This document shows, one piece after another, positions 1 through 64,000 of a DNA stretch of 64,000 nt. The position numbers and the translations under genes were made by a program. The notes beneath the pieces were generated by a model. That model made no database searches, had not been told where the DNA came from, and saw nothing but the letters and a program-made list of their open reading frames with translations. The stretch spans positions 1-64,000 of the forward strand of contig CAJWJK010000002.1 in NCBI GenBank assembly GCA_913041535.1, given 5' to 3'. This DNA is from an uncultured Alphaproteobacteria bacterium (GTDB lineage Bacteria > Pseudomonadota > Alphaproteobacteria > VGEJ01). Each line of letters begins with the position of its first letter. Positions within the stretch are counted from its first letter, which is position 1.

Positions 1-118
1 TTATCATGGTGTTATTGTCGGAATGCAGAAATGCTTCCCGTTAAATCCTATTGTGTCTTTATCGATTTTCTTTTCTATATTTGCAAGTTTAATAGTGAGT
101 TGAAGTTTAGGAGGTGAT

Positions 119-400
119 TTGAATAAGGAATCAACCGTTGACAATCCATTAGTTGTAGGTATGTCTGGTGCAAGCGGTTCCATAATAGCATCTAAACTAG
201 TAGACGCTTTGATAGAGCGAGATATTCAAGTTGCCCTAATAGCCTCACATGCTTCAAGGATAGTTTGGAAACAAGAGATGGATGAATCTTTTGGTGAGTT
301 TATAGAAAGGACGATTCAAACCGGCAAAGTTAAAAATTATCAAATTGGTGATATCCAGGCGCCAATGGCAAGTGGAACTTACAGCGAACTCTATCGCTAA
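119..400 (+). pseudogene. ubiX: UbiX flavin prenyltransferase, N-terminal half only
   Basis: UbiX joins a dimethylallyl group to FMN to make the prenylated flavin cofactor of UbiD decarboxylases in ubiquinone synthesis. The opening VVGMSGASGS (residues 12-21) is the family's nucleotide-binding loop, and DIQAPMASGTY (about residues 78-88) matches the conserved segment near the middle of UbiX. After that the family sequence stops and the frame ends at TAA 398-400. About 88 of the usual 190 or so residues are present, so the protein cannot be functional as read. The TTG start has an AGGAGG ribosome site at 109-114, four bases away. Directly overlapping in another frame is the C-terminal part of ferrochelatase, so this looks like a deletion junction or an assembly mis-join. 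Family identity is fairly certain; the cause of the break is not. Confidence 0.75.
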
Positions 401-782
401 ACATTTTGTAAAGCAGTATGGGCCATCTGTACGTTGGACTGTGTGCTATCAAAGTCGCGTGGGTCCACTGGAGTGGATTACACCATCAACAGAAGAAGAG
501 TTAAAGAAAGCGGGGCAACGGGGCGAAAGTGTTATTATTGCCCCGATAGCTTTTGTGTCTGAGCATTCGGAAACACTAGTTGAATTGGATATTACATGTC
601 AGAAACTAGCGATTAAATTTGGCGTACAAGAATATAAGCGAGTACCCACACTTAGTTTGTCTGATGTTTTTATTTCTTCCCTTGTAGAACTTATACATTC
701 GGCCGAGTCTGTAGGAATAAATTCACAAGATCACGTCCGAATATGCCCGCGTGAGTACAATAAATGCCCTTATATTGTGTAA
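363..782 (+). pseudogene. hemH: Ferrochelatase, C-terminal part only
   Basis: Ferrochelatase inserts ferrous iron into protoporphyrin IX in the last step of haem synthesis. The frame contains the hallmark C-terminal blocks VCYQSRVGPLEWITPST and the SEHSETLVELD segment carrying the conserved catalytic glutamate, followed by a typical cysteine-containing tail. Family-like sequence begins near QWQVELT at about position 363, and the frame itself opens at a TTG at 345. The first half of the protein, including the conserved active-site histidine segment, is missing; about 140 residues remain of the usual 310-350. It ends three bases before hemJ, the order expected in many alphaproteobacteria (hemH, hemJ, rho). 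The missing N-terminus is replaced by the front of ubiX in a different frame. Function is not expected unless an intact copy exists elsewhere. Confidence 0.75.
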
Positions 783-785
783 AAG

Positions 786-1235
786 ATGTTTGAATTTCTG
801 ATAGACATTTATCCATGGCTAAAGGCATTACATATTATTGCAGTCATTTCTTGGATGGCTGGCATGCTCTATTTACCACGTTTATTTGTTTATCATGCAA
901 ACAGTGCGGTTGGTTCAGATCAGGCTGAGACGTTTAAAATTATGGAGCGTCGTCTGAGTAATGTGATCCTAACGCCAGCGATGGTATTATCTATACTTCT
1001 TGGTATCACATTGCTTTTAGTCCCCGATGTCATTGATTGGGCTATGGTGTGGGTATGGGGAAAGCTGTTGTTTGTATTTGCCTTGCTTCTATCGCATGGG
1101 GCATTGATGCGGTGGCGCAAGGCGTTTGAAGCCGATAGAAACCAGCATACTGCTAAATTTTTCCGGATTTTTAACGAAGTACCAACTGTGATAATGATAA
1201 TTATCGTTATTCTTGCTGTCGTAAAACCGTTCTAG
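786..1235 (+). CDS. hemJ: HemJ-type protoporphyrinogen IX oxidase
   Basis: HemJ is a haem-containing inner-membrane enzyme that oxidises protoporphyrinogen IX to protoporphyrin IX, the step before ferrochelatase. The 149-residue protein has the family's length and about four hydrophobic helices. It shows the N-terminal block WLKALHIIAVISWMAGML, with the conserved histidine at residue 16, and the C-terminal FRIFNEVPTVIMI block. It begins three bases after the stop of the hemH fragment, so the two were probably co-transcribed, and rho follows 216 bases later. The 216-base spacer to rho shows no open frame. Identification is from family motifs and the hemH-hemJ-rho order. Confidence 0.9.
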   Translation: MFEFLIDIYPWLKALHIIAVISWMAGMLYLPRLFVYHANSAVGSDQAETFKIMERRLSNVILTPAMVLSILLGITLLLVPDVIDWAMVWVWGKLLFVFALLLSHGALMRWRKAFEADRNQHTAKFFRIFNEVPTVIMIIIVILAVVKPF

Positions 1236-1451
1236 TATTGGACAAACAAAAATCAGAAAAACATTGACTAATGCATAATTGTTGCTTCATGTTGTAGCCG
1301 ATTTTCTACGGGGCTTAGTAATTCAAGTCCCATCAATCCAAAAATTGCTACTGGCTGTCCAACTTGGACGAAGTATTAGCTGTTAAATCTATAGCCCGAT
1401 GTTGGCACCCCCATTCTCATTTTCACGTTTTTAACTGGACCCTGATCGGAT

Positions 1452-2708
1452 ATGAATTTACTTGAGCTGAAGAGCAAATCCCCAACGGAACTTCTCAATT
1501 ACGCAGAGGAATTGGAAATCGAGAATGCAAGCACCTTGCGCAAGCAAGATATGATGTTTGCCATTCTCAAACAATTAGCAGAAAAGGACATTGAAATCTC
1601 TGGTGGGGGAGTTCTGGAGATTCTTCACGATGGCTTTGGTTTCCTGCGTTCTCCCGAATCGAATTATTTGCCTGGGCCTGACGATATTTATGTTTCACCA
1701 AGTCAGATAAGGCGTTTTGGTCTCCGAACCGGTGACACTGTTGACGGCCAGATTCGTGCACCCAAAGAAGGGGAGCGATACTTTGCTCTGTTGCGAACCA
1801 ACAAGATCAACTTTGAGGAGCCAGAAAGTATTAGACACAAGGTAAACTTTGATAATCTAACGCCGCTTTATCCAGAAGAAATGGTTCGCCTTGAGCTGGA
1901 AGACCCGACGGAGGCTGATGTGAGTGCGCGGGTGATAGATCTTATTACACCTCTTGGTAAGGGTCAGAGAGCTTTGATTGTTGCCCCCCCAAGAACGGGG
2001 AAAACAATGCTGTTGCAAACTATAGCTCATTCCATTGCAGTGAATTGGCCTGACGTCTACTTGATAGTTCTGCTTATAGATGAGCGACCAGAAGAAGTGA
2101 CTGATATGCAACGTTCAGTGAAGGGTGAGGTCATAAGCTCAACTTTTGATGAGCCAGCAGCTCGCCACGTTCAGGTCGCAGATATGGTTAGCGAGAAAGC
2201 TAAACGGCTGGTGGAGCATAAGCGTGACGTAGTAATTTTATTGGATTCAATTACGCGGTTAGCACGGGCATATAATACGGTTGTTCCTTCGTCAGGTAAG
2301 GTTTTAACAGGTGGCGTGGATTCAAATGCGCTTCAAAGGCCAAAAAGGTTTTTTGGAGCTGCTCGTAACATCGAAGAAGGTGGATCATTGACCATTATTT
2401 CAACGGCTTTGATTGATACCGGTAGCCGCATGGATGAAGTAATTTTTGAAGAATTCAAAGGGACTGGAAACTCTGAAATCGTACTTGACCGAAAATTGGC
2501 TGACAAACGCACATGGCCAGCCATCGACATCACAAAATCGGGCACCCGTAAGGAGGAATTGCTAGTTGATAAGGGGACTCTGGCCAAGATGTGGGTGTTA
2601 CGTCGTATACTCTCGCCGATGGGTGTGGTTGATGCCATGGAGTTTTTGCTAGATAAGCTAAAACATACAAAGACCAACGATGAGTTTTTCGACTCTATGA
2701 ATACATAA
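1452..2708 (+). CDS. rho: Transcription termination factor Rho
   Basis: Rho is the hexameric RNA helicase/ATPase that ends transcription at Rho-dependent terminators and couples it to translation. The 418-residue protein is the usual length. It has the N-terminal Rho helical domain (residues 1-45, starting [11 protein letters not shown]), a cold-shock-like RNA-binding domain with [22 protein letters not shown] (61-82), and the ATPase core with Walker A APPRTGKT (178-185). It also has the [10 protein letters not shown] segment and the Q/R-loop region ([13 protein letters not shown]). The gene lies downstream of hemJ. The trmE/gidA/parAB genes that often follow rho in alphaproteobacteria are absent here; the next gene is on the opposite strand. 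Confidence 0.97.
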
Positions 2709-2753
2709 GGCGAATAAATTATTTTACGGGCGATTCCAGCGTATAAAACGAAG

Positions 2754-2781
2754 AAAAAACGAATTCGGCAGTAAAACCGAA
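2754..2781 (-). terminator. Possible terminator of the quinone oxidoreductase gene
   Basis: A short inverted repeat, TTCGG at 2764-2768 with CCGAA at 2777-2781, lies just beyond the stop of the minus-strand oxidoreductase gene. On the minus strand it is followed by a T-rich run at 2754-2759. The stem is only five base pairs, so this is a weak candidate. Confidence 0.3.
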
Positions 2782-2787
2782 AAAAAT

Positions 2788-3765
2788 TTATGGAATGAGA
2801 ACCGTTGATCCCGTAGTACGACGCGACTGTAAATCCCGGTGAGCTTGTGCGGCCTTATCAAGAGGATAAGTTTGATGGATCTCTATTTTAATTGCACCAC
2901 AACGAACAACATTGAATAGCGCGTTTGCTGTTTCAAGGAGATCACTTCGTGTTGCCACATAGTTGAATAGGCTAGGGCGAGTTAGGAAGAGAGAACCCTT
3001 AGAGGCAAGGAGATTTATATCAAAGGGTGTTACCGGACCAGATGCATAACCAAATAGAACCATTGTGCCAAGAGGACTAAGGCAATCCAAAGATTCATAA
3101 AATGTCTCTTTACCGACGCTATCGTAGACAACTGGTACGCCAGCACCATTTGTAATTTCTTTAACCCGATCCACAAAGGTATCCTTACCGTAGATAATGG
3201 CGTGCTCACACCCATGCGACGAAGCAATCTCCGCTTTTTCAGGGCTACTTACTGTACCAATTACCTTGACGCCAAGGTGTTTAGCCCATTGGGATGCTAT
3301 CAGGCCAACGCCACCAGCTGCAGCGTGAAAAAGAACTGTTTGGCCGGATTGAACTTGGAAAGTGCGGTGTAAGAGATAATGGGCAGTCATTCCCTGCAGC
3401 AACATTGCAGCAGCACGGGTATCATCAATGTCGTCAGGGATTGGCACAAGTTTATCTGCAGGAATGAGTCGTGACTCGCAATAGGCCCCAATAGGGGCCG
3501 TGCCGTATACCACGCGATCACCAACAGCTACCTCATTAACGGCACCACCTACAGCCTCAACAACACCGGCAGCTTCAAAGCCAGGAATTACAGGTAACTG
3601 TGGTGATGGATAGGTGCCGTCGCGGAAGTAGCAGTCAATGAAATTCAGGCCAATAGCTGTATGTCTAATGAGAGCTTCTTCAGGACCAGGGTCTGATATT
3701 TGCACGTCCTCCCAACGAAGAACGTCAGGACCTCCAGTTTCATGAAATTGTATTGCTTTGGCCAT
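2788..3765 (-). CDS. NADPH:quinone oxidoreductase, zinc-free MDR family
   Basis: This is a medium-chain dehydrogenase/reductase of the QOR type, which typically passes electrons from NADPH to quinones or enals in the cytoplasm. The sequence shows the catalytic-domain opening with GLNFIDCYFRDG, the PGFEAAGVVEAVG block, and the Rossmann motif AAAGGVG (residues 148-154). No cysteine/histidine zinc site is evident, consistent with QOR rather than alcohol dehydrogenase. A start at ATG 3765 is preferred over the TTG at 3777: it has GAGG at 3772-3775 six bases upstream and gives the normal 325-residue protein. The gene follows the dienelactone hydrolase gene with only a few bases between them, implying one transcript. 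The true substrate cannot be read from the sequence. Confidence 0.9.
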   Translation of the reverse strand: MAKAIQFHETGGPDVLRWEDVQISDPGPEEALIRHTAIGLNFIDCYFRDGTYPSPQLPVIPGFEAAGVVEAVGGAVNEVAVGDRVVYGTAPIGAYCESRLIPADKLVPIPDDIDDTRAAAMLLQGMTAHYLLHRTFQVQSGQTVLFHAAAGGVGLIASQWAKHLGVKVIGTVSSPEKAEIASSHGCEHAIIYGKDTFVDRVKEITNGAGVPVVYDSVGKETFYESLDCLSPLGTMVLFGYASGPVTPFDINLLASKGSLFLTRPSLFNYVATRSDLLETANALFNVVRCGAIKIEIHQTYPLDKAAQAHRDLQSRRTTGSTVLIP

Positions 3766-3773
3766 ATACCACC

Positions 3774-4472
3774 TCAACCGACTAGATTCGTTGACAAGAA
3801 ATTGCTTGTGCGTTTGTTAGCGAGCTCTGCAGCAGCGTGATCATAGTGTTCGCCACCTATACGGGCGAAAGCATGGTTAACTTTGGCATAAGTGTGGATA
3901 GTGACATTATTATTCTTAGATAGCCGATCCCTTATCTGAAGTTGGGCTTGTTTGGGGACAAATTGGTCCTCTTCCGCAACGTGGAGAAGCAGTTTGCCGT
4001 TGATATTGTTCGATTCATCAAGCTTTTCTTCTATACCGACCCCATAATAACTAACTGCGCAATCGGCTACAGAGGAAGTTGAAGTGAGATAAGCTAGAAA
4101 TCCACCAAGACAGTATCCAACACAACCTACCTTTTCGATATCGTCTGAAATGTTACGGATATGATTAATTGATGCGACTATGTCCCCCATACCTTTCTTT
4201 GTATCAAAACCCTGATAAAGCTCAAAGGCTCTCTCCCAGTTTTCCTCGGTTTCATCCGTTAGTTGAATGCCAGGCTCCTGTCTCCAAAAAAGATCCGGGC
4301 AAAGAGCGGTATAACCGTCGCCCGCTAATTGATCCGTTATTTTTCTCATGACTATATTAACGCCAAATATTTCCTGAATAACAATTACCCCTGGACCAAA
4401 ACCGGACTCTGGTGTTGCAAGGTACCCAGTGAACCGGCCGTCAGCACATGCGATCGTGACTTCAGCGCCCAT
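3774..4472 (-). CDS. Dienelactone hydrolase family protein
   Basis: This is an alpha/beta hydrolase of the carboxymethylenebutenolidase family, which opens dienelactone rings in aromatic catabolism, though many members have other ester substrates. The 232-residue protein has the family length and all the hallmark elements. These are QEIFGVN with the interacting glutamate (about residue 34), the nucleophile elbow GYCLGG with cysteine in place of the usual serine, the aspartate in AEEDQFVP, and the histidine in VNHAFAR. It is the first gene of a two-gene minus-strand unit with the quinone oxidoreductase. No ring-cleavage genes are nearby, so a role in chlorocatechol breakdown is not supported; a general detoxifying hydrolase is as likely. 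Confidence 0.88.
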   Translation of the reverse strand: MGAEVTIACADGRFTGYLATPESGFGPGVIVIQEIFGVNIVMRKITDQLAGDGYTALCPDLFWRQEPGIQLTDETEENWERAFELYQGFDTKKGMGDIVASINHIRNISDDIEKVGCVGYCLGGFLAYLTSTSSVADCAVSYYGVGIEEKLDESNNINGKLLLHVAEEDQFVPKQAQLQIRDRLSKNNNVTIHTYAKVNHAFARIGGEHYDHAAAELANKRTSNFLSTNLVG

Positions 4473-4804
4473 TATGGCTTCTTCCTTTATGTTGACCTAG
4501 CAGTATTACTGTTGCTAATTACGTTAACTGTTGAACATGTCGTAGGCAATCCAAGGTCTCTTAATCTGGACACCGGAAACTGTCACGTCTACACTTAGAT
4601 TACTGAGTTCTTAGGTTTTAAACATTCCGATTTCTAGCATTTGACCTGTTGCCATAACATAGAGGTCTTTTTCTTTGTGGATGCCCAATTGGGCGAGTGC
4701 CCTTGGGTTTATAAAGTTGATGCTTTAGTCAGAAGAAGGTTTCACGCTATTATCTTGAAGACGTACTTTTTGAAAACGGTTAAACGGAAGTAAGTAAAGC
4801 TGCC
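4473..4804. other. Divergent intergenic region, no gene seen
   Basis: These 332 bases separate the minus-strand dienelactone hydrolase gene from the plus-strand CNNM gene. The region should hold both promoters. I see no coding frame with family-like sequence, no strong hairpin with a T-run and no RNA gene. Confidence 0.4.
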
Positions 4805-6082
4805 GTGGACCTGACATTGTGGGCGCAATTAATAGGGCTCGTGGCTTTGCTGGGCCTCTCCGCTTTTTTCTCAAGTTGTGAGACTAGCTTGTTTTCGCTT
4901 GGTCGTTCGCAAATCGAGCGGATGAAAAGGGACAAACATCCTCGATCTGCTCTTATTGAAGAACTCCTCAGCCGACCACGACAGCTAATTGTCACTATTC
5001 TTATAGGAAACGAGCTCGTCAATGTCTCGGCTTCAGTGCTCTCAGCAGTCATCATTGTACAGATTTTTGGTGTGGAAATGAGTTGGCTCAACATTGTTGT
5101 AATGGTTCCAATTCTGCTGTTGGTTGGGGAGATAACGCCTAAGACCCTAGCAATTGGACATAACGTAGCTTTTGCTGGCTTTCAAAGCATTTGGATTTAC
5201 CGTTTTTCAAGGTTGATCTCACCGATACGCTGGTTAGTCAGGAAAATTTCAGATTTCTTTATAACTCAGATAGTCGGGGAAGAAAGAACGGCAGCAAATA
5301 TTGCAACCGAGGACATGGTTCGAACATTAGCATCGGAGGCTGTTGGAGATGGTACGATTGACCCTCGCGAAGCTAAGTATATTCACCAAGTATTTGATTT
5401 TGGTGACAAGAGTGTTCGCGATATCGCAACGCCCCGCTCCCGTATATTTATGCTGCCTACCAATATGCCGCTTGTTGAAATGGCCACAGAAATTGATCGG
5501 ACCCGCCATACAAAAGTTCCAATTTATGAGGATGGAAACAGGGATGGTATTATTGGGGTGCTTTTTGCGCGGGATTTACTTGGCATAGATTTTGAAGATT
5601 TGGATCAGGAAGCTGTCCTTAAGATACTTAGAGATCCATATTTTATTCCTGAAACACTTTCGGCAGCATCGCTGTTCGTTACTTTTCGTAGCCGAAAACT
5701 TTCTATGGCCATCACTGTTGATGAATTTGGTGGCATTACGGGCCTGGTGACAGCGGAAGATCTTTTGGAGTGTATTTTTGGCGAAATTGAAAGTGGATCC
5801 GAATATAGGCGTCGGCTCAGGGTGAGTTATGAGGTGATGGAAGAAGGTCGTTACCGAATGGATGCTCGCATGACGGTGTCACAGTTTAACGAATTGCTGG
5901 GTTGCAGCATTGATGATGAACAATTTGAGACTATAGGAGGGGTGCTTTTAAGCGAGTTTGGTCAATTACCAGAAGAGGGGACAGCAATTCACATAGAGGG
6001 CCTCAAGTTTACGGTAGCATCGGTTTCTGGCCAGCGTATTGCAAACATCATAGTCGACACTTCAGACACAGTTATATCATGA
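4805..6082 (+). CDS. CNNM/CorC-type membrane protein with CBS domains (first of a tandem pair)
   Basis: This is a member of the haemolysin C/CNNM (UPF0053) family, linked to magnesium and cobalt efflux or homeostasis. The N-terminal DUF21 region has about three to four membrane segments (residues 1-150), with FFSSCETSLFSL and the GEITPKTLA block. Two CBS domains follow (about 205-330), with KVPIYEDGNRDGIIGVLFARDLL and VDEFGGITGLVTAEDLLE. The C-terminal CorC_HlyC domain (340-425) contains FETIGGVLLSEFGQLPEEG. Length is 425 residues from a GTG start at 4805; the frame has no better start. A paralogue follows 31 bases downstream, so both are probably co-transcribed. Ion specificity cannot be decided from sequence. 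Confidence 0.9.
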   Translation: MDLTLWAQLIGLVALLGLSAFFSSCETSLFSLGRSQIERMKRDKHPRSALIEELLSRPRQLIVTILIGNELVNVSASVLSAVIIVQIFGVEMSWLNIVVMVPILLLVGEITPKTLAIGHNVAFAGFQSIWIYRFSRLISPIRWLVRKISDFFITQIVGEERTAANIATEDMVRTLASEAVGDGTIDPREAKYIHQVFDFGDKSVRDIATPRSRIFMLPTNMPLVEMATEIDRTRHTKVPIYEDGNRDGIIGVLFARDLLGIDFEDLDQEAVLKILRDPYFIPETLSAASLFVTFRSRKLSMAITVDEFGGITGLVTAEDLLECIFGEIESGSEYRRRLRVSYEVMEEGRYRMDARMTVSQFNELLGCSIDDEQFETIGGVLLSEFGQLPEEGTAIHIEGLKFTVASVSGQRIANIIVDTSDTVIS

Positions 6083-6113
6083 AGATGACGATAATTACCC
6101 TATTGACTAAGTA

Positions 6114-7343
6114 ATGGACATTTTTCTCGTAGTTCTTCTTATCGTTATCTGCCTCGGGGTTGAGGCATTCTTTTCTGGATCGGAGATAGCAGTAGTAAGT
6201 GCAGATCGTGTCAAGCTGCGCCATGCTGCAGCCTCGGGATCACGCGGAGCAGCATTAGCACTTAAGATGCTGAAAGCGCCCGAATGGCTGCTTTCAACGA
6301 CTCTTGCTGGCACAAATTTAGCATTAGTTACAAGTACAACGGCTGCCACCATGCTTGTGATCTGGATGTTCGGGGAGGTCTATAGTTGGCTAGCTGTCGT
6401 GGCTCTTGCACCACTGACTTGGATCTTTGGGGAAATCGTTCCCAAGAGCGTATTTCAACAACGGGCTGATACAACAACGCCAATCGCTATATTTGTATTG
6501 CGGTTTTTCTCAATTGTATTTGGGCCGATATTGTGGATTTTTGCATTATTTTCTATTGCCCTTAAGCGTTGGACAGGTGGTGGTGAACGTAACCCATTCA
6601 CTTTGAGGGAGGAAATTCAAACACTAGTTGAGATGTCAGAGAGTGAAGGGGATATCCGTCCGGAAGAACAGACAATGATACGGAGGATATTTGATTTCAG
6701 CGAGACTAATGCTGGGGAAATTATGGTGCCTTTAATTGATGTCATAGGCGTTGAAGGTGGAACAAGCTGTGGCGAAGCAATGAGGATAGCAATTCAAACC
6801 GGACACAAACGTTTACCAGTCTACGAGCAACGAGTTGATCGGATTCTAGGGACGCTGAATACACTTGATATTTTGCTTCAGGACAAGCACAAGGCAATCA
6901 GTCAATTTGTCCAGCCGGTAGTTTATGTTTCTGCATCTAAGAGCATTAGGGATCTTTTACTCGCATTTAGTAAAGAAGATGTCGTCGTGGTTGTCGTTGA
7001 CGAGTTTGGAGGTGCAGATGGAATTGTTATGCTTGAGGACGTACTCGAGGAGATTGTAGGAGAGCTTGATGACGAGTTAGATGTTGAACGGGGAAGCGAA
7101 CCCATGATTCGTCAGATAGATCGTAGGCACGTTATCATGAGTGCAAGAGTTCAGATTGATACGATAAACGATACATTTGATCTTAGTCTGCCGGAGGGGG
7201 ATTATGAAACTATTGCTGGTTTCTTGATTGGCCTTGTGGGTGAAATACCCGAGATAGGCGAAATGATCAGATACGGGGAAGTTTCCTTCACGGTGGTTAA
7301 AGCAACTCGCCAAGCTATTCATGAAGTACGAGTTCGCTGGTGA
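6114..7343 (+). CDS. CNNM/CorC-type membrane protein with CBS domains (second of a tandem pair)
   Basis: This is a paralogue of the preceding gene with the same architecture: DUF21 membrane domain (about residues 1-150, with [14 protein letters not shown] and [12 protein letters not shown]), paired CBS domains with [20 protein letters not shown] and [19 protein letters not shown], and the CorC_HlyC domain ending the 409-residue protein. The two proteins align across their whole length but differ clearly in sequence, so this is an old duplication. The pair may form a hetero-oligomer or divide substrates; that is inference. The ATG at 6114 overlaps a TAA in another frame and no strong ribosome site is visible. 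Confidence 0.9.
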
Positions 7344-7401
7344 GTTAATGCTTTATGAAGGAAATGTGAATTGCTGGTTTGAATAGGAAAGTTGAAGCCT
7401 T

Positions 7402-8229
7402 ATGAGTAAACCCATTCAAAATCAAGGGATAACACCGTCGCTTCTGCGTTCTAAAAAAGGAGTTTCGCCTATCGTGTGTCTAACCGCGTATTCCACACAG
7501 ATGGCTAAAACATTGGATCCCCACGTGGACATGTTATTGGTTGGGGACTCGTTGGGAATGGTTCTATACGGTTTTAAAACCACAATTGGAGTCACACTAG
7601 ATATGATGATCGCGCATGGTGCGGCCGTGACTCGTGGTGTCACGAAAGCGTGCGTAATAGTCGATCTTCCTTTTGGCTCATACGAGGAATCACCCGCAAA
7701 AGCTTTTAATAGCAGCGCTCGTGTCATGCGGAAGACTGGGTGTTCGGGTGTCAAATTGGAAGGCGGGTCTGAAATGGTGGAAACTGTTAGATACCTTACT
7801 TCCAGAGGAATCCCAGTCTTAGGTCATGTGGGGTTAATGCCGCAATCTGTTCATTCATCGGGCGGATTTCGCACCCATGGAAAGAGTGATGAGGAAGCAG
7901 AGAGAATTCGAGCCGATGCGATAGAAATTGCTGATGCAGGGGCTTTCGCTATAGTCATTGAGGGAACTGTAGAATCGGTAGCACGACAAATCACTTTAGA
8001 CGTAGGAGTTCCTACAATAGGAATTGGAGCTTCTCCGGCATGTGATGGGCAGATTCTTGTAACCGATGACCTTCTGGGTTTGTTCTCTGATTTTACTCCT
8101 CGGTTTGTTAAGAGATATGCGGAACTGGAAGAAACAATTTCTGAAGCTGCGGCATCTTATGCCGATGATGTGCGGCTTAGACGGTTTCCTGCTAAGGAGC
8201 ACTGTGTTGACTCTGGACCGAACCTCTAG
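7402..8229 (+). CDS. panB: 3-methyl-2-oxobutanoate hydroxymethyltransferase
   Basis: PanB transfers a hydroxymethyl group from 5,10-methylene-tetrahydrofolate to ketoisovalerate, the first committed step of pantothenate (and so coenzyme A) synthesis. The 275-residue protein has the family length. It shows the TAYSTQMAK opening, the metal-binding [13 protein letters not shown], the [11 protein letters not shown] block, VKLEGG, the catalytic glutamate region AIVIEGT, and the C-terminal [20 protein letters not shown]. Its TAG stop overlaps the GTG start of panC by one base, a tight translational coupling. Confidence 0.96.
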
Positions 8230-9098
8230 TGGTTGCTAAGTGCGGCCCTCTTTCCACCGTTCGAGAGGCTTCCGGCTTGCGAGAAACCATCTCTAGCTGG
8301 CGGTCTGCGAACTATAAGATTGGCTTGGTGCCAACAATGGGCGCGCTGCACGAAGGACACATTTCATTAATTCGACGGTCTCTCAGTGAAACGGACCGTA
8401 CATGCGTTACTCTATTTGTAAATCCCCGTCAATTTGGCCCGAGCGAAGACTTTAGTCTCTACCCGCGTGATGAGCTTTCTGATGTGAAGGTTCTCACTGA
8501 CGTGGGTGCGCACTTACTATTTGCGCCAGAACAAGCTGAGATGTACCCAAGTGACTTTGCTACAAATGTGACCATTTCTGGCTTGGGAGATCGCCTTGAG
8601 GGGGAGTTCAGACCCGGCTTTCTGGCGGGTGTAGCTACTGTTGTTGCAAAACTGCTGATACAAGCAATGCCTGACGTTGCTTATTTTGGTGAAAAGGACT
8701 ACCAGCAGTTGCTAGTAATTAGACAAATGGTTGCAGACCTTGGTATTCCGGTAGCAATTCGGGCAATGCCTACGGTACGAGAAGCGGATGGTCTTGCACT
8801 ATCCTCTCGCAATTCTTACCTCACCCCAGAACGCCGCGAACTAGCACCGATTCTCTACCGTACTCTCTGTAAGATGGTGGAGGGTGTTGTTGCAGGGAAG
8901 CAGGTCAAGTCATTGGAGCAATGCGCTGAAAACGAATTGCTGGAAGCAGGTTTTGATCGGATTGATTACATTACTATACGCGATTCTCAATCTTTGGAGC
9001 AGTTAAATAAAGTGGAAAAGCCGTCGAGGGCGCTAGCAGCGGTATGGCTGGGTAAGACAAGGCTTATAGACAATATTTCGATTAGTGACTCTGTTTAA
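8229..9098 (+). CDS. panC: Pantothenate synthetase
   Basis: PanC is the ATP-dependent ligase that condenses pantoate and beta-alanine to pantothenate in the cytosol. The 289-residue protein carries the cytidylyltransferase-like PTMGALHEGH (HxGH-type ATP motif, about residues 34-43), FVNPRQFGPSEDF, the DVAYFGEKDYQQL block and the KMSKS-like LALSSRNSYL. Translation probably begins at GTG 8229, overlapping the panB stop. panD is not in the window. After the gene, a 196-base stretch leads to a convergent gene. Confidence 0.96.
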   Translation: MVAKCGPLSTVREASGLRETISSWRSANYKIGLVPTMGALHEGHISLIRRSLSETDRTCVTLFVNPRQFGPSEDFSLYPRDELSDVKVLTDVGAHLLFAPEQAEMYPSDFATNVTISGLGDRLEGEFRPGFLAGVATVVAKLLIQAMPDVAYFGEKDYQQLLVIRQMVADLGIPVAIRAMPTVREADGLALSSRNSYLTPERRELAPILYRTLCKMVEGVVAGKQVKSLEQCAENELLEAGFDRIDYITIRDSQSLEQLNKVEKPSRALAAVWLGKTRLIDNISISDSV

Positions 9099-9250
9099 AA
9101 CAAGATATGTTTAGCAGAATAGGAAACAAAGGCAGCCTTTGTAATGATGTGGTGTTCGTTACTGTCAATTGACATGCCAGTTCCGATACCGTCGAGACAC
9201 TCGACATCTTGGAGCATGATACTCTTAATACAGGATAACAAACAGAAAGC

Positions 9251-9278
9251 AGGCTTGGCCTTTGGTAAGGCCAAGCCT
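9251..9278 (-). terminator. Terminator of the binding-protein gene
   Basis: A perfect ten-base-pair inverted repeat (AGGCTTGGCC at 9251-9260 and GGCCAAGCCT at 9269-9278) encloses an eight-base loop. It lies just beyond the stop of the minus-strand gene. On the minus strand it is followed by a T-rich stretch (complement of 9240-9250), so it reads best as an intrinsic terminator in that direction. It could also slow transcription from panC. Confidence 0.7.
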
Positions 9279-9294
9279 AAGCGAATGTAGTATT

Positions 9295-10698
9295 TTAGCT
9301 ATAATAACCAGCATCTCCTAGAACTTGGGTGATGCCAGCCTGCATTCTCTTGAGTGCTTCTTCGATACTTTGTTCACCATTGACAGCATCGGCCACTTCA
9401 ATGCCGTTCTGTGAGGATATAGGAAACCCCTCGGGAATCATAAGAGCATTGGTAATGCCGTAGGGCATACTAGCCATAAGGCCCTCAAAGAATAATTTTT
9501 TATCCTTGTGTCGGTCGAGGATAGAGATTCTGCCTGGTTGTCCACCGGCAGCGACGATTGCTTCACCAATAGCTGGGTCCACTGAATCTCCGGAAGCTAA
9601 GAACTTCGCAAATGCAATTCCAGCCTCCTTATTGGTCGAATAGGTTGAAACAAATGCGCCGAATCCCCCAGTGCTTACCCTATGTGCGCCAGTAGCGTTA
9701 TCTCCCTTAGGGGGTAGATCTGCGTTAAAAACATCGCAATATTCGGTAAAACTGCAATCATTCAAAGTGGCTGTGCCCCATGTCAAGGGACCGTAAACCG
9801 CACTCCCATTGCCAAAAGCATTGTTGCAATCGTCCTCTGCGGCATTACTAGTCACAGGGTGAGCATATTTTTGTATGTCAACCAGTGCCTTCAAGGCCAA
9901 GTACCCTTCCTCGGACTCAACGGTTGCGTTCCAATAGCCGGGCTCTTGGCGGTCTACCAGATGGCCGCCAAAAGACCGTAGTATCCCAAAAAACTGATAA
10001 CCAGCCCAGAAGCTGCGCTGCATTGCTCCAACATAACCATACTGTTCTGTATTGGGTGAATGCAGTTCTTTGGCGGTCTCTATTGCATCGTTCCAGTTTC
10101 TTGGGACTGAGAGACCGGCTTTATCAAAAATGTCCTTTCGGTAGAATGTCATCTGGCAATTAGCGTCGTGGCATAGTCCGAACAGTGTTCCAGTATCTGT
10201 CGCTAACGGTATACGGTAGAGGTTCTGTAATGCCACAGGGACATCATCTCGATAGTCCGCAAACCAGTCAGGGTCAGCATCCATATATGGCTGTAGAGGC
10301 ACCATTGCACCCATGGATTCAAGAGTGGGATATTGACCGTAATCCTGTGTTATTGAATCGAAAGCATCGGACTTGGATTGCATGGCAACATTAATCTTAG
10401 GGAGCATTTCGGAGGCTGGAACAGTTACTATGTTAAGGGCTACGTTAGGGTATGCTTTTTCGAACAACGGTTTTAAAGCTCGCGCGACACCATCGAATCG
10501 CTTTCCAGTAGCTGTTAGGTGAACAACTTCACCGCTTATTTCTGCATTAACTTCACGTGGCGAAAAACTAGCGGCGATTGCAGCAATGGCCGCGGCAGAG
10601 CTTGCTTTCAATAAACTCCTACGTGAAAGTGCGCTACGCTGATGTCGAATGCCATGAATTAGCGTCTTATGTACGGTTTCATGAGCTCTATCGTCCAT
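9295..10698 (-). CDS. Tat-exported ABC transporter substrate-binding protein, sugar type
   Basis: This is a periplasmic extracellular solute-binding protein of family 1 (UgpB/MalE-like), which captures sugars or glycerol-phosphate-like solutes for an ABC importer. The N-terminus has a twin-arginine signal (SRRSLLK at residues 25-31, then an alanine-rich hydrophobic stretch to about residue 45), so it should be exported folded by Tat. The mature part shows the family pattern: FEKAYPNVALNIV, the QYPTLESMGAMVPL block, FYRKDIFDKAGLSVPRNWND and a late FVSTYSTNKEAGIAFAKFL. The ATG at 10698 has GGAGG just upstream. No permease or ATPase gene lies next to it, so it is an orphan here. Substrate is unknown. 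Confidence 0.88.
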   Translation of the reverse strand: MDDRAHETVHKTLIHGIRHQRSALSRRSLLKASSAAAIAAIAASFSPREVNAEISGEVVHLTATGKRFDGVARALKPLFEKAYPNVALNIVTVPASEMLPKINVAMQSKSDAFDSITQDYGQYPTLESMGAMVPLQPYMDADPDWFADYRDDVPVALQNLYRIPLATDTGTLFGLCHDANCQMTFYRKDIFDKAGLSVPRNWNDAIETAKELHSPNTEQYGYVGAMQRSFWAGYQFFGILRSFGGHLVDRQEPGYWNATVESEEGYLALKALVDIQKYAHPVTSNAAEDDCNNAFGNGSAVYGPLTWGTATLNDCSFTEYCDVFNADLPPKGDNATGAHRVSTGGFGAFVSTYSTNKEAGIAFAKFLASGDSVDPAIGEAIVAAGGQPGRISILDRHKDKKLFFEGLMASMPYGITNALMIPEGFPISSQNGIEVADAVNGEQSIEEALKRMQAGITQVLGDAGYYS

Positions 10699-10760
10699 TA
10701 GATTCCTCCATTTCTTATATTTTTTTCAGCATTAGGGTATGATCCGCATAAAAGAGGGTA

Positions 10761-10774
10761 GAGCCATAAGGCTC
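10761..10774 (-). terminator. Possible terminator downstream of tRNA-Arg
   Basis: A GAGCC/GGCTC stem with an ATAA loop lies 36 bases beyond the 3' end of the minus-strand tRNA gene. On that strand it is followed after a few bases by CTCTTTTAT. The stem is short and the T-run is displaced, so confidence is low. Confidence 0.33.
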
Positions 10775-10810
10775 CTCATGCAAAGTTTACGTTTGTACGA
10801 TCTCGAGAAA

Positions 10811-10887
10811 TGGTGCGCCCGGCAGGATTCGAACCTGCGACCCCAGGATTAGGAATCCTGTGCTCTATCCGACTGAGCTACGGGCGC
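10811..10887 (-). tRNA. tRNA-Arg (anticodon CCT)
   Basis: The complement folds as a complete 77-base cloverleaf. It has an acceptor stem GCGCCCG paired with CGGGCGC, a D arm with GCTC/GAGC, an anticodon stem CAGGA/TCCTG with loop TTCCTAA giving anticodon CCT, and a T arm GCAGG-TTCGAAT-CCTGC. The 3' CCA is genome-encoded (10811-10813 on the complement). It reads the AGG codon. No integrase gene or direct repeat was noticed beside it. Confidence 0.96.
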
Positions 10888-10981
10888 TTGCTATCTTCAT
10901 TGGCTACAAACAGCAATAAAAAACATCGCACTTTAGACAATTGGGCCGACTCGTCACAAACTAACGATCACAATAATCTAA

Positions 10982-12661
10982 TCAGCAAGGCTTTTTGGCT
11001 AGTGCTGCTGTTCTAACATCACTAAGACTAAGGCGTGTCGAGATTGCTTCTGGATTAATACGAAGATCTATAACAGCTGCGCACTTCGATGAAAGCGCTT
11101 CGTCAAGAGCTGGCGCAAAGTCTTCTGTTCGTGTGACTGTTGCACCAAACGCACCGAAAGCCCTAGCCATCACGGCAAAGTTTGGGTTGGTTAATTCTGT
11201 ACCGGTGATCCGGCCTGGATACTCTCGTTCTTGGTGCATCCGAATAGTCCCGTAGAGGCCGTTATTGATGACGAGAATGACAGGGTTTAGGCTGTAGTGC
11301 ATGGCTGTTGCAAGTTCTTGTCCTGTCATCAAAAACCCACCATCGCCTACAAAGCAAACGGTTTCACGATTAGGTTTAGCTACTTTAGCCGCAAGGGCAG
11401 CTGGTACACCGTAACCCATAGCACCATTGGTTGGTCCAAGTTGGGTGCGAAAGTTCTGGAATTGATAAAAACGTTGTGGCCAGCCTGAAAAGTTACCTGC
11501 ATCGGTGGTGATAATTGTATCTTTTGGCATTCGCGCCGCGAGAGTTTTAATAATCTGGTACATATCAACATCGCCGGGACAGCGAACAGGCTCTAAAGAG
11601 CGAAGATAATCTGCTCTTGCCTCATTTTTCCAGCTGTTCCATGAAATTTTAGCGAGAGGGGGCAGAAGCCGAGCCGCGGCTGTAAACTCTACCATGCTGC
11701 TATTTATAGAAAGGTCGGGCTGAAATACACGACCGAGTTCCTCTATGCCAGGGTACACGTGGACAAGTTTCTGCGTGCTACGTGGTGGTTTAATATTAAT
11801 GTAATTCCCTGTAGTGACCTCACCAAGTCTTGTGCCAACTGCTATTAATAAATCAGCTTGGCGAACGCGTGCTCTTAAAGCGGGATCAAGAGCATAACCA
11901 AGGTCCCCAATATATAGGTCGTGGGTATTATCAAAAATATCCTGGCAGCGAAAGGTACAACAGGTTGGAAGTTGGTACGACTCAGCAAAAGCGACGATGT
12001 CAGATGTCGCCTGTTCACTCCATCCTCCGCCACCAACAATCATTAGTGGTTGTCGAGATGTAACAAGTTGTTCGTGCAGTGCTCTAAGATCGCGTGGGTC
12101 AGGTGCTATTCGCACTGGATTATATCGTTTTACAACGTCGACAATTCCGCAGTCCGTCAGCATATCCTCAGGAAGAGACAGAACAACCGGGCCCGGTCGA
12201 CCAGAAGTAGCTACATGAAAAGCTCGACTCACCAACTCCGGTATGCGTTCGATGCTTTGGATTTCGGCTGCCCATTTCGTTGTCCAACCAAACATTCCTT
12301 TCACATCAACTTCTTGAAAGGCTTCTCGCCCAAGTGAAGATCTTTCAGCTTGGCCAACGAGTAAAATCATTGGAGAGGAATCTTGAAATGCAGTATGCAC
12401 GGCGATACTAACATTGCATGCTCCAGGACCGCGAGTGACAAACGCTACACCAGGGTTGCCTGTCAACTTACCCCAGGCTTCTGCCATGAAACCAGCACCC
12501 TCCTCGTGGCGGCAGCTTATTAAGCGAATCTGAGGAGTATCATGAAAAGCGTCTAAAGCAGCGAGATAGCTTTCTCCAGGTACACAGAAGACGGCGTTAA
12601 CGTCATGCGTAAGGAGCTGATCAATGAGGATTTGGCCACCAGTATGTGTGTTTGCTGTCAT
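10982..12661 (-). CDS. ThDP-dependent enzyme, acetolactate synthase large-subunit-like
   Basis: This is a thiamine-diphosphate enzyme of the acetolactate synthase/benzoylformate decarboxylase superfamily. It has an N-terminal pyrimidine-binding domain with the catalytic glutamate in SCRHEEGAGFMAEAWG, a central domain, and a C-terminal diphosphate domain with the GDG...NN motif (VGDGGFLMTGQELA ... VINNGLYG). Length is 559 residues from ATG 12661, preceded by a GGAAGGG ribosome site; an upstream start at 12700 would overlap the preceding gene. There is no small regulatory subunit next to it, so a catabolic 2-keto acid enzyme is as likely as IlvB. It sits 16 bases after a lipid A deacylase-like gene on the same strand, with no obvious metabolic link. 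Confidence 0.88.
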   Translation of the reverse strand: MTANTHTGGQILIDQLLTHDVNAVFCVPGESYLAALDAFHDTPQIRLISCRHEEGAGFMAEAWGKLTGNPGVAFVTRGPGACNVSIAVHTAFQDSSPMILLVGQAERSSLGREAFQEVDVKGMFGWTTKWAAEIQSIERIPELVSRAFHVATSGRPGPVVLSLPEDMLTDCGIVDVVKRYNPVRIAPDPRDLRALHEQLVTSRQPLMIVGGGGWSEQATSDIVAFAESYQLPTCCTFRCQDIFDNTHDLYIGDLGYALDPALRARVRQADLLIAVGTRLGEVTTGNYINIKPPRSTQKLVHVYPGIEELGRVFQPDLSINSSMVEFTAAARLLPPLAKISWNSWKNEARADYLRSLEPVRCPGDVDMYQIIKTLAARMPKDTIITTDAGNFSGWPQRFYQFQNFRTQLGPTNGAMGYGVPAALAAKVAKPNRETVCFVGDGGFLMTGQELATAMHYSLNPVILVINNGLYGTIRMHQEREYPGRITGTELTNPNFAVMARAFGAFGATVTRTEDFAPALDEALSSKCAAVIDLRINPEAISTRLSLSDVRTAALAKKPC

Positions 12662-12677
12662 TGGCGTAAAACCCTTC

Positions 12678-13199
12678 CTACCTGTGAAGCAAAGTAGCAA
12701 ATGGTATTATGTAAGAAAGGACAATTGATTCGGTTCCTGGATTCTTGTCATCGATGCCAGCATTAGACATGTGCCCTAAGCTTAAGGCGAGTCTGGTTTG
12801 ATCTTCAAAGCGATATGACATTTCAATCTGAGACCGAAATTCAACTGCTGAGCCCAAGTCTTTGCTGGAACCATAGTAATAAAGACCGGCCGCAAAACTG
12901 GGAGAAAACAGGATTCGTCGGCTAAAGTGATAATCAAGAAGCAATCCTCCGTAACCATAAACTGCAGAATCATGATTAAGCATTACGCCACTTATGGGAC
13001 GAAGACCTAAAGCTATTGGCTGTGCTCGGTATTCCAAACGGATCTCGGCAGCCGTCTCATTATCGTTGATATCAAAACCACCTACAGAGAAAGAAAAATA
13101 GTCGGAGACATCGCTTGCAACCGCACGGACTGGATTAGCCATGACTGCTAAAAGAGATAAAATTATTACTGGAATTCTGAGGGTGGTGTGACTTTTCAT
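12678..13199 (-). CDS. PagL-like lipid A 3-O-deacylase
   Basis: This is an outer-membrane beta-barrel enzyme of the acyloxyacyl hydrolase/PagL family, which removes the 3-O acyl chain of lipid A. The 173-residue protein starts with a signal peptide (residues 1-26 or so, ending near PVRA). The C-terminal half holds FRSQIEMSYRF and the catalytic block HMSNAGIDDKNPGTE. Histidine 143, serine 145 and glutamate 157 have the same spacing as the PagL catalytic triad (H, S at +2, E at +14). The terminal strand ends in an aromatic/hydrophobic pattern. The call is strong for the family; whether lipid A is the real substrate is inferred. Confidence 0.85.
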   Translation of the reverse strand: MKSHTTLRIPVIILSLLAVMANPVRAVASDVSDYFSFSVGGFDINDNETAAEIRLEYRAQPIALGLRPISGVMLNHDSAVYGYGGLLLDYHFSRRILFSPSFAAGLYYYGSSKDLGSAVEFRSQIEMSYRFEDQTRLALSLGHMSNAGIDDKNPGTESIVLSYIIPFATLLHR

Positions 13200-13268
13200 T
13201 GGACGGAGAGCATTCTAGGGCAAAAGTAGGAGAGCACCAAGCGTGATACTAGTTTGGGAGCAATATAG

Positions 13269-14783
13269 ATGTTGGTCCAGCTAATAGGGAATTCTTCTGT
13301 AGTGGGTAATTGGTGTTGGGTAAAATCGAAATGGGTATTGGTCTGTACTATTCTTGCATTAGCGTTAGCCATTGGTTGCGCGCGGAATTCAGTGCGAAGC
13401 GAGGCAACATTTGCCCCATTTATGTCCCCAGCACAGGAATCGCGAATTGGAGCAGAGGAACACCCCAAAATGTTAGCGCGCTTTGGTGGAGTGTACAAAG
13501 ATCATAATGTTTCTGGCTATGTCGCCGAGATTGGTGGACGCCTTGTTCATCACGCACAGCTGTCTAATAGGCGTTTCACATTTACAGTCCTTAACACACC
13601 GGAGGTTAATGCTTTTGCTCTGCCGGGTGGGTACGTTTATGTAACCCGTGGTTTACTTGCATTGGCCAACTCAGAGGCGGAGCTGGCGGGTGTTCTGGCT
13701 CACGAAATTGGGCATGTCGTGGCCCGCCATTCGGCACAGCGTTATAGTCGCGCAATGTTGGCAAGGTTGGGAGGTGCATTACTAAATACCCTGACCAATA
13801 ACGACCAAGTTGATCGTTTTGTTCGTTTAGGGAGCGATCTATATCTAAGTAGCTATTCTCGCGAGCAAGAACATGAAGCCGATTTACTTGGGATAGGTTA
13901 TTTGAGTCGCGTTGGCTACGATCCGCGCGCTCAGGCTGATTTTTTGGAAAACTTATCTCGATATACAGCTCTGAAAAACCGCATAGATGGTAATAACAGA
14001 AAGAAATGGAGCCCACTGAATCTGTTCTCAACTCACCCGCGCACAGCCGATCGTGTTCAGCGTACAATTGATCAAGCGGGCACGGTTCATTTGACATCAA
14101 ATGGACTTCGTCGTCGTGTTGAGTTTCTGCAAAATATAAAGGGCTTGATTTACGGAGACAATCCGAGTCAAGGAGTTGTTCGCGGACAAACTTTTTTTCA
14201 CCCAAGTCTTCACTTTACATTTAGTGTGCCACCAGGTTTTCGACTAACCAATCTATCGAGAGCGGTTGTTGCTGATCGGCCGGATGGAGTTCGGATTATT
14301 CTCGATTCAGCGACCGTGAAAGACATCGATGATCCATTAAGTTATTTAACAAAACGCTGGATGTCAGGCACTAACCTTCACAAGATAGAGAGGATTAACA
14401 TTAATGGATTGGATGCTGCTACTGCGCATGCTCACATCAGACGACGCGATGGGTTCCTAGATGCTCGCTGTGTTGCAATACGTTTTGATACAAGCACTAT
14501 TTACCGACTACTATTCATATCAGAACCCTCTAAAACAGCCAATCTAGAAGTTGATTTCAGGAGTACGACATATAGCTTCCGTCGGCTTAGAGCTGAGGAG
14601 GCCGCTTCACTTAGACCTTTTCGTATTCGTATAGTGGCTATCCGTGAAGGGGATGATTTGGATTCATTGGTGGCCCGCATGCCGTCGAAATCATACGCTA
14701 AAGAGTGGTTTTTAGTATTAAACGGTTTGACGGACACCACGCCGCTACAAGTTGGTCGTCTCGTTAAGTTACTTGAAGACTAG
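13269..14783 (+). CDS. M48-family zinc metalloprotease, lipoprotein
   Basis: This is a periplasmic metalloprotease related to BepA/YfgC and LoiP, which handle outer-membrane protein quality control. The N-terminus has a hydrophobic stretch ending in a lipobox-like LAIGC (cysteine 37). The protease domain carries HEIGH (145-149) within LAHEIGHVVARHSAQR, and the third zinc ligand in SREQEHEADLLG. The C-terminal 200 residues lack TPR repeats. They end in a small domain, FRIRIVAIREGDDLDSLVARM, resembling the tail found in many alphaproteobacterial M48 lipoproteins. Length is 504 residues. It is divergent from the PagL-like gene, with 69 bases between starts. Confidence 0.9.
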   Translation: MLVQLIGNSSVVGNWCWVKSKWVLVCTILALALAIGCARNSVRSEATFAPFMSPAQESRIGAEEHPKMLARFGGVYKDHNVSGYVAEIGGRLVHHAQLSNRRFTFTVLNTPEVNAFALPGGYVYVTRGLLALANSEAELAGVLAHEIGHVVARHSAQRYSRAMLARLGGALLNTLTNNDQVDRFVRLGSDLYLSSYSREQEHEADLLGIGYLSRVGYDPRAQADFLENLSRYTALKNRIDGNNRKKWSPLNLFSTHPRTADRVQRTIDQAGTVHLTSNGLRRRVEFLQNIKGLIYGDNPSQGVVRGQTFFHPSLHFTFSVPPGFRLTNLSRAVVADRPDGVRIILDSATVKDIDDPLSYLTKRWMSGTNLHKIERININGLDAATAHAHIRRRDGFLDARCVAIRFDTSTIYRLLFISEPSKTANLEVDFRSTTYSFRRLRAEEAASLRPFRIRIVAIREGDDLDSLVARMPSKSYAKEWFLVLNGLTDTTPLQVGRLVKLLED

Positions 14784-14907
14784 CTGGAAATTAGCGCTAG
14801 ATTTCCAAAGTAGAGTTTTTATCGGGGAATGCTGATGTTTGGAAGACGAATTAACTGAGGCCGATTGTTGAGGGTCCAAACTGTGTCGATTATTGTGTGG
14901 GAGACCG

Positions 14908-15732
14908 TTAATCGACGCAGGGTATGGCTATCCAATCAACAGCGTTACCATTAGTTGTGAAACAACCGGCTGTCAATTGTCCACCAAATCCACAGCCTCC
15001 ATCCACTGTTGCTGAGAACGTTCCGTCGACAACGCCTTGATGGGATCTATCGTAGCCACGAATCACTTTTCTAAAACCGTTATACTGATTTGTTATTTCA
15101 GAGAAATGTCCACTACCCCACCAAAAAGTATCACCTTGCTCGGTTACTGGTCTAGCAGGGTCAACGCCAGCGTGTACAAAGAGAAGTTCACCACCAGATG
15201 TGTAAGCTGCCCGTCGCAGAGTTGTTAATAATTCATCATGCCCTTCTTTAGAATGGACTGAATTCCGTATAGCGTTGGTCCAGCGTGTGATAGCCATGGC
15301 ACCATCGCGGACAATTGAACGTGCTACCTGTTCATCTCCGCCATAGGCCTTGAGGGTTGATTGAAGTCCTTGGTGTAGCATCCAATCCAGAACCTCATTT
15401 GGGTTTGGGGCAAACTGGATCTCAAAGAGCTTGTTCCACATCTCTTCTTGTGCACCACGAAGATATGCTATATCCCAAGGTTCCAAACCTGAGCGGCAAA
15501 GTAACTCTGAACGAAAACGTAATAATTCATCAACAGTTCCAATGGCATCAGCACCGATACCATAGTAATTGCCCAAATATACTAGCCGATCACCAACAAC
15601 GAAGCGTTTTGAAAGCTCCGTGTGCAGCGCACGTAACGAACCTGAGTGAGCGTTTACAGCACCTACCGCCCAAACGCGTTTAGCGAGAGCTAACTGAGCA
15701 AAACGATCAGGGTTGAGAGATGTAGGATTCAC
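14908..15732 (-). CDS. Metallophosphoesterase-like protein with degenerate metal motifs
   Basis: The 274-residue protein follows the fold order of serine/threonine-phosphatase-type metallophosphoesterases, but the metal-binding motifs are altered. Where the family has GDxHG this protein has VNAHSG (residues 26-31). GDxxDRG becomes GNYYGIG (54-60), and GNHE becomes GAQEE (93-97). The later LFVHAGVDP block is kept. The loss of the aspartates, asparagine and histidine that bind the two metals suggests a pseudo-enzyme or a changed activity. It starts at GTG 15732 and lies downstream of carD on the same strand, 50 bases away. Function unknown; the fold assignment rests on the surrounding pattern DRLVYLG and LRG. 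Confidence 0.7.
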   Translation of the reverse strand: MNPTSLNPDRFAQLALAKRVWAVGAVNAHSGSLRALHTELSKRFVVGDRLVYLGNYYGIGADAIGTVDELLRFRSELLCRSGLEPWDIAYLRGAQEEMWNKLFEIQFAPNPNEVLDWMLHQGLQSTLKAYGGDEQVARSIVRDGAMAITRWTNAIRNSVHSKEGHDELLTTLRRAAYTSGGELLFVHAGVDPARPVTEQGDTFWWGSGHFSEITNQYNGFRKVIRGYDRSHQGVVDGTFSATVDGGCGFGGQLTAGCFTTNGNAVDWIAIPCVD

Positions 15733-15782
15733 TGACGACTAAGCCTGATTTTCATACGAGACGTATCGTTACCGTTTTTCTT

Positions 15783-16325
15783 TCACGCTGCTTTTAGAAC
15801 TTCTTCAAGGCGAAGCACCGCAGTCTTCTCATCAGTTTTTTCCACTGCTGCTAGCTCACGAGACAGTCGTTCAAGGGCTGCTTCATAGATCTGTCGCTCA
15901 CTGTAAGATTGGTCAGGTTGGTCTGCGTTGCGATGAAGATCGCGAATAACTTCTGCAATCGACATTGGATCACCAGAGTTAATTTTCTCCTCGTACTCTT
16001 GGGCGCGCCGACTCCACATGGTCCGACGTACTCTAGCTCGGCCCTTCAGTAACTTTAATGCTGCTTTCATTTGATTCGGTGTAGACAATTCTCTCATTCC
16101 CGTTGAATCAGCTTTGTCCAAGGGAACGCGCAATATCATTTTATCTTTTTCAAAAGAGATAACAAAAACCTCAAAGCGAACTCCGGCAACTTCTTGATCT
16201 TCAACACCAAGAATTTTACCAACACCATGAGTGGGATAGACGACGTAGTCGTTCGGTGAATACTTTGGCACTGCCTTCGTCTCAGTTTTTGCCCTTTTTC
16301 TTGTCTTAGTTTTTTCTTTAGCCAT
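15783..16325 (-). CDS. CarD/CdnL-family transcription regulator
   Basis: CarD-family proteins bind the RNA polymerase beta subunit and stabilise the open complex at rRNA and other promoters. The 180-residue protein has a basic N-terminal tail (residues 1-20), then the Tudor-like RNA polymerase-interaction domain with DYVVYPTHGVGKILGVEDQEVAG (27-49). The helical DNA-binding domain has WSRRAQEYEEKINSGDP and SYSERQIYEAALERLSRELA. The size and order match the alphaproteobacterial essential CarD homologues. It lies at the end of a helicase/S4/TerB run on the minus strand, separated by a 197-base spacer with no recognisable ferredoxin gene. Confidence 0.95.
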   Translation of the reverse strand: MAKEKTKTRKRAKTETKAVPKYSPNDYVVYPTHGVGKILGVEDQEVAGVRFEVFVISFEKDKMILRVPLDKADSTGMRELSTPNQMKAALKLLKGRARVRRTMWSRRAQEYEEKINSGDPMSIAEVIRDLHRNADQPDQSYSERQIYEAALERLSRELAAVEKTDEKTAVLRLEEVLKAA

Positions 16326-16522
16326 ATGTCCTGTCCGTAAAAATCTGAAGAGGGGAGTGACAATACTATCTTCTCAATACAATCAACTAAAGATTGGGAA
16401 CAAGCCTGCACCGCCCTATTTGATTGCGGGAGGCCTATCTGGAGAGCGCCAGCATTGAGAATGGTAGCACAAATTGAAGGGGAATCCCAACGAACGCACA
16501 TCAAACCATCGATTGGATGAAG

Positions 16523-16987
16523 TCACTTATTGGCTTCTAAGCGTGCGAGAACCCGCTTTCGTGCTCTTCCTCGATCTTGGTCAGACACATACAGAAGGCC
16601 ACCAACGCGCCGCATGAGATTAAGCTCAAACTCGTGCAATATGCCGTCAGAGTAAATAATCTCCCATAACATTTCGATAAGTTCTATGCGTTCGCTCTCA
16701 GTAAAACTATCCTTAATTTTTCGGGTAAATTGTATAAGGTCGTTGGCCTCATCTTGCGTACTCTGTGCTAATTCAAGTAAATGTGAAACTTCGTCATCGT
16801 TGAGTTCAAAACCGGTACGCAGAGCATTCTCAATCGCTATTTTCTCGGCCTCGTCAAATGTTCCATCAGTACAGGCTGCTTCCACTAGAATTACCGCAGC
16901 TGCAAGATGTCTGTTGTCGGAAGAATGTTCCTGAAGCACCTCTCTATCTTTAGTGCGGAGAAATAAACTGCTAATTCTATTGATCAC
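16523..16987 (-). CDS. TerB-family protein
   Basis: This is a small all-helical protein of the TerB/tellurite-resistance-like superfamily, whose cellular role is poorly known. The 154-residue sequence shows the family pattern of acidic helices: LAAAVILVEAACTDGTFDEAEKIAIENAL, then IELIEMLWEIIYSDGILHEFELNLMRRVGGLL. Both contain the D-G-x(3)-E signature seen in TerB metal-binding loops. Translation begins at GTG 16987, whose GTGA overlaps the TGA stop of the S4-domain gene, so the two are translationally coupled. No other ter gene is present, so a tellurite role is not supported. Confidence 0.8.
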   Translation of the reverse strand: MINRISSLFLRTKDREVLQEHSSDNRHLAAAVILVEAACTDGTFDEAEKIAIENALRTGFELNDDEVSHLLELAQSTQDEANDLIQFTRKIKDSFTESERIELIEMLWEIIYSDGILHEFELNLMRRVGGLLYVSDQDRGRARKRVLARLEANK

Positions 16988-17379
16988 GAGATTGTCTCCC
17001 TACTGGAGCGCTTCCTAACTCCACAAGATAAGAACCGCTCAATTGCGCGACGGTTAGATTTTGTCGGCCGAGGACCATGCTGCGTCTTTGGCACGGCATG
17101 TGTATTGATGACGTTAGCACAAGAGAGGTCATCATATAGCAATGCGGCCTTCGGCGCCTGCTGTCGCCGATCGGCCATCGCCATTACCTTTATAACACGT
17201 ACACTAGAACCTTGGGAGAAGGTTAGGATGTCCCCCACTTTAACAGCAACACTAGGTTTTCGGGCGATAGCGCGATTGATGCGTATTCTTCCATTAGCAC
17301 ACTGACGCTTTGCGAACGATCGGCTCTTAAAAAAGCGAGCGTGCCATAGCCATTTGTCTATGCGTTGCAATTCGTTCAT
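16984..17379 (-). CDS. S4-domain RNA-binding protein, Hsp15-like
   Basis: This is a small RNA-binding protein of the HslR/Hsp15 type, which in other bacteria binds stalled 50S subunits carrying nascent chains. The S4 domain occupies residues 5-65, with RIDKWLWHARFFKSRSFAKR and GRIRINRAIARKPSVAVKVGD. The basic tail, residues 90-131, is rich in arginine and lysine. ATG 17377-17379 overlaps the helicase stop as ATGA, and its own stop overlaps the TerB start, giving a chain of three coupled genes. Helicase plus S4 protein is a conserved alphaproteobacterial pair. Confidence 0.9.
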   Translation of the reverse strand: MNELQRIDKWLWHARFFKSRSFAKRQCANGRIRINRAIARKPSVAVKVGDILTFSQGSSVRVIKVMAMADRRQQAPKAALLYDDLSCANVINTHAVPKTQHGPRPTKSNRRAIERFLSCGVRKRSSRETIS

Positions 17380-19874
17380 TTGGTTACAAGTTTATCAGGA
17401 AGTCGTTTAGCTAGAACTGCGAATGGGGAAGTTTGTAGTTGTTTGGTTGAAACAGTTGGCCTCTGCGGTGTTCTGGCGAACGATAGCAAACCACAGCCCG
17501 TATAGTGGTAGCCGAGGTTACGAAGTATCTCGTCGAATTCGGTTCGTCGACAGCCAACCAGTGACAATAAACGGCTGTCGATACATGGTTTTTTGGCAAT
17601 AATGCACCGCCGTAGCTCCTTGGCTAGTCGTTCTAGCATGTCGATACGAATAGCCCGCTGTCCACAAACTCGAAATCCAGAAGCCTCGTAATGGTCAATA
17701 GAGATTCTATTGTCGGTCAGCACAGAAACTCTGCCCGGCTCGGGCGGTGGAATCCCAAGTCCAGATCCAGAGTGCAGAGACCATAACATCCAACGAGCGG
17801 CAATGCGGGGCGGCTTGATCATACTAGGAAGGTAAATACTTGTTTCACCGAATTTAACACCAAGCTTTTTAAGAGCAATTCGAGACGTGCGATCAAGTGA
17901 TTTGATTTGAGGTGCAGCCGTATTTCTTGGTAGAGATCCAAGGTATTGATGTATCTGAAACAACAAACCTCGGGCAGCTGGTGATAGTGGGTATTCTCTA
18001 TTTAAGTCGTACAACGGTGCGAGCGTTATTCGAAGATAGCGGTTAAGCCAGTCCGCTAGGTGCTGCTGTATATTTTCACGAGCTTGGCCATCCTCTACGT
18101 CGTTGGGTTGAAGTCGTATAAAAGGAGAAAGTGGCGATACACCGCGTGTAAGCTTTGCAACCGATGCACCCTTCCAGAGTATTGACCCTTGACAGCTCAT
18201 CGATAAGTCTGAGTCCGATGCACTAGAGAGCATTTTTGCTCTTAACCGTATCTCTCGCGACAGTACGCTACTAGCAGCGTTGCGAAATGCCCGCTCTTTT
18301 CTGTTTGTGTGATCGTTCTTGAAGTGGAATCGCAAGCCCTGAAAGTGCCCCACTTTATGATCCTCGATAAAAACATCACCACCTACTTCAATGTGCACCA
18401 AGGGTTCTGAGTTGGTCCTAATTTTTTTCGAAAGAGCAGAGGTTCGCTGGTCTACAAATCGCTGGGTAAGGCGATCATGAAGAGCATCAGATAGGCGGTC
18501 CTCTATAGAGCGTATTCGCTGTTGCCAGTACTTTGAATCGTCTATCCATTGGCGACGATTCGATATGTAACTCCATGTTCTAACGTGAGAAATGCGCATG
18601 GCAAGTGTGTCGATATCACCATCTGTCCGATCGAGTCTGGCAACTTGTTTGGATACCCAGTCGGTTGGTATCGTACCGTTAGTGCTCATCAAATGGCTGT
18701 AGATCCGAGCTAGAAGACGGACATGAGTTTCGACCATCGTTTTACAGAAATCAGGTACGCGACAAACCTCCCATAGCAACTTAATCGCGCTTGGAGATTG
18801 GGCAAGCATAGCAATATTTGGTAAGCCCGACAGGATCTTCAGGGCGGTTTCATCGTTAGCCTCCCTAGCGCGCACCAGTCCTGGGTGCGATGGAGGTTTC
18901 TTTAAAGTATTAAGCAATGAATGTACTGTAGAGTAATCTAAGCCTGTATTTCTAAAATAAAGCGTTTTCAACGGTTCAAATCGGTGGTTTTCAATGCGTT
19001 CAACAAGTTCTGGTGAAAAAGAAGGAACGTTACCAGTAACCCCAAATGTTCCGTCAGTGGTATGCCGTCCAGCTCTTCCAGCAATTTGTGCCAGTTCTGC
19101 AGATGTTAGATAGCGAGTTGACTGACCATCAAATTTGCAAGTACCCGCAAAAGCTACATGATTGAGATCAAGGTTTAATCCCATACCTATTGCATCAGTG
19201 GCTACAATGTAGTCGACCTCACCGGTTTCAAACATTGCAACCTGGGCGTTTCTTGACCTTGGACTCAATGCGCCGAGAACTACAGCAGCGCCACCTCTTT
19301 CCCTCCGAATCAGTTCAGCTAGTCCGTACACCTCAGATGACGAAAAGGCAATAATTGCAGTACGCGGAGGTAGCCGTCGTAGCTTGCAACTACCAGCGTA
19401 AGAAAGTGAAGAAAAACGTGGCCTACTCACAAAATGGGTATCAGGAATAAAACGTTGAAGATGTGGCTTCATTGAGCGTGAGCCAAGCAGAAGAGTTTCT
19501 TCACTGCCCCGCGCCCTAAGCAATCGATCGGTAAAAATGTGTCCGCGTTCTTCATCTGCAGCTAACTGTATTTCATCGACGGCCACGAATGGTGTGGGGC
19601 GGTCTAGTGACATCGATTCTACGGTGCATACTGTGTAAGCGGGTGAGGCAGGAACAATGCGTTCTTCTCCAGTGATAAGGGCAGCAGCATTCGGTCCGCG
19701 TAGTCGGACTACGTGATCATAAACTTCGCGAGCTAACAAACGTAGTGGCAAACCGATGGTGCCTTTCCCGTGACCAAGCATCCTTTCAACTGCTAAATGA
19801 GTTTTCCCTGTGTTAGTTGGACCAAGGACTGCCGTGACACTACCAGTGCGTCGTTCCTGAATTCTGTAGCTCAT
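17376..19874 (-). CDS. SUV3-like superfamily 2 RNA/DNA helicase
   Basis: This is a large helicase similar to mitochondrial SUV3 and its alphaproteobacterial relatives (often called MgpS or helicase C-terminal domain protein). The N-terminal RecA domain has Walker A GPTNTGKT (about residues 18-25) and the DEIQ Walker B (about 100-103). The second domain carries ATDAIGMGLNLDLNHVAF and QIAGRAGRHTTDGTFG. The rest, residues 300-830, is a long helical region with TTDN-like variation and no recognised zinc site. ATG 19874 is preferred over the TTG at 19880. Its role in RNA decay is inferred from the family. Confidence 0.9.
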   Translation of the reverse strand: MSYRIQERRTGSVTAVLGPTNTGKTHLAVERMLGHGKGTIGLPLRLLAREVYDHVVRLRGPNAAALITGEERIVPASPAYTVCTVESMSLDRPTPFVAVDEIQLAADEERGHIFTDRLLRARGSEETLLLGSRSMKPHLQRFIPDTHFVSRPRFSSLSYAGSCKLRRLPPRTAIIAFSSSEVYGLAELIRRERGGAAVVLGALSPRSRNAQVAMFETGEVDYIVATDAIGMGLNLDLNHVAFAGTCKFDGQSTRYLTSAELAQIAGRAGRHTTDGTFGVTGNVPSFSPELVERIENHRFEPLKTLYFRNTGLDYSTVHSLLNTLKKPPSHPGLVRAREANDETALKILSGLPNIAMLAQSPSAIKLLWEVCRVPDFCKTMVETHVRLLARIYSHLMSTNGTIPTDWVSKQVARLDRTDGDIDTLAMRISHVRTWSYISNRRQWIDDSKYWQQRIRSIEDRLSDALHDRLTQRFVDQRTSALSKKIRTNSEPLVHIEVGGDVFIEDHKVGHFQGLRFHFKNDHTNRKERAFRNAASSVLSREIRLRAKMLSSASDSDLSMSCQGSILWKGASVAKLTRGVSPLSPFIRLQPNDVEDGQARENIQQHLADWLNRYLRITLAPLYDLNREYPLSPAARGLLFQIHQYLGSLPRNTAAPQIKSLDRTSRIALKKLGVKFGETSIYLPSMIKPPRIAARWMLWSLHSGSGLGIPPPEPGRVSVLTDNRISIDHYEASGFRVCGQRAIRIDMLERLAKELRRCIIAKKPCIDSRLLSLVGCRRTEFDEILRNLGYHYTGCGLLSFARTPQRPTVSTKQLQTSPFAVLAKRLPDKLVTK

Positions 19875-20104
19875 ATCCAACCATCAATTCTTGTCGAATA
19901 AATTTTAGGGTGTAGTTGAAAGAAATGGAAACTTAGTGGGCGGAGGTTGGTATATTTTGACAGAAGCGAAGAGAATTAGTCTTTTAATAAACTAATCGTT
20001 CCGTCTCACGGGTACATTTGTTCATAAAAAGAAATCAAAGCCTGCTAATGAACTTATCTCTTGGGTTTGACTTGCTGCATCTAGCCTGCCAATAGTCAGG
20101 AATT

Positions 20105-22255
20105 ATGGGAGAGTTTCGTAAAAGGACATTTGACGATTGGCGTAACCTCGTTAAAGAGGAGCTTCGTGGCGTAGATTCGGAATCTCTCGCATGGCGCACC
20201 CCAGAGGGAATTGACGTAAAGCCGTTGTACACAGCTAACGATCTAGAAGGTATTGAGCTCGAGAGCTTGCCTGGGTTTCCTCCTTATCTGCGTGGTCCGC
20301 GTGCAACGATGTACGCGGGTAGACCTTGGACTATCCGACAGTACGCTGGCTTTTCGACTGCTGCGGAATCGAACGCATTTTATCGTAAAGCACTTGCTTC
20401 GGGACAAACTGGATTATCAATAGCATTCGATCTTGCAACTCATCGAGGCTATGATTCTGATCATCCCAGAGTGCTAGGTGACGTTGGAAGCGCTGGGGTG
20501 CCAATTGACTCAATTTTGGATATGAAAATCCTATTTGACTCAATTCCGCTCGATCAGATGAGCGTTTCCATGACCATGAATGGTGCAGTCCTGCCGATAC
20601 TTGCCAGTTACATAGTAGCGGCGGAAGAGCAAGGTGTTAGCCGTAATAAGCTTACTGGGACAATACAAAACGATATTCTAAAAGAGTTTATGGTTCGAAA
20701 CACTTATATTTATCCACCCCAACCAAGCATGAGAATCGTCGGCGATGTAATCGAATATACGGCGAAAGAGATGCCAAAATTTAATTCGATCTCGATTTCG
20801 GGGTATCATATGCATGAGGCTGGAGCTACAGCTGTTCAGGAGCTTGGGTACACTCTGGCTGATGGATTGGAATATGTAAGAGTGTCTTGTGCACGCGGTC
20901 TTAACATTGATTCGTTTGCGCCACGGCTTTCATTCTTTTTTGGAATTGGCATGAATTTTTTCATGGAAATCGCCAAACTTAGGGCGGCTCGGTTTCTGTG
21001 GGCTAAAATAATGCAAGATTTTGATCCGAAGGATCCTCGGTCGCTCATGTTGCGCACGCATTGCCAAACTTCAGGAGTTTCGTTGACGGAACAGGATCCG
21101 TACAACAACATAGTACGAACGGCATTTGAGGCGCTAGCAGCAACGCTTGGTGGAACCCAATCTCTCCACACTAATGCGTTTGATGAGGCACTTGCTCTGC
21201 CGAGTGAAACTTCGTCCCGAGTTGCAAGAAACACACAACTGATTTTGGCCAATGAAACAGGTGTATCGCACGTTGTAGATCCACTGGGAGGTAGCTACTA
21301 CATTGAGTCGCTTACAAATAGTCTGGTGAAAGAAGCGTCTATAGTAATGGATGAGATTGAGGCTATGGGAGGCATGACGCGGGCAGTTGAAGAGGGTCTG
21401 CCAAAGCTTAGGATTGAAGAGAGCGCTGCCCGTCGACAGGCGAGGATTGATAGTGATGAAGACACTATTGTTGGTGTTAACCAATATAGGGTTTCAGACT
21501 CAGCGGTAGAGGATGTCGATATTTTGTCGGTCAATCATGAGAAAGTCCGAGAAGAACAAATTGCAAGATTAGAGGATCTACGTAGCAACCGTGACGATAA
21601 AGAGTGTAAGACAGTTCTTGCAGAGCTTTCTGAGGGAGCAAAAGGAAATGGCAATCTGCTTTCTTTAGCTGTAGATGCAGTTCGCGCTCGCTGTAGCGTG
21701 GGTGAAATTTCAGATGCATTAGAATCAGTTTTTGGCCGCCACCGCGCCGTTGTTCGAGGGGTATCTGGGATCTATGGCTCAAAATTAAGCGGAGAAGAGG
21801 ACTTTGATAGGGCTCGCCGAGAAGTTTCAGCCTTTGCTGAGAATGAAGGCCGAAGGCCACGGATGCTAGTCGTAAAAATGGGTCAAGATGGTCACGATCG
21901 TGGTGCCAAAGTTATTGCCTCAGCTTTTGTAGATATGGGTTTTGATGTAGATCTTGGGCCACTTTTTCAGACTCCGCTCGAGGCGGCTTCCCAAGCGATT
22001 GATAATGATGTTCACGTGGTAGGTGTATCCAGTCAAGCTGCAGCTCATAGAACTCTTGTTCCGGAACTTTTAGAGCATTTAGAACGTGAGGCGGCGAATG
22101 AAATCATTGTTGTTTGTGGTGGTGTGGTGCCGCCCCAGGATTATGAGTTTTTAATAAACTGTGGAGTCAAAGCAATCTATGGGCCGGGCTCCAACATATC
22201 AAAATCAGCGACTGAAATAGTCCGTCTCCTACGCCGTCGTCAGCGCGCCACTTGA
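20105..22255 (+). CDS. scpA: Methylmalonyl-CoA mutase, single-chain
   Basis: This is the adenosylcobalamin-dependent enzyme that interconverts (R)-methylmalonyl-CoA and succinyl-CoA in propionyl-CoA metabolism. The 716-residue protein has the N-terminal TIM-barrel substrate domain ([59 protein letters not shown]). The C-terminal B12-binding domain has GQDGHDRG, with the axial-ligand histidine near residue 597, and [11 protein letters not shown]. The length matches the single-polypeptide or large-subunit form. MeaB lies downstream at 22649, as expected for this enzyme and its chaperone. It is divergent from the helicase, with 230 bases between. Confidence 0.96.
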
Positions 22256-22648
22256 TATGAATAGAATCTAAAAGTGTTGGCTTTGGCGAAGACTATAAAA
22301 TCTCTCTCCCTGTCCAAGATTTTCTTTATTATATGTTCCTATGCACAGAGTGCTGATGAGGCATGTAGGCCCCGATTTGTATATTTGGATTGGCGGTGAT
22401 GTGGGACATTTTTTCTATCTACTGGGTCTCAAAAGTGATCTTTGTTGACCGATATTAACCATGTGGTAGCAGCATATTTGTGCTTAGGACAGTCAATCAT
22501 TGGTTAATAATTTGAGCAAGCATTATACTTCAAGATTCCTAGAAGTAGCTTTTTCTAGAATTGTTCTTATTGAGGTAGAAATTGCTCCCAATCGGGCAGC
22601 TGTAGTGAGGTGTAAACGAAATAACCACTTCTGCGAGGATAAAAATAA
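22256..22648. other. Intergenic region between mutase and meaB, no gene seen
   Basis: A 393-base stretch separates the two functionally linked genes. I found only a 35-codon open frame with no recognisable family, no clear cobalamin-riboswitch core, and no hairpin with a T-run. It probably carries a separate promoter for meaB. Confidence 0.4.
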
Positions 22649-23668
22649 ATGACACGCAAGGGCGAGCAATATGATGGGGCATTTGACCTAGAGTCGCTTG
22701 AGAGTAGCTTGTGCTCCGGTGATCGTCGTGCTCTAGCTCGTGCTATAACATTGATTGAATCGAAACGTGCGGATCATCAAGCTCAGGGTACTGAGTTGCT
22801 AGAGCGACTATATCCCAAAAGTGGACATGCTTTTCGGTTAGCTGTGACTGGTGCCCCTGGAGTCGGCAAGTCAACTCTCATAGAAGCCCTTGGTCTCCAT
22901 CTGGTGGACCTTGGATATCGTCCCGCCGTATTAGCTATTGACCCGAGTTCTTCCAACACTGGCGGAGCGTTGTTGGGTGATAAAACGAGAATGGAAGTTC
23001 TTTCGAGGAGTGAGAGTGCGTTCATACGGCCTTCTCCGTCGGGCGATGCTGTGGGGGGCGTAGCGCCCAGGACTCGTGAAGCAATGCTTCTCTGTGAGGC
23101 ATCGGGTTTCGATCCGATCATAGTGGAAACAGTTGGTGTGGGTCAGACAGAGACAGCGGTTGCGGAATTGGCTGATTCAGTTCTTCTTCTATTGGCACCT
23201 GGTGGGGGTGATGAGCTGCAAGGACTAAAACGTGGCATTGTTGAGCTTGCTGATTTCGTTTTGATAAACAAGGCAGATGGTCGCACGAAATCTACGGCAA
23301 ATATACTCGCAGCTGATTATAGCGCAGCACTAAGTATATTAGGCCGCGCAAATGATGAAGAGAGAGTGCAAGTGCAGACTTGTTCTGCATTGGAAGGAGA
23401 GGGTGTGGCTGAAGCTTGGCGAGTTATTGAGCAGAACATGCAATATTTCGTTGATAGTGGTGAGCGTGTCATGGCGCGCGCTAATCAGGCTAGGCAATGG
23501 TTTTGGATTGAGGTTAAGGAACTTCTGAGCTCGGATATTGCTCAAGAATCAGCTTTAGCTATTGTGATGTCAGAATTGGAAAATGATGTAGCTAAGGGCA
23601 AGCTTTTGCCAGTTGTTGCAGCGCGCCGTTTGCTTAAAGAATATAGAGCGGCTCACAAGTTAGGTTGA
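22649..23668 (+). CDS. meaB: Methylmalonyl-CoA mutase-associated GTPase MeaB
   Basis: MeaB is a G3E-type P-loop GTPase that gates cofactor delivery to methylmalonyl-CoA mutase and protects it from inactivation. The 339-residue protein has Walker A GAPGVGKST (68-76), the LAIDPSSSNTGGALLGDKTRM switch region, the VETVGVGQTETAVAELAD block (with the magnesium-binding region) and the base-specific NKAD motif. The C-terminal dimerisation arm ends ARRLLKEYRAAHKLG. A weak AGGA-type ribosome site lies upstream of ATG 22649. Its position after the mutase gene supports the specific name over the older 'ArgK' label. Confidence 0.94.
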   Translation: MTRKGEQYDGAFDLESLESSLCSGDRRALARAITLIESKRADHQAQGTELLERLYPKSGHAFRLAVTGAPGVGKSTLIEALGLHLVDLGYRPAVLAIDPSSSNTGGALLGDKTRMEVLSRSESAFIRPSPSGDAVGGVAPRTREAMLLCEASGFDPIIVETVGVGQTETAVAELADSVLLLLAPGGGDELQGLKRGIVELADFVLINKADGRTKSTANILAADYSAALSILGRANDEERVQVQTCSALEGEGVAEAWRVIEQNMQYFVDSGERVMARANQARQWFWIEVKELLSSDIAQESALAIVMSELENDVAKGKLLPVVAARRLLKEYRAAHKLG

Positions 23669-23741
23669 CAAAGAGGAGCTGGCTGTCCTACAAGCCCCAA
23701 GTTTTAAAATTGAGCTGTTACTGTAGAGTTTGGGGGTTGAA

Positions 23742-24044
23742 ATGTCGCGCCGTTGTGAATTGACTGGAAAAGGTGTGCTTTCTGGCAATAACGTAAGCCA
23801 TGCCCACAACAAGACTCGACGCCGCTTTTTGCCTAATTTGCAGAACGTCACTCTGATGAGCACAGCTCTTGGTCGAATGGTGAAATTGCGGGTGTCGGTG
23901 CACGCTCTAAGATGTGTAGAGCGCGTGGGAGGGTTAGATTCTTATCTAATAAAAGCCGATGATAGAGTTCTGTCCCAGAACGCTAGGCGGGTTAAGCGCG
24001 CTATAAAGAAGTCAGCACCAGAAGCTTCTTCTCTCGCGGGTTAG
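23742..24044 (+). CDS. rpmB: 50S ribosomal protein L28
   Basis: L28 is a structural protein of the large ribosomal subunit. The 100-residue product from ATG 23742 opens [32 protein letters not shown], the diagnostic L28 block, and continues [29 protein letters not shown]. Only single cysteines are present rather than CxxC pairs, so it is the zinc-free form. An in-frame TTG at 23730 would add four residues, but the ATG fits the family start. The gene is convergent with cobT. Confidence 0.96.
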
Positions 24045-24135
24045 AGTAACAATTGGTCACTGCTGAAGTCGGTTCCGAATCGGGCTGACCGTTACACAAA
24101 CGTATTATTTACAAATAAAGTGATTGGCGTTTACG

Positions 24136-25998
24136 CTAGACGGTAGTCCGCGATTGCTTTTGTGCGTCGATCATGTCCTCCTCAAATAATTCAGCAAGCT
24201 GATCAGTCATTGCACCGCCCAGCTGGTCTACATCCAAAATGGTAACGGCCCTTCTGTAGTAGCGGGCTACGTCGTGCCCGATTCCTACTGCAATCAATTC
24301 CACCTCGGAACGAGTCTCAATCCACTTTATTATAGTGTGTAGATGGTGATCGAGATAGTTACCGCGGTTCACTGATAGCGTACTATCATCAACAGGCGCA
24401 CCGTCCGAAATAACCATTAGGATACGGCGATGTTCGTGACGGGAAAGTAGGCGGTTATGGGCCCACAAGAGAGCTTCACCATCAATATTTTCTTTTAGCA
24501 GACCTTCCCGCATCATGAGACCAAGGTTTTTTCGAGTACGCCGCCAAGGCGCGTCAGCGGCTTTGTAAATGATGTGGCGAAGATCGTTAAGACGACCGGG
24601 ATTGGTCGGTTTGCCTGCACCAATCCACTTTTCGCGAGCCTGACCACCCTTCCATGCTGTGGTCGTGAAGCCAAGTATTTCAACGCGTACACCACAACGT
24701 TCAAGAGTTCTAGCTAATATATCGGCACACATGGCAGCGACGCATATTGGTCGTCCCCGCATTGATCCAGAGTTGTCTAGAAGTAACGTAACTACGGTAT
24801 CGCGAAATTCTATTTCTCGTTCAATTTTGTATGATAACGGGTAAAGAGGATTCGTCACGATGCGGGAAAGTCTGCCGGCATCGAGGATTCCCTCATCAAG
24901 GTCAAATTCCCAAGAACGGTTTTGGCGTGCGAGTAACCGCCTTTGTAGGCGGTTTGCGAGTCGGGCTACTACACCATGCAAATGATGAATTTGTTGGTCA
25001 AGATGATTACGCAGTTGTGTAAGTTCATCGGCACTGCAAAGGTCAGAAGCCGCGATAATTTCATCATATTCGCTAGTGAATGCTTGATAAGGGGGGTCTT
25101 GGGAGGCGCCATCAGGAGGTCCATCGGGCCACATGGGCTGCTTTGAGCCGCCAGATTTCTCGTCTTCCTCTGTTCCGTTTGGCTGTTGGTCGCTGGCCAT
25201 GCCGTCATCAGAGGTTCCATCATCATCCGATAGCATTTGCGTGAGATCGCGAGAATCATCAGTTGCTTCCATACCGGTTTGTGAGCCTTCAGATGAAGTG
25301 CCGTCGCCATCGGTTTCAGTATCATCTTGGCTATCATCGCCGGTTTCAGTCTCTGGAGAATCATCTGCATCGTCCCAGATTTCCAAATTCTTGATTACCT
25401 GACGTGCCAATATGCCAAAACTTTCTTGATCATTAACGTTTTTTTCGAGGGCATCTAATTTGGGTCCCGCTTTCTTTTTCACGGTCGCACGCCACATCTC
25501 GACCATCGGTTGTGCGGGTTTTGGAGTTAAGGCTCCGGTCAGTTGTTCTCGTATGATAAGACCAACAACATCAGCAATAGGTGCGTCTGACTTGTTTTTG
25601 ATATAAGCATAACCACGACGGTTACAATGGTCTTCGAGCGCAGCACGGAGGTTTATTGCCATACCTTTCATCCGTAATGATCCTATTGCCTCCACTCTGG
25701 CTTGTTCGATTGCATCATATACGGCGCGCGCCTTCCCTCCTTTGGGGCTAAGTGCCTTGTGGACTTGTTCGTCGTGATAGCGACGATGTAGAGAAAAACT
25801 ATCTGCAGCTCCTCGTGCCTTTAGGGCGGATTGTGACGGCAGCTCACGTGACGGAAGAGGCAGGCGGATGGTTTGTCCTTGCATGGTCGGAAGATCAGAC
25901 CCAAAGGCGATATTAATTTCAGCTTCGCTGGAGATTGCGCGTGAAGCAGCTGTGAGAGCTCTTTTAAATAGGTCTAGGGGACTGTCTGTCTCGGCCAT
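24136..25998 (-). CDS. cobT: Cobaltochelatase subunit CobT
   Basis: CobT works with CobS (AAA+ ring) and CobN to insert cobalt into hydrogenobyrinate a,c-diamide in aerobic B12 synthesis. The 620-residue protein has an N-terminal helical domain and a long acidic linker (about residues 208-285, rich in D, E, S and G). The C-terminal von Willebrand A domain has the MIDAS motif DNSGSMRG at about 408-415 and later SDGAPVDD. It starts eight bases after the CobS stop, so the two form an operon. The catalytic CobN is not in this window. Confidence 0.95.
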
Positions 25999-26006
25999 GA
26001 GTGAGC

Positions 26007-27008
26007 TTAACTCATATCAATTTCGATTGCGGATTCAGGAAGTTCTTCACCGAAACAGCGTTGGTAAAGTTCGGCTACATTAGCTCGTTCGTATTCGTCA
26101 CATTTGTTTAGAAACGTAAGTCTAAAGGCCAGACCAATATCGTTGAAGATACAAAAGTTCTCTGCCCACGTAATAACCGTTCGCGGAGACATAACAGTTG
26201 ACAGGTCGCCGGAGACAAAAGATGAACGAGTGAGGTTGGCCAATTCGACCATAGCATTTATGTTCTTTCGGCCCTTCTTGTTGTCCATAGATGGGACCTT
26301 CGCGGAAACAATAGCAGCCTCATCATCATGAGGCAGGTAATTGAGTGTCGCAACGATATTCCAGCGATCCATTTGACCTTGATTTAGCTGTTGTGTGCCG
26401 TGATATAGGCCTGTTGTATCGCCTAAACCAATAGTGTTGGTGGTAGCGAAGAGGCGAAAGCACTCGTGAGGTTGAATCACTCGATTTTGATCAAGAAGCG
26501 TAAGTTTTCCCTCGGATTCCAAGACTCGTTGAATGACAAACATCACGTCGGGTCGTCCGACATCATATTCGTCAAAAACCAAGGCAGTAGTAGTTTGTAG
26601 TGCCCATGGCAAAATGCCCTCTCGAAACTCGGTAACCTGTTTTCCATCTCTGATGACGATAGCATCTTTGCCGATCAGATCGATTCGACTTATATGGCTG
26701 TCAAGATTGATCCGAATGCAAGGCCAGTTTAGTCGCGCTGCTACTTGTTCTATATGCGTGGATTTTCCAGTCCCATGGTAACCTTGAATAATCACACGTC
26801 GGTTGTGTGCAAATCCCGAAAGAATAGCTAGTGTGGTGTTGCGTTCAAACTGGTAAGCCTCATCAATTTTTGGGACTAACTCAGTAGGCTTTGAAAAAGC
26901 GGAGACTTGCAAATCGGTATCAATTCCAAATAATGCCTGTACTGATATCTTAGTGTCGGGGAGCGAGCTCTCCGATCCATCGCGATTCTGAATTTCTTTT
27001 GCAGTCAT
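26007..27008 (-). CDS. cobS: Cobaltochelatase subunit CobS
   Basis: This is the AAA+ ATPase of the aerobic cobaltochelatase (and structurally of the MoxR group), which forms a ring that drives cobalt insertion. The 333-residue protein has Walker [10 protein letters not shown] (76-84), Walker B VFDEYD (144-149), the [18 protein letters not shown] sensor region and the C-terminal lid with [13 protein letters not shown]. It precedes cobT on the minus strand and follows a J-domain protein, a conserved alphaproteobacterial order. No cobalamin riboswitch element is apparent upstream. Confidence 0.95.
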
Positions 27009-27055
27009 AACAGCACTTTTTCTGGGCGCATTTGCAGCAAACTCTCGATATTAGC

Positions 27056-27613
27056 TTACTGATAGCCGCTGGTTAACAGAAGAGTATAGGCCTGATTAAC
27101 AATCTTTAACTGTTCCTCCGAATCTCGACAGCCACCATTAGTGTCGGGATGAAAACGTTTTGCTAGCGTCTTATATCGACTTTTTACATCTTGCAAGCTT
27201 GCTGTCGGCTCTAAATTAAGAACCTCTAGTGCACGACGCATTGGCGCACTTACGGTACGAGTACGAGTCGCTAATACTTCTGGCTCTGCATGATTATTAA
27301 GAACATTAAATTCATCATTAAACGCGGTCTGTTGGTTACCTCGGTCTCTCGTATTCATCTGCCATGTAGGCCTGTGCCATGTGGTTGCACTTTGCTGGTA
27401 CGCTTGTATATCTTCTTGACTCATACCATCAAAATAATCCCATGACGCGTTATAGGCTCGCGCATGGTCAAGACAGAACCAATAATGACTGTTTAGGTCT
27501 TCCCGTGAACGTGGAGCTCGGTGGACTCCCGATTCAGTGCAATCTGGATAGTCACAAACTTTGGACTCCGTTTCGGTTTCCGGCTCTAAAGGAGGCAGTT
27601 TTACTCGGCGCAT
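27056..27613 (-). CDS. J-domain protein adjacent to cobS
   Basis: The 185-residue protein (from the inner ATG 27613, which fits the compact family start) has a C-terminal J domain. Its segment ALEVLNLEPTASLQDVKSRYKTLAKRFHPDTNGG (about residues 127-160) includes the HPD tripeptide that stimulates Hsp70 ATPase. The N-terminal half has CDYPDCTESGVHRAPRS and YWFCLDHARAYN. This cysteine/histidine arrangement (CxxxxC ... CxxH) could bind zinc. It stands in front of cobS-cobT on the same strand, separated by 47 bases, and may serve assembly of the CobST complex; that is inference. An alternative ATG at 27649 adds 12 residues. Confidence 0.8.
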   Translation of the reverse strand: MRRVKLPPLEPETETESKVCDYPDCTESGVHRAPRSREDLNSHYWFCLDHARAYNASWDYFDGMSQEDIQAYQQSATTWHRPTWQMNTRDRGNQQTAFNDEFNVLNNHAEPEVLATRTRTVSAPMRRALEVLNLEPTASLQDVKSRYKTLAKRFHPDTNGGCRDSEEQLKIVNQAYTLLLTSGYQ

Positions 27614-27667
27614 GGCGCCAATTATGGAAGCCCAGAGATAACGACGCAAGTCTAGGGTTGAAGGTAG

Positions 27668-28549
27668 TTATAAGACTAAAAGAAGCAACAGGGGCAAAGT
27701 TGTGAAAGAAATTATTGTTGAAATCAGAACCAGTCCAGCTACTTCTTCAGGGCGACAGCCGTCACGTTGTGCAAAGAGATAGTTAAAAACAGCTACTGGC
27801 ATTGTACACTGAATTATGAATACACCCTTCATGGCACCCTCGAGCCCTAGTATGCTGGAGAGCAGGTACCCGATAATAAAGCCCATACCTATACGAAGCA
27901 TTGACAACAAAAGTGCCCGCTTTAACGCATTAATACGAAGGTTGTGTAGTGAAACGCCAAGTGTGATCAGCATTAATGGTATGGTAAGTTGACCAATCAA
28001 ATCGATTGGATTAGTCACCCAGCTGGGAAGCTGAACATCGATGACCATACATAGGATCGACAATATTACAGCGTGATTTAGAGGTGACAGAGCTAACTCT
28101 CTTGGTCTCATGCGACCTGATGAGAGAGTGCTGCCAAATGTAAAAGTACCAATAGCAGCAACTGTAAAATATACAATCGCTAGTCCCAGCCCCAGATCGC
28201 CAAAAGCGAAAAGGCTAAGAGGAAGTCCCATATTGCCAGTGTTGCCGAATATCAGCGATGGTAGGTATACGCGCTGAGGTAGCTGTGACCAAGAAAGAAT
28301 AAGCGCGCTGATAGCTGCGAAACAGATGATTGATGCAATTGCTGCAAAAGCCATTGTCACGAACACTTTCGTGTCCGTCACCGTAGCGGTTAGAGTGGAG
28401 AACACGAGACACGGTGTGCCAACATTAACCACCAATGTTGTAATAAATTTAGTCTCGTAGTTTGGCCCCCATCGTGACCAGGCTACGCCTATCGCTGCGC
28501 AAGCGAACACGGGGGTTATTACAGCTAATAGTCCCCCAACTATGTTCAT
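27668..28549 (-). CDS. AEC-family transporter (malonate/auxin-efflux type permease)
   Basis: This is an inner-membrane permease of the auxin efflux carrier/bile-acid-sodium-like fold, whose bacterial members move small carboxylates such as malonate. The 293-residue sequence is almost entirely hydrophobic with about ten membrane segments. It shows GNTGNMGLPLSLFAFGD, the family's glycine/asparagine-rich discontinuous helix, and the C-terminal QCTMPVAVFNYLFAQR with AGLVLISTIISF. It sits between the J-domain gene and aroB on the same strand. No regulator lies beside it and its substrate is unknown. Confidence 0.85.
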   Translation of the reverse strand: MNIVGGLLAVITPVFACAAIGVAWSRWGPNYETKFITTLVVNVGTPCLVFSTLTATVTDTKVFVTMAFAAIASIICFAAISALILSWSQLPQRVYLPSLIFGNTGNMGLPLSLFAFGDLGLGLAIVYFTVAAIGTFTFGSTLSSGRMRPRELALSPLNHAVILSILCMVIDVQLPSWVTNPIDLIGQLTIPLMLITLGVSLHNLRINALKRALLLSMLRIGMGFIIGYLLSSILGLEGAMKGVFIIQCTMPVAVFNYLFAQRDGCRPEEVAGLVLISTIISFTTLPLLLLLVL

Positions 28550-28577
28550 AAAGGCAGGGTCATAGGTTTTTTAGAAA

Positions 28578-29732
28578 TTAAACATTTGATTTCTGCGCGG
28601 CTTTCTCGAGCTCGCTTTCTGCAAACGAATCAGTGAGCACACTGTTTAGAACTCCTGTTCTTACATCAGTACACAAGAATGCATCACCGATCGATCGGAC
28701 CAGCACAAATGAAAGTTTGCCGTCTACAATCTTCTTGTCTTGTTGCATGTGGTTGATCAAAGCTTTAACCGACCATGAAGGTCGTAAAACCTCTCGAATC
28801 CTAGTGGGCAGCCCAATAGAAGCAAAATGACTTTTCACACGCGCTAGTTCGGATGAGGGGCAGTAGCCGAGTCGCACAGAAAGATCGAATGCGAGAACAA
28901 TTCCAATTGCGACAGCTTCGCCATGCAAAAGTGTTTCATTATGGCCCGACTCAGTTTCTAGCGCGTGGGCAAATGTATGTCCGAGGTTTAGAAGTTGGCG
29001 AGATCCCGATTCGAATACGTCCTGCTCAATAATCTGAGCTTTCGCCCGAACACTCTCAATTACCGCTTCCGTAAGGTGGGCTTTGTTTCCTGAAAGAATT
29101 GTAGTGCCGTGATTTTCCAACCAGTTAAAAAAGGATCGATTTCCTAGAGCTCCGTATTTTACGACTTCAGCATAACCAGCTCGAAGATTCCTAGATCCCA
29201 GCGTGTCAAGAAAATCAGTGTCCGCCAGTACCAGTTTGGGTTGGTGAAAGGTGCCCACTAAATTCTTGCCATGGGGTGTATTAATGCCAGTCTTGCCACC
29301 TATAGCGCTGTCGACCTGAGCAAGGAGAGTGGTCGGCAGATGGATAATTCCTACGCCACGGCGCAGAACACTAGCTGCAAAACCACAAATATCTCCGATA
29401 ACCCCACCGCCGAAGGCAATAATCGTATCATGTCGTTCGATTTTAGATTCTAACAGGTGATTTAATAGCCCCTGCAGCTGTTCGAAACTTTTGGTCTGTT
29501 CGCCCGCCTGGAGAACAATAGTTTGATGTTTGATGTCGTGCTTGTTGAAGGTGGCAGTTAGTTCATCACGATAAAGGTCGGCCACATGGGTGTCCATTAC
29601 TATGGCGGTATGTTTACGATTAAGGAGTGGTGTAACCCAAACGCCGATATCTTTCATCAGTTGGTTGCCGATAACGACGTCATAACTGGCTTGACCCAAT
29701 TTAATCTGCACCGTTGTAGGTTTTTTACTCAC
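28578..29732 (-). CDS. aroB: 3-dehydroquinate synthase
   Basis: AroB catalyses the NAD- and metal-dependent cyclisation of DAHP to 3-dehydroquinate, the second shikimate step. The 384-residue protein has VLQAGEQTKSFEQ, the NAD-binding FGGGVIGDICGFAAS, HLPTTLLAQVDSAIGGKTGIN, the zinc/lysine region RAGYAEVVKYGALG, and the histidine ligands in LLNLGHTFAHALE and LLHGEAVAIG. Translation starts at a GTG at 29732, three bases after the aroK stop, the usual aroKB operon arrangement. Confidence 0.97.
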   Translation of the reverse strand: MSKKPTTVQIKLGQASYDVVIGNQLMKDIGVWVTPLLNRKHTAIVMDTHVADLYRDELTATFNKHDIKHQTIVLQAGEQTKSFEQLQGLLNHLLESKIERHDTIIAFGGGVIGDICGFAASVLRRGVGIIHLPTTLLAQVDSAIGGKTGINTPHGKNLVGTFHQPKLVLADTDFLDTLGSRNLRAGYAEVVKYGALGNRSFFNWLENHGTTILSGNKAHLTEAVIESVRAKAQIIEQDVFESGSRQLLNLGHTFAHALETESGHNETLLHGEAVAIGIVLAFDLSVRLGYCPSSELARVKSHFASIGLPTRIREVLRPSWSVKALINHMQQDKKIVDGKLSFVLVRSIGDAFLCTDVRTGVLNSVLTDSFAESELEKAAQKSNV

Positions 29733-29735
29733 GAT

Positions 29736-30296
29736 TTAGGCTTTACCTGTGGTCAGACTTCGGTATTCCTTAGTTAACATATCGAAGACTTTGTCGACCA
29801 CCCAGGTTTGGGAACGGTCGCTTGTTTTTACTGTCAAGTTAGCCTTGGCATAAATCGGGTATCGCTCATTCATGAGTTGCTGCATTATATTTTGAGGGTT
29901 GCCATGCCTTAGCAGCGGGCGATCACTTGTTACGTGAACTCTATCAAGAAGCGCACGAAGGTTAGCGTGTAACCATACTGATATAGCCTTTGATAAGATG
30001 TGCTTTCTTGTACAAGGATCCAGAAATGCACCACCTCCTGTGGCTAAGACATGCGGAGAATTGTTCAAAAGGCTAATAATGATGCGTCTTTCTTCCTTTC
30101 TGAATGCCTCCTCTCCGTCGTGGGCGAACATTTCCGCAATAGAGGTGCCTGTATGCCGCCTAACTTCATCGTCCGAGTCTACAAAGACCCGTCCGGTGCG
30201 ATTAGCTAGACTTCTCCCGATGGCAGTCTTACCTGAGCCCATGAGACCAACTAAAACTATTGTCTTGTCTGGCAAAATACTATTTCTGTTGGACAT
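29736..30296 (-). CDS. aroK: Shikimate kinase
   Basis: AroK phosphorylates shikimate to shikimate-3-phosphate in the chorismate pathway. The 186-residue protein has the P-loop GLMGSGKTAIG (residues 17-27), the shikimate-binding DSDDEVRRHTGTSIAEMF with EEAFRKEE, the GGGAF motif, and the lid region SDRPLLRHG. It heads an aroK-aroB pair and is divergent from a 46-residue membrane protein gene. Confidence 0.96.
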   Translation of the reverse strand: MSNRNSILPDKTIVLVGLMGSGKTAIGRSLANRTGRVFVDSDDEVRRHTGTSIAEMFAHDGEEAFRKEERRIIISLLNNSPHVLATGGGAFLDPCTRKHILSKAISVWLHANLRALLDRVHVTSDRPLLRHGNPQNIMQQLMNERYPIYAKANLTVKTSDRSQTWVVDKVFDMLTKEYRSLTTGKA

Positions 30297-30436
30297 TGAG
30301 TAAAATGGTTAACGCAACACGTTGCTGCCACGACTGCCAGCGGATAAACTGCCTAATCTTCGCCATATTCGAATCCTAGCATAGGTAATTAAGTCCTGTC
30401 CCAGCACCAACATATAGGAGCTGTTACCTGATATAC

Positions 30437-30577
30437 ATGTCCAAATTGACGACCTACATATTATTTACCTTGTTAGCCGCTATTGTGTGTGGAGCTGTGT
30501 TTCTCCTTTCATGGGATATTCCTGCTCCTACGCGAAGCATTGAGAGGACAATTTCGCATGAATATTTTGATGACTAG
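30437..30577 (+). CDS. Small single-span membrane protein, 46 residues
   Basis: A short frame from ATG 30437 to TAG 30575 encodes a 46-residue protein. It has one hydrophobic helix (about residues 7-24, YILFTLLAAIVCGAVFLL), then a conserved-looking tail SWDIPAPTRSIERTISHEYF. The pattern W-D-I-P-x-P-T-x-x-[IV]-E-[KR]-x-I-x-x-x-x-F is, from memory, found in similarly tiny proteins of other alphaproteobacteria in the aroK/xerD neighbourhood. An AGGAG lies 16 bases upstream, farther than ideal. Function unknown; an inner-membrane or periplasm-anchored role is inferred from the helix. Confidence 0.6.
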   Translation: MSKLTTYILFTLLAAIVCGAVFLLSWDIPAPTRSIERTISHEYFDD

Positions 30578-30762
30578 AAACATACCATGTTTTCTGAAGT
30601 TCGGTGCAAAGCTTAGCCCAAAACAGATATTTTAGTGTTTCTATCGTGTCGATTGTCTTCAATGGCATCAATGCCCGTCCAAGTCATGCAATTGTCTGTG
30701 ATCAAGAGAGTGGTTATAGAGGGCAATAAGTGTCGTGTTCAAGTGGGTGTTTTTCGTGAGAT

Positions 30763-32580
30763 ATGGGTAGATTGTATAAATTCATAGAGACGAGGTCGTT
30801 AGTAGTGCTGAGCATGTTAATGATTGCTCAGATAGCTTGGGCTGACCAGGATGAAGCATCTGGCCCACCAATCGACTTATTTGACGCGCCATCAGGAGAG
30901 TCTTCGCTAAATAGTGAAGAGTTATATCTAGGCGATAGGGACAATGTGTCCGCCGATGGGCAGAATTCTGAACAGGAGATTGTTGTTGATACTCTTGATC
31001 GTGCTGACCCAGCTAGCATTGGTCTTTTATCCTATGATAACGGCGGATTTGGAATTGAGATGTGGTCCGACACGAGCCGTTCGGTGGTTAGAACCCTTCT
31101 CTCTCTTCTTCCAGTAGGCACTTCATCAAGAGTAATGCAAGACCTGGCAAGACGACTTCTGCTTTCAGAAGCTCAAATGCCATCCGATGATGAGAGCATT
31201 AAGGACATACTCCAGATAAGATTTGAAAAATTGGCTGCGGCGGGAGAAACAGATGCTATTTTGCGTCTCGTTCGTATTGTTCCCATCGATGCGATTAGTC
31301 CCACGATTGAACTAATAACTGCTGATGCCCTTTATCTCACGGGAGATTATTCTGGTGCGTGCGCTCGCTCCGAGAACGCTGTTGGACGCAGTGGCGACCC
31401 GTACTGGTTAAAGTCGGTAGCCTTCTGTCGAGCGTTGCATGAGGAAAAGGAAGCAGAAGCATGGCTGGCCGTGGGGCTGCTGCGCGAACTTGACTCGAAT
31501 CGGGATCAAGTATTTAACGCCCTATTTTCTGCTTTGGTTGATGGTCGAGATGTCTCGGTAAAGAGTTTGCCTGAGCCAAGCGGCCTCCACCTAGCAATGT
31601 TGCGTGCCGCAAATATCCCTATTCCTAGTGATGCACTTGAGAATGCATCACCCGCTACACTGAAAAGTATTGCTATTGCCCCTAACGCGTCTGAATCATT
31701 GAGAGTAGATGCCGCTACGCGTGCTGAGGTTTTAGGTGCAATTGATTCCAAATCGGTTCGGAGAATATTTGCCAACGTCGTGTTTAAGCCTGATGCACAT
31801 CGTTCGGTAGAGGCTCTTTACCAACCAGAAGAAGTTTATTCCTTAGATTCTATGGTTGATGCAATCTTTCAGCCAATCACGCCAGCATTATTGTACCAAC
31901 ACGGAGAAGCGCAGACCGATTTAAACGAGCTCACACAATCCTTAAGATTGACACTAGATGTGGGTCGCTATCGCGAGCAGTATAATTCATTCGCGCGCAC
32001 TAATCTTTTGGCAGCGCTGCGTCTTATCCCGCGTTCAGAACCCAAAGACTTAGCTCCGGAGATGGTTAGATCATTGTTGACTGCCGGGGCTACGACGGCA
32101 GCAATGCAATGGTTTGAGTTTTTATCTGAAACTGATGCTGACGTACTCAGGCCCATCATTCATTTCGCTGCATGGCAGGACCAACAGATTCTTGAGGATA
32201 AATCGATTTTGCGTTGGTGGAAAGTGATGTCAAACAGGGAGCAACGCATACAGAAAACCTATGGTGAGACACTCTTCGCTCTTCTACAGGGGCTCGATAT
32301 TGAGGTGCCTGATGAGAAGTGGATTGACTTAATTGCCATGAAATTTCCTAAAAAGGGCACCATGCCTTCCGCGTCTGTTTGGCGAAATTTAACTAGGGCT
32401 GTAGATGATGGTAAGGTAGGAGAAACCGTAGCGTTAGTATTGATCGCGCTTGGTGATGAGGGATTAGCGGAAGTTCATCCGATGGTTCTCAGCAAAGCTG
32501 TTAACGCATTAAACAGAATTGGTTTGACAGCAGAAGCATATGCTCTTGCGTTGGAGGCTGCACTAGCTAAGGGTCTTTAA
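30763..32580 (+). CDS. Secreted helical-repeat protein of unknown function
   Basis: I do not assign this 605-residue protein to a known enzyme family. It starts with a signal peptide (basic MGRLYKFIETR, hydrophobic VVLSMLMIAQIAWA, cleavage likely after AWA near residue 27). The following region to about residue 85 is acidic and of low complexity. The rest is rich in leucine, alanine and glutamate, with a helix-turn-helix rhythm like TPR or other alpha-solenoid repeats (for example LITADALYLTGDYSGACARSE). It ends two bases before xerD, so they are co-transcribed. A long periplasmic helical protein upstream of xerD occurs in related alphaproteobacteria, as I recall. A structural or envelope role is possible but unproven. 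Confidence 0.7.
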   Translation: MGRLYKFIETRSLVVLSMLMIAQIAWADQDEASGPPIDLFDAPSGESSLNSEELYLGDRDNVSADGQNSEQEIVVDTLDRADPASIGLLSYDNGGFGIEMWSDTSRSVVRTLLSLLPVGTSSRVMQDLARRLLLSEAQMPSDDESIKDILQIRFEKLAAAGETDAILRLVRIVPIDAISPTIELITADALYLTGDYSGACARSENAVGRSGDPYWLKSVAFCRALHEEKEAEAWLAVGLLRELDSNRDQVFNALFSALVDGRDVSVKSLPEPSGLHLAMLRAANIPIPSDALENASPATLKSIAIAPNASESLRVDAATRAEVLGAIDSKSVRRIFANVVFKPDAHRSVEALYQPEEVYSLDSMVDAIFQPITPALLYQHGEAQTDLNELTQSLRLTLDVGRYREQYNSFARTNLLAALRLIPRSEPKDLAPEMVRSLLTAGATTAAMQWFEFLSETDADVLRPIIHFAAWQDQQILEDKSILRWWKVMSNREQRIQKTYGETLFALLQGLDIEVPDEKWIDLIAMKFPKKGTMPSASVWRNLTRAVDDGKVGETVALVLIALGDEGLAEVHPMVLSKAVNALNRIGLTAEAYALALEAALAKGL

Positions 32581-32582
32581 CA

Positions 32583-33518
32583 GTGACTAGAGCGGAAAAT
32601 CAACATCTGTTGGAGCTGTTTATTGAAATGCTTTCAGCTGAACGTGGGGTAGCGACTGCTACAATGCAAGCTTATGCGCGCGATTTGTATGGCTTATGCG
32701 CGCACCTTTCTGCCCGCCAAACAGCTATAGAGGCAGCTGAGACGAAGCAACTTCGTGGCTATCTCGCAAGCCTTTCGGAGAAAGGATTATCGTTGTCTAC
32801 GGTGGCTCGTAAGCGTTCATCCATTAAGCAGTTCTATCTTTTCCTAAAAGCAGAACAGATTCGTGAAGATGATCCAGCGTCTGACCTGGTATCGATACGC
32901 GCCAAGAGGAGCTTGCCAAACGTGCTAGGCGAGGTTGAAGTCGATGCATTGCTGGCCGCCGCAAGAAATCGACGAGACGCCAAAGGAACTCGGCTTTTGA
33001 CCATTGTGGAGATGCTTTACGCTACTGGTCTAAGAGTCTCAGAATTACTAGAGCTTCGGATGACGGCTATTGATACTACTATGCAGTTTGTTGCGGTTAA
33101 AGGTAAGGGGGGGCGAGAGAGAGTCATACCGGTTGGCGAGATGGCCCGTATTGCAGTTCAGGACTATTTAGCTGTTAGGCACATTTTCTTGTGTTCAAGC
33201 AAGGATAACATCTGGCTGTTTCCGGGGGGTCGGGCGACAGGACATCTCACTCGTCAGAGATTGGGGCAAATGCTCAAGACGCTTGCTTTGGAGGCCGGTA
33301 TAGATTCATCACGTGTTTCTCCACACGCGCTGAGACATGCTTTTGCAACCCATTTGCTTAATAACGGCGCGGATCTACGGGCTGTGCAAACAATGCTGGG
33401 GCATGCTGACATTGCGACAACGCAGATATATACACACGTGTTAGGAGAGCGCCTCAAGAAACTGGTAAAGGATCATCACCCACTTGCGAGGAGCTCGATG
33501 CTGAGGGACTATCGTTGA
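32583..33518 (+). CDS. xerD: Site-specific tyrosine recombinase XerD
   Basis: XerD acts with XerC at the dif site to resolve chromosome dimers before division. The 311-residue protein has the N-terminal SAM-like core-binding domain (residues 5-95) and the catalytic domain with arginine 151 in ATGLRVSELLEL, lysine 173, histidine 248 and arginine 251 in HALRHAFATHLL, histidine 274 in LGHADIATTQIYTHV and the nucleophile tyrosine 283. Translation starts at GTG 32583, two bases after the previous stop. It is a chromosomal housekeeping recombinase rather than a phage integrase: there is no att-like repeat or adjacent cargo. Confidence 0.95.
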   Translation: MTRAENQHLLELFIEMLSAERGVATATMQAYARDLYGLCAHLSARQTAIEAAETKQLRGYLASLSEKGLSLSTVARKRSSIKQFYLFLKAEQIREDDPASDLVSIRAKRSLPNVLGEVEVDALLAAARNRRDAKGTRLLTIVEMLYATGLRVSELLELRMTAIDTTMQFVAVKGKGGRERVIPVGEMARIAVQDYLAVRHIFLCSSKDNIWLFPGGRATGHLTRQRLGQMLKTLALEAGIDSSRVSPHALRHAFATHLLNNGADLRAVQTMLGHADIATTQIYTHVLGERLKKLVKDHHPLARSSMLRDYR

Positions 33519-33594
33519 CAGAGCTTCGTCCCGTTGTCATTTTCGGTAATTAGTTGTGATGGTTAAATTCAAACAATTAGGGAGCAATTAAGCT

Positions 33595-34599
33595 ATGAGT
33601 TTTAAAATAATCGAACAAGCGCAAGCACGTTTGAACCGTTCGGAACTTGCGGTTCCGGGGAGTTCTCCTCGTTTTTTTGAGCGTGCCGCGAAGTCGGATG
33701 CGGATGTCATTTTCTTAGACCTTGAAGATGCTGTTGCCCCTGATGACAAGCCAAAAGCGCGAAAGAACATCATTAAGGCGCTTAACGAAATAGATTGGGG
33801 CGACAAAACGATGTCTGTTCGTATCAATGGTTTGGACACGCACTACATGTATAGAGATGTGGTTGATGTTGTTGAGCAGGCTGGAGAGCGTTTGGACTTA
33901 ATAATGATTCCTAAGGTTGGAACAGCGGCTGACGTCTACGCGATTGATATGCTGGTAACTCAGATTGAGGACGCAAAAGGGTATAAAAAACGTATTGGAT
34001 TTGAACATATTATTGAAACCGCTCTTGGGATGCAGAATGTGCATGAGATCGCATCAGCTAGTAATAGAAATGAATCCCTTCACTTTGGAGTGGCTGATTA
34101 TGCTGCATCAACACGCGCGCGTACTACTAACATTGGCGGTGTCAATTCGGACTATGCAGTTCTTACAGATCCAGATGAATCGGGTAGCCGAGATATCCAC
34201 TGGGGAGATATGTGGCATTATGCAATTGCGAGAATGGTTGTTGCGGCGCGAGCCAATGGTCTTCGGCCTATCGATGGACCGTTTGGAGATTTTTCGGATC
34301 CGGAGGGTTATAAAGCATCGGGTCGTCGGGCCGCCGCTCTAGGTATAGAGGGTAAGTGGGCCATTCATCCCAGTCAGATCGAACTTGCTAGTGAGATATT
34401 TAGTCCGACAAAGGAGGAAACTACCAAGGCAAAACGTATTATCGCGGCTATGAAACAGGCAGAACGAGAAGGTAAAGGGGCTGTAGCTCTTGATGGCAGA
34501 TTGATTGACATTGCATCTGTGAGACAGGCCGAGGTAATGGTTACCAAGGCAAAGTTAATCTCTGGGCGCAACCGTACGCGTGGTCGAGATTCAAAATAG
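33595..34599 (+). CDS. Malyl-CoA/beta-methylmalyl-CoA lyase-type aldolase (HpcH/HpaI family)
   Basis: This is a CitE/Mcl-like TIM-barrel aldolase that cleaves malyl-CoA to acetyl-CoA and glyoxylate, or beta-methylmalyl-CoA to propionyl-CoA and glyoxylate. The 334-residue protein has ELAVPGSSPRFFERA, the metal-site FLDLEDAVAPDDKPKAR, MSVRINGLDTHYMYRD, the glutamate ligand in GFEHIIETALGMQNVHEIA, and the HFGVADYAASTRART block that fits the Mcl subgroup rather than citrate lyase. Only this gene of the ethylmalonyl-CoA route lies beside it; methylmalonyl-CoA mutase is 11 kb away. The choice among malyl-CoA, methylmalyl-CoA and citramalyl-CoA cannot be fixed from sequence. Confidence 0.85.
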   Translation: MSFKIIEQAQARLNRSELAVPGSSPRFFERAAKSDADVIFLDLEDAVAPDDKPKARKNIIKALNEIDWGDKTMSVRINGLDTHYMYRDVVDVVEQAGERLDLIMIPKVGTAADVYAIDMLVTQIEDAKGYKKRIGFEHIIETALGMQNVHEIASASNRNESLHFGVADYAASTRARTTNIGGVNSDYAVLTDPDESGSRDIHWGDMWHYAIARMVVAARANGLRPIDGPFGDFSDPEGYKASGRRAAALGIEGKWAIHPSQIELASEIFSPTKEETTKAKRIIAAMKQAEREGKGAVALDGRLIDIASVRQAEVMVTKAKLISGRNRTRGRDSK

Positions 34600-34641
34600 C
34601 GTTGGATTTAGTGAATATGATGAAAGGGTCGGCTGCAGCTA

Positions 34642-35595
34642 ATGGACAGTTTTCTTGATTTTGAGAAGGACATCTCTGACCTCAACGGAAAGATCAAGGA
34701 ATTACGGCATCTCGTGAGTAGCGGAGATACAAACGTTGCTGAGGAGTTGGTTCGCTTAGAGGCTAGCGCGGCGCAACTGCTGCGTCAAACTTATGACAAA
34801 CTGACTCCTTGGCAAAAAGCCCAAGTTGCTCGTCATCCGGAACGTCCCCATTTTAGTGACTATGCGAGAGTTCTTCTGTCAGAATTTACGCCTTTGGCTG
34901 GGGACCGTACGTATGCAGAGGATGCTGCTATTTTGGGGGGTCTTGGGCGATTTGAAGGACGAACTGTTGTCGCCATTGGTCACGAGAAGGGGGAAGGAAC
35001 CGAGGGCCGAGTCGATCACAATTTTGGCATGGCTCATCCAGAAGGTTATCGTAAAGCGGTTCGTCTTTTTGAGCTTGCAGATCGATTTGGCATTCCTGTG
35101 CTCACTTTTATTGACACGCCGGGTGCCTATCCTGGCGTTGAGGCTGAGGAACGAGGGCAGGCTGAGGCTATAGCTCGTGCAATAGAGACCTGCTTAGGGA
35201 TTGATGTTCCTGTTATAAGCATCATTATTGGTGAAGGTGGTTCAGGTGGTGCAATTGCACTAGGAGTAGCCGATCGTATTCTAATGCTAGGGTATGCAAT
35301 CTATTCTGTGATATCTCCTGAAGGATGTGCGTCAATTCTTTGGCGGAGCTCAGAGCGGTCCCGTGACGCAGCCGAAATGCTTCGAATGACCTCTCAGGAC
35401 ATGCTCGAATTAGGTATAATTGATGAAGCAGTTGAGGAGCCAATCGGTGGAGCACATCGCTTTCCTGAGGAGACAATCGAATTAGTTGGAAGGTCTATTG
35501 GCCGACATCTTCTAGAGTTGGAAGGAGAAGGTCGCAGCAGTGATCGACGTGTAAAGCGGCGTCAAAAGTTTATAGACATGGGGACTAGTCTTTAG
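34642..35595 (+). CDS. accA: Acetyl-CoA carboxylase carboxyltransferase subunit alpha
   Basis: AccA, with AccD, transfers CO2 from carboxybiotin to acetyl-CoA to make malonyl-CoA for fatty-acid synthesis. The 317-residue protein opens with the family's FLDFEKDISDLNGKI helix and continues through LTPWQKAQVARHPERPHFSDY, the FGMAHPEGYRKAVRL block, LTFIDTPGAYPGVEAEERGQAEAIA, the oxyanion-hole IIGEGGSGGAIALGVADRI and the SVISPEGCASILWR motif. It stands alone on the plus strand after the malyl-CoA lyase-type gene and faces secA. Confidence 0.97.
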   Translation: MDSFLDFEKDISDLNGKIKELRHLVSSGDTNVAEELVRLEASAAQLLRQTYDKLTPWQKAQVARHPERPHFSDYARVLLSEFTPLAGDRTYAEDAAILGGLGRFEGRTVVAIGHEKGEGTEGRVDHNFGMAHPEGYRKAVRLFELADRFGIPVLTFIDTPGAYPGVEAEERGQAEAIARAIETCLGIDVPVISIIIGEGGSGGAIALGVADRILMLGYAIYSVISPEGCASILWRSSERSRDAAEMLRMTSQDMLELGIIDEAVEEPIGGAHRFPEETIELVGRSIGRHLLELEGEGRSSDRRVKRRQKFIDMGTSL

Positions 35596-35683
35596 GCTAA
35601 CGCGAACCAATACCGTCTAAAAATACTTTCTTCACCCCTGTTTAAACATCAGTAATCATGGTGCCGCACGGCAAACCCTGAAA

Positions 35684-38392
35684 TTACCCACTTTTGCCGT
35701 GACATTGCTTGTATTTCTTCCCCGAGTCACAAGGGCATGGTGCATTTCGGGGCACCTTACCCCAAGTTGACGGGTTGCCAGGGTCCAACGCTTGCGAGGT
35801 GCGTCTTGGCGGAGGGTGTGGCTTTGGCTGGGTTTCCTCTGGTTTCGCATCAAAAGGGTTCACACGCGACTCGACGATATTACCGCTAGTAGGCTGACGA
35901 ATTTTTGGTTCTTCATCTAGACGAAGTTGCACGTGACACAATGCCGTTGTCACTTGTTCTCGTAGGGACGAGAGCATAGCTTCAAACATTGAAAATGCCT
36001 CGCCTTGATATTCCCGTAACGGGTCGCGCTGACCGTAAGCACGAAGACCTATTCCGGATCGCAGGTGATCAAGTTGAAGCAAGTGATCTTTCCAGTGTTG
36101 GTCAAGAAGTTGAAGCAGCAGCGTTTTTTCGACCATGCGCATTACTTCAGGACCGTAGTTAGCAACTTTTTCCGCTATGGCGCGGTCGCTAGCATTAATA
36201 ACGCGCTGGCGGACCTCCTCGTCAGCAATACCTTCTTCTTTCGCCCACTGGCTAATTGGCAACTCGAGACCCAAAATGCGATTAATTTCCGCACGTAATC
36301 CATCGGCGTCCCACTGTTCGGGGTAGGCTTTCTCTGGCATGTGTCGGGAAACCGTTTCATCAAGTATTTCGTGCCGCATATCTGCTACGGTTTCCGAAAC
36401 ATCTTCTACACTCATCAACTCAATGCGCTGGGAATAAATCACTTTACGCTGATCGTTCATTACGTTGTCAAACTTTAGGAGATTCTTACGAACATCGAAA
36501 TTTCGAGCTTCAACTTTGGATTGGGCTTTTTCGATTGCCTTGTTTATCCACGTATGAATTATTGCCTCTCCCTCCTGCAGACCTAACTTGCGCAACATGG
36601 TATCCATACGTTTCGAACCAAAAATGCGCATCAAATCATCCTCGAGGGAAAGGAAGAACTTGGATGCTCCAGGATCACCTTGGCGACCTGAACGTCCACG
36701 GAGCTGGTTGTCAATGCGTCGACTTTCGTGACGCTCCGTACCGATAATGTAGAGGCCGCCAGCCTCAATGACCTGCTTCTTCTCCTCTTTCACTTCGGCT
36801 TCAATCTTGCTTTGTGCATCTTTTAGGATAGCTGGATCGGTAATTTTGTTTAGTTCATCTAGACTCCGCATTTCCGCGTTACCACCAAGCTGTATATCGG
36901 TTCCGCGCCCAGCCATATTAGTGGCTATGGTAACTGCCCCAAGGCGGCCAGCCTGTGCGATGATGAGAGCTTCTTCTTCGTGGTATCGGGCATTAAGAAC
37001 ATTGTGCGGAATCTTTTCCTCTTTTAGGAGGGAAGCTAATTCTTCAGATTTTTCGATGCTAACCGTACCGACCAGGACAGGCTGTCCTCGAGTACGACAT
37101 TCGCGGATTTCTGAAAGGATTGCCTTATGCTTTTCACCAGAGGTTCTGTAGACTTGATCATCATTGTCCAAACGGATCATTGGGAGGTTTGTGGGAATCT
37201 CTGCAACGGCCAGGCCATAAATGTCGGCAAATTCAGAGGCTTCGGTTGCGGCAGTTCCTGTCATACCCGCAAGTTTTGGGTAAAGTCTGAAGAAGTTCTG
37301 AAAAGTAATTGACGCAAGTGTTTGATTTTCGTTTTGAATTGTGACGTTTTCCTTGGCCTCGAGAGCTTGGTGCAAACCTTCTGAGTAACGTCTGCCTTCC
37401 ATCATTCGGCCCGTAAATTCATCGATGATGATTATCTTGTCATTTTTTACGAGGTAGTCGACGTCACTGGAAAACATTAGATGTGCGCGTAGAGCTTGGT
37501 TGACATGATGCACTAACGAAACATTGTCGACGTCATATAGACTGTCACTAGTCATCAATTGTGCTTCACGAAGGCGCTTTTCGATTCGCTCAACACCAAT
37601 ATCCGTAAGTGTTACGGTTCGGCTCTTCTCGTCCTTTTCGTACTCATTTTCATTGAGGCTCGGAATAAATTCATTAACGCTCTTGTAGAGTTCTGATTTA
37701 TCTTCTGTGGGGCCTGAAATGATGAGAGGTGTTCGTGCTTCGTCCACGAGAATGGAATCTACCTCGTCGACAATTGCATAGTTGAATGGTCGCTGTACCA
37801 TGGCGTCAAGTCGGAACTTCATATTATCTCTTAAATAGTCGAAACCGAGCTCGTTGTTTGTTCCGTAGGTGACGTCCTTGCTATATGCCTCGCGGCGATG
37901 ATCATCACTGAGGCCATGAACGATGCAGGCTGCTTCAAGGCCAAGAAAATTATATATGGCACTCATCCATTTGGCATCACGTTGGGCTAAGTAATCGTTA
38001 ACCGTAACGACATGGACACCTGTGCCTTGGAGAGCATTTAGGTAAACGGGCAAGGTTGCCGCGAGCGTCTTACCTTCTCCCGTTTTCATTTCTGCAATAT
38101 TCCCTTGATGAAGCACCAAACCGCCTACAATCTGGGCGTTGAAATGGCGCTGACCAAGAGTGCGCTTTCCAGCTTCACGCACACAGGAGAAAGCTTCAGG
38201 AAGTATGTTGTCGAGGGATTCACCATTTCCAAGTCGATCTCGAAACTCGTCGGTTCGTGCCATGATTTGATCGTTTGTGAGACGTTCTATATCTGGTTCT
38301 AAATTATTGATGGTTTGCAGCGTTCTCTCCATACCTTTGAGAAGCCGCTGGTTGGCTGTGCCGAATATGCGTTTGGTGATCTTATCCAACAT
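35684..38392 (-). CDS. secA: Preprotein translocase ATPase SecA
   Basis: SecA is the motor of the general secretion pathway, pushing preproteins through SecYEG. The 902-residue protein has the normal length and domain order: nucleotide-binding fold 1 with MKTGEGKT (about residues 102-109) and the [13 protein letters not shown] Walker B, the preprotein cross-linking domain, nucleotide-binding fold 2 with [15 protein letters not shown], the helical scaffold and wing, and a C-terminal linker. The linker ends in the metal-binding [17 protein letters not shown] tail that contacts SecB. It is divergent from argJ, a common alphaproteobacterial neighbour. The PpiC-type isomerase gene often found between secA and argJ is not present. 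Confidence 0.98.
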
Positions 38393-38546
38393 TTGAAACA
38401 GCTAACTCATGATTTATTGATTCAGATAACTCGATGTAGGCTGCTGTGGCGGTTCTGTCAACGCGCCCTTAAGCTGGTATGTGGTTGAGGCCTTATCTGT
38501 GTGGCGTGTAACATCTGTAGGTTCCTATTCTTAAAGAGTGATAACT

Positions 38547-39782
38547 ATGTCTACAGCTCGTATTTCTCCACTTGCTCCGTCATCTTTTCCAGACCTTTGT
38601 CCGATAGACGGCGTAAGCATGTCTACGGCCGCTGTTGGCATTAGTTATAGCAAGAGAACGGATGTAATGATGGCGGCTTTTGATGAAGGCACAAAGGTTG
38701 CTGGAGTATTTACCAAGTCCCGCACCTCAGCTGCACCGGTGGCTTGGTGTCGCAGCATCCTTGATAGAGGGGTTGCCCGTGGGTTAATTGTAAACGCTGG
38801 AAACGCCAACGTATTTACTGGAAGAGAGGGCGCTGTAGCTGTTAGGGAAACAGCAGAAGCTGGAGCTAATGCCTTAGGCTGTTTGCCGAAGGAAGTGTTT
38901 GTGTCGTCAACTGGGATAATAGGCGTTAGGCTGCCTTATGAACGAATCATAGAGGCGTTGCCGAGCATGTCGCAAGCTTTGGCTCCAGGGGGATGGAATA
39001 AAGCAGCAGATGCAATTCGCACAACAGACACTTATGCAAAGGGTTCGGGTGCAATAGCAAGAATCGGCGACGTTCCAGTAGTAATTACGGGAATTTGTAA
39101 AGGGTCTGGCATGATTGCTCCTGATATGGCGACAATGCACGCGTATCTTTTCACCAATGCCAAACTCCCAACTTCTGTGCTGCAACCCTTACTTGCTAAG
39201 ATAACTGAGACTACTTTCAATTGCATTACAGTTGACAGTGACACGTCAACTAGTGACACGGTGCTGCTATTTGCGACAGGAAAAAGTGCGCCCCATCCGA
39301 CTATCACCCAACACACAGATAGGAAACTGTCCGATTTCAGATCCAAGCTTACAAGTGTTATGACCAATTTAGCTCATCAAATCGTCCGTGATGGCGAAGG
39401 TGCAAGTAAATTCATTTCAATCACGGTAAGTGGAGCTAATAATCAACGATCGGCTCGGAAGATTGGTCTCTCAATCGCTAATTCACCTCTGGTGAAAACG
39501 GCAATAGCAGGCTCAGACCCTAACTGGGGGAGGATAATTGCTGCCATTGGCAAGGCGGGCGAGAACGCAGATCGGGATAGAATCAGTATCTGTTTTGGAG
39601 ACACCGTTGTTGCAAGGGATGGCGGACCGGTGGGATACGATGAGTCTGCTCTAATTGTCTATATGCAAGGGGCAGAAGTATCGATTGCGGTTGACGTGGG
39701 CGTGGGGAATGGCAGGGCCACCGTGTGGACTTGTGACCTAACCCAAGGCTACCTCGATATTAACACGGCATATCGGAGCTAA
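38547..39782 (+). CDS. argJ: Bifunctional glutamate N-acetyltransferase/amino-acid acetyltransferase ArgJ
   Basis: ArgJ transfers the acetyl group from N-acetylornithine to glutamate (and may use acetyl-CoA), recycling it in arginine synthesis. The 411-residue precursor self-cleaves. The site KGSGMIAPDMATMHA is present, with the nucleophilic threonine at about residue 196 following alanine. Other hallmarks are NAGNANVFTG, the FNCITVDSDTSTSDTV block, and the C-terminal SDPNWGRIIAAIGKAG. ATG 38547 is preferred over the upstream GTG at 38538, since AAAGAG sits at a good distance from it. Its stop overlaps the mutT start by one base. Confidence 0.95.
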   Translation: MSTARISPLAPSSFPDLCPIDGVSMSTAAVGISYSKRTDVMMAAFDEGTKVAGVFTKSRTSAAPVAWCRSILDRGVARGLIVNAGNANVFTGREGAVAVRETAEAGANALGCLPKEVFVSSTGIIGVRLPYERIIEALPSMSQALAPGGWNKAADAIRTTDTYAKGSGAIARIGDVPVVITGICKGSGMIAPDMATMHAYLFTNAKLPTSVLQPLLAKITETTFNCITVDSDTSTSDTVLLFATGKSAPHPTITQHTDRKLSDFRSKLTSVMTNLAHQIVRDGEGASKFISITVSGANNQRSARKIGLSIANSPLVKTAIAGSDPNWGRIIAAIGKAGENADRDRISICFGDTVVARDGGPVGYDESALIVYMQGAEVSIAVDVGVGNGRATVWTCDLTQGYLDINTAYRS

Positions 39783-40189
39783 TGTCGAAAAGGCCCCTTA
39801 CGTTAGTTGTCTCTGCAGCGTTAGTTGATGCGGACGGACGAGTATTGATATCTAGACGTCCATCGTGGCTGCCTATGCCAGGTTTATGGGAGTTTCCTGG
39901 TGGAAAAATTGAGTCGGGGGAAACACCAGAGCAGGCTCTGATACGGGAGCTTAAAGAGGAGCTATCAATCGATGTGTCTACTGCATGTTTGGCGCCGTTT
40001 ACTTTCGCTTCGCATAGTTATGATCATTTTCATCTTTTGATGCCGCTATATGTTTGTAGGGTATGGGCGGGCACGGTCGTTCCGAAGGAAGGTCAGGAAC
40101 TTTCATGGTCAGTTTCAAAGGACCTTGGCAACTATAGAATGTTGCCCGCAGACGAGCCGTTAGTAGCAATGCTTAGGGACCTTCTCTAA
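39782..40189 (+). CDS. mutT: Nudix hydrolase MutT, 8-oxo-dGTP diphosphatase
   Basis: MutT removes oxidised guanine nucleotides from the pool to limit A:T to C:G mutation. The 135-residue protein has the Nudix box GGKIESGETPEQALIRELKEELSI (about residues 39-62) with the expected glycine, REL and EE positions, preceded by SRRPSWLPMPGLWEFPG and followed by a short strand-rich C-terminus. The TAATG overlap with argJ (39780-39784) shows translational coupling. The argJ-mutT pair is a known alphaproteobacterial arrangement. Confidence 0.92.
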   Translation: MSKRPLTLVVSAALVDADGRVLISRRPSWLPMPGLWEFPGGKIESGETPEQALIRELKEELSIDVSTACLAPFTFASHSYDHFHLLMPLYVCRVWAGTVVPKEGQELSWSVSKDLGNYRMLPADEPLVAMLRDLL

Positions 40190-40241
40190 CAGGACTGCTT
40201 ATCTATTCCTGGCTTTATCTGCGCCGTCGGGAACTTTTTAT

Positions 40242-41114
40242 TCAACAAATTTTACTGGCTGTTGAGAGAGGTTTTGGCTGAGAGGTGTCGGAAGCCCAGC
40301 CGACCATGTAGATGATTTGAAAAGTGGCTTGAACACGGCCATCGCTAGTGCCGAATTGATCTGCGTAGATTGCGGAAGCTCTAGTTAAAGTGGACCGTCG
40401 AGAAAAGTTACGACGTCGATCGGCTGCGGCATTCGTTTCCCCCATTCCCTGGAGGTCATTCATCAGGGATATAGCATTCGGGTATGTAACAGACAGGGTA
40501 TCAATGTCAGAGACTGGCAGTGTAAACCCGGCCCTTGCAAGAAGGTCTCCAGCCTGTGCAACATCTATAAATGGAGAAACGCGAGGGCTGGCGCCGCCCT
40601 CTACCTCACATTCTGCTTGAACTAGAGCTTGGCGTAGCTCAGTTAATGTCTCCCCACCTAACAGAACCCCAATGAACAGGCCGCTCGACCTAAGCGCTCT
40701 TCGGATTTGTATAAGCGCTCCAGGAAGGTCATTTGCCCAATGCAAGCTCAAAACACTTACGATAAGGTCGACTTTGCCCTTTCCTAGAGGCAAGAATTCT
40801 TCGTCTGCAATTATGTTTAGTTCCTTAACGGGCGGGGGTGTAAAGATGTTGGGATTGGTCGAGATTGTGTTAAGTGTCTCACAGGTGACGACCCATGTCT
40901 GAACACAAGACAACGTTCGCAATATATCGGTGGCAGAGGGTGATCGTCGGTTAATATCAACAGCAAGCGCAAAGTCCCTATCGATATCCCCAATACGTTC
41001 AACTACCTGAGAAGAAGTTTCTCTGAAGAGGAAGTCATGCTTGCTTAGTTGATTGGCCGAACGGAAACGATGTTGTGCGACAGCGGTCCGATCAAATAGT
41101 TTCTTTATAGCCAT
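40242..41114 (-). CDS. BioC/NDUFAF5-like methyltransferase-fold protein with weak SAM motif
   Basis: The 290-residue protein (from ATG 41114) resembles the alphaproteobacterial proteins related to mitochondrial NDUFAF5 and to BioC. It has LFDRTAVAQHRFRSANQLSKHDFLFRETSSQVVERI near the start, VDLIVSVLSLHWANDLPGALIQIRRALRSSGLF in the middle, and GGASPRVSPFIDVAQAGDLLARAGF later. The usual glycine-rich SAM motif I (LDLGCGxG) is replaced by LAVDINRRSPSA (about residues 50-60), so cofactor binding is doubtful or altered. NDUFAF5 is an arginine hydroxylase that also lost methyltransferase activity, so the same may hold here. It is convergent with mutT. Confidence 0.75.
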   Translation of the reverse strand: MAIKKLFDRTAVAQHRFRSANQLSKHDFLFRETSSQVVERIGDIDRDFALAVDINRRSPSATDILRTLSCVQTWVVTCETLNTISTNPNIFTPPPVKELNIIADEEFLPLGKGKVDLIVSVLSLHWANDLPGALIQIRRALRSSGLFIGVLLGGETLTELRQALVQAECEVEGGASPRVSPFIDVAQAGDLLARAGFTLPVSDIDTLSVTYPNAISLMNDLQGMGETNAAADRRRNFSRRSTLTRASAIYADQFGTSDGRVQATFQIIYMVGWASDTSQPKPLSTASKIC

Positions 41115-41484
41115 AAGCCGCACCGTTTGGAATGCTGTAAATTTTCTTCAGAAGTTAATAGAAATTCGTTAAGTGGCTTATGTTGCAAATGGGACTCGGA
41201 TAGTATTTTTTAAACTACAACTGAGACTGTGAGGTTATGTTGTAAACCGATAAAGTTCTACCATTTATCTAATTGTAGGATGGTTTTGGCCAGGGTGGTT
41301 TTGGCCAGGGTGGTTTTGGCCAGGGTGGTGATGGCAAGAGATAATGAGATATGTAAGTATGTGGTTAAGAAACTATAAGTGACCGCCTTTGAACATACTG
41401 CAATATCGCTGGTTGAAAGGTTTTCCCTGAAGAGTGGTCAATGAATAGAGACATCGGCCCAAAAGGACATATACTGGTTAGCCT
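41115..41484. other. Intergenic region with a short tandem repeat, no gene seen
   Basis: Apart from a three-copy 15-base repeat there is no family-like frame here. In related alphaproteobacteria comF and the glutaredoxin gene grxC usually lie between these neighbours; I see neither. The region should hold the divergent promoters. Confidence 0.4.
41282..41329 (+). repeat. Tandem repeat, 15-base unit in about 3.2 copies
   Basis: The unit GGTTTTGGCCAGGGT is repeated exactly at 41282, 41297 and 41312, with a partial copy after. The copies are identical. One frame across it would read as a glycine-phenylalanine-glutamine repeat, but it is closed by a stop just upstream (TAG 41276-41278), so it is non-coding. 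Confidence 0.9.
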
Positions 41485-42333
41485 ATGACACATAGCTTCA
41501 CTGTTGCGTGTGTGCAAGTTAATGCTGGAAACAGTATTGATGAAAATGTATTGCACACTCAAGGATTGATTCGTGAAGCCAGCACGGCAGGTGCGGACCT
41601 GATATTGACTCCCGAGAATGTCGTTATGATGGCTGGAAGCGCCGCTGAAGTCCATGCAAATGCTGTAGAAGAAGAAAGGCATCCCGGACTATCCGCGTTT
41701 CGGAAGCTTGCAATAGAGACAAGCGCTTGGCTGCTAATCGGATCTTTAACTATTCGGTTGGATTATGAGGAACGAGTGGTGAATCGGTCCTTTCTGCTAA
41801 ACCCGGCTGGTCACATTGTTGCTCGTTATGACAAAATTCACATGTATGATGTCGATGTTCCGGGTGGCGAAAGCCATCGAGAGTCGAAGAATTTTCGACC
41901 AGGATCAAAAGCGGTTGTTGCTCCCACCCCGTGGGGGTGCATTGGGATGACAGTGTGTTACGATCTCCGCTTTCCTCATCTTTACAGAATGCTAGCCCAG
42001 GGCGGAGCCGCTTATCTGGTTGTCCCGTCTGCGTTTACCCGCGTTACGGGAATTGCGCATTGGCATGTTTTGCTACGAGCAAGGGCAATAGAGACTGGCT
42101 CATACGTATTTGCTCCAGCACAAACCGGCGACCATCCCGGTGGCCGTAAAACCTTCGGTCACTCCATGATTGTTGATCCTTGGGGAAAAATTTTAGCTGA
42201 GGCGAGTGAACACCCCGAATTCATACTGTCTACAATTGAACCAATCAAGGTTGACAAAGCCAGGTCCGCTGTGCCGGCAATTAATAAGGACCAAGTCTTT
42301 GTGTTGCCGGAATATCGCAATGATAAAACTTAG
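41485..42333 (+). CDS. Carbon-nitrogen hydrolase, Nit/omega-amidase type
   Basis: This is a nitrilase-superfamily amidase close to Nit1 and omega-amidase, which remove the amide from deaminated glutathione or alpha-ketoglutaramate as metabolite repair. The 282-residue protein has the catalytic triad glutamate 44 (LTPENVV), lysine 117 (RYDKIHMYD) and cysteine 158 (GMTVCYDLRFPHLYR), plus the ARAIETGSYVFAPAQTG block. It lies upstream of a DUF1178 gene, a conserved pair in alphaproteobacteria, though here a minus-strand methyltransferase intervenes. The substrate is inferred. Confidence 0.9.
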   Translation: MTHSFTVACVQVNAGNSIDENVLHTQGLIREASTAGADLILTPENVVMMAGSAAEVHANAVEEERHPGLSAFRKLAIETSAWLLIGSLTIRLDYEERVVNRSFLLNPAGHIVARYDKIHMYDVDVPGGESHRESKNFRPGSKAVVAPTPWGCIGMTVCYDLRFPHLYRMLAQGGAAYLVVPSAFTRVTGIAHWHVLLRARAIETGSYVFAPAQTGDHPGGRKTFGHSMIVDPWGKILAEASEHPEFILSTIEPIKVDKARSAVPAINKDQVFVLPEYRNDKT

Positions 42334-42361
42334 CCAAATGAATCGGGTGAATACAGCTGTC

Positions 42362-42919
42362 TCACTCATCCAGTGGGAACGCTGGCGTTATATCCGTTTC
42401 ACGCAAGCGCACGGCGCATATGCGCTGAATTACGGCGGGACGTGGTGAGTTAACCTTCCCGTGTTGGTAAGCCACAACGTGGAGATGCTTCATGACTGCT
42501 GACAACAGTTCGCCCTCCACTAGAAGGTGTTTGGGGTTGCGTGGTCGCCCCAAACTTTCATTGCCGGAAGCAAAAGTTTCATAAAGGAGGATTCCTCCAG
42601 GTGCCAATGCCTCAATAATGGTCGGGAAGAGGGGTCTATAGAGATAATTGGTAACAATGATGGCACTGAAACGGTCTCCAGCAAATGGCCACTGTGACCT
42701 ATTCTCAAGGTCAAGAGCATGCACGGTTAGTTTGGCACGATCGTTAAGGTCAGAAACCCCACTGATATCCTGATCGATAGCAGTAACTGAACAGCCATGT
42801 TCTAGGAAGATGCGTGTATGCCGCCCATTACCACAGGCAAGATCAAGGACTGTTCCACTGTTGGGTATCAAGCCAATGTGTTTTATTATCCAGCAGCTAG
42901 GCTTTGTCTTCATTGTCAT
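42362..42919 (-). CDS. SAM-dependent methyltransferase, TehB-like
   Basis: This is a small class I methyltransferase of 185 residues. It has the SAM motif I VLDLACGNGRHTRIFLEHG (about residues 24-42), an acidic loop SVTAIDQD, and LALAPGGILLYETF-like post-motif II (EALAPGGILLYETFASGNE). The substrate is unknown; relatives include tellurite-resistance TehB and other small-molecule methyltransferases. It sits in opposite orientation between the nitrilase-type and DUF1178 genes, which are usually neighbours, so it looks inserted or rearranged. Only 28 bases separate its end from the nitrilase stop. Confidence 0.85.
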   Translation of the reverse strand: MTMKTKPSCWIIKHIGLIPNSGTVLDLACGNGRHTRIFLEHGCSVTAIDQDISGVSDLNDRAKLTVHALDLENRSQWPFAGDRFSAIIVTNYLYRPLFPTIIEALAPGGILLYETFASGNESLGRPRNPKHLLVEGELLSAVMKHLHVVAYQHGKVNSPRPAVIQRICAVRLRETDITPAFPLDE

Positions 42920-43042
42920 TGGTACGATAACATATGTTCTCGGTTGAAAAATTCTCTTGACGGGCGTTGGGTTTATCTTATGAGGTACATCCGTAGGTTT
43001 TTAATAAATCGAACGTTAGATGATAATTAGGGACACGCACGT

Positions 43043-43456
43043 ATGATTGCGTTTGATTTGAAATGTGACGATGGCCATGAGTTTGAAGCCTGGTTTCGTG
43101 ACGGATCTGCATACGACTCTCTCCGCAAGGTCCGCCGAGTAACATGCCCTGAATGCGGCAGTGCGAAGGTCGAAAAAGCATTAATGACGCCCAACGTTAC
43201 GGCAGGTCGGGATCGAGATCAAACGCAGAGGCAGGTTGCCCAACAGGCACGACAGCATTTACAGAATCTAAGAACCTTTATTGAAAAGAATGCGGATAAT
43301 GTGGGTGACGGATTTGCTGAAGAGGCGCGGAAAATTCACTATGGGGAAGCTGATGCGCGAAACATATACGGTAGCGCTACCACCGAGGAGTCAACAGAAC
43401 TAACGGAAGAAGGTATAGAGGTTCAGAAGGTGCCATGGCTTCCTCGCGATTCGTAA
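43043..43456 (+). CDS. DUF1178 family protein
   Basis: This is a small cytoplasmic protein of unknown function, widespread in alphaproteobacteria. The 137-residue sequence opens MIAFDLKCDDGHEFEAWFRDG, has a CPECGS knuckle with an upstream cysteine in LKCDDGH (likely a zinc ribbon of the CxxC type), and ends in an acidic helix region. It commonly lies beside a nitrilase-type amidase, with ubiG following on the opposite strand. No enzymatic motif is visible. Confidence 0.88.
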   Translation: MIAFDLKCDDGHEFEAWFRDGSAYDSLRKVRRVTCPECGSAKVEKALMTPNVTAGRDRDQTQRQVAQQARQHLQNLRTFIEKNADNVGDGFAEEARKIHYGEADARNIYGSATTEESTELTEEGIEVQKVPWLPRDS

Positions 43457-43469
43457 AAGGCAGAGATTT

Positions 43470-44213
43470 CTAGTCTTTTATTGCAATTGCTAGGTAATTA
43501 ACGCCAATATCGGTCGTTACCTCCCATTCCCCATCGGTCAATGTTAGTCCAGAAACGTTAGCAAGACGAAGGCCTGCATCGCGGACATGTTGAGCTAGTT
43601 CAGATGGCTTTACAAAGCGATGCCAACGGTGAGTGCCAACTGGCAACCAGCCCAGAATGTATTCTGCTGCAACGATCGCTGTAATAAAGGAGCGAAAATT
43701 ACGGTTTAGTGTGGACAATACCATTATTCCACCAGGGGCAAGGAGTTGGGCGCAGGCCTGGGTATGGCTAAAGGGGTCAGAGACATGTTCGATGACTTCA
43801 AGGTTGAGAACAATATTGTAGTGGTTATTCGACGATACCAATTCATTGGGCGTTGCTATACGGTAATCAATCTCCAGCTCCATTTGCGCCGCGTGAGCTC
43901 TAGCGACATGGATAGTTTCAGGTGTTGGGTCTATACCTATCACGCTTGCGCCTAGCCGAGTCAGTGGTTCGCAAAGGAGACCACCACCACATCCAACATC
44001 AAGTACAGTTAAACCTGTAAATGGGTTACGAATATTTGGATCGCGTGAAAAATGAGCACAACACCAATCATGAATGTAGGAAAGACGAGCAGGATTTATA
44101 TGGTGGAGCTCAGAGGTTTCTCCAGATGGGTCCCACCACCGCTCAGCAATAGCGGCGAAGCGATTCACCTCTGAAGGGTCTGCAATTTCGTGCGTTACGT
44201 TGCTGCGCTTCAT
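43470..44213 (-). CDS. ubiG: Ubiquinone biosynthesis O-methyltransferase
   Basis: UbiG methylates the hydroxylated quinone ring twice in ubiquinone synthesis. The 247-residue product from ATG 44213 (MKRSNVTHEIADPSEVNRFAAIAERWWDPSGETSELHHINPARLSYI) matches the family start. The frame extends further upstream to 44366, but that part lies over the start of lysC and looks non-coding. SAM motif I is VLDVGCGGGLLCEPL, with VIGIDPTPETIHVA and LNLEVIEHVSDP later. The C-terminal block LNRNFRSFITAIVAAEYILGWLPVGTHRW is diagnostic. It is convergent with DUF1178 and divergent from lysC. Confidence 0.95.
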   Translation of the reverse strand: MKRSNVTHEIADPSEVNRFAAIAERWWDPSGETSELHHINPARLSYIHDWCCAHFSRDPNIRNPFTGLTVLDVGCGGGLLCEPLTRLGASVIGIDPTPETIHVARAHAAQMELEIDYRIATPNELVSSNNHYNIVLNLEVIEHVSDPFSHTQACAQLLAPGGIMVLSTLNRNFRSFITAIVAAEYILGWLPVGTHRWHRFVKPSELAQHVRDAGLRLANVSGLTLTDGEWEVTTDIGVNYLAIAIKD

Positions 44214-44280
44214 AAACGCGAGTATGAATAGACATGCCAAAGGGTACAAGGAAATTGAGAACCAGCTCGGAGGGGCACTC

Positions 44281-45504
44281 TTGTCTCGTTTAGTGAAAAA
44301 GTTTGGCGGAACGTCAGTCGCTGATATCGATAGTATCATAAATATTGCTGATCGTGTCGCAAACACGGTTTCAGAGGGTCACAAGTTAGTGGTAGTGGTT
44401 TCTGCCATGGGGAGTATGACAGACGAGTTGATTCGCCTTGTGCGCAATGTCGGAAAATGTTCGGATGCTAGAGAATATGATGCAGCTATTTCGGCGGGAG
44501 AGCAGATCAGCTCCGCTATTCTTTCTGCAGCGTTGCGAAACAGAGGGGTACCCGCTCGATCCTTTTTAGGCTTGCAGGTTCCCATTAAAACTGACGGGCA
44601 ACATGGAAATGCAAGAATTATCCGCATTGGGACAAAACAGCTACATGATTGCATGGAACGCGGTGAGGTTCCTGTAGTGGCAGGGTTTCAGGGCGTCAGT
44701 CCAGATGGAAGTATTACCACTTTGGGGCGCGGTGGATCAGACGTTACAGCGGTTGCTTTGGCAGCCGCACTTAATGTTGATAGGTGTGATATTCATACGG
44801 ATGTAAGTGGTGTTTATACGGCTGATCCACATGTAGTGCCTCAAGCGCGTCAACTTGAAACAATATCGTTTGACGAGATGATGGAACTTGCCTCTTCCGG
44901 GGCGAGGGTTTTGCATATTAGGTCGGTTGAATTGGCAAAGAATTTCAAGATTAAAGTACGCGTTGCATCAAGCTTTAACAATAATCCGGGGACATTAATT
45001 GTGAGTGAAAACGAGGTTGTGGAGAAACAGACCGTTAGTGCAATATCATCATCTCACGATGAGGCCAAAATAACTTTGTTTGGCCTTGTTGATGGAGCTT
45101 CCGCAGCTGCGAGGGTTTTTGAACCTCTTGCTGAGGCTAACATTAACGTCGATATGATCGTTCAGAATCTTTCGGTAGAGGGCAATGAAGCAAGTGTTAC
45201 TTTCACTGTTCCTCGTGGTGATTTAAATTATGCCCTTGAGACTCTTGAGAATTTGAAAACCCAAGTGGGATATGAGTCCGTGGCACATGACGCTGGGATA
45301 GCAAAGGTATCCGCAATTGGAGTTGGTATGAGAAGTCACGCGGGTGTAGCGCAACAGATGTTTTCTGCGCTTGCGTCGAAGGGCATTGCTATTGAAGCTA
45401 TATCAACTTCAGAGATAAAGATTAGTGTTCTTATTCCGGAAGCTTATACAGAGTTAGCGGTTCGTACATTACATGAAGCATATGAGCTCCATAACAGAAA
45501 ATAG
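44281..45504 (+). CDS. lysC: Aspartate kinase
   Basis: LysC phosphorylates aspartate at the head of lysine, threonine and methionine synthesis. Starting at TTG 44281 gives a 407-residue protein of normal length beginning MSRLVKKFGGTSVADID, with a strong GGAGG at 44269-44273. The frame is open to 44200, but those residues do not look like the family and lie opposite the ubiG start. The kinase domain has KKFGGTSVAD, GRGGSDVTAVALAAAL and DVSGVYTADPHVV. Two ACT domains follow (about residues 265-405), which bind lysine or threonine for feedback control. A 32-base overlap leads into the next gene. Confidence 0.95.
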   Translation: MSRLVKKFGGTSVADIDSIINIADRVANTVSEGHKLVVVVSAMGSMTDELIRLVRNVGKCSDAREYDAAISAGEQISSAILSAALRNRGVPARSFLGLQVPIKTDGQHGNARIIRIGTKQLHDCMERGEVPVVAGFQGVSPDGSITTLGRGGSDVTAVALAAALNVDRCDIHTDVSGVYTADPHVVPQARQLETISFDEMMELASSGARVLHIRSVELAKNFKIKVRVASSFNNNPGTLIVSENEVVEKQTVSAISSSHDEAKITLFGLVDGASAAARVFEPLAEANINVDMIVQNLSVEGNEASVTFTVPRGDLNYALETLENLKTQVGYESVAHDAGIAKVSAIGVGMRSHAGVAQQMFSALASKGIAIEAISTSEIKISVLIPEAYTELAVRTLHEAYELHNRK

Positions 45505-46519
45505 GCCAACTGAGTATGAATCACTAGATCGGCTGTGGCGTCGAGGCCGGGATTTTCTTGGCAGTAAGCTGGCTATACTTGGCGGCGCAATGACATGGGT
45601 ATCTGAGAGAAACTTGGTTTCTGCATTGTCCAATAGTGGTGCTTTTGGCGTGGTTGCTTGTGGCTCAATGGACTCTAATACGCTGGACACTGAAATCGCT
45701 GCTACTCAAGATCTGACGGATCAGCCATTTGGAGTTAACTTGATTGTTATGCATCCGCAACTAGATGCATTGATATCAGTTTGTAGTGCACGGAAGGTAA
45801 CCCACGTATTTCTGGCAGGTGGAATGCCAAGAGAGAGAATTGTTAAAATGGTGCACGATGGTGGGGCCAAAGTTATTGCTTTTGCTCCCACACTATCCAT
45901 TGTTAAGAAGTTCATTCGGTCTGGTGTGGACGCCATTGTGATAGAGGGGATGGAAGCTGGCGGGCATACGGGGCCAGTTGCTACAAGCGTATTAGCTCAG
46001 GAAATATTGCCCAATGTAAGGGAGGTGCCGATATTTGTGGCTGGAGGAATCGGCCGAGGGGACGCCATGGTAAGCTATCTAGAGATGGGCGCATCGGGGT
46101 GCCAAATCGGTACCAGGTTTGTCTGCACACGTGAATCCGTTGCTCACTCAAACTTTAAAGCAGCTTTTCTTCGAGCTGGTGCTCGTGATGCTCAACTCTC
46201 GATTCAAGCAGATCCTGATTTTCCAGTGATTCCGGTGCGAGCGATTACAAATGCTGCGACACAACGGTTTATTGAAACACAGCGATCTGTCATCGCTCGG
46301 TACCGCCAAGGCGAGATAAGCCAATCCGATGCCCAACTGGAGATAGAACATTTCTGGGCCGGGGCATTGAGGCGAGCGGTGATCGAAGGAGATATAGAGA
46401 ATGGTTCTCTCATGGCAGGGCAGAGCGTTGGGCTAGTAACTTCAGAACAGACTGTATCTGAGCTTCTTGAAGAAATGCTTGGTCAAGCATTGGATCATAT
46501 ACAGTTAAATAATTATTAG
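45473..46519 (+). CDS. Nitronate monooxygenase-like FMN protein
   Basis: This is a TIM-barrel flavoprotein of the 2-nitropropane dioxygenase/FabK family. The 348-residue protein has the FMN-binding blocks AILGGAMTWVSERNLVSALSNSGAFGVV, FGVNLIV, VIEGMEAGGHTGP (with the conserved histidine) and PIFVAGGIGRGDAMVSYLEMGASGCQIGTRFV. It overlaps the end of lysC by 32 bases and is translated from ATG 45473 or ATG 45482. NMO and enoyl-ACP reductase activities both occur in the family; the substrate here is unknown. Presence next to lysC is common in alphaproteobacteria, so it is likely an old operon partner. Confidence 0.85.
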   Translation: MKHMSSITENRPTEYESLDRLWRRGRDFLGSKLAILGGAMTWVSERNLVSALSNSGAFGVVACGSMDSNTLDTEIAATQDLTDQPFGVNLIVMHPQLDALISVCSARKVTHVFLAGGMPRERIVKMVHDGGAKVIAFAPTLSIVKKFIRSGVDAIVIEGMEAGGHTGPVATSVLAQEILPNVREVPIFVAGGIGRGDAMVSYLEMGASGCQIGTRFVCTRESVAHSNFKAAFLRAGARDAQLSIQADPDFPVIPVRAITNAATQRFIETQRSVIARYRQGEISQSDAQLEIEHFWAGALRRAVIEGDIENGSLMAGQSVGLVTSEQTVSELLEEMLGQALDHIQLNNY

Positions 46520-46688
46520 AAAAACTTTTGGATACGGCCGAAACTTTTGCGCAACTAACGCCAAAATACCCTCGCCAAAGAGAAAATGTTTGCTACACTT
46601 GCGGCCACATTAAGGCTGTTATCGCCTGTTACTATCGGATGCAGCGTAGTTGCGAATTATAAGGGAGTATCCAGCGAGGGGCTTTCGT

Positions 46689-47888
46689 ATGGAGGAACAA
46701 CAATCGGACAGCTTGGATCGCGATGGTTCACGCAGCAGAAGGCGCTTGCACCTTAGGGGCGTTGAATCGGCCGATAGTGACTCAGTGTATGATGGCATTG
46801 GTTCTCATTTGAAGAAGTCTAGGGAACACCAGGGTATCAGACTGGCAGAAGTATCAAGCCAAATTCGCATTTCTGAGTTTAATCTTCGTGCCATCGAGGG
46901 CGGGCGTTTTGATGATCTGCCGGGAACTGTTTATGCAATTGGCTTTCTGCGCACTTATGCAAAATACCTTGGGCTGGATGAAGGTATAGTTGTAGATTCC
47001 TATAGAGGTGAAATTGATTTACAGGGTAGTCAGGCGCAACTTTCTTTTCCATCGCTTACAACTGACAGTCGAATTCCGGGACAGTGGTTAATTGCTGGTT
47101 CGTTGGCCCTTGTGGTGGTGGTTTATGCTGGTTGGTACTACATTTCTGATGAGGACCGCGTTGCTGTAGAGCTAGTTCCAGAAGTATCAGAGACAGAGGT
47201 TAGCAACAATGATGTGTCCGATGGTGCACTAGAAAGGCTTGATTCTGATAGTGTTATTCAGAGCAGTCGTCTGGATAATAACGGAAGCGAAACCTTACCA
47301 CATGAGGTAGATAATAAGCAGCTGAAAACGGTGCTTACTGAATCGAGCAATGGAGGCATTTCATCGATTGATGGTGAAGACAAATTTCTAAGCCCTAGAC
47401 AGAGACCTAGTACAAAAGAAACTTCGCCTATAGTAGCGATTGTAAGGCAAGACGAAAATCGCGTAGATTTGGAAACAGAAGCGCTGCAATCGGGAGAAGC
47501 AGACGGGTTGGAATCGGCGGAAGCCATGCCTGACCAAGATAGGATGAAGCAGGAAAGTGTTCCTGCAGAAGTTTCTGGAAGTAACGCATCTGCGGTTTAT
47601 GGTGCAGATACAACTGACGCCAGAGTTGTAATTTCTGCCCGCAGAGACAGTTGGATTCAAGTATACGATTCTAATGGTGAAATACTTTTCAAAAGAGTTT
47701 TACTGCCCGGCGATAGCTTTGTTGTTCCGAATCGAGTGGATATTTGGTTGATGACTAGTAATGCCGGGGCTCTTGAATTTGTCGTTGACGGAGCAACCTT
47801 GCCGCCAGTAGGGGGCGACGGAGAGGTGCTACGAGAGTTGGCACTTGATGCGAAGTCTTTGCTGGAAGTTCAGTCTGTTGAACCTTGA
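46689..47888 (+). CDS. rodZ: RodZ-like helix-turn-helix membrane protein
   Basis: This is a bitopic protein with an N-terminal Cro/C1-type HTH_25 domain (IGSHLKKSREHQGIRLAEVSSQIRISEFNLRAIEGGRFDDLPG, about residues 35-80), a membrane helix WLIAGSLALVVVVYAGWYYI, a disordered acidic linker and a C-terminal DUF4115 periplasmic domain (RDSWIQVYDSNGEILFKRVLLPGDSF). RodZ links MreB to the membrane and supports rod shape. ATG 46689 with GAGGGG seven bases upstream gives 399 residues; the ORF opens earlier at 46650. It lies directly before ispG, a common gene order. Confidence 0.85.
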   Translation: MEEQQSDSLDRDGSRSRRRLHLRGVESADSDSVYDGIGSHLKKSREHQGIRLAEVSSQIRISEFNLRAIEGGRFDDLPGTVYAIGFLRTYAKYLGLDEGIVVDSYRGEIDLQGSQAQLSFPSLTTDSRIPGQWLIAGSLALVVVVYAGWYYISDEDRVAVELVPEVSETEVSNNDVSDGALERLDSDSVIQSSRLDNNGSETLPHEVDNKQLKTVLTESSNGGISSIDGEDKFLSPRQRPSTKETSPIVAIVRQDENRVDLETEALQSGEADGLESAEAMPDQDRMKQESVPAEVSGSNASAVYGADTTDARVVISARRDSWIQVYDSNGEILFKRVLLPGDSFVVPNRVDIWLMTSNAGALEFVVDGATLPPVGGDGEVLRELALDAKSLLEVQSVEP

Positions 47889-47987
47889 GCTAATCCATTT
47901 GTGCAAGATGTTTGCAATATTGCTGGTTAGACAGAGCCAAGGATTTGTTCTTGATTACTGAGTCGGAGAAAGAAAAAAAGTTGCTCA

Positions 47988-49112
47988 ATGAACCCCCGTC
48001 CGTATAGAAAAATACATCGCCGTTTATCGCGCAAGATAAACGTTGGAAATGTGCCTGTAGGTGGTGAATCCCCTATCGCTGTGCAATCAATGACGAACAC
48101 TCTTACGACCGACATTAAAGCTACAGTAGCTCAGGTAAAAGCCCTGGCTGATGCTGGCGCTGATATAGTTCGCGTTTCATGCCCAGATCAAGAATCAGGT
48201 CGAGCTTTGAAAAAAATCATAAGTGCTGTTGATGTGCCAATTGTTGCAGATATTCATTTTCACTATCAACGTGCAATTGAGGCAGCGCAGGCAGGTGCTG
48301 CTTGCCTGCGCATTAATCCGGGCAATATTGGCTCGAAAGAAAGAGTGCAAGAGGTGATAGCTGCTGCAAAGGACAATGGGTGTTCTATGAGGATTGGGGT
48401 TAATGCAGGCTCCTTAGGGCGCTCTTTGCTTGAAAAATATGGAGAACCTTGTCCCGAGGCGATGGTAGAAAGTGCTCTTGCACAGGCAAGAATTCTTGAA
48501 GATAACGGTTTCACCGAATTTAAAATTAGCGTTAAGGCTTCTGATGTTTTTCTCGCTGTTGCCTCTTATAGACAGCTTGCTGAAGCGTGCGAATATCCTC
48601 TGCATCTTGGAATTACAGAGGCAGGGGGGTTGCGTACGGGTACTATTAAGTCGGCTATTGGTATCGGGGATCTACTTTGGTCGGGGATTGGCGATACAAT
48701 CCGTGTTTCTTTAGCTGCTGATCCCATAGAAGAGGTGATTGCTGGATATGAGATTCTTAAGGCGCTTGGACTACGCCACAGGGGCGTAACAATAATCTCA
48801 TGCCCTTCGTGTGCCCGACAAGGGTTTCCAGTGATTGATACTGTTAGAGTTCTTGAACAACGGCTTTCGCATATAACCACGCCTGTTACGCTTTCAGTAA
48901 TTGGCTGCGTCGTTAACGGACCAGGAGAGGCAAGAGAGACAAATGTTGGGCTTACAGGTGGCGGAGCTGGAGAACACATGGTCTACATTGAGGGAATCGC
49001 CAGTCACAAGACTGCCAGCTCCGATTTAATTGAAGAGCTTGTATCTCTAGTTGAGGAAAAGGCTGTCCAGATAGAGGCTGACAAGTCTTCATCTGATTCT
49101 AAATCAATCTAA
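47988..49112 (+). CDS. ispG: (E)-4-hydroxy-3-methylbut-2-enyl-diphosphate synthase
   Basis: IspG is the 4Fe-4S enzyme that converts MEcPP to HMBPP in the non-mevalonate isoprenoid pathway. The 374-residue protein opens with the family's [28 protein letters not shown] and has the TIM-barrel RINPGNIG and ITEAGG blocks. The C-terminal cluster domain has cysteines 272 and 275 ([11 protein letters not shown]) and 307 ([11 protein letters not shown]). It is followed 14 bases later by hisS. Confidence 0.97.
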
Positions 49113-49126
49113 TTCATTGAGGGTTT

Positions 49127-50371
49127 ATGCAGTCACTAAAATCGGTACGCGGAACAAGAGATATTGCTCCGGCTGAGGCGCTTAAGTATAGACATGTTGT
49201 GGATGTGGCTAGAGAGGTTTCTTTACTCTATGGCTTTGAAGAAATTGCAACACCAATTTTTGAGTTCAGCGAAGTTTTCAAGCGTACCCTTGGGGAAACC
49301 TCAGACATCGTATCCAAGGAAATGTATAATTTTCGTGACCGTGGTGGTGAAGAGCTGACTCTGCGCCCAGAATATACCGCTGGTATAGCGCGGGCTTTCA
49401 TGTCGGGTGGAATTCCCAATGCCTTACCACTTAAACTCTTTGCCTCGGGGCCGATGTTTCGTTACGAACGGCCCCAGAAAGGTCGGCTTCGACAATTTCA
49501 TCAGATTGACATCGAAATTCTTGGAGTCAGTTCCTTTAAGGCAGACGTAGAGCTGTTAGCGCTTGGTGCTCAGATATTGCGGGAGTTAGGAATTACAAAG
49601 CAGGTTAGGTTAGAGATAAATAGCCTCGGTGATGTTGAGAGTCGAAACCGTTATCGTAACGAGCTTGTAAGTTACTTTCGCGATCACTCCAGCTTTTTGT
49701 CTGAAGATAGCCTTGTGCGACTCGAGCGTAATCCTCTTAGAATCTTGGATTCAAAAGACGAAAGCGACAAGAAAATTGTCGCTAATGCACCGCTTATGTC
49801 GCAATCGCTTAATGATGAATCAACGGCTTTTTTTGATTCAGTGCTTGGCGGTCTTGATGATCTGAAAATTGATTATCATCGGAACGAGCGTTTGGTCCGT
49901 GGGTTGGATTATTACAATCATACGGCATTTGAATTTGTTACAGATGCACTCGGTGCACAAGGGGCATTGATCGCGGGTGGGCGTTATGACAGGTTAATAG
50001 AAACGATGGGCGGGCCTGCAACGGCAGGTATCGGTTGGGCAGGTGGCGTAGAACGACTATCTATGCTTGCAAACGATCCACCCGTTTCAGAAAGGCCAAT
50101 CGCTGTCATTCCTGTTAGTGATAAGGAATGTGCCATTGCGACGAGAGTCTCGCATGATCTAAGACAGGCTGGGCGCGTGGTTGAATACGCATTTCGGGGA
50201 AACCTATCTCGCCGTCTTAAACGTGCTAATAGGCTAAATGCTAGAGTGGCTGTCGTGATTGGCCCTGATGAACTGAAACGCGAGATGGTCATGCTACGTG
50301 ACCTTGACAGCGGCAGCCAGACAGAGGCTACGCTTGACGCCCTCATTGAAAAGTTAACTTTCTACCGATGA
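49127..50371 (+). CDS. hisS: Histidyl-tRNA synthetase
   Basis: This enzyme charges tRNA-His. The 414-residue class II synthetase has motif 1 in the [15 protein letters not shown] region, [14 protein letters not shown], motif 2 [23 protein letters not shown], the histidine-specific [16 protein letters not shown] and motif 3 [15 protein letters not shown]...[12 protein letters not shown]. The C-terminal anticodon domain includes [23 protein letters not shown]. The stop overlaps the prfA start in ATGA (50368-50371). Confidence 0.97.
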
Positions 50372-51468
50372 CAGTGATACCTCAAGAGAAAATCGACGCT
50401 CTTTTGGCCAGGTTTGAAACGATAGAGTCAGATTTAGCCAATGCAGCTAAGTTAGATCGAGAGGAGTATGCTCTATTGTCTAGAGAGCACTCTGAGCTTA
50501 GTCCTGTTATTGACGTAGCGAGGGAATTTTTAAGGGTTAATGATGAAGTGATGGAGTTAACCGTATTGGCTGAAGATGAGTCTTCTGAGACAGAAATGAG
50601 AGCCCTTGCGAGGGAGGAGATTGTAGCGATGCGAGAGAGGCTTCCGCAGCTTGAAAACAGCTTGAAGGCTCTTCTGCTTCCTTCGGACAAGGCTGACTCT
50701 AGGAATGTTATAGTGGAGATTCGCGCGGGTACAGGTGGTGACGAAGCTGCGCTTTTTGCGGCTGATCTGTGTCGTATGTATCAGCGGTATGCAGAGCATC
50801 AGGGCTGGAAATTTTCGTTGCTTAACCTTAGCGAAACGGGTTTGGGTGGGGTTAAAGAGGCGGCATGTGAGATCACGGGAAAGGGTGTTTTTTCTCGTTT
50901 AAAGTTTGAATCGGGTGTTCATCGTGTCCAAAGGGTGCCGGTCACAGAATCTAGTGGGCGTATCCATACTTCGGCCGCCACAGTTGCAGTGTTGCCTGAG
51001 GCGGAAGAAATTGATGTGGATATAGACGACAGAGATTTACGAATTGATGTCTTCAGGGCTAGTGGGCCTGGAGGTCAATCCGTAAATACGACGGACAGCG
51101 CAGTTCGTGTCACACACCTACCGACTGGGCTAATTGTTCAGCAACAAGACGAGAAATCACAACACAAGAACAGAGCTAAGGCTATGAAGGTGTTGCGTGC
51201 AAGACTTTACGATCGCATGCGTACGGAGAGCCAAGAGAAGAGGGCTGCGTTTAGGAAAACGCAAGTTGGTACGGGTGATCGGTCTGAGCGGGTAAGAACC
51301 TATAACTTTCCACAGGGCAGGGTGTCGGATCACAGAATTAACCTAACAATTCATAAGCTAGAACAAGTACTGGAAGGTACGGCCCTTAATGAAATTGTTG
51401 ATGCTCTCGTTGCAGAGGATCAGGCAAGTCGATTATCTGAGTTGGAGAATAATAATGCCGAATCATGA
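50368..51468 (+). CDS. prfA: Peptide chain release factor 1
   Basis: RF1 recognises UAA and UAG and releases the finished protein. The 366-residue protein has the GGQ motif at about residues 235-237 ([23 protein letters not shown]) and the decoding PxT-type tripeptide region ([23 protein letters not shown], containing the PVT variant). The C-terminal block is [16 protein letters not shown]. It overlaps hisS by four bases and the next gene by fourteen. Usually prmC follows directly; here a PLP dehydratase gene lies between. Confidence 0.97.
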
Positions 51469-52498
51469 GTCAGAGTCCAGGAAAGAAGAGTCATGGTCAC
51501 CTGATGTGCAGTTACCATCGCTTGAGGGAATTCGAGATGCATCTCTGCGCATAAGGAAGCACCAAATAGTCACGCCCTTGGTGCGTTCTGAATTGTTGTC
51601 TAATGCTTTTGGGGCCGATGTTTGGCTTAAGAATGAGACCGTGAGCCCCGTCGCTTCATTTAAACTGCGAGGGGCGTTAACCGCCTTGCTCCGATCGAAA
51701 GAGAGAGGCTTGCTAACAGGGGCGGTTAGTTCATCTACAGGCAACCATGGTCAAGGTGTTGCATATGCCGCTCGATTGTTGGATGTGCCGTGTACGATAT
51801 TTTTGCCTGAGAAAGCCAACCCTGTGAAACGAGCAATGATTGAGGCACTAGGAGCTTCTGTTCATGAAGTGGGTCGTGATGTTGATGAGGCAAAGGATGA
51901 AGCTATGACTTTTTGTGACAAACACGAATATGTGTTTGTAGACGATGGTGAAAATGTGGATGTAATTGAGGGAGCCGGCACAGTGGGGCTTGAAGTTGCC
52001 GAATCATTAAATTCGGTTGATTACCTTGTTGTGCCCATGGGTGCAGCGACATTTGTTTCAGGCTGTGGTGCAGCTATGAAAACATTGCAACCGAAAGCTA
52101 AGGTTGTTGCAGTACAAGCAAAAGGCTCAGCTGCATTGCATGATAGCTTTCACGCCGGTCGGCCCATCGCGCGCGATGTCGACACCATTGCGGAAGGCCT
52201 TACTACTAGGATACCGCCGACGCATGCTCTAACGGCAATGTTAAAGTTTGTTGATGATGCTTGGTTAACTGATGATGAAGCGATGTTATCATCGGTTCGG
52301 ACTCTCATGGAATGTGCTCACGTACTAGTTGAACCTGCCGGAGCCGCGACAACAGCAGCAGCTTGGAAACGTAGGGCGGAACTAGTTGGGAAGCGGGTAG
52401 TTCTTGTATTGTCTGGTGCGAATATTGCTCCTAAACATTTGCAAGCTGCCATTAGTTCCCCACCTACATTTTCCTTGGGTGAATTAAGCAGTGAATGA
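51455..52498 (+). CDS. PLP-dependent threonine/serine dehydratase-like protein
   Basis: This is a fold-type II PLP enzyme of the threonine dehydratase/EutB group, deaminating hydroxy amino acids or hydroxyectoine products. The 347-residue protein from ATG 51455 has the Schiff-base lysine 70 in SFKLRGA, the phosphate-binding [17 protein letters not shown] and a glycine-rich [16 protein letters not shown]. There is no C-terminal ACT domain, so it is not a feedback-regulated IlvA. The start lies inside the end of prfA, and its TGA overlaps the prmC ATG at 52495-52498. The insertion between prfA and prmC with overlaps on both sides is unusual. Confidence 0.85.
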
Positions 52499-53388
52499 TG
52501 AAACATATGTCAATTTCCTCGATGAATCTTGATACCGTTCTCAACCAAGCGTCCCAGCAGTTGCAACAGAACGGCATTTCTAATGCTCGGCATGTTGCGC
52601 AGATCCTTCTTCGCAATTGTTTGGACTTGGATCGGGAGGAGGTTCTAAGAAGCCCCAAGCAGTTGGTGCGATCGGGATCGGTAGCCAAGTTTTATAGGGC
52701 AGTGTCGCGTCGATGTCACCACGAACCGGTATCGAGAATTATCGGGTTTCGTGAGTTTTGGAGCTTACCCTTTAAGGTCACATCAGCCGTACTTGACCCC
52801 CGTTCGGATAGCGAAACTGTTGTTGCTGCTGCGTTAGATTTTTCAGAACATCGTAAGTATGAATCACTCCGAGTGTTGGACTTAGGAACAGGAACAGGCT
52901 GTCTTGTAATGGCATTTTTGTCAGAACGGCATAATGCCACAGCAATAGCGACAGACATTAGTGTTGAGGCCTTATCGGTAGCGAGGAGCAACGCTGTATC
53001 GCTGGGCCTTGCTCAACGCTGTACCTTTGTATCAGCGAATTGGTGTGCTGGGATTTCAGATCGTTTCGATGTTGTGCTGGCAAATCCCCCCTACATCCCG
53101 ACGGCAGTTATACCAACGCTTGAAGCGGATGTTTATAGGTATGATCCGCATGTCGCGATTGATGGGGGTGTAGATGGAGGTGCTTGCTACCAGCAGTTAA
53201 TCCCTCTTCTTTCCAAAGTTCTAAGGAGGGGTGCGAGGGTATTTTTAGAAATTGGCGTAGAGCAATCAGAATTAGTCACTAATATTCTGCGTGCTAATAT
53301 GCTGTCAGTAATAGAAATCAGAAAGGACCTTTCTGGAAACGCAAGATGTATTGTGGCTGAGGCGGAAACTGATAAAAAAAAGGGCTAG
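52495..53388 (+). CDS. prmC: Release factor glutamine methyltransferase
   Basis: PrmC (HemK) methylates the glutamine of the GGQ motif in release factors. The 297-residue protein has the helical N-terminal domain, VLDLGTGTGCLVMAFLSE (SAM motif, about residues 127-144), ATDISVEALSVARSNAVSLG, and the NPPYIP catalytic motif (about 197-202). A second possible start (MSISSMNL) lies five codons in. It completes the prfA-to-prmC module after the interposed dehydratase. Confidence 0.94.
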   Translation: MMKHMSISSMNLDTVLNQASQQLQQNGISNARHVAQILLRNCLDLDREEVLRSPKQLVRSGSVAKFYRAVSRRCHHEPVSRIIGFREFWSLPFKVTSAVLDPRSDSETVVAAALDFSEHRKYESLRVLDLGTGTGCLVMAFLSERHNATAIATDISVEALSVARSNAVSLGLAQRCTFVSANWCAGISDRFDVVLANPPYIPTAVIPTLEADVYRYDPHVAIDGGVDGGACYQQLIPLLSKVLRRGARVFLEIGVEQSELVTNILRANMLSVIEIRKDLSGNARCIVAEAETDKKKG

Positions 53389-53559
53389 TAAAGAATGCCC
53401 TGGGGGATTAGGCTCTAGTTGGAGCAGGGTTGCGCCGCTGATGAGAGGCGTGCGAGCCGCGCCTCCTCCGCCAACGTATCTTGGTTTAGTTTCCGCTTTG
53501 GGTGGTATGTGGCTAAATAGGAGCCGTAGCGGGGTTTTTGCATCGAAATGGAAGGAAGG

Positions 53560-53967
53560 ATGAAACAGGGTCAAAATAATAGAAGACAGCGTGCGGGAAG
53601 GTCTGGAGGCCGTAGGTCGTATCATTCTGGAAACAGTCGCAGCCTAGAAAGCTCTGGACCCAATGTTAAATTGCGTGGTACTGCCAACCAAATCTGGGAT
53701 AAGTATCTCGCTCTTGCTCGCGATGCCGGAAGCTCTGGAGACCGTATTTCGGCGGAGAGTTACTATCAGCATGCAGAGCATTATTACAGGCTTATGACCG
53801 CTAACGGGCAAGGCAACAATAAATTGCAAGATGGGACCGACGCTTCTACATCTGCACCTACACCCGCAGAACGTGACAGTGATTCATCGTCACCGGAGAG
53901 TGGAAATGGTTCGCCCCCACAGAATAGTAGTGAAGACGTGGGAGAAGAGGGGACTTCCGTCTCTTAG
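53560..53967 (+). CDS. DUF4167 protein
   Basis: This is a small protein with an arginine-rich N-terminus, MKQGQNNRRQRAGRSGGRRSYHSG, typical of alphaproteobacterial DUF4167 proteins found beside prmC and clpB. The 135-residue product has a conserved helical part, NVKLRGTANQIWDKYLALARDAGSSGDRISAESYYQHAEHYYRLM (about residues 35-80), and an acidic, serine-rich disordered tail. ATG 53560 fits the family start and has AAGGAAGG immediately upstream; an in-frame ATG at 53548 is also possible. A nucleic-acid-binding role is suggested by the arginines but not known. Confidence 0.88.
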   Translation: MKQGQNNRRQRAGRSGGRRSYHSGNSRSLESSGPNVKLRGTANQIWDKYLALARDAGSSGDRISAESYYQHAEHYYRLMTANGQGNNKLQDGTDASTSAPTPAERDSDSSSPESGNGSPPQNSSEDVGEEGTSVS

Positions 53968-54015
53968 CACCTGCAACTTGAAATTGATGACGGATAAGGT
54001 GGTATCTAAGACGGC

Positions 54016-54043
54016 CTTGTGACGTTCTTAAAACACCCCATAT
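54016..54043 (+). promoter_or_regulatory. Sigma-32-like heat-shock promoter of clpB
   Basis: CTTGTGA at 54016-54022 and CCCCATAT at 54036-54043 are separated by 13 bases. This matches the RpoH consensus CTTGAAA-N(11-16)-CCCCATnT in all but two of the -35 positions. It lies about 110 bases upstream of the clpB start, where a heat-shock promoter is expected. It was found by eye, with no scan of random frequency. Confidence 0.6.
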
Positions 54044-54152
54044 AAAAGCAAGTGACTACGCCTTTATTTAATTGGCATGTAGTTTTGTGCTGGGTATCTA
54101 GGCGTTCTGATTCTGGATGTTCTAGCAGTCTGATGTGTGAAAAGGGGTGAAG

Positions 54153-56744
54153 ATGAACCTTGAAAAGTATACGGAGCGTTCTCGTGATGTGGTTCTTAGT
54201 GCTCAGGCCTTTGCCACCGATTCTAGACATCAGTATTTGTTGCCAGAGCACTTAATGAGGGTTCTGTTAGATGATGATAAGGGGTTGCCGATTGCATTGT
54301 TGACCTCGTCAGGCGGAGATGTAAAACAGATACTAGAAAGTGTCGAGCGTGAACTTGGCAAGGTTCCGGAAGTAGAGGGGAGCGAGTCATGCCGATTACA
54401 TTTAAGCAAAGAAATTGTGCAGGTATTTGAGCTAGCAGAACGAGAAGCAAAGCGTTCTGGTGATCAATTTGTTGCAGTAGAGAAACTACTTCTTGCTCTG
54501 TCACTTTGTATGGACTCTTCCATATGCAGCGCTCTGGCGAATGCCGGCGTCTCTTCTGAAGGCCTTAGGCGAGCGATTAATAATTTAAGAAAAGGTCGTG
54601 TTGCTGATCATGTCCTTGCTGAAGATAAGTATGAGGCACTAAAAAAATATGCGAGAGATTTAACGCTCGCAGCGAGAGAGGGACAGCTAGACCCAGTGAT
54701 TGGTCGCGATGAGGAGATTCGGCGGACAATCCAGGTTCTTTCTCGGCGCACAAAGAATAATCCTGTGCTTATTGGAGAACCAGGTGTAGGAAAAACAGCT
54801 ATTGTTGAGGGGTTAGCGTTGCGGATTGTTAACAAAGATGTTCCGGAAAGTTTGAGCAATAAACGTCTGATGTCCCTCGACCTTGGATCGTTGGTAGCCG
54901 GCGCAAAATTCAGGGGAGAATTTGAGGAGCGTCTGAAATCAGTGCTTTTTGAAATTACCAAGGCTGAGGGCAAGATTATTCTATTTATCGATGAACTTCA
55001 CACCCTGGTAGGTGCCGGTGCAGCAGAGGGAGCAATGGATGCTTCAAACTTGCTTAAGCCTGCCTTGGCTCGTGGGGATTTGCACTGCGTAGGGGCAACC
55101 ACACTTGATGAATATCGGAAACGTATAGAGAAGGATGCACCTCTAGCACGGCGGTTTCAGTCAGTTTATGTAGCAGAACCGAGTGTTGAAGATACTATTT
55201 CAATTTTACGTGGATTGAAGAATAAGTACGAGTTGCATCACGGTGTGCGCATCTCCGACTCCGCTATTACTTCAGCAGCAATGTTATCTAGCCGATATAT
55301 CAATGATCGATTTCTGCCTGATAAGGCTATTGACTTGATGGATGAAGCTGCGAGTCGACTGCGAATCGAAATCGACTCTAAGCCGGAGAACATTGATGAA
55401 CTTGATCGGCGAATCGTTCAACTCAAGATTGAAAGGGAAGCTTTAAAGGCCGAGGATAATTCGGAGATATATCCGCGCACAGAGTTAATTGAGCAAGAAT
55501 TGTCAAAGCTTGAAGAGGACTCATCAGAGCTGACCGTTCGTTGGGAATCTGAAAAGAAGAATCTCGCTAATGTGCGCAGAATCAAAGAAAGGATTGATTC
55601 TTTGCAAAATGAGCTTGAGTTGGCTCAGAGGGAGGGAAAGCTAGCTCGTGCTGGAGAGTTGGTTTACGGGACCATTCCAGAACTGGAGCAACGGCTGAGG
55701 GAACTGGAAAGCACAAGTGGCCAAATATTGCCCCAAGAGGTGGTCAGTGCCCATGGAATAGCTTCTATAATTTCTCGGTGGACTGGTGTTCCAGTTGAAA
55801 AAATGCTCGTGGAGGAGAAGAAAAAATTGCTCGACATGGAGCACGAGCTTCATGCTCGAGTGATTGGACAGGATGAAGCCTGTGAAGCAATTTCTAATGC
55901 CGTTCGGCGTGCTAGGGCGGGCATTCAGGACGAAGCGAGACCGCTTGGATCTTTCTTGTTCTTAGGGCCAACTGGAGTGGGAAAGACAGAGCTTTGCAAG
56001 GCAGTTGCAGCATTTTTGTTTGATGATGAAGCCGCATTAACACGTATTGATATGTCCGAATACATGGAAAAGCATGCTGTTGCGCGCCTTGTTGGCGCTC
56101 CCCCAGGGTACATTGGCTATGAGGAAGGTGGAACACTAACCGAAACGGTAAGGAGGCGCCCTTACCAGATAATTCTGTTCGATGAAATAGAGAAGGCCCA
56201 TGCTGAGGTGTTTAATCTTTTGCTACAAGTACTCGACGATGGGCGCCTTACTGATGGACAAGGTCGAACAGTCGACTTCCGCAATACCTTAATAGTGCTC
56301 ACTTCGAATCTCGGTTCGGAATTGTTTATTAGCGAATCTGAAGAAGTAGGTATTGATGTGGCACAGACAGAAATTATGGATGTGGTAAGAGCCACCTTTC
56401 GGCCAGAGTTTCTGAATCGGCTCGACGAAACAATCCTTTTTCAAAAACTTAGCCGAGTAGATATGGATGGCGTGGTTGATATACAGATAAAACGTTTAAG
56501 GGAGCGTCTTGAACGTAACGATATACATATTGAGGTAGATGCGAGAGCGCGGGCGTGGCTGTCAGATATGGGATATGATCCTTCCTACGGAGCAAGACCT
56601 TTAAAGAGAGTATTGCGAAGACATGTAGAAGATCATCTAGCTACTATGATTCTGGACAGCTCTATCTCATCAGAAGACATTATCGCTATCTCGGCCCACG
56701 ACACTGGCCTGACCATAAATAAGAGAGAAATCAAAGCAGCCTAA
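54153..56744 (+). CDS. clpB: Disaggregase chaperone ClpB
   Basis: ClpB is the hexameric AAA+ chaperone that, with DnaK, extracts proteins from heat-shock aggregates. The product from ATG 54153 (863 residues) has an N-domain, first AAA+ module with [13 protein letters not shown] and [11 protein letters not shown], and a coiled-coil middle domain (about 405-530, heptad-like, containing [12 protein letters not shown]). The second AAA+ module has [13 protein letters not shown] and [22 protein letters not shown]. The full middle domain separates it from ClpA/ClpC. A sigma-32-like promoter lies upstream. Confidence 0.97.
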
Positions 56745-56745
56745 C

Positions 56746-56780
56746 GGCCATTATGTAGCTCACGGGCTACAGTGGCCTTT
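56746..56780 (+). terminator. Possible clpB terminator
   Basis: Just after the clpB stop, GGCCA (56746-56750) can pair with TGGCC (56773-56777) around an inner GTAGC/GCTAC stem, forming a two-part hairpin. It is followed by only TTTCTAC, so the T-run is short. A moderate candidate. Confidence 0.4.
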
Positions 56781-56886
56781 CTACAGTCGCATTTGGCATT
56801 TAGTGGTCACTAGTTTGTGTTCTATAACAAGGATCAACGCAGGCGTATCAAGCGCGCAAGCTACAAGCGGGTGTGTGTCCATATAA

Positions 56887-58335
56887 CTAATTTTGCGCAG
56901 TAGTCAAAGGAGAGGAAGTTAATTGTGCAATTGCAGTGTCAATTCCCATTCGATAGGAATGGTATACTGCAAGTTCTTCACCCGAAAGTTTCCGACCGCT
57001 GGGGAGTTTTACGCTCATTGGATCTACTTGTCGCCCATTACGGTGAATTTCATAGTGCAAATGGGGGCCAGTGGATCGCCCTGTGGAGCCTACGTATCCG
57101 ATGGTATCACCTTGACGAACTCTAACACCCTTCCTTATTCCTTTTTTGAATGACTTTAGGTGCCCATATGCAGTTTTGTACTCTTGATTATGACGTATAC
57201 GGATATATTTCCCGTATGCACCGTTACGTGCTGCGACATCAATAACTCCATCTCCAGCTGCCATAATTGGAGTTCCACGGGGTGCGGCAAAGTCGATCCC
57301 CCGATGCATCTTATTGTAGCCAAGCACCGGATGTTTCCGTTTACCATAACGGGAGGATAAACGTGCACCGTCGACGGGGGTCTTCAATAAAGCTTTACGA
57401 ACACTAGCTCCATGCGCATCAAAATAATCTGTAGTGCCATCACCCAATTCATATCGATAGAGTCGAAGTTGAGTGCCACTCAAGGTCATGCTTGCGCAGA
57501 TAATTTCGCCCTCACCTACCAAAGTGCCGTCATCGTTATAGAGTCTTTCAAAAAAAATTTCAAAATCATCACCGGCTTGGATATCCCTCTGAAAGTCAAC
57601 ATCCCAACTGTAGAGGCGGATAAGACGCATTATGATCTCAACCGGAGTGTTTTGTTTCGTAGCGGCTTCGTACAAACTTGTTTTTATGCTGCCGTGAACA
57701 TGCATATTTTTTCGGATCAACTGTCTTTCTGTTTTACGTGAGACAAAGGTCCCGTCAGATTTTCGTTCTGTTATCAAGTTGAGATCAACGCTCGTATGCA
57801 CTGTTACTGAACTTAATTGCAACGAAGATTCGGACTCGCTCGTCGGCTGGAAATTGAGGGTTATTTTCTGTTCAGGCCTTAGGCGTTTTGGATCGAGAAA
57901 AGTTTTTAGGGATGCGATCGCTTGGTGCGCGTCCATCCTTGTAGCTCCACCGCGTACCAATGCACCCATCAAAGTTCCACCAGGCCGTATACCAATAGTT
58001 TTAATAATTGGCGGCGCTGGTTTTTCGTTTAGTTTAGTATGGTTGCGGAACTCAGGTTTCTTAAGAAGTGCAATCTCTGGGTTGCTCCAGATTGCAACTC
58101 TAACTTCCTCTGTCATATTCTGTGTTTTTGAATCTAGCGCTGTGTATGCAGTGGTAAAAGTCAAGCCAGTGGCTATTGCCCCAGCCAGCGCAAGTATTAA
58201 TAGCGCCAATACAAATGGTTTTGCGGTGAGGGCGCTAAAGATGGAACGCGTTCTCCGACTGTTGTAGTAGAGGATTGAGTTAGTCAAAAGCACCGCCATA
58301 GTTTTTTGCTGACAACACAACGATGGTAGGCTCAT
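56887..58335 (-). CDS. M23-family peptidoglycan endopeptidase
   Basis: This is a membrane-anchored LytM-type protein, which cuts or activates cutting of peptidoglycan. The 482-residue product has an N-terminal membrane helix (about residues 43-66, LALLILALAGAIATGLTF). A periplasmic region with a LysM/OapA-like segment follows (IRPGGTLMGALVRGGATRMDAHQAIASL). The zinc peptidase domain has HRGIDFAAPRGTPI, AYGHL and TGPHLHYEI, with ligands in the expected H-x-x-x-D and HxH positions. The 5' end is uncertain: an inner ATG at 58299 would remove 12 residues. It is convergent with clpB. Confidence 0.92.
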   Translation of the reverse strand: MSLPSLCCQQKTMAVLLTNSILYYNSRRTRSIFSALTAKPFVLALLILALAGAIATGLTFTTAYTALDSKTQNMTEEVRVAIWSNPEIALLKKPEFRNHTKLNEKPAPPIIKTIGIRPGGTLMGALVRGGATRMDAHQAIASLKTFLDPKRLRPEQKITLNFQPTSESESSLQLSSVTVHTSVDLNLITERKSDGTFVSRKTERQLIRKNMHVHGSIKTSLYEAATKQNTPVEIIMRLIRLYSWDVDFQRDIQAGDDFEIFFERLYNDDGTLVGEGEIICASMTLSGTQLRLYRYELGDGTTDYFDAHGASVRKALLKTPVDGARLSSRYGKRKHPVLGYNKMHRGIDFAAPRGTPIMAAGDGVIDVAARNGAYGKYIRIRHNQEYKTAYGHLKSFKKGIRKGVRVRQGDTIGYVGSTGRSTGPHLHYEIHRNGRQVDPMSVKLPSGRKLSGEELAVYHSYRMGIDTAIAQLTSSPLTTAQN

Positions 58336-58499
58336 TATTGTATGTCAATCATTGTTGATTTTGAATGGCAACTTGACAGAGGCGTCGTGTCAATTCTGAC
58401 CACACTTCTATGGCATTCGTTGCGAATTTATCCTTACATAGCTAAAAAATAACGAAACTCCCTTAATTATAAGAAAAAAGTTTCGATACTATATATAAT

Positions 58500-58685
58500 G
58501 GAGCAATCAAATTTTAAAAAAAGAGTTACTACAGGTTAAAATTTATGCTTGGCATCACAAGGTATTTATGCCATATGTAGTAGCACGATGCCGTCTGGTG
58601 TCTACCGGCGGTGTCGTAGACCATACCCGTCCTGGGTATTTCCTCCCTGAACTCGGGCCATGCTTCGTAGCATGGCCCCTTTTTT
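58500..58685 (+). ncRNA. Candidate small RNA with own terminator
   Basis: An intergenic plus-strand transcript is implied: no plus-strand gene lies upstream, yet a strong terminator is present. A TATAAT box lies at 58494-58499. Downstream are a stem GTCTAC (58600-58605)/GTAGAC (58616-58621) and a stem ATACCC (58623-58628)/GGGTAT (58634-58639) with loop GTCCT. A single-stranded CCTCCC follows at 58642-58647, which could pair with Shine-Dalgarno sequences. No recognised 6S, SRP or tmRNA motif was seen. The 5' end is a guess from the -10 box; there is no good -35. Confidence 0.45.
58655..58685 (+). terminator. Strong intrinsic terminator
   Basis: A perfect ten-base-pair stem (GGGCCATGCT at 58655-58664, AGCATGGCCC at 58669-58678) has a TCGT loop and is followed by a run of six T (58680-58685). 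The T-run is on the plus strand; the minus strand lacks one, so it does not mainly serve the minus-strand gene that ends at 58708. Confidence 0.85.
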
Positions 58686-58707
58686 GTCCTTAGTAGAATT
58701 ATCGCGT

Positions 58708-59589
58708 TTAAAGAGCCAGCTTGAGTCTGGCAAGAGTTTCAATAAGGCATTTCATGTTGCGACTTGTGCGGGCAATGCCGCGATGTTTTCGCAGCCGTTT
58801 TTGATCCATGTATAGGCTTCGGTTTATTTCCAGTTGGATTGCGTGAACGTTCTCGTTTGGACATCCGTAATGCTCCGTAGTGTATCCGCCAGCATACGGA
58901 ATGTTACGAGTAACGTGGTATCCAAGATTTATTAGACAATCCTCAATCGTGTCTATGAGATTTGCAGAGCAGCTAGTACCAAATCTATCGCCAAGAATAA
59001 TGTCAGTGCTTTGCTTTCCACGGCTTCTATCGTTTGTACGGTCTATTGATGGCATAGAATGGCAATCGATTAGCACGGCATAACCAAAACGGGCCTTAGT
59101 GTTTGTGATTAGAGTTTTCAGCGCTTGGTGAAATGGGCGGTGGTATGATTCAATTCTGTATTCTGCTTCCGTGACGGTAAGCTTTTGCCCATAAATCTCT
59201 TCTCCTGTCGTGGTCAATCGGGCAATGGTGCCCAACCCTACAGCAACTCGCGCTGAGGTAGTATTAGCATGATCCGGCAAATCCTCATCAAACATCTCGG
59301 GATCAAGTTCGTAAGGTTCCCTATTGGGGTCTATATAGGCGCGCGGAAATAGTGCACGCAACATTGGCGCACCTAGTTCGGGTGCGGAAGAAAATAACTC
59401 GTCAACAAAACAATCCTCTAATTGGCGTAGGGTAGCCAGGTCAATATTTAACGTAGAGAGGAAAGACTCGGTGTAATGTTTGCCGCTATGAGGAGAAGAA
59501 AAAACGACGGGCATCAATTGATCAGCCGGACGTATTACTTCGTGGGGTTGCTGAGGTGTGTTGCGTTTGGGGTCACGCATTAATGTCAT
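58708..59589 (-). CDS. N-formylglutamate amidohydrolase family protein
   Basis: This is a zinc-dependent amidohydrolase of the HutG/FGase family, which frees glutamate from N-formylglutamate at the end of one histidine-degradation route. The 293-residue protein has VFSSPHSGKHYTESF, IDPNREPYELDPEMF, the LIDCHSMPS metal motif and the TTEHYG...HAIQLEINRSLYMDQ block with the catalytic glutamate. No other hut gene is near, so it may act on other N-acyl amino acids. It is transcribed away from tRNA-Val. Confidence 0.88.
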   Translation of the reverse strand: MTLMRDPKRNTPQQPHEVIRPADQLMPVVFSSPHSGKHYTESFLSTLNIDLATLRQLEDCFVDELFSSAPELGAPMLRALFPRAYIDPNREPYELDPEMFDEDLPDHANTTSARVAVGLGTIARLTTTGEEIYGQKLTVTEAEYRIESYHRPFHQALKTLITNTKARFGYAVLIDCHSMPSIDRTNDRSRGKQSTDIILGDRFGTSCSANLIDTIEDCLINLGYHVTRNIPYAGGYTTEHYGCPNENVHAIQLEINRSLYMDQKRLRKHRGIARTSRNMKCLIETLARLKLAL

Positions 59590-59753
59590 AAACCAAATAA
59601 TAGTGTGAATAAAAAGTTAACGATCTACTGCCTGTGTATACACCCATAATAGCAGTGACCTTGTAATGTGGTCGAGAGTTCCCACCTACACGATATAACC
59701 TAACCATTGATGCCCTTGTATTGCCTTCGGGTTACGCTATAAACCACGCTTGA

Positions 59754-59828
59754 GGGCGCGTAGCTCAGCGGGAGAGCACTACGTTGACATCGTAGGGGTC
59801 GCTGGTTCAATCCCAGCCGCGCCCACCA
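59754..59828 (+). tRNA. tRNA-Val (anticodon GAC)
   Basis: The 75-base sequence folds into a full cloverleaf. It has an acceptor stem GGGCGCG/CGCGCCC, a D arm GCTC/GAGC, an anticodon stem CTACG/CGTAG with loop TTGACAT (anticodon GAC), and a T arm GCTGG-TTCAATC-CCAGC. The 3' CCA is encoded at 59826-59828. It reads GTC and GTT codons. No integrase or repeated end sequence was seen nearby. Confidence 0.96.
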
Positions 59829-59917
59829 TTTGATAGCGTTCGCAGGGTTCGGTGATTGATCTTAAAGGGATATATGGGTTCGATCTGGCTTCTTCGGAGT
59901 CATGACTTCTGGTCGAT

Positions 59918-60376
59918 TTAGGCGCTGACAGCTTTGTCCTCGCCATCCAAAATGGCCCTTGGTCTTTCGGTGCCGCGAAAATTTACCTCTATCATTATAC
60001 CCTGAGGGTCATAAAAAAATACCTGATATATTTCGATTTCAGGGAGATGGCTTCCTCTGAAAGAGATCCCATGTGTGTCTAGGCGCCTTAAGAACTTGTC
60101 ACAATCTCGTGCATTGAATGCGAAATGGTTTACTGCCGCACTTCCTTGAGGGAGGATATCTTCGCTAACAATAATGTGAAGACGAGGTTTGTCGTCAGAC
60201 GTATAAAGCCATAACCCAGGCACACGGGCAGCAATAGTTTCGGGTCGAAAGCCTTTTTTCATTCCTAGAACATCACAATAGAATTGGCGTGTAGCCTCAA
60301 GGTTGTTGGTTGATATAGTCACATGATCAAGCGTTTCCATTGATATAGGCATCCTCTGTTGGCTTTCTAGGCTCAT
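59918..60376 (-). CDS. VOC-superfamily (glyoxalase-like) protein
   Basis: This is a 152-residue vicinal-oxygen-chelate fold protein of two beta-alpha-beta-beta-beta modules. It has LDHVTISTNNLEATRQFYCDVLGMKKGFRP (module 1, with a histidine metal ligand in DHV), VNHFAFNARDCDKFLRRLDTHGI (module 2) and QVFFYDPQGIMIEVNF with the terminal glutamate ligand. The family includes glyoxalase I, dioxygenases and fosfomycin-resistance enzymes; the substrate is unknown. ATG 60376 is used here, though an inner start near 60352 or 60340 is possible. It follows the aminotransferase on the same strand, 78 bases after. Confidence 0.85.
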   Translation of the reverse strand: MSLESQQRMPISMETLDHVTISTNNLEATRQFYCDVLGMKKGFRPETIAARVPGLWLYTSDDKPRLHIIVSEDILPQGSAAVNHFAFNARDCDKFLRRLDTHGISFRGSHLPEIEIYQVFFYDPQGIMIEVNFRGTERPRAILDGEDKAVSA

Positions 60377-60454
60377 CGAATCTGCAAGCAGGCTCTTTCA
60401 TCGAGCGGTCAAGGCAAGCACAATTGCTTTGCGAAATGTAACTAATTCCTTGGG

Positions 60455-61636
60455 TCACTGTAGATCAACCTTAGATAGATAGTTTAGCGCTGCCTGCACC
60501 CCAGAAGGGTTATGTGGAACACCCATGCGTCCAAGCCCGAGCTCGACCCCGCCTAGCGTGCCAATTAACATTAAATCGTTAAAATCACCCAAGTGGCCAA
60601 TACGAAATACAATACCAGAAAGTTTTCCAAGACCTCCACCAAGAGAAAGATTGAAAGTATCAAGTACGATTTTGCGAAATTGGTCAGCATCGTAACCAGT
60701 TGGCATGTTTACGGCGGTAAGCGAATTAGAGTGTTGAGATGTTTCTCGTCCTACGAGGGTGAGGCCCCAAGAATCTATCGCTAGCCGTGTCGCTGTTCCA
60801 TAACGGGTGTGCCGCGCAATGACTGCATCAAGACCCTCATCCAGGATCATAGTGAGTGCTTCGTTAAGGCCGAAGAGAAGGTTTGTCCCGGGCGTGTAAG
60901 GAAATATTCCGTCCTTGTTAAAATGCAACATATTTTCCCAGTCCCAGTAGGAGCGAGGCATTCGACAACTTTGGGACACGGATAATGCTTTTCTGCTAAC
61001 TGCATTGAAGCCAAGGCCAGGGGGCAGCATTAAACCCTTCTGGGAGCAACAAATCGTAACGTCTACATTCCACTCTTCGTGCTGGTAATTTATAGAACCA
61101 AGCGATGATACGGTGTCAACCAATAGCAATGCTGGATGCTTGGAATCATCGAGTGCTTGGCGTATGGGGGGGATGGCGCTCGTTATACCCGTTGATGTTT
61201 CGTTATGTACGACGCAGACGGCGCGAATCTTGTGCTGATGGTCATTTTCAAGCACATCTTGGATTAAAGAGGGGTCAACGCCTGAATGCCAATCACCGAC
61301 GATGGCAACAACATCTAGACCCAGTCGCTTAGCCATTTCTTGCCATTGTGACGCAAAGTATCCAGCTTCGAAAATTATCACACGATCACCAGGGGAGAGC
61401 GTGTTTACCAACGCCGCTTCCCATGCACCGGTACCTGAAGAGGGAAATACAAAAACTGGACTTGCGGTTTGGAATACAATCTGAAGTTTTTCCAATATCT
61501 CAAATACCATCGTGCGAAAAGTTGGCCCGCGGTGGTCGATGGTGGGGCGTGCAATTGCACGCAATACGCGCTCTGGTACGTTGGTTGGACCTGGTACTTG
61601 AAGAAAGTGACGGCCATTATGATGGTTATTGGGCAT
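60455..61636 (-). CDS. Serine-glyoxylate/alanine-glyoxylate aminotransferase-type enzyme
   Basis: This is a class V PLP aminotransferase. Relatives transfer the amino group of serine or alanine to glyoxylate in the serine cycle and in photorespiration-like routes. The 393-residue product from ATG 61636 has VPGPTNVPERVLRAIARPTIDHRGP, FPSSGTGAWEAALVN, LLVDTVSSLGSI and the Schiff-base lysine in CCSQKGLMLPPGLGF, which fits the serine-glyoxylate subgroup. A TTG at 61654 could add six residues. Its neighbours (VOC protein, gamma-glutamyltransferase-type protein) suggest an amino-acid catabolic unit. Confidence 0.9.
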   Translation of the reverse strand: MPNNHHNGRHFLQVPGPTNVPERVLRAIARPTIDHRGPTFRTMVFEILEKLQIVFQTASPVFVFPSSGTGAWEAALVNTLSPGDRVIIFEAGYFASQWQEMAKRLGLDVVAIVGDWHSGVDPSLIQDVLENDHQHKIRAVCVVHNETSTGITSAIPPIRQALDDSKHPALLLVDTVSSLGSINYQHEEWNVDVTICCSQKGLMLPPGLGFNAVSRKALSVSQSCRMPRSYWDWENMLHFNKDGIFPYTPGTNLLFGLNEALTMILDEGLDAVIARHTRYGTATRLAIDSWGLTLVGRETSQHSNSLTAVNMPTGYDADQFRKIVLDTFNLSLGGGLGKLSGIVFRIGHLGDFNDLMLIGTLGGVELGLGRMGVPHNPSGVQAALNYLSKVDLQ

Positions 61637-61883
61637 GGAGATAAATTGATCCAATTTTAGCTACCGTGACTCTGTCAGTTTTAGTAGGGTGTTTGCAACT
61701 CACTCTGACTTCTATACGCCACTATGAGTCATGAATTATTATTCCTATATCCCTAGTATCATCACCCAAACGTTTACCTTTCGTGCTAGCATAGCTTTCA
61801 TTGATGCTAGATCAATAAAATGTGTCGTCCCATTGTTATCGCGTGTGCTTCTGGACAAATGAAACAAAGTTTGTGCCACCACA

Positions 61884-63698
61884 TTAACGTCCGGCAGCAT
61901 AGCATTGCCTGCGTCGTGAGCTCGCTCCCGCCTTTAACAATCCTTGATCCCGTGTGGCTGCGGTTACATACCCAAGAGTGTAATCGTCATAGACAGAGAC
62001 AGTATGGCCACGTTTCGTTGCAGCATTAATCATATCCTCTCCGAAGCGCTTTTCCAGTGCAAGATGCCCTGGCTCACACTCTCGGGGAAAAAAGGAACTA
62101 GGCGCGTGATTTGTATGAAATTCTGGCGCATCAATAGCGTCCTGTAGGTCAAGGTTACAATGGACGTGACGAAGGAATGCATGTATGGCCCACTGATCCT
62201 GTTTGTCACCGCCGGGTGTTCCAAAAGCCATGTAAGGTTCCTGGTTCTTCAATGCGATACTCGGGGAAAGTGTTGTGCGGGGTCTTTTGCCAGGGGCTAA
62301 ACCGTTTGGCGCAGACTCATCCAGCCAGAACATTTGGCAGCGCGTTGTTAACGGAAAACCAAGGCCGGGTATCACTGGAGATCCTCCAAGTCTTCCTCCG
62401 CTCGGTGTGCCCGAAACCATGTTCCCGCGAGAATCAATTATGTCGAAATGGGTAGTATCACCATCTGAATCTCCTGGCTCAGGAATGTTGCTCCCAATGC
62501 GATGCAAGGGAGTTGGTTCCGACACTGAAGTGGCGGCCATGGCTTCTAGGATATTCTTCGTTGAGCCTTTAGGTTTAATCTTAATATTGGTTTCGTAGCC
62601 GCTTACTTGGCCCGGTTGCACTTCATACGATGCTCCATTTCCTATGAGCTTGCGGCGGCTCATATTATACTCATCGCTGAGTAAGGATTGGATCGGCACG
62701 TCAACAAAGGCAGGGTCTCCATAGAATGCTTCACGATCAGCAAGGGCTAACTTTGTGCATTCAATTATTGGATGGACGAATTCGATACTTGTTGGGGATG
62801 ATGCTCCAAGATCTAGGGCCTTTAACAGTGCAAGCTGTTGTAGCGCAACTGGTCCCTGGCCCCAGGGGCCAGTTTTACACAAGGTATAGTTGTGATAGTC
62901 GTATTTAAGCGGCTCTTCGATTGTTGCACGCCAGCGAGCCAGGTCCTCTCCAGTGAGGAAACCACGATGGCGTTGGCCGCTGGTGTCCATGGCTTCCGAG
63001 TGGAGAAAGTGGTGGTCAATAGCCTCTGCCACAAAGCCCTCGTACCAGGTCTGACGGGCCTTCTCAATCTGTGCGTCACGATTGTTTCCTACCGACTCAG
63101 CTTCTGCAAGTACTCGTCTATATGTGCCAGCGATCGCTGTTGCTTTAAATAATGTTCCGGGTGGAGGGACATTGCCACCAGGTAAAAATACTTCGGCTGA
63201 CGATGGCCACTCACGCATAAAGAGACTTTTGCCTGCCGAAATTGCCTCGCTTACGTGTGGTGTAATTGTGTATCCTTTTAGGGCGTACTCAATGGCGGGG
63301 CTGAGCACGGTCCTCAGGGACATGGTGCCATACTCAAGTAACAGCAACATCCATGCGCCAAAGGATCCAGGAACGACGGCGGACAGTGGCCCACTACCAG
63401 GAATTGCATCCAATCCGAGATCACGATAGGCGCTGACCGTGGCTGCCATTGGTGCTGGCCCTTGACCACAGATAACCTTGACTTCGTTTGTTTCGGCCTT
63501 GCATATGATCAGTGGAGTTTCACCGCCTGGGCCGTTCTGGTCGGGCTCGACAATGTGTAGTGATAGACCTGTTGCTACAGCGGCGTCAAAAGCATTGCCT
63601 CCTTTCTCGAGTATTGACATACCGGCAGCGGTAGCTAGCCAATGGGTTGAGGTCACTACCCCGAAAGTTCCCGAAATTTCGGGACGGTGAGAAAACAT
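61884..63698 (-). CDS. Gamma-glutamyltransferase family protein
   Basis: This is an N-terminal-nucleophile hydrolase precursor that self-cleaves into large and small subunits and cuts gamma-glutamyl or related amide bonds. The 604-residue product from ATG 63698, with AGGAG upstream, has MSILEKGGNAFDAAVATGLSLHIVEP and the processing-site block DGDTTHFDIIDSRGNMVSGTPSGG, where a threonine is the expected nucleophile. It continues to GFPLTTRCQMFWLDE, the PRTTLSPSIALKN block and the GTPGGDKQDQW region. No signal peptide is evident, so it is probably cytoplasmic, unlike classic periplasmic Ggt. The substrate is unknown. Divergent from a partial amidohydrolase gene. Confidence 0.88.
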   Translation of the reverse strand: MFSHRPEISGTFGVVTSTHWLATAAGMSILEKGGNAFDAAVATGLSLHIVEPDQNGPGGETPLIICKAETNEVKVICGQGPAPMAATVSAYRDLGLDAIPGSGPLSAVVPGSFGAWMLLLLEYGTMSLRTVLSPAIEYALKGYTITPHVSEAISAGKSLFMREWPSSAEVFLPGGNVPPPGTLFKATAIAGTYRRVLAEAESVGNNRDAQIEKARQTWYEGFVAEAIDHHFLHSEAMDTSGQRHRGFLTGEDLARWRATIEEPLKYDYHNYTLCKTGPWGQGPVALQQLALLKALDLGASSPTSIEFVHPIIECTKLALADREAFYGDPAFVDVPIQSLLSDEYNMSRRKLIGNGASYEVQPGQVSGYETNIKIKPKGSTKNILEAMAATSVSEPTPLHRIGSNIPEPGDSDGDTTHFDIIDSRGNMVSGTPSGGRLGGSPVIPGLGFPLTTRCQMFWLDESAPNGLAPGKRPRTTLSPSIALKNQEPYMAFGTPGGDKQDQWAIHAFLRHVHCNLDLQDAIDAPEFHTNHAPSSFFPRECEPGHLALEKRFGEDMINAATKRGHTVSVYDDYTLGYVTAATRDQGLLKAGASSRRRQCYAAGR

Positions 63699-63850
63699 TG
63701 CACATTCTCCTTTTTCTCTTAACGGTATTGTGCCGCTGATAGTTCCGTCTTCCATCTGGGTAATCCAGGTGCGCGTTTCTTAAAAGGCGTTCAACCACAG
63801 TAGACACAATGTTATCATGTGGAGTCTAGGTTCGATTTGGGAGGACAATT

Positions 63851-64000
63851 ATGTCCAGAACTATATTTACCAATGTGCGGATCTTCGATGGTACCGGTGA
63901 GCAGTCTTTTCCAGGAGAGGTGTCGATCCAGGGCAATCAGATAGGAGAGGTGGTTAAAGGATCGGAGCATCTTTTGCGGGATGGAGCTATTGTAGTAGAC
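63851..64000 (+). CDS. Amidohydrolase family protein, N-terminal fragment cut by window end
   Basis: The first 50 residues are visible from ATG 63851, with GGGAGG upstream. They read SRTIFTNVRIFDGTGEQSFPGEVSIQGNQIGEV, the usual opening strand pair of imidazolonepropionase/dipeptidase-type amidohydrolases (TNVRIFDGTG). The catalytic HxH and later metal ligands are beyond the window. Divergent from the gamma-glutamyltransferase family gene with 152 bases between the starts. Confidence 0.75.
   Translation, partial: MSRTIFTNVRIFDGTGEQSFPGEVSIQGNQIGEVVKGSEHLLRDGAIVVD

Follow-up and report, generated by a model that had tools for sequence, protein, structure and literature searches.

Does the ubiX front half that runs into a ferrochelatase (hemH) back half at positions 119-782 reflect a change in the genome or an error in its assembly? 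The window, the whole stretch of DNA that was analysed, comprises bases 1 to 64,000 of contig C2 (256,604 bases), with the window start at contig base 1, and belongs to a draft metagenome-assembled genome (MAG) of 39 contigs and 2.09 Mb with a listed contamination of 4.25%. A sequence-only reading of the locus had left two explanations standing, a deletion of about 1-2 kb or a chimeric assembly. Comparison with the rest of the assembly and with other genomes indicated, with near certainty, that the junction is an artefact of assembly: at its 5' tip, C2 is a chimera of a SAR202-type fragment and the MAG's own hemH. The features concerned are listed below, with L028 denoting the ubiA-ubiX locus of the SAR202 cluster MAG OSU_TB39 (VFGY01000021.1).

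1 to 103, plus strand: 3' tail of a UbiA-like gene of SAR202 type, in the foreign segment (window 1-381 aligns to L028 DNA at 85% with no gaps)
119 to 382, plus strand: first 88 codons of a SAR202-type ubiX, in the same segment (88% amino acid identity to L028; UbiX profile positions 2-74 of 181)
362 to 382, no strand: the join, a word of about 19-21 bases fitting both ubiX and hemH (C3 homology from 364, SAR202 homology to 381-382)
363 to 782, plus strand: 3' part of the MAG's own hemH (PF00762 positions 206-315; 87% DNA identity in the overlap with C3:3-132)
C3:1-742, minus strand: 5' part of hemH (ferrochelatase profile match at the tip of contig C3)
786 to 1235, plus strand: intact hemJ (TIGR00701, E=9.5e-48, exceeding the cut-off)
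1452 to 2708, plus strand: intact rho (80-88% amino acid identity over 418 residues to the rho of four relatives, in the same place)

The letters around the join were as first described: UbiX-like sequence ends just past SGTY at about 382, ferrochelatase-like sequence begins with QWQVELT at about 363 in another frame, and the claimed overlap of roughly 18-20 bases is family-like in both frames. The open reading frame at 119-400 was UbiX-like in residues 11-88 only, matching TIGR00421 at positions 2-74 of 181 (E=3.5e-10, under the curated cut-off), so that no complete UbiX flavin prenyltransferase domain was present in one frame; past 382 the frame continued to a chance stop at 400. The open reading frame at 345-782 resembled ferrochelatase from about base 363 onwards (PF00762 positions 206-315 of 317, E=1.4e-31) and taken alone did not hold a complete HemH domain, of which positions 2-245 were found on contig C3. 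Between about 364 and 382, ATGGCAAGTGGAACTTAC encodes M A S G T Y in the UbiX frame and CAATGGCAAGTGGAACTTACA encodes Q W Q V E L T in the HemH frame.

Homology to C3 began at 364 and homology to SAR202 stopped at 381-382, leaving a shared word of about 19 bases, the exact form and length of which are uncertain because at base 376 the window has A where both SAR202 references have G. The codon before WQ in hemH is Lys on C3 and Gln in most relatives (GDPYQWQ), one of them with TACCAATGGCA, and bases 362-363 also fit hemH if this codon is Gln. If the allele were of this Gln type, ubiX and hemH would share 362-382, a word of exactly 21 bases. This is suggestive, 21 being a usual smallest k for short-read assemblers. 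A join placed inside a word compatible with ubiX and hemH alike, from about 362 or 364 to 382, is what a false link in a small-k assembly graph would be expected to give.

The source of the two sides was then considered separately. In the scan of genome contigs, the best match of the 88-residue UbiX piece was the SAR202 cluster MAG, with 88% identity over 88/88 residues; the piece also matched a Dehalococcoidia MAG, ALOHA_A2.0_8 (L030), over 22/22 residues, where that contig begins inside the gene and has 94% DNA identity to window 317-382. Window 1-381 aligned to the OSU_TB39 locus gaplessly and covered, with the gene order preserved, the UbiA-like 3' end and the ubiX 5' end, whereas the OSU_TB39 ubiX reaches 206 codons and the window ubiX ends at the join. 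Bases 1-103 are a UbiA-like gene tail, and the UbiA-like open reading frame of L028 ends at the position matching window 103; by this alignment, the tail is also part of the foreign segment. Position by position, identity to SAR202 was 84-85% up to 383 and 22% thereafter. The GC content of window 1-363 (0.37) was near that of the matching SAR202 stretch (0.36), compared with 0.47 in window 3000-64000; that of the hemH part at 364-782 was 0.42, so GC alone would not prove a foreign origin of 1-363. The two sides thus matched different organisms, SAR202 as far as 381 and, from 363, the MAG's relatives with their haem cluster. Window 1 to about 363 comes from a different marine bacterium, a relative of SAR202 Chloroflexota, which places the two sides in different phyla.

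The other half of the locus was located in the same assembly. A Pfam ferrochelatase search of the genome returned two pieces, C3:2-727 on the minus strand (profile positions 2-245, E=5.4e-79) and the window piece (206-315). On C3, a complete hemE of 350 codons is followed immediately by hemH, which is cut off by the contig end. C3:3-132 and window 364-493 were 87% identical in alignment. Their homology sets in precisely at the join, base 364, and upstream of that base C2 and C3 are unrelated; the true continuation of the window hemH was accordingly found at the C3 tip. In four relatives (L036-L039, fetched via hemJ), hemE, full-length hemH, hemJ and rho were contiguous, and none of the four had ubiX beside hemH. 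The MAG shares this gene order, but its assembly breaks the cluster across two contig tips: C3 carries hemE and the front of hemH, and C2 everything from there on. The overlapping stretches diverge by 13%, which suggests that the assembler was halted here by variation between strains; with 87% identity in place of an exact match, C3 and the C2 tip may also represent different strains.

These findings bear directly on the proposed deletion, in which the genome would have lost about 1-2 kb spanning the 3' end of ubiX, hemE and the beginning of hemH. Two gene halves meeting at a short shared word in the letters is what such an event could leave behind. However, the supposedly missing hemE and hemH front exist at the C3 tip, the ubiX piece is SAR202-type DNA, and the four relatives keep hemE-hemH-hemJ-rho in a row with no ubiX next to hemH. 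Unless C3 proves to derive from some other organism, its tip refutes a true deletion, to which we give next to no credence. The further suggestion that the cell would lack this ferrochelatase and its UbiX also failed, since hemH is split over the C2 and C3 tips and the MAG has its own intact, full-length ubiX at C13:47640-48158. This gene showed no significant DNA similarity to the window ubiX piece, and DNA comparison detected no second copy of that piece elsewhere in the genome. The searches for hemH, hemE and ubiX that had been proposed as a check therefore recovered the hemH front and a complete hemE on C3, and a complete ubiX on C13.

A real cross-phylum transfer was also weighed, in which SAR202-derived ubiA-ubiX DNA would interrupt hemH in some cell of the lineage or in a minority strain. 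The 13% difference between C2 and C3 in their overlap means that two strains may be present, which leaves room for such a variant. Nevertheless, we regard this horizontal insertion as very improbable: the foreign piece reaches the contig end with neither a second boundary nor a mobility gene, it stops inside a gene, the remainder of C2 continues the normal cluster, and the segment occurred in 0/288 other genomes sampled from the class (sample of 289, in which only the MAG itself has it).

An assembly chimera accounts for the sides from different phyla and for the rest of hemH, together with hemE, lying on C3 of the same assembly, and the chimeric alternative of the sequence-only reading was in this respect upheld; a biological fusion is required by none of the observations. 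On this account the MAG contig truly begins within hemH, and a SAR202-type ubiA-ubiX fragment was joined to it through roughly 19-21 bases common to the fragment and hemH. The true hemE-hemH-hemJ-rho locus is split between the C3 tip (hemE, hemH front) and the C2 tip (hemH back, hemJ, rho). The false link presumably arose in the assembly graph, at a point where differences between strains had interrupted the correct path. It is documented (PMC7299287) that shared k-mers can mislead metagenome assemblers into building chimeric contigs, and the interspecies chimeric contigs of short-read assembly described there resemble this case in the two genomes, the short shared word and the position at a contig end, as well as in a draft with strain-divergent contig overlaps; no point of difference from them was found. 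A physical chimera formed by template switching during amplification or library preparation, and not in the assembly graph, is unlikely. Template switching at short homology would yield the same sequence, but contig tips of this assembly share exact overlaps of 32, 33 and 55 bases, and several overlap others at 87-98% identity, as strain variants do, which points, though not decisively, to graph breaks at strain variants.

For annotation, C2:1-363 should be disregarded and hemH recorded as present but split. More generally, a few hundred bases from another phylum can sit at the contig tips of draft metagenome genomes, and neither gene loss nor gene fusion should be called at such tips.

In further support of the chimera reading, this assembly probably has a second chimeric tip, the 3' end of C13. 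There, at positions 2191-2493 of the fetched tip, halves of two unrelated families meet, the start of an F420-dependent luciferase-like gene being fused in-frame to the middle of IspD; a full-length ispD match is on C9, and within the class the DNA matches of the tip's IspD part were all short and weak. Among the remaining tips, the 3' end of C11 had a GC content of 0.25-0.29 and that of C29 encodes a portion of a second rho that differs from the first; either the tips or the whole contigs may be contamination of the bin. The 3' ends of C16 and C22 lie in gyrB/parE-like genes (Toprim domain), have a 44-base stretch in common at 89% and are lower in GC than their own contigs, and are possibly further false joins at conserved words.
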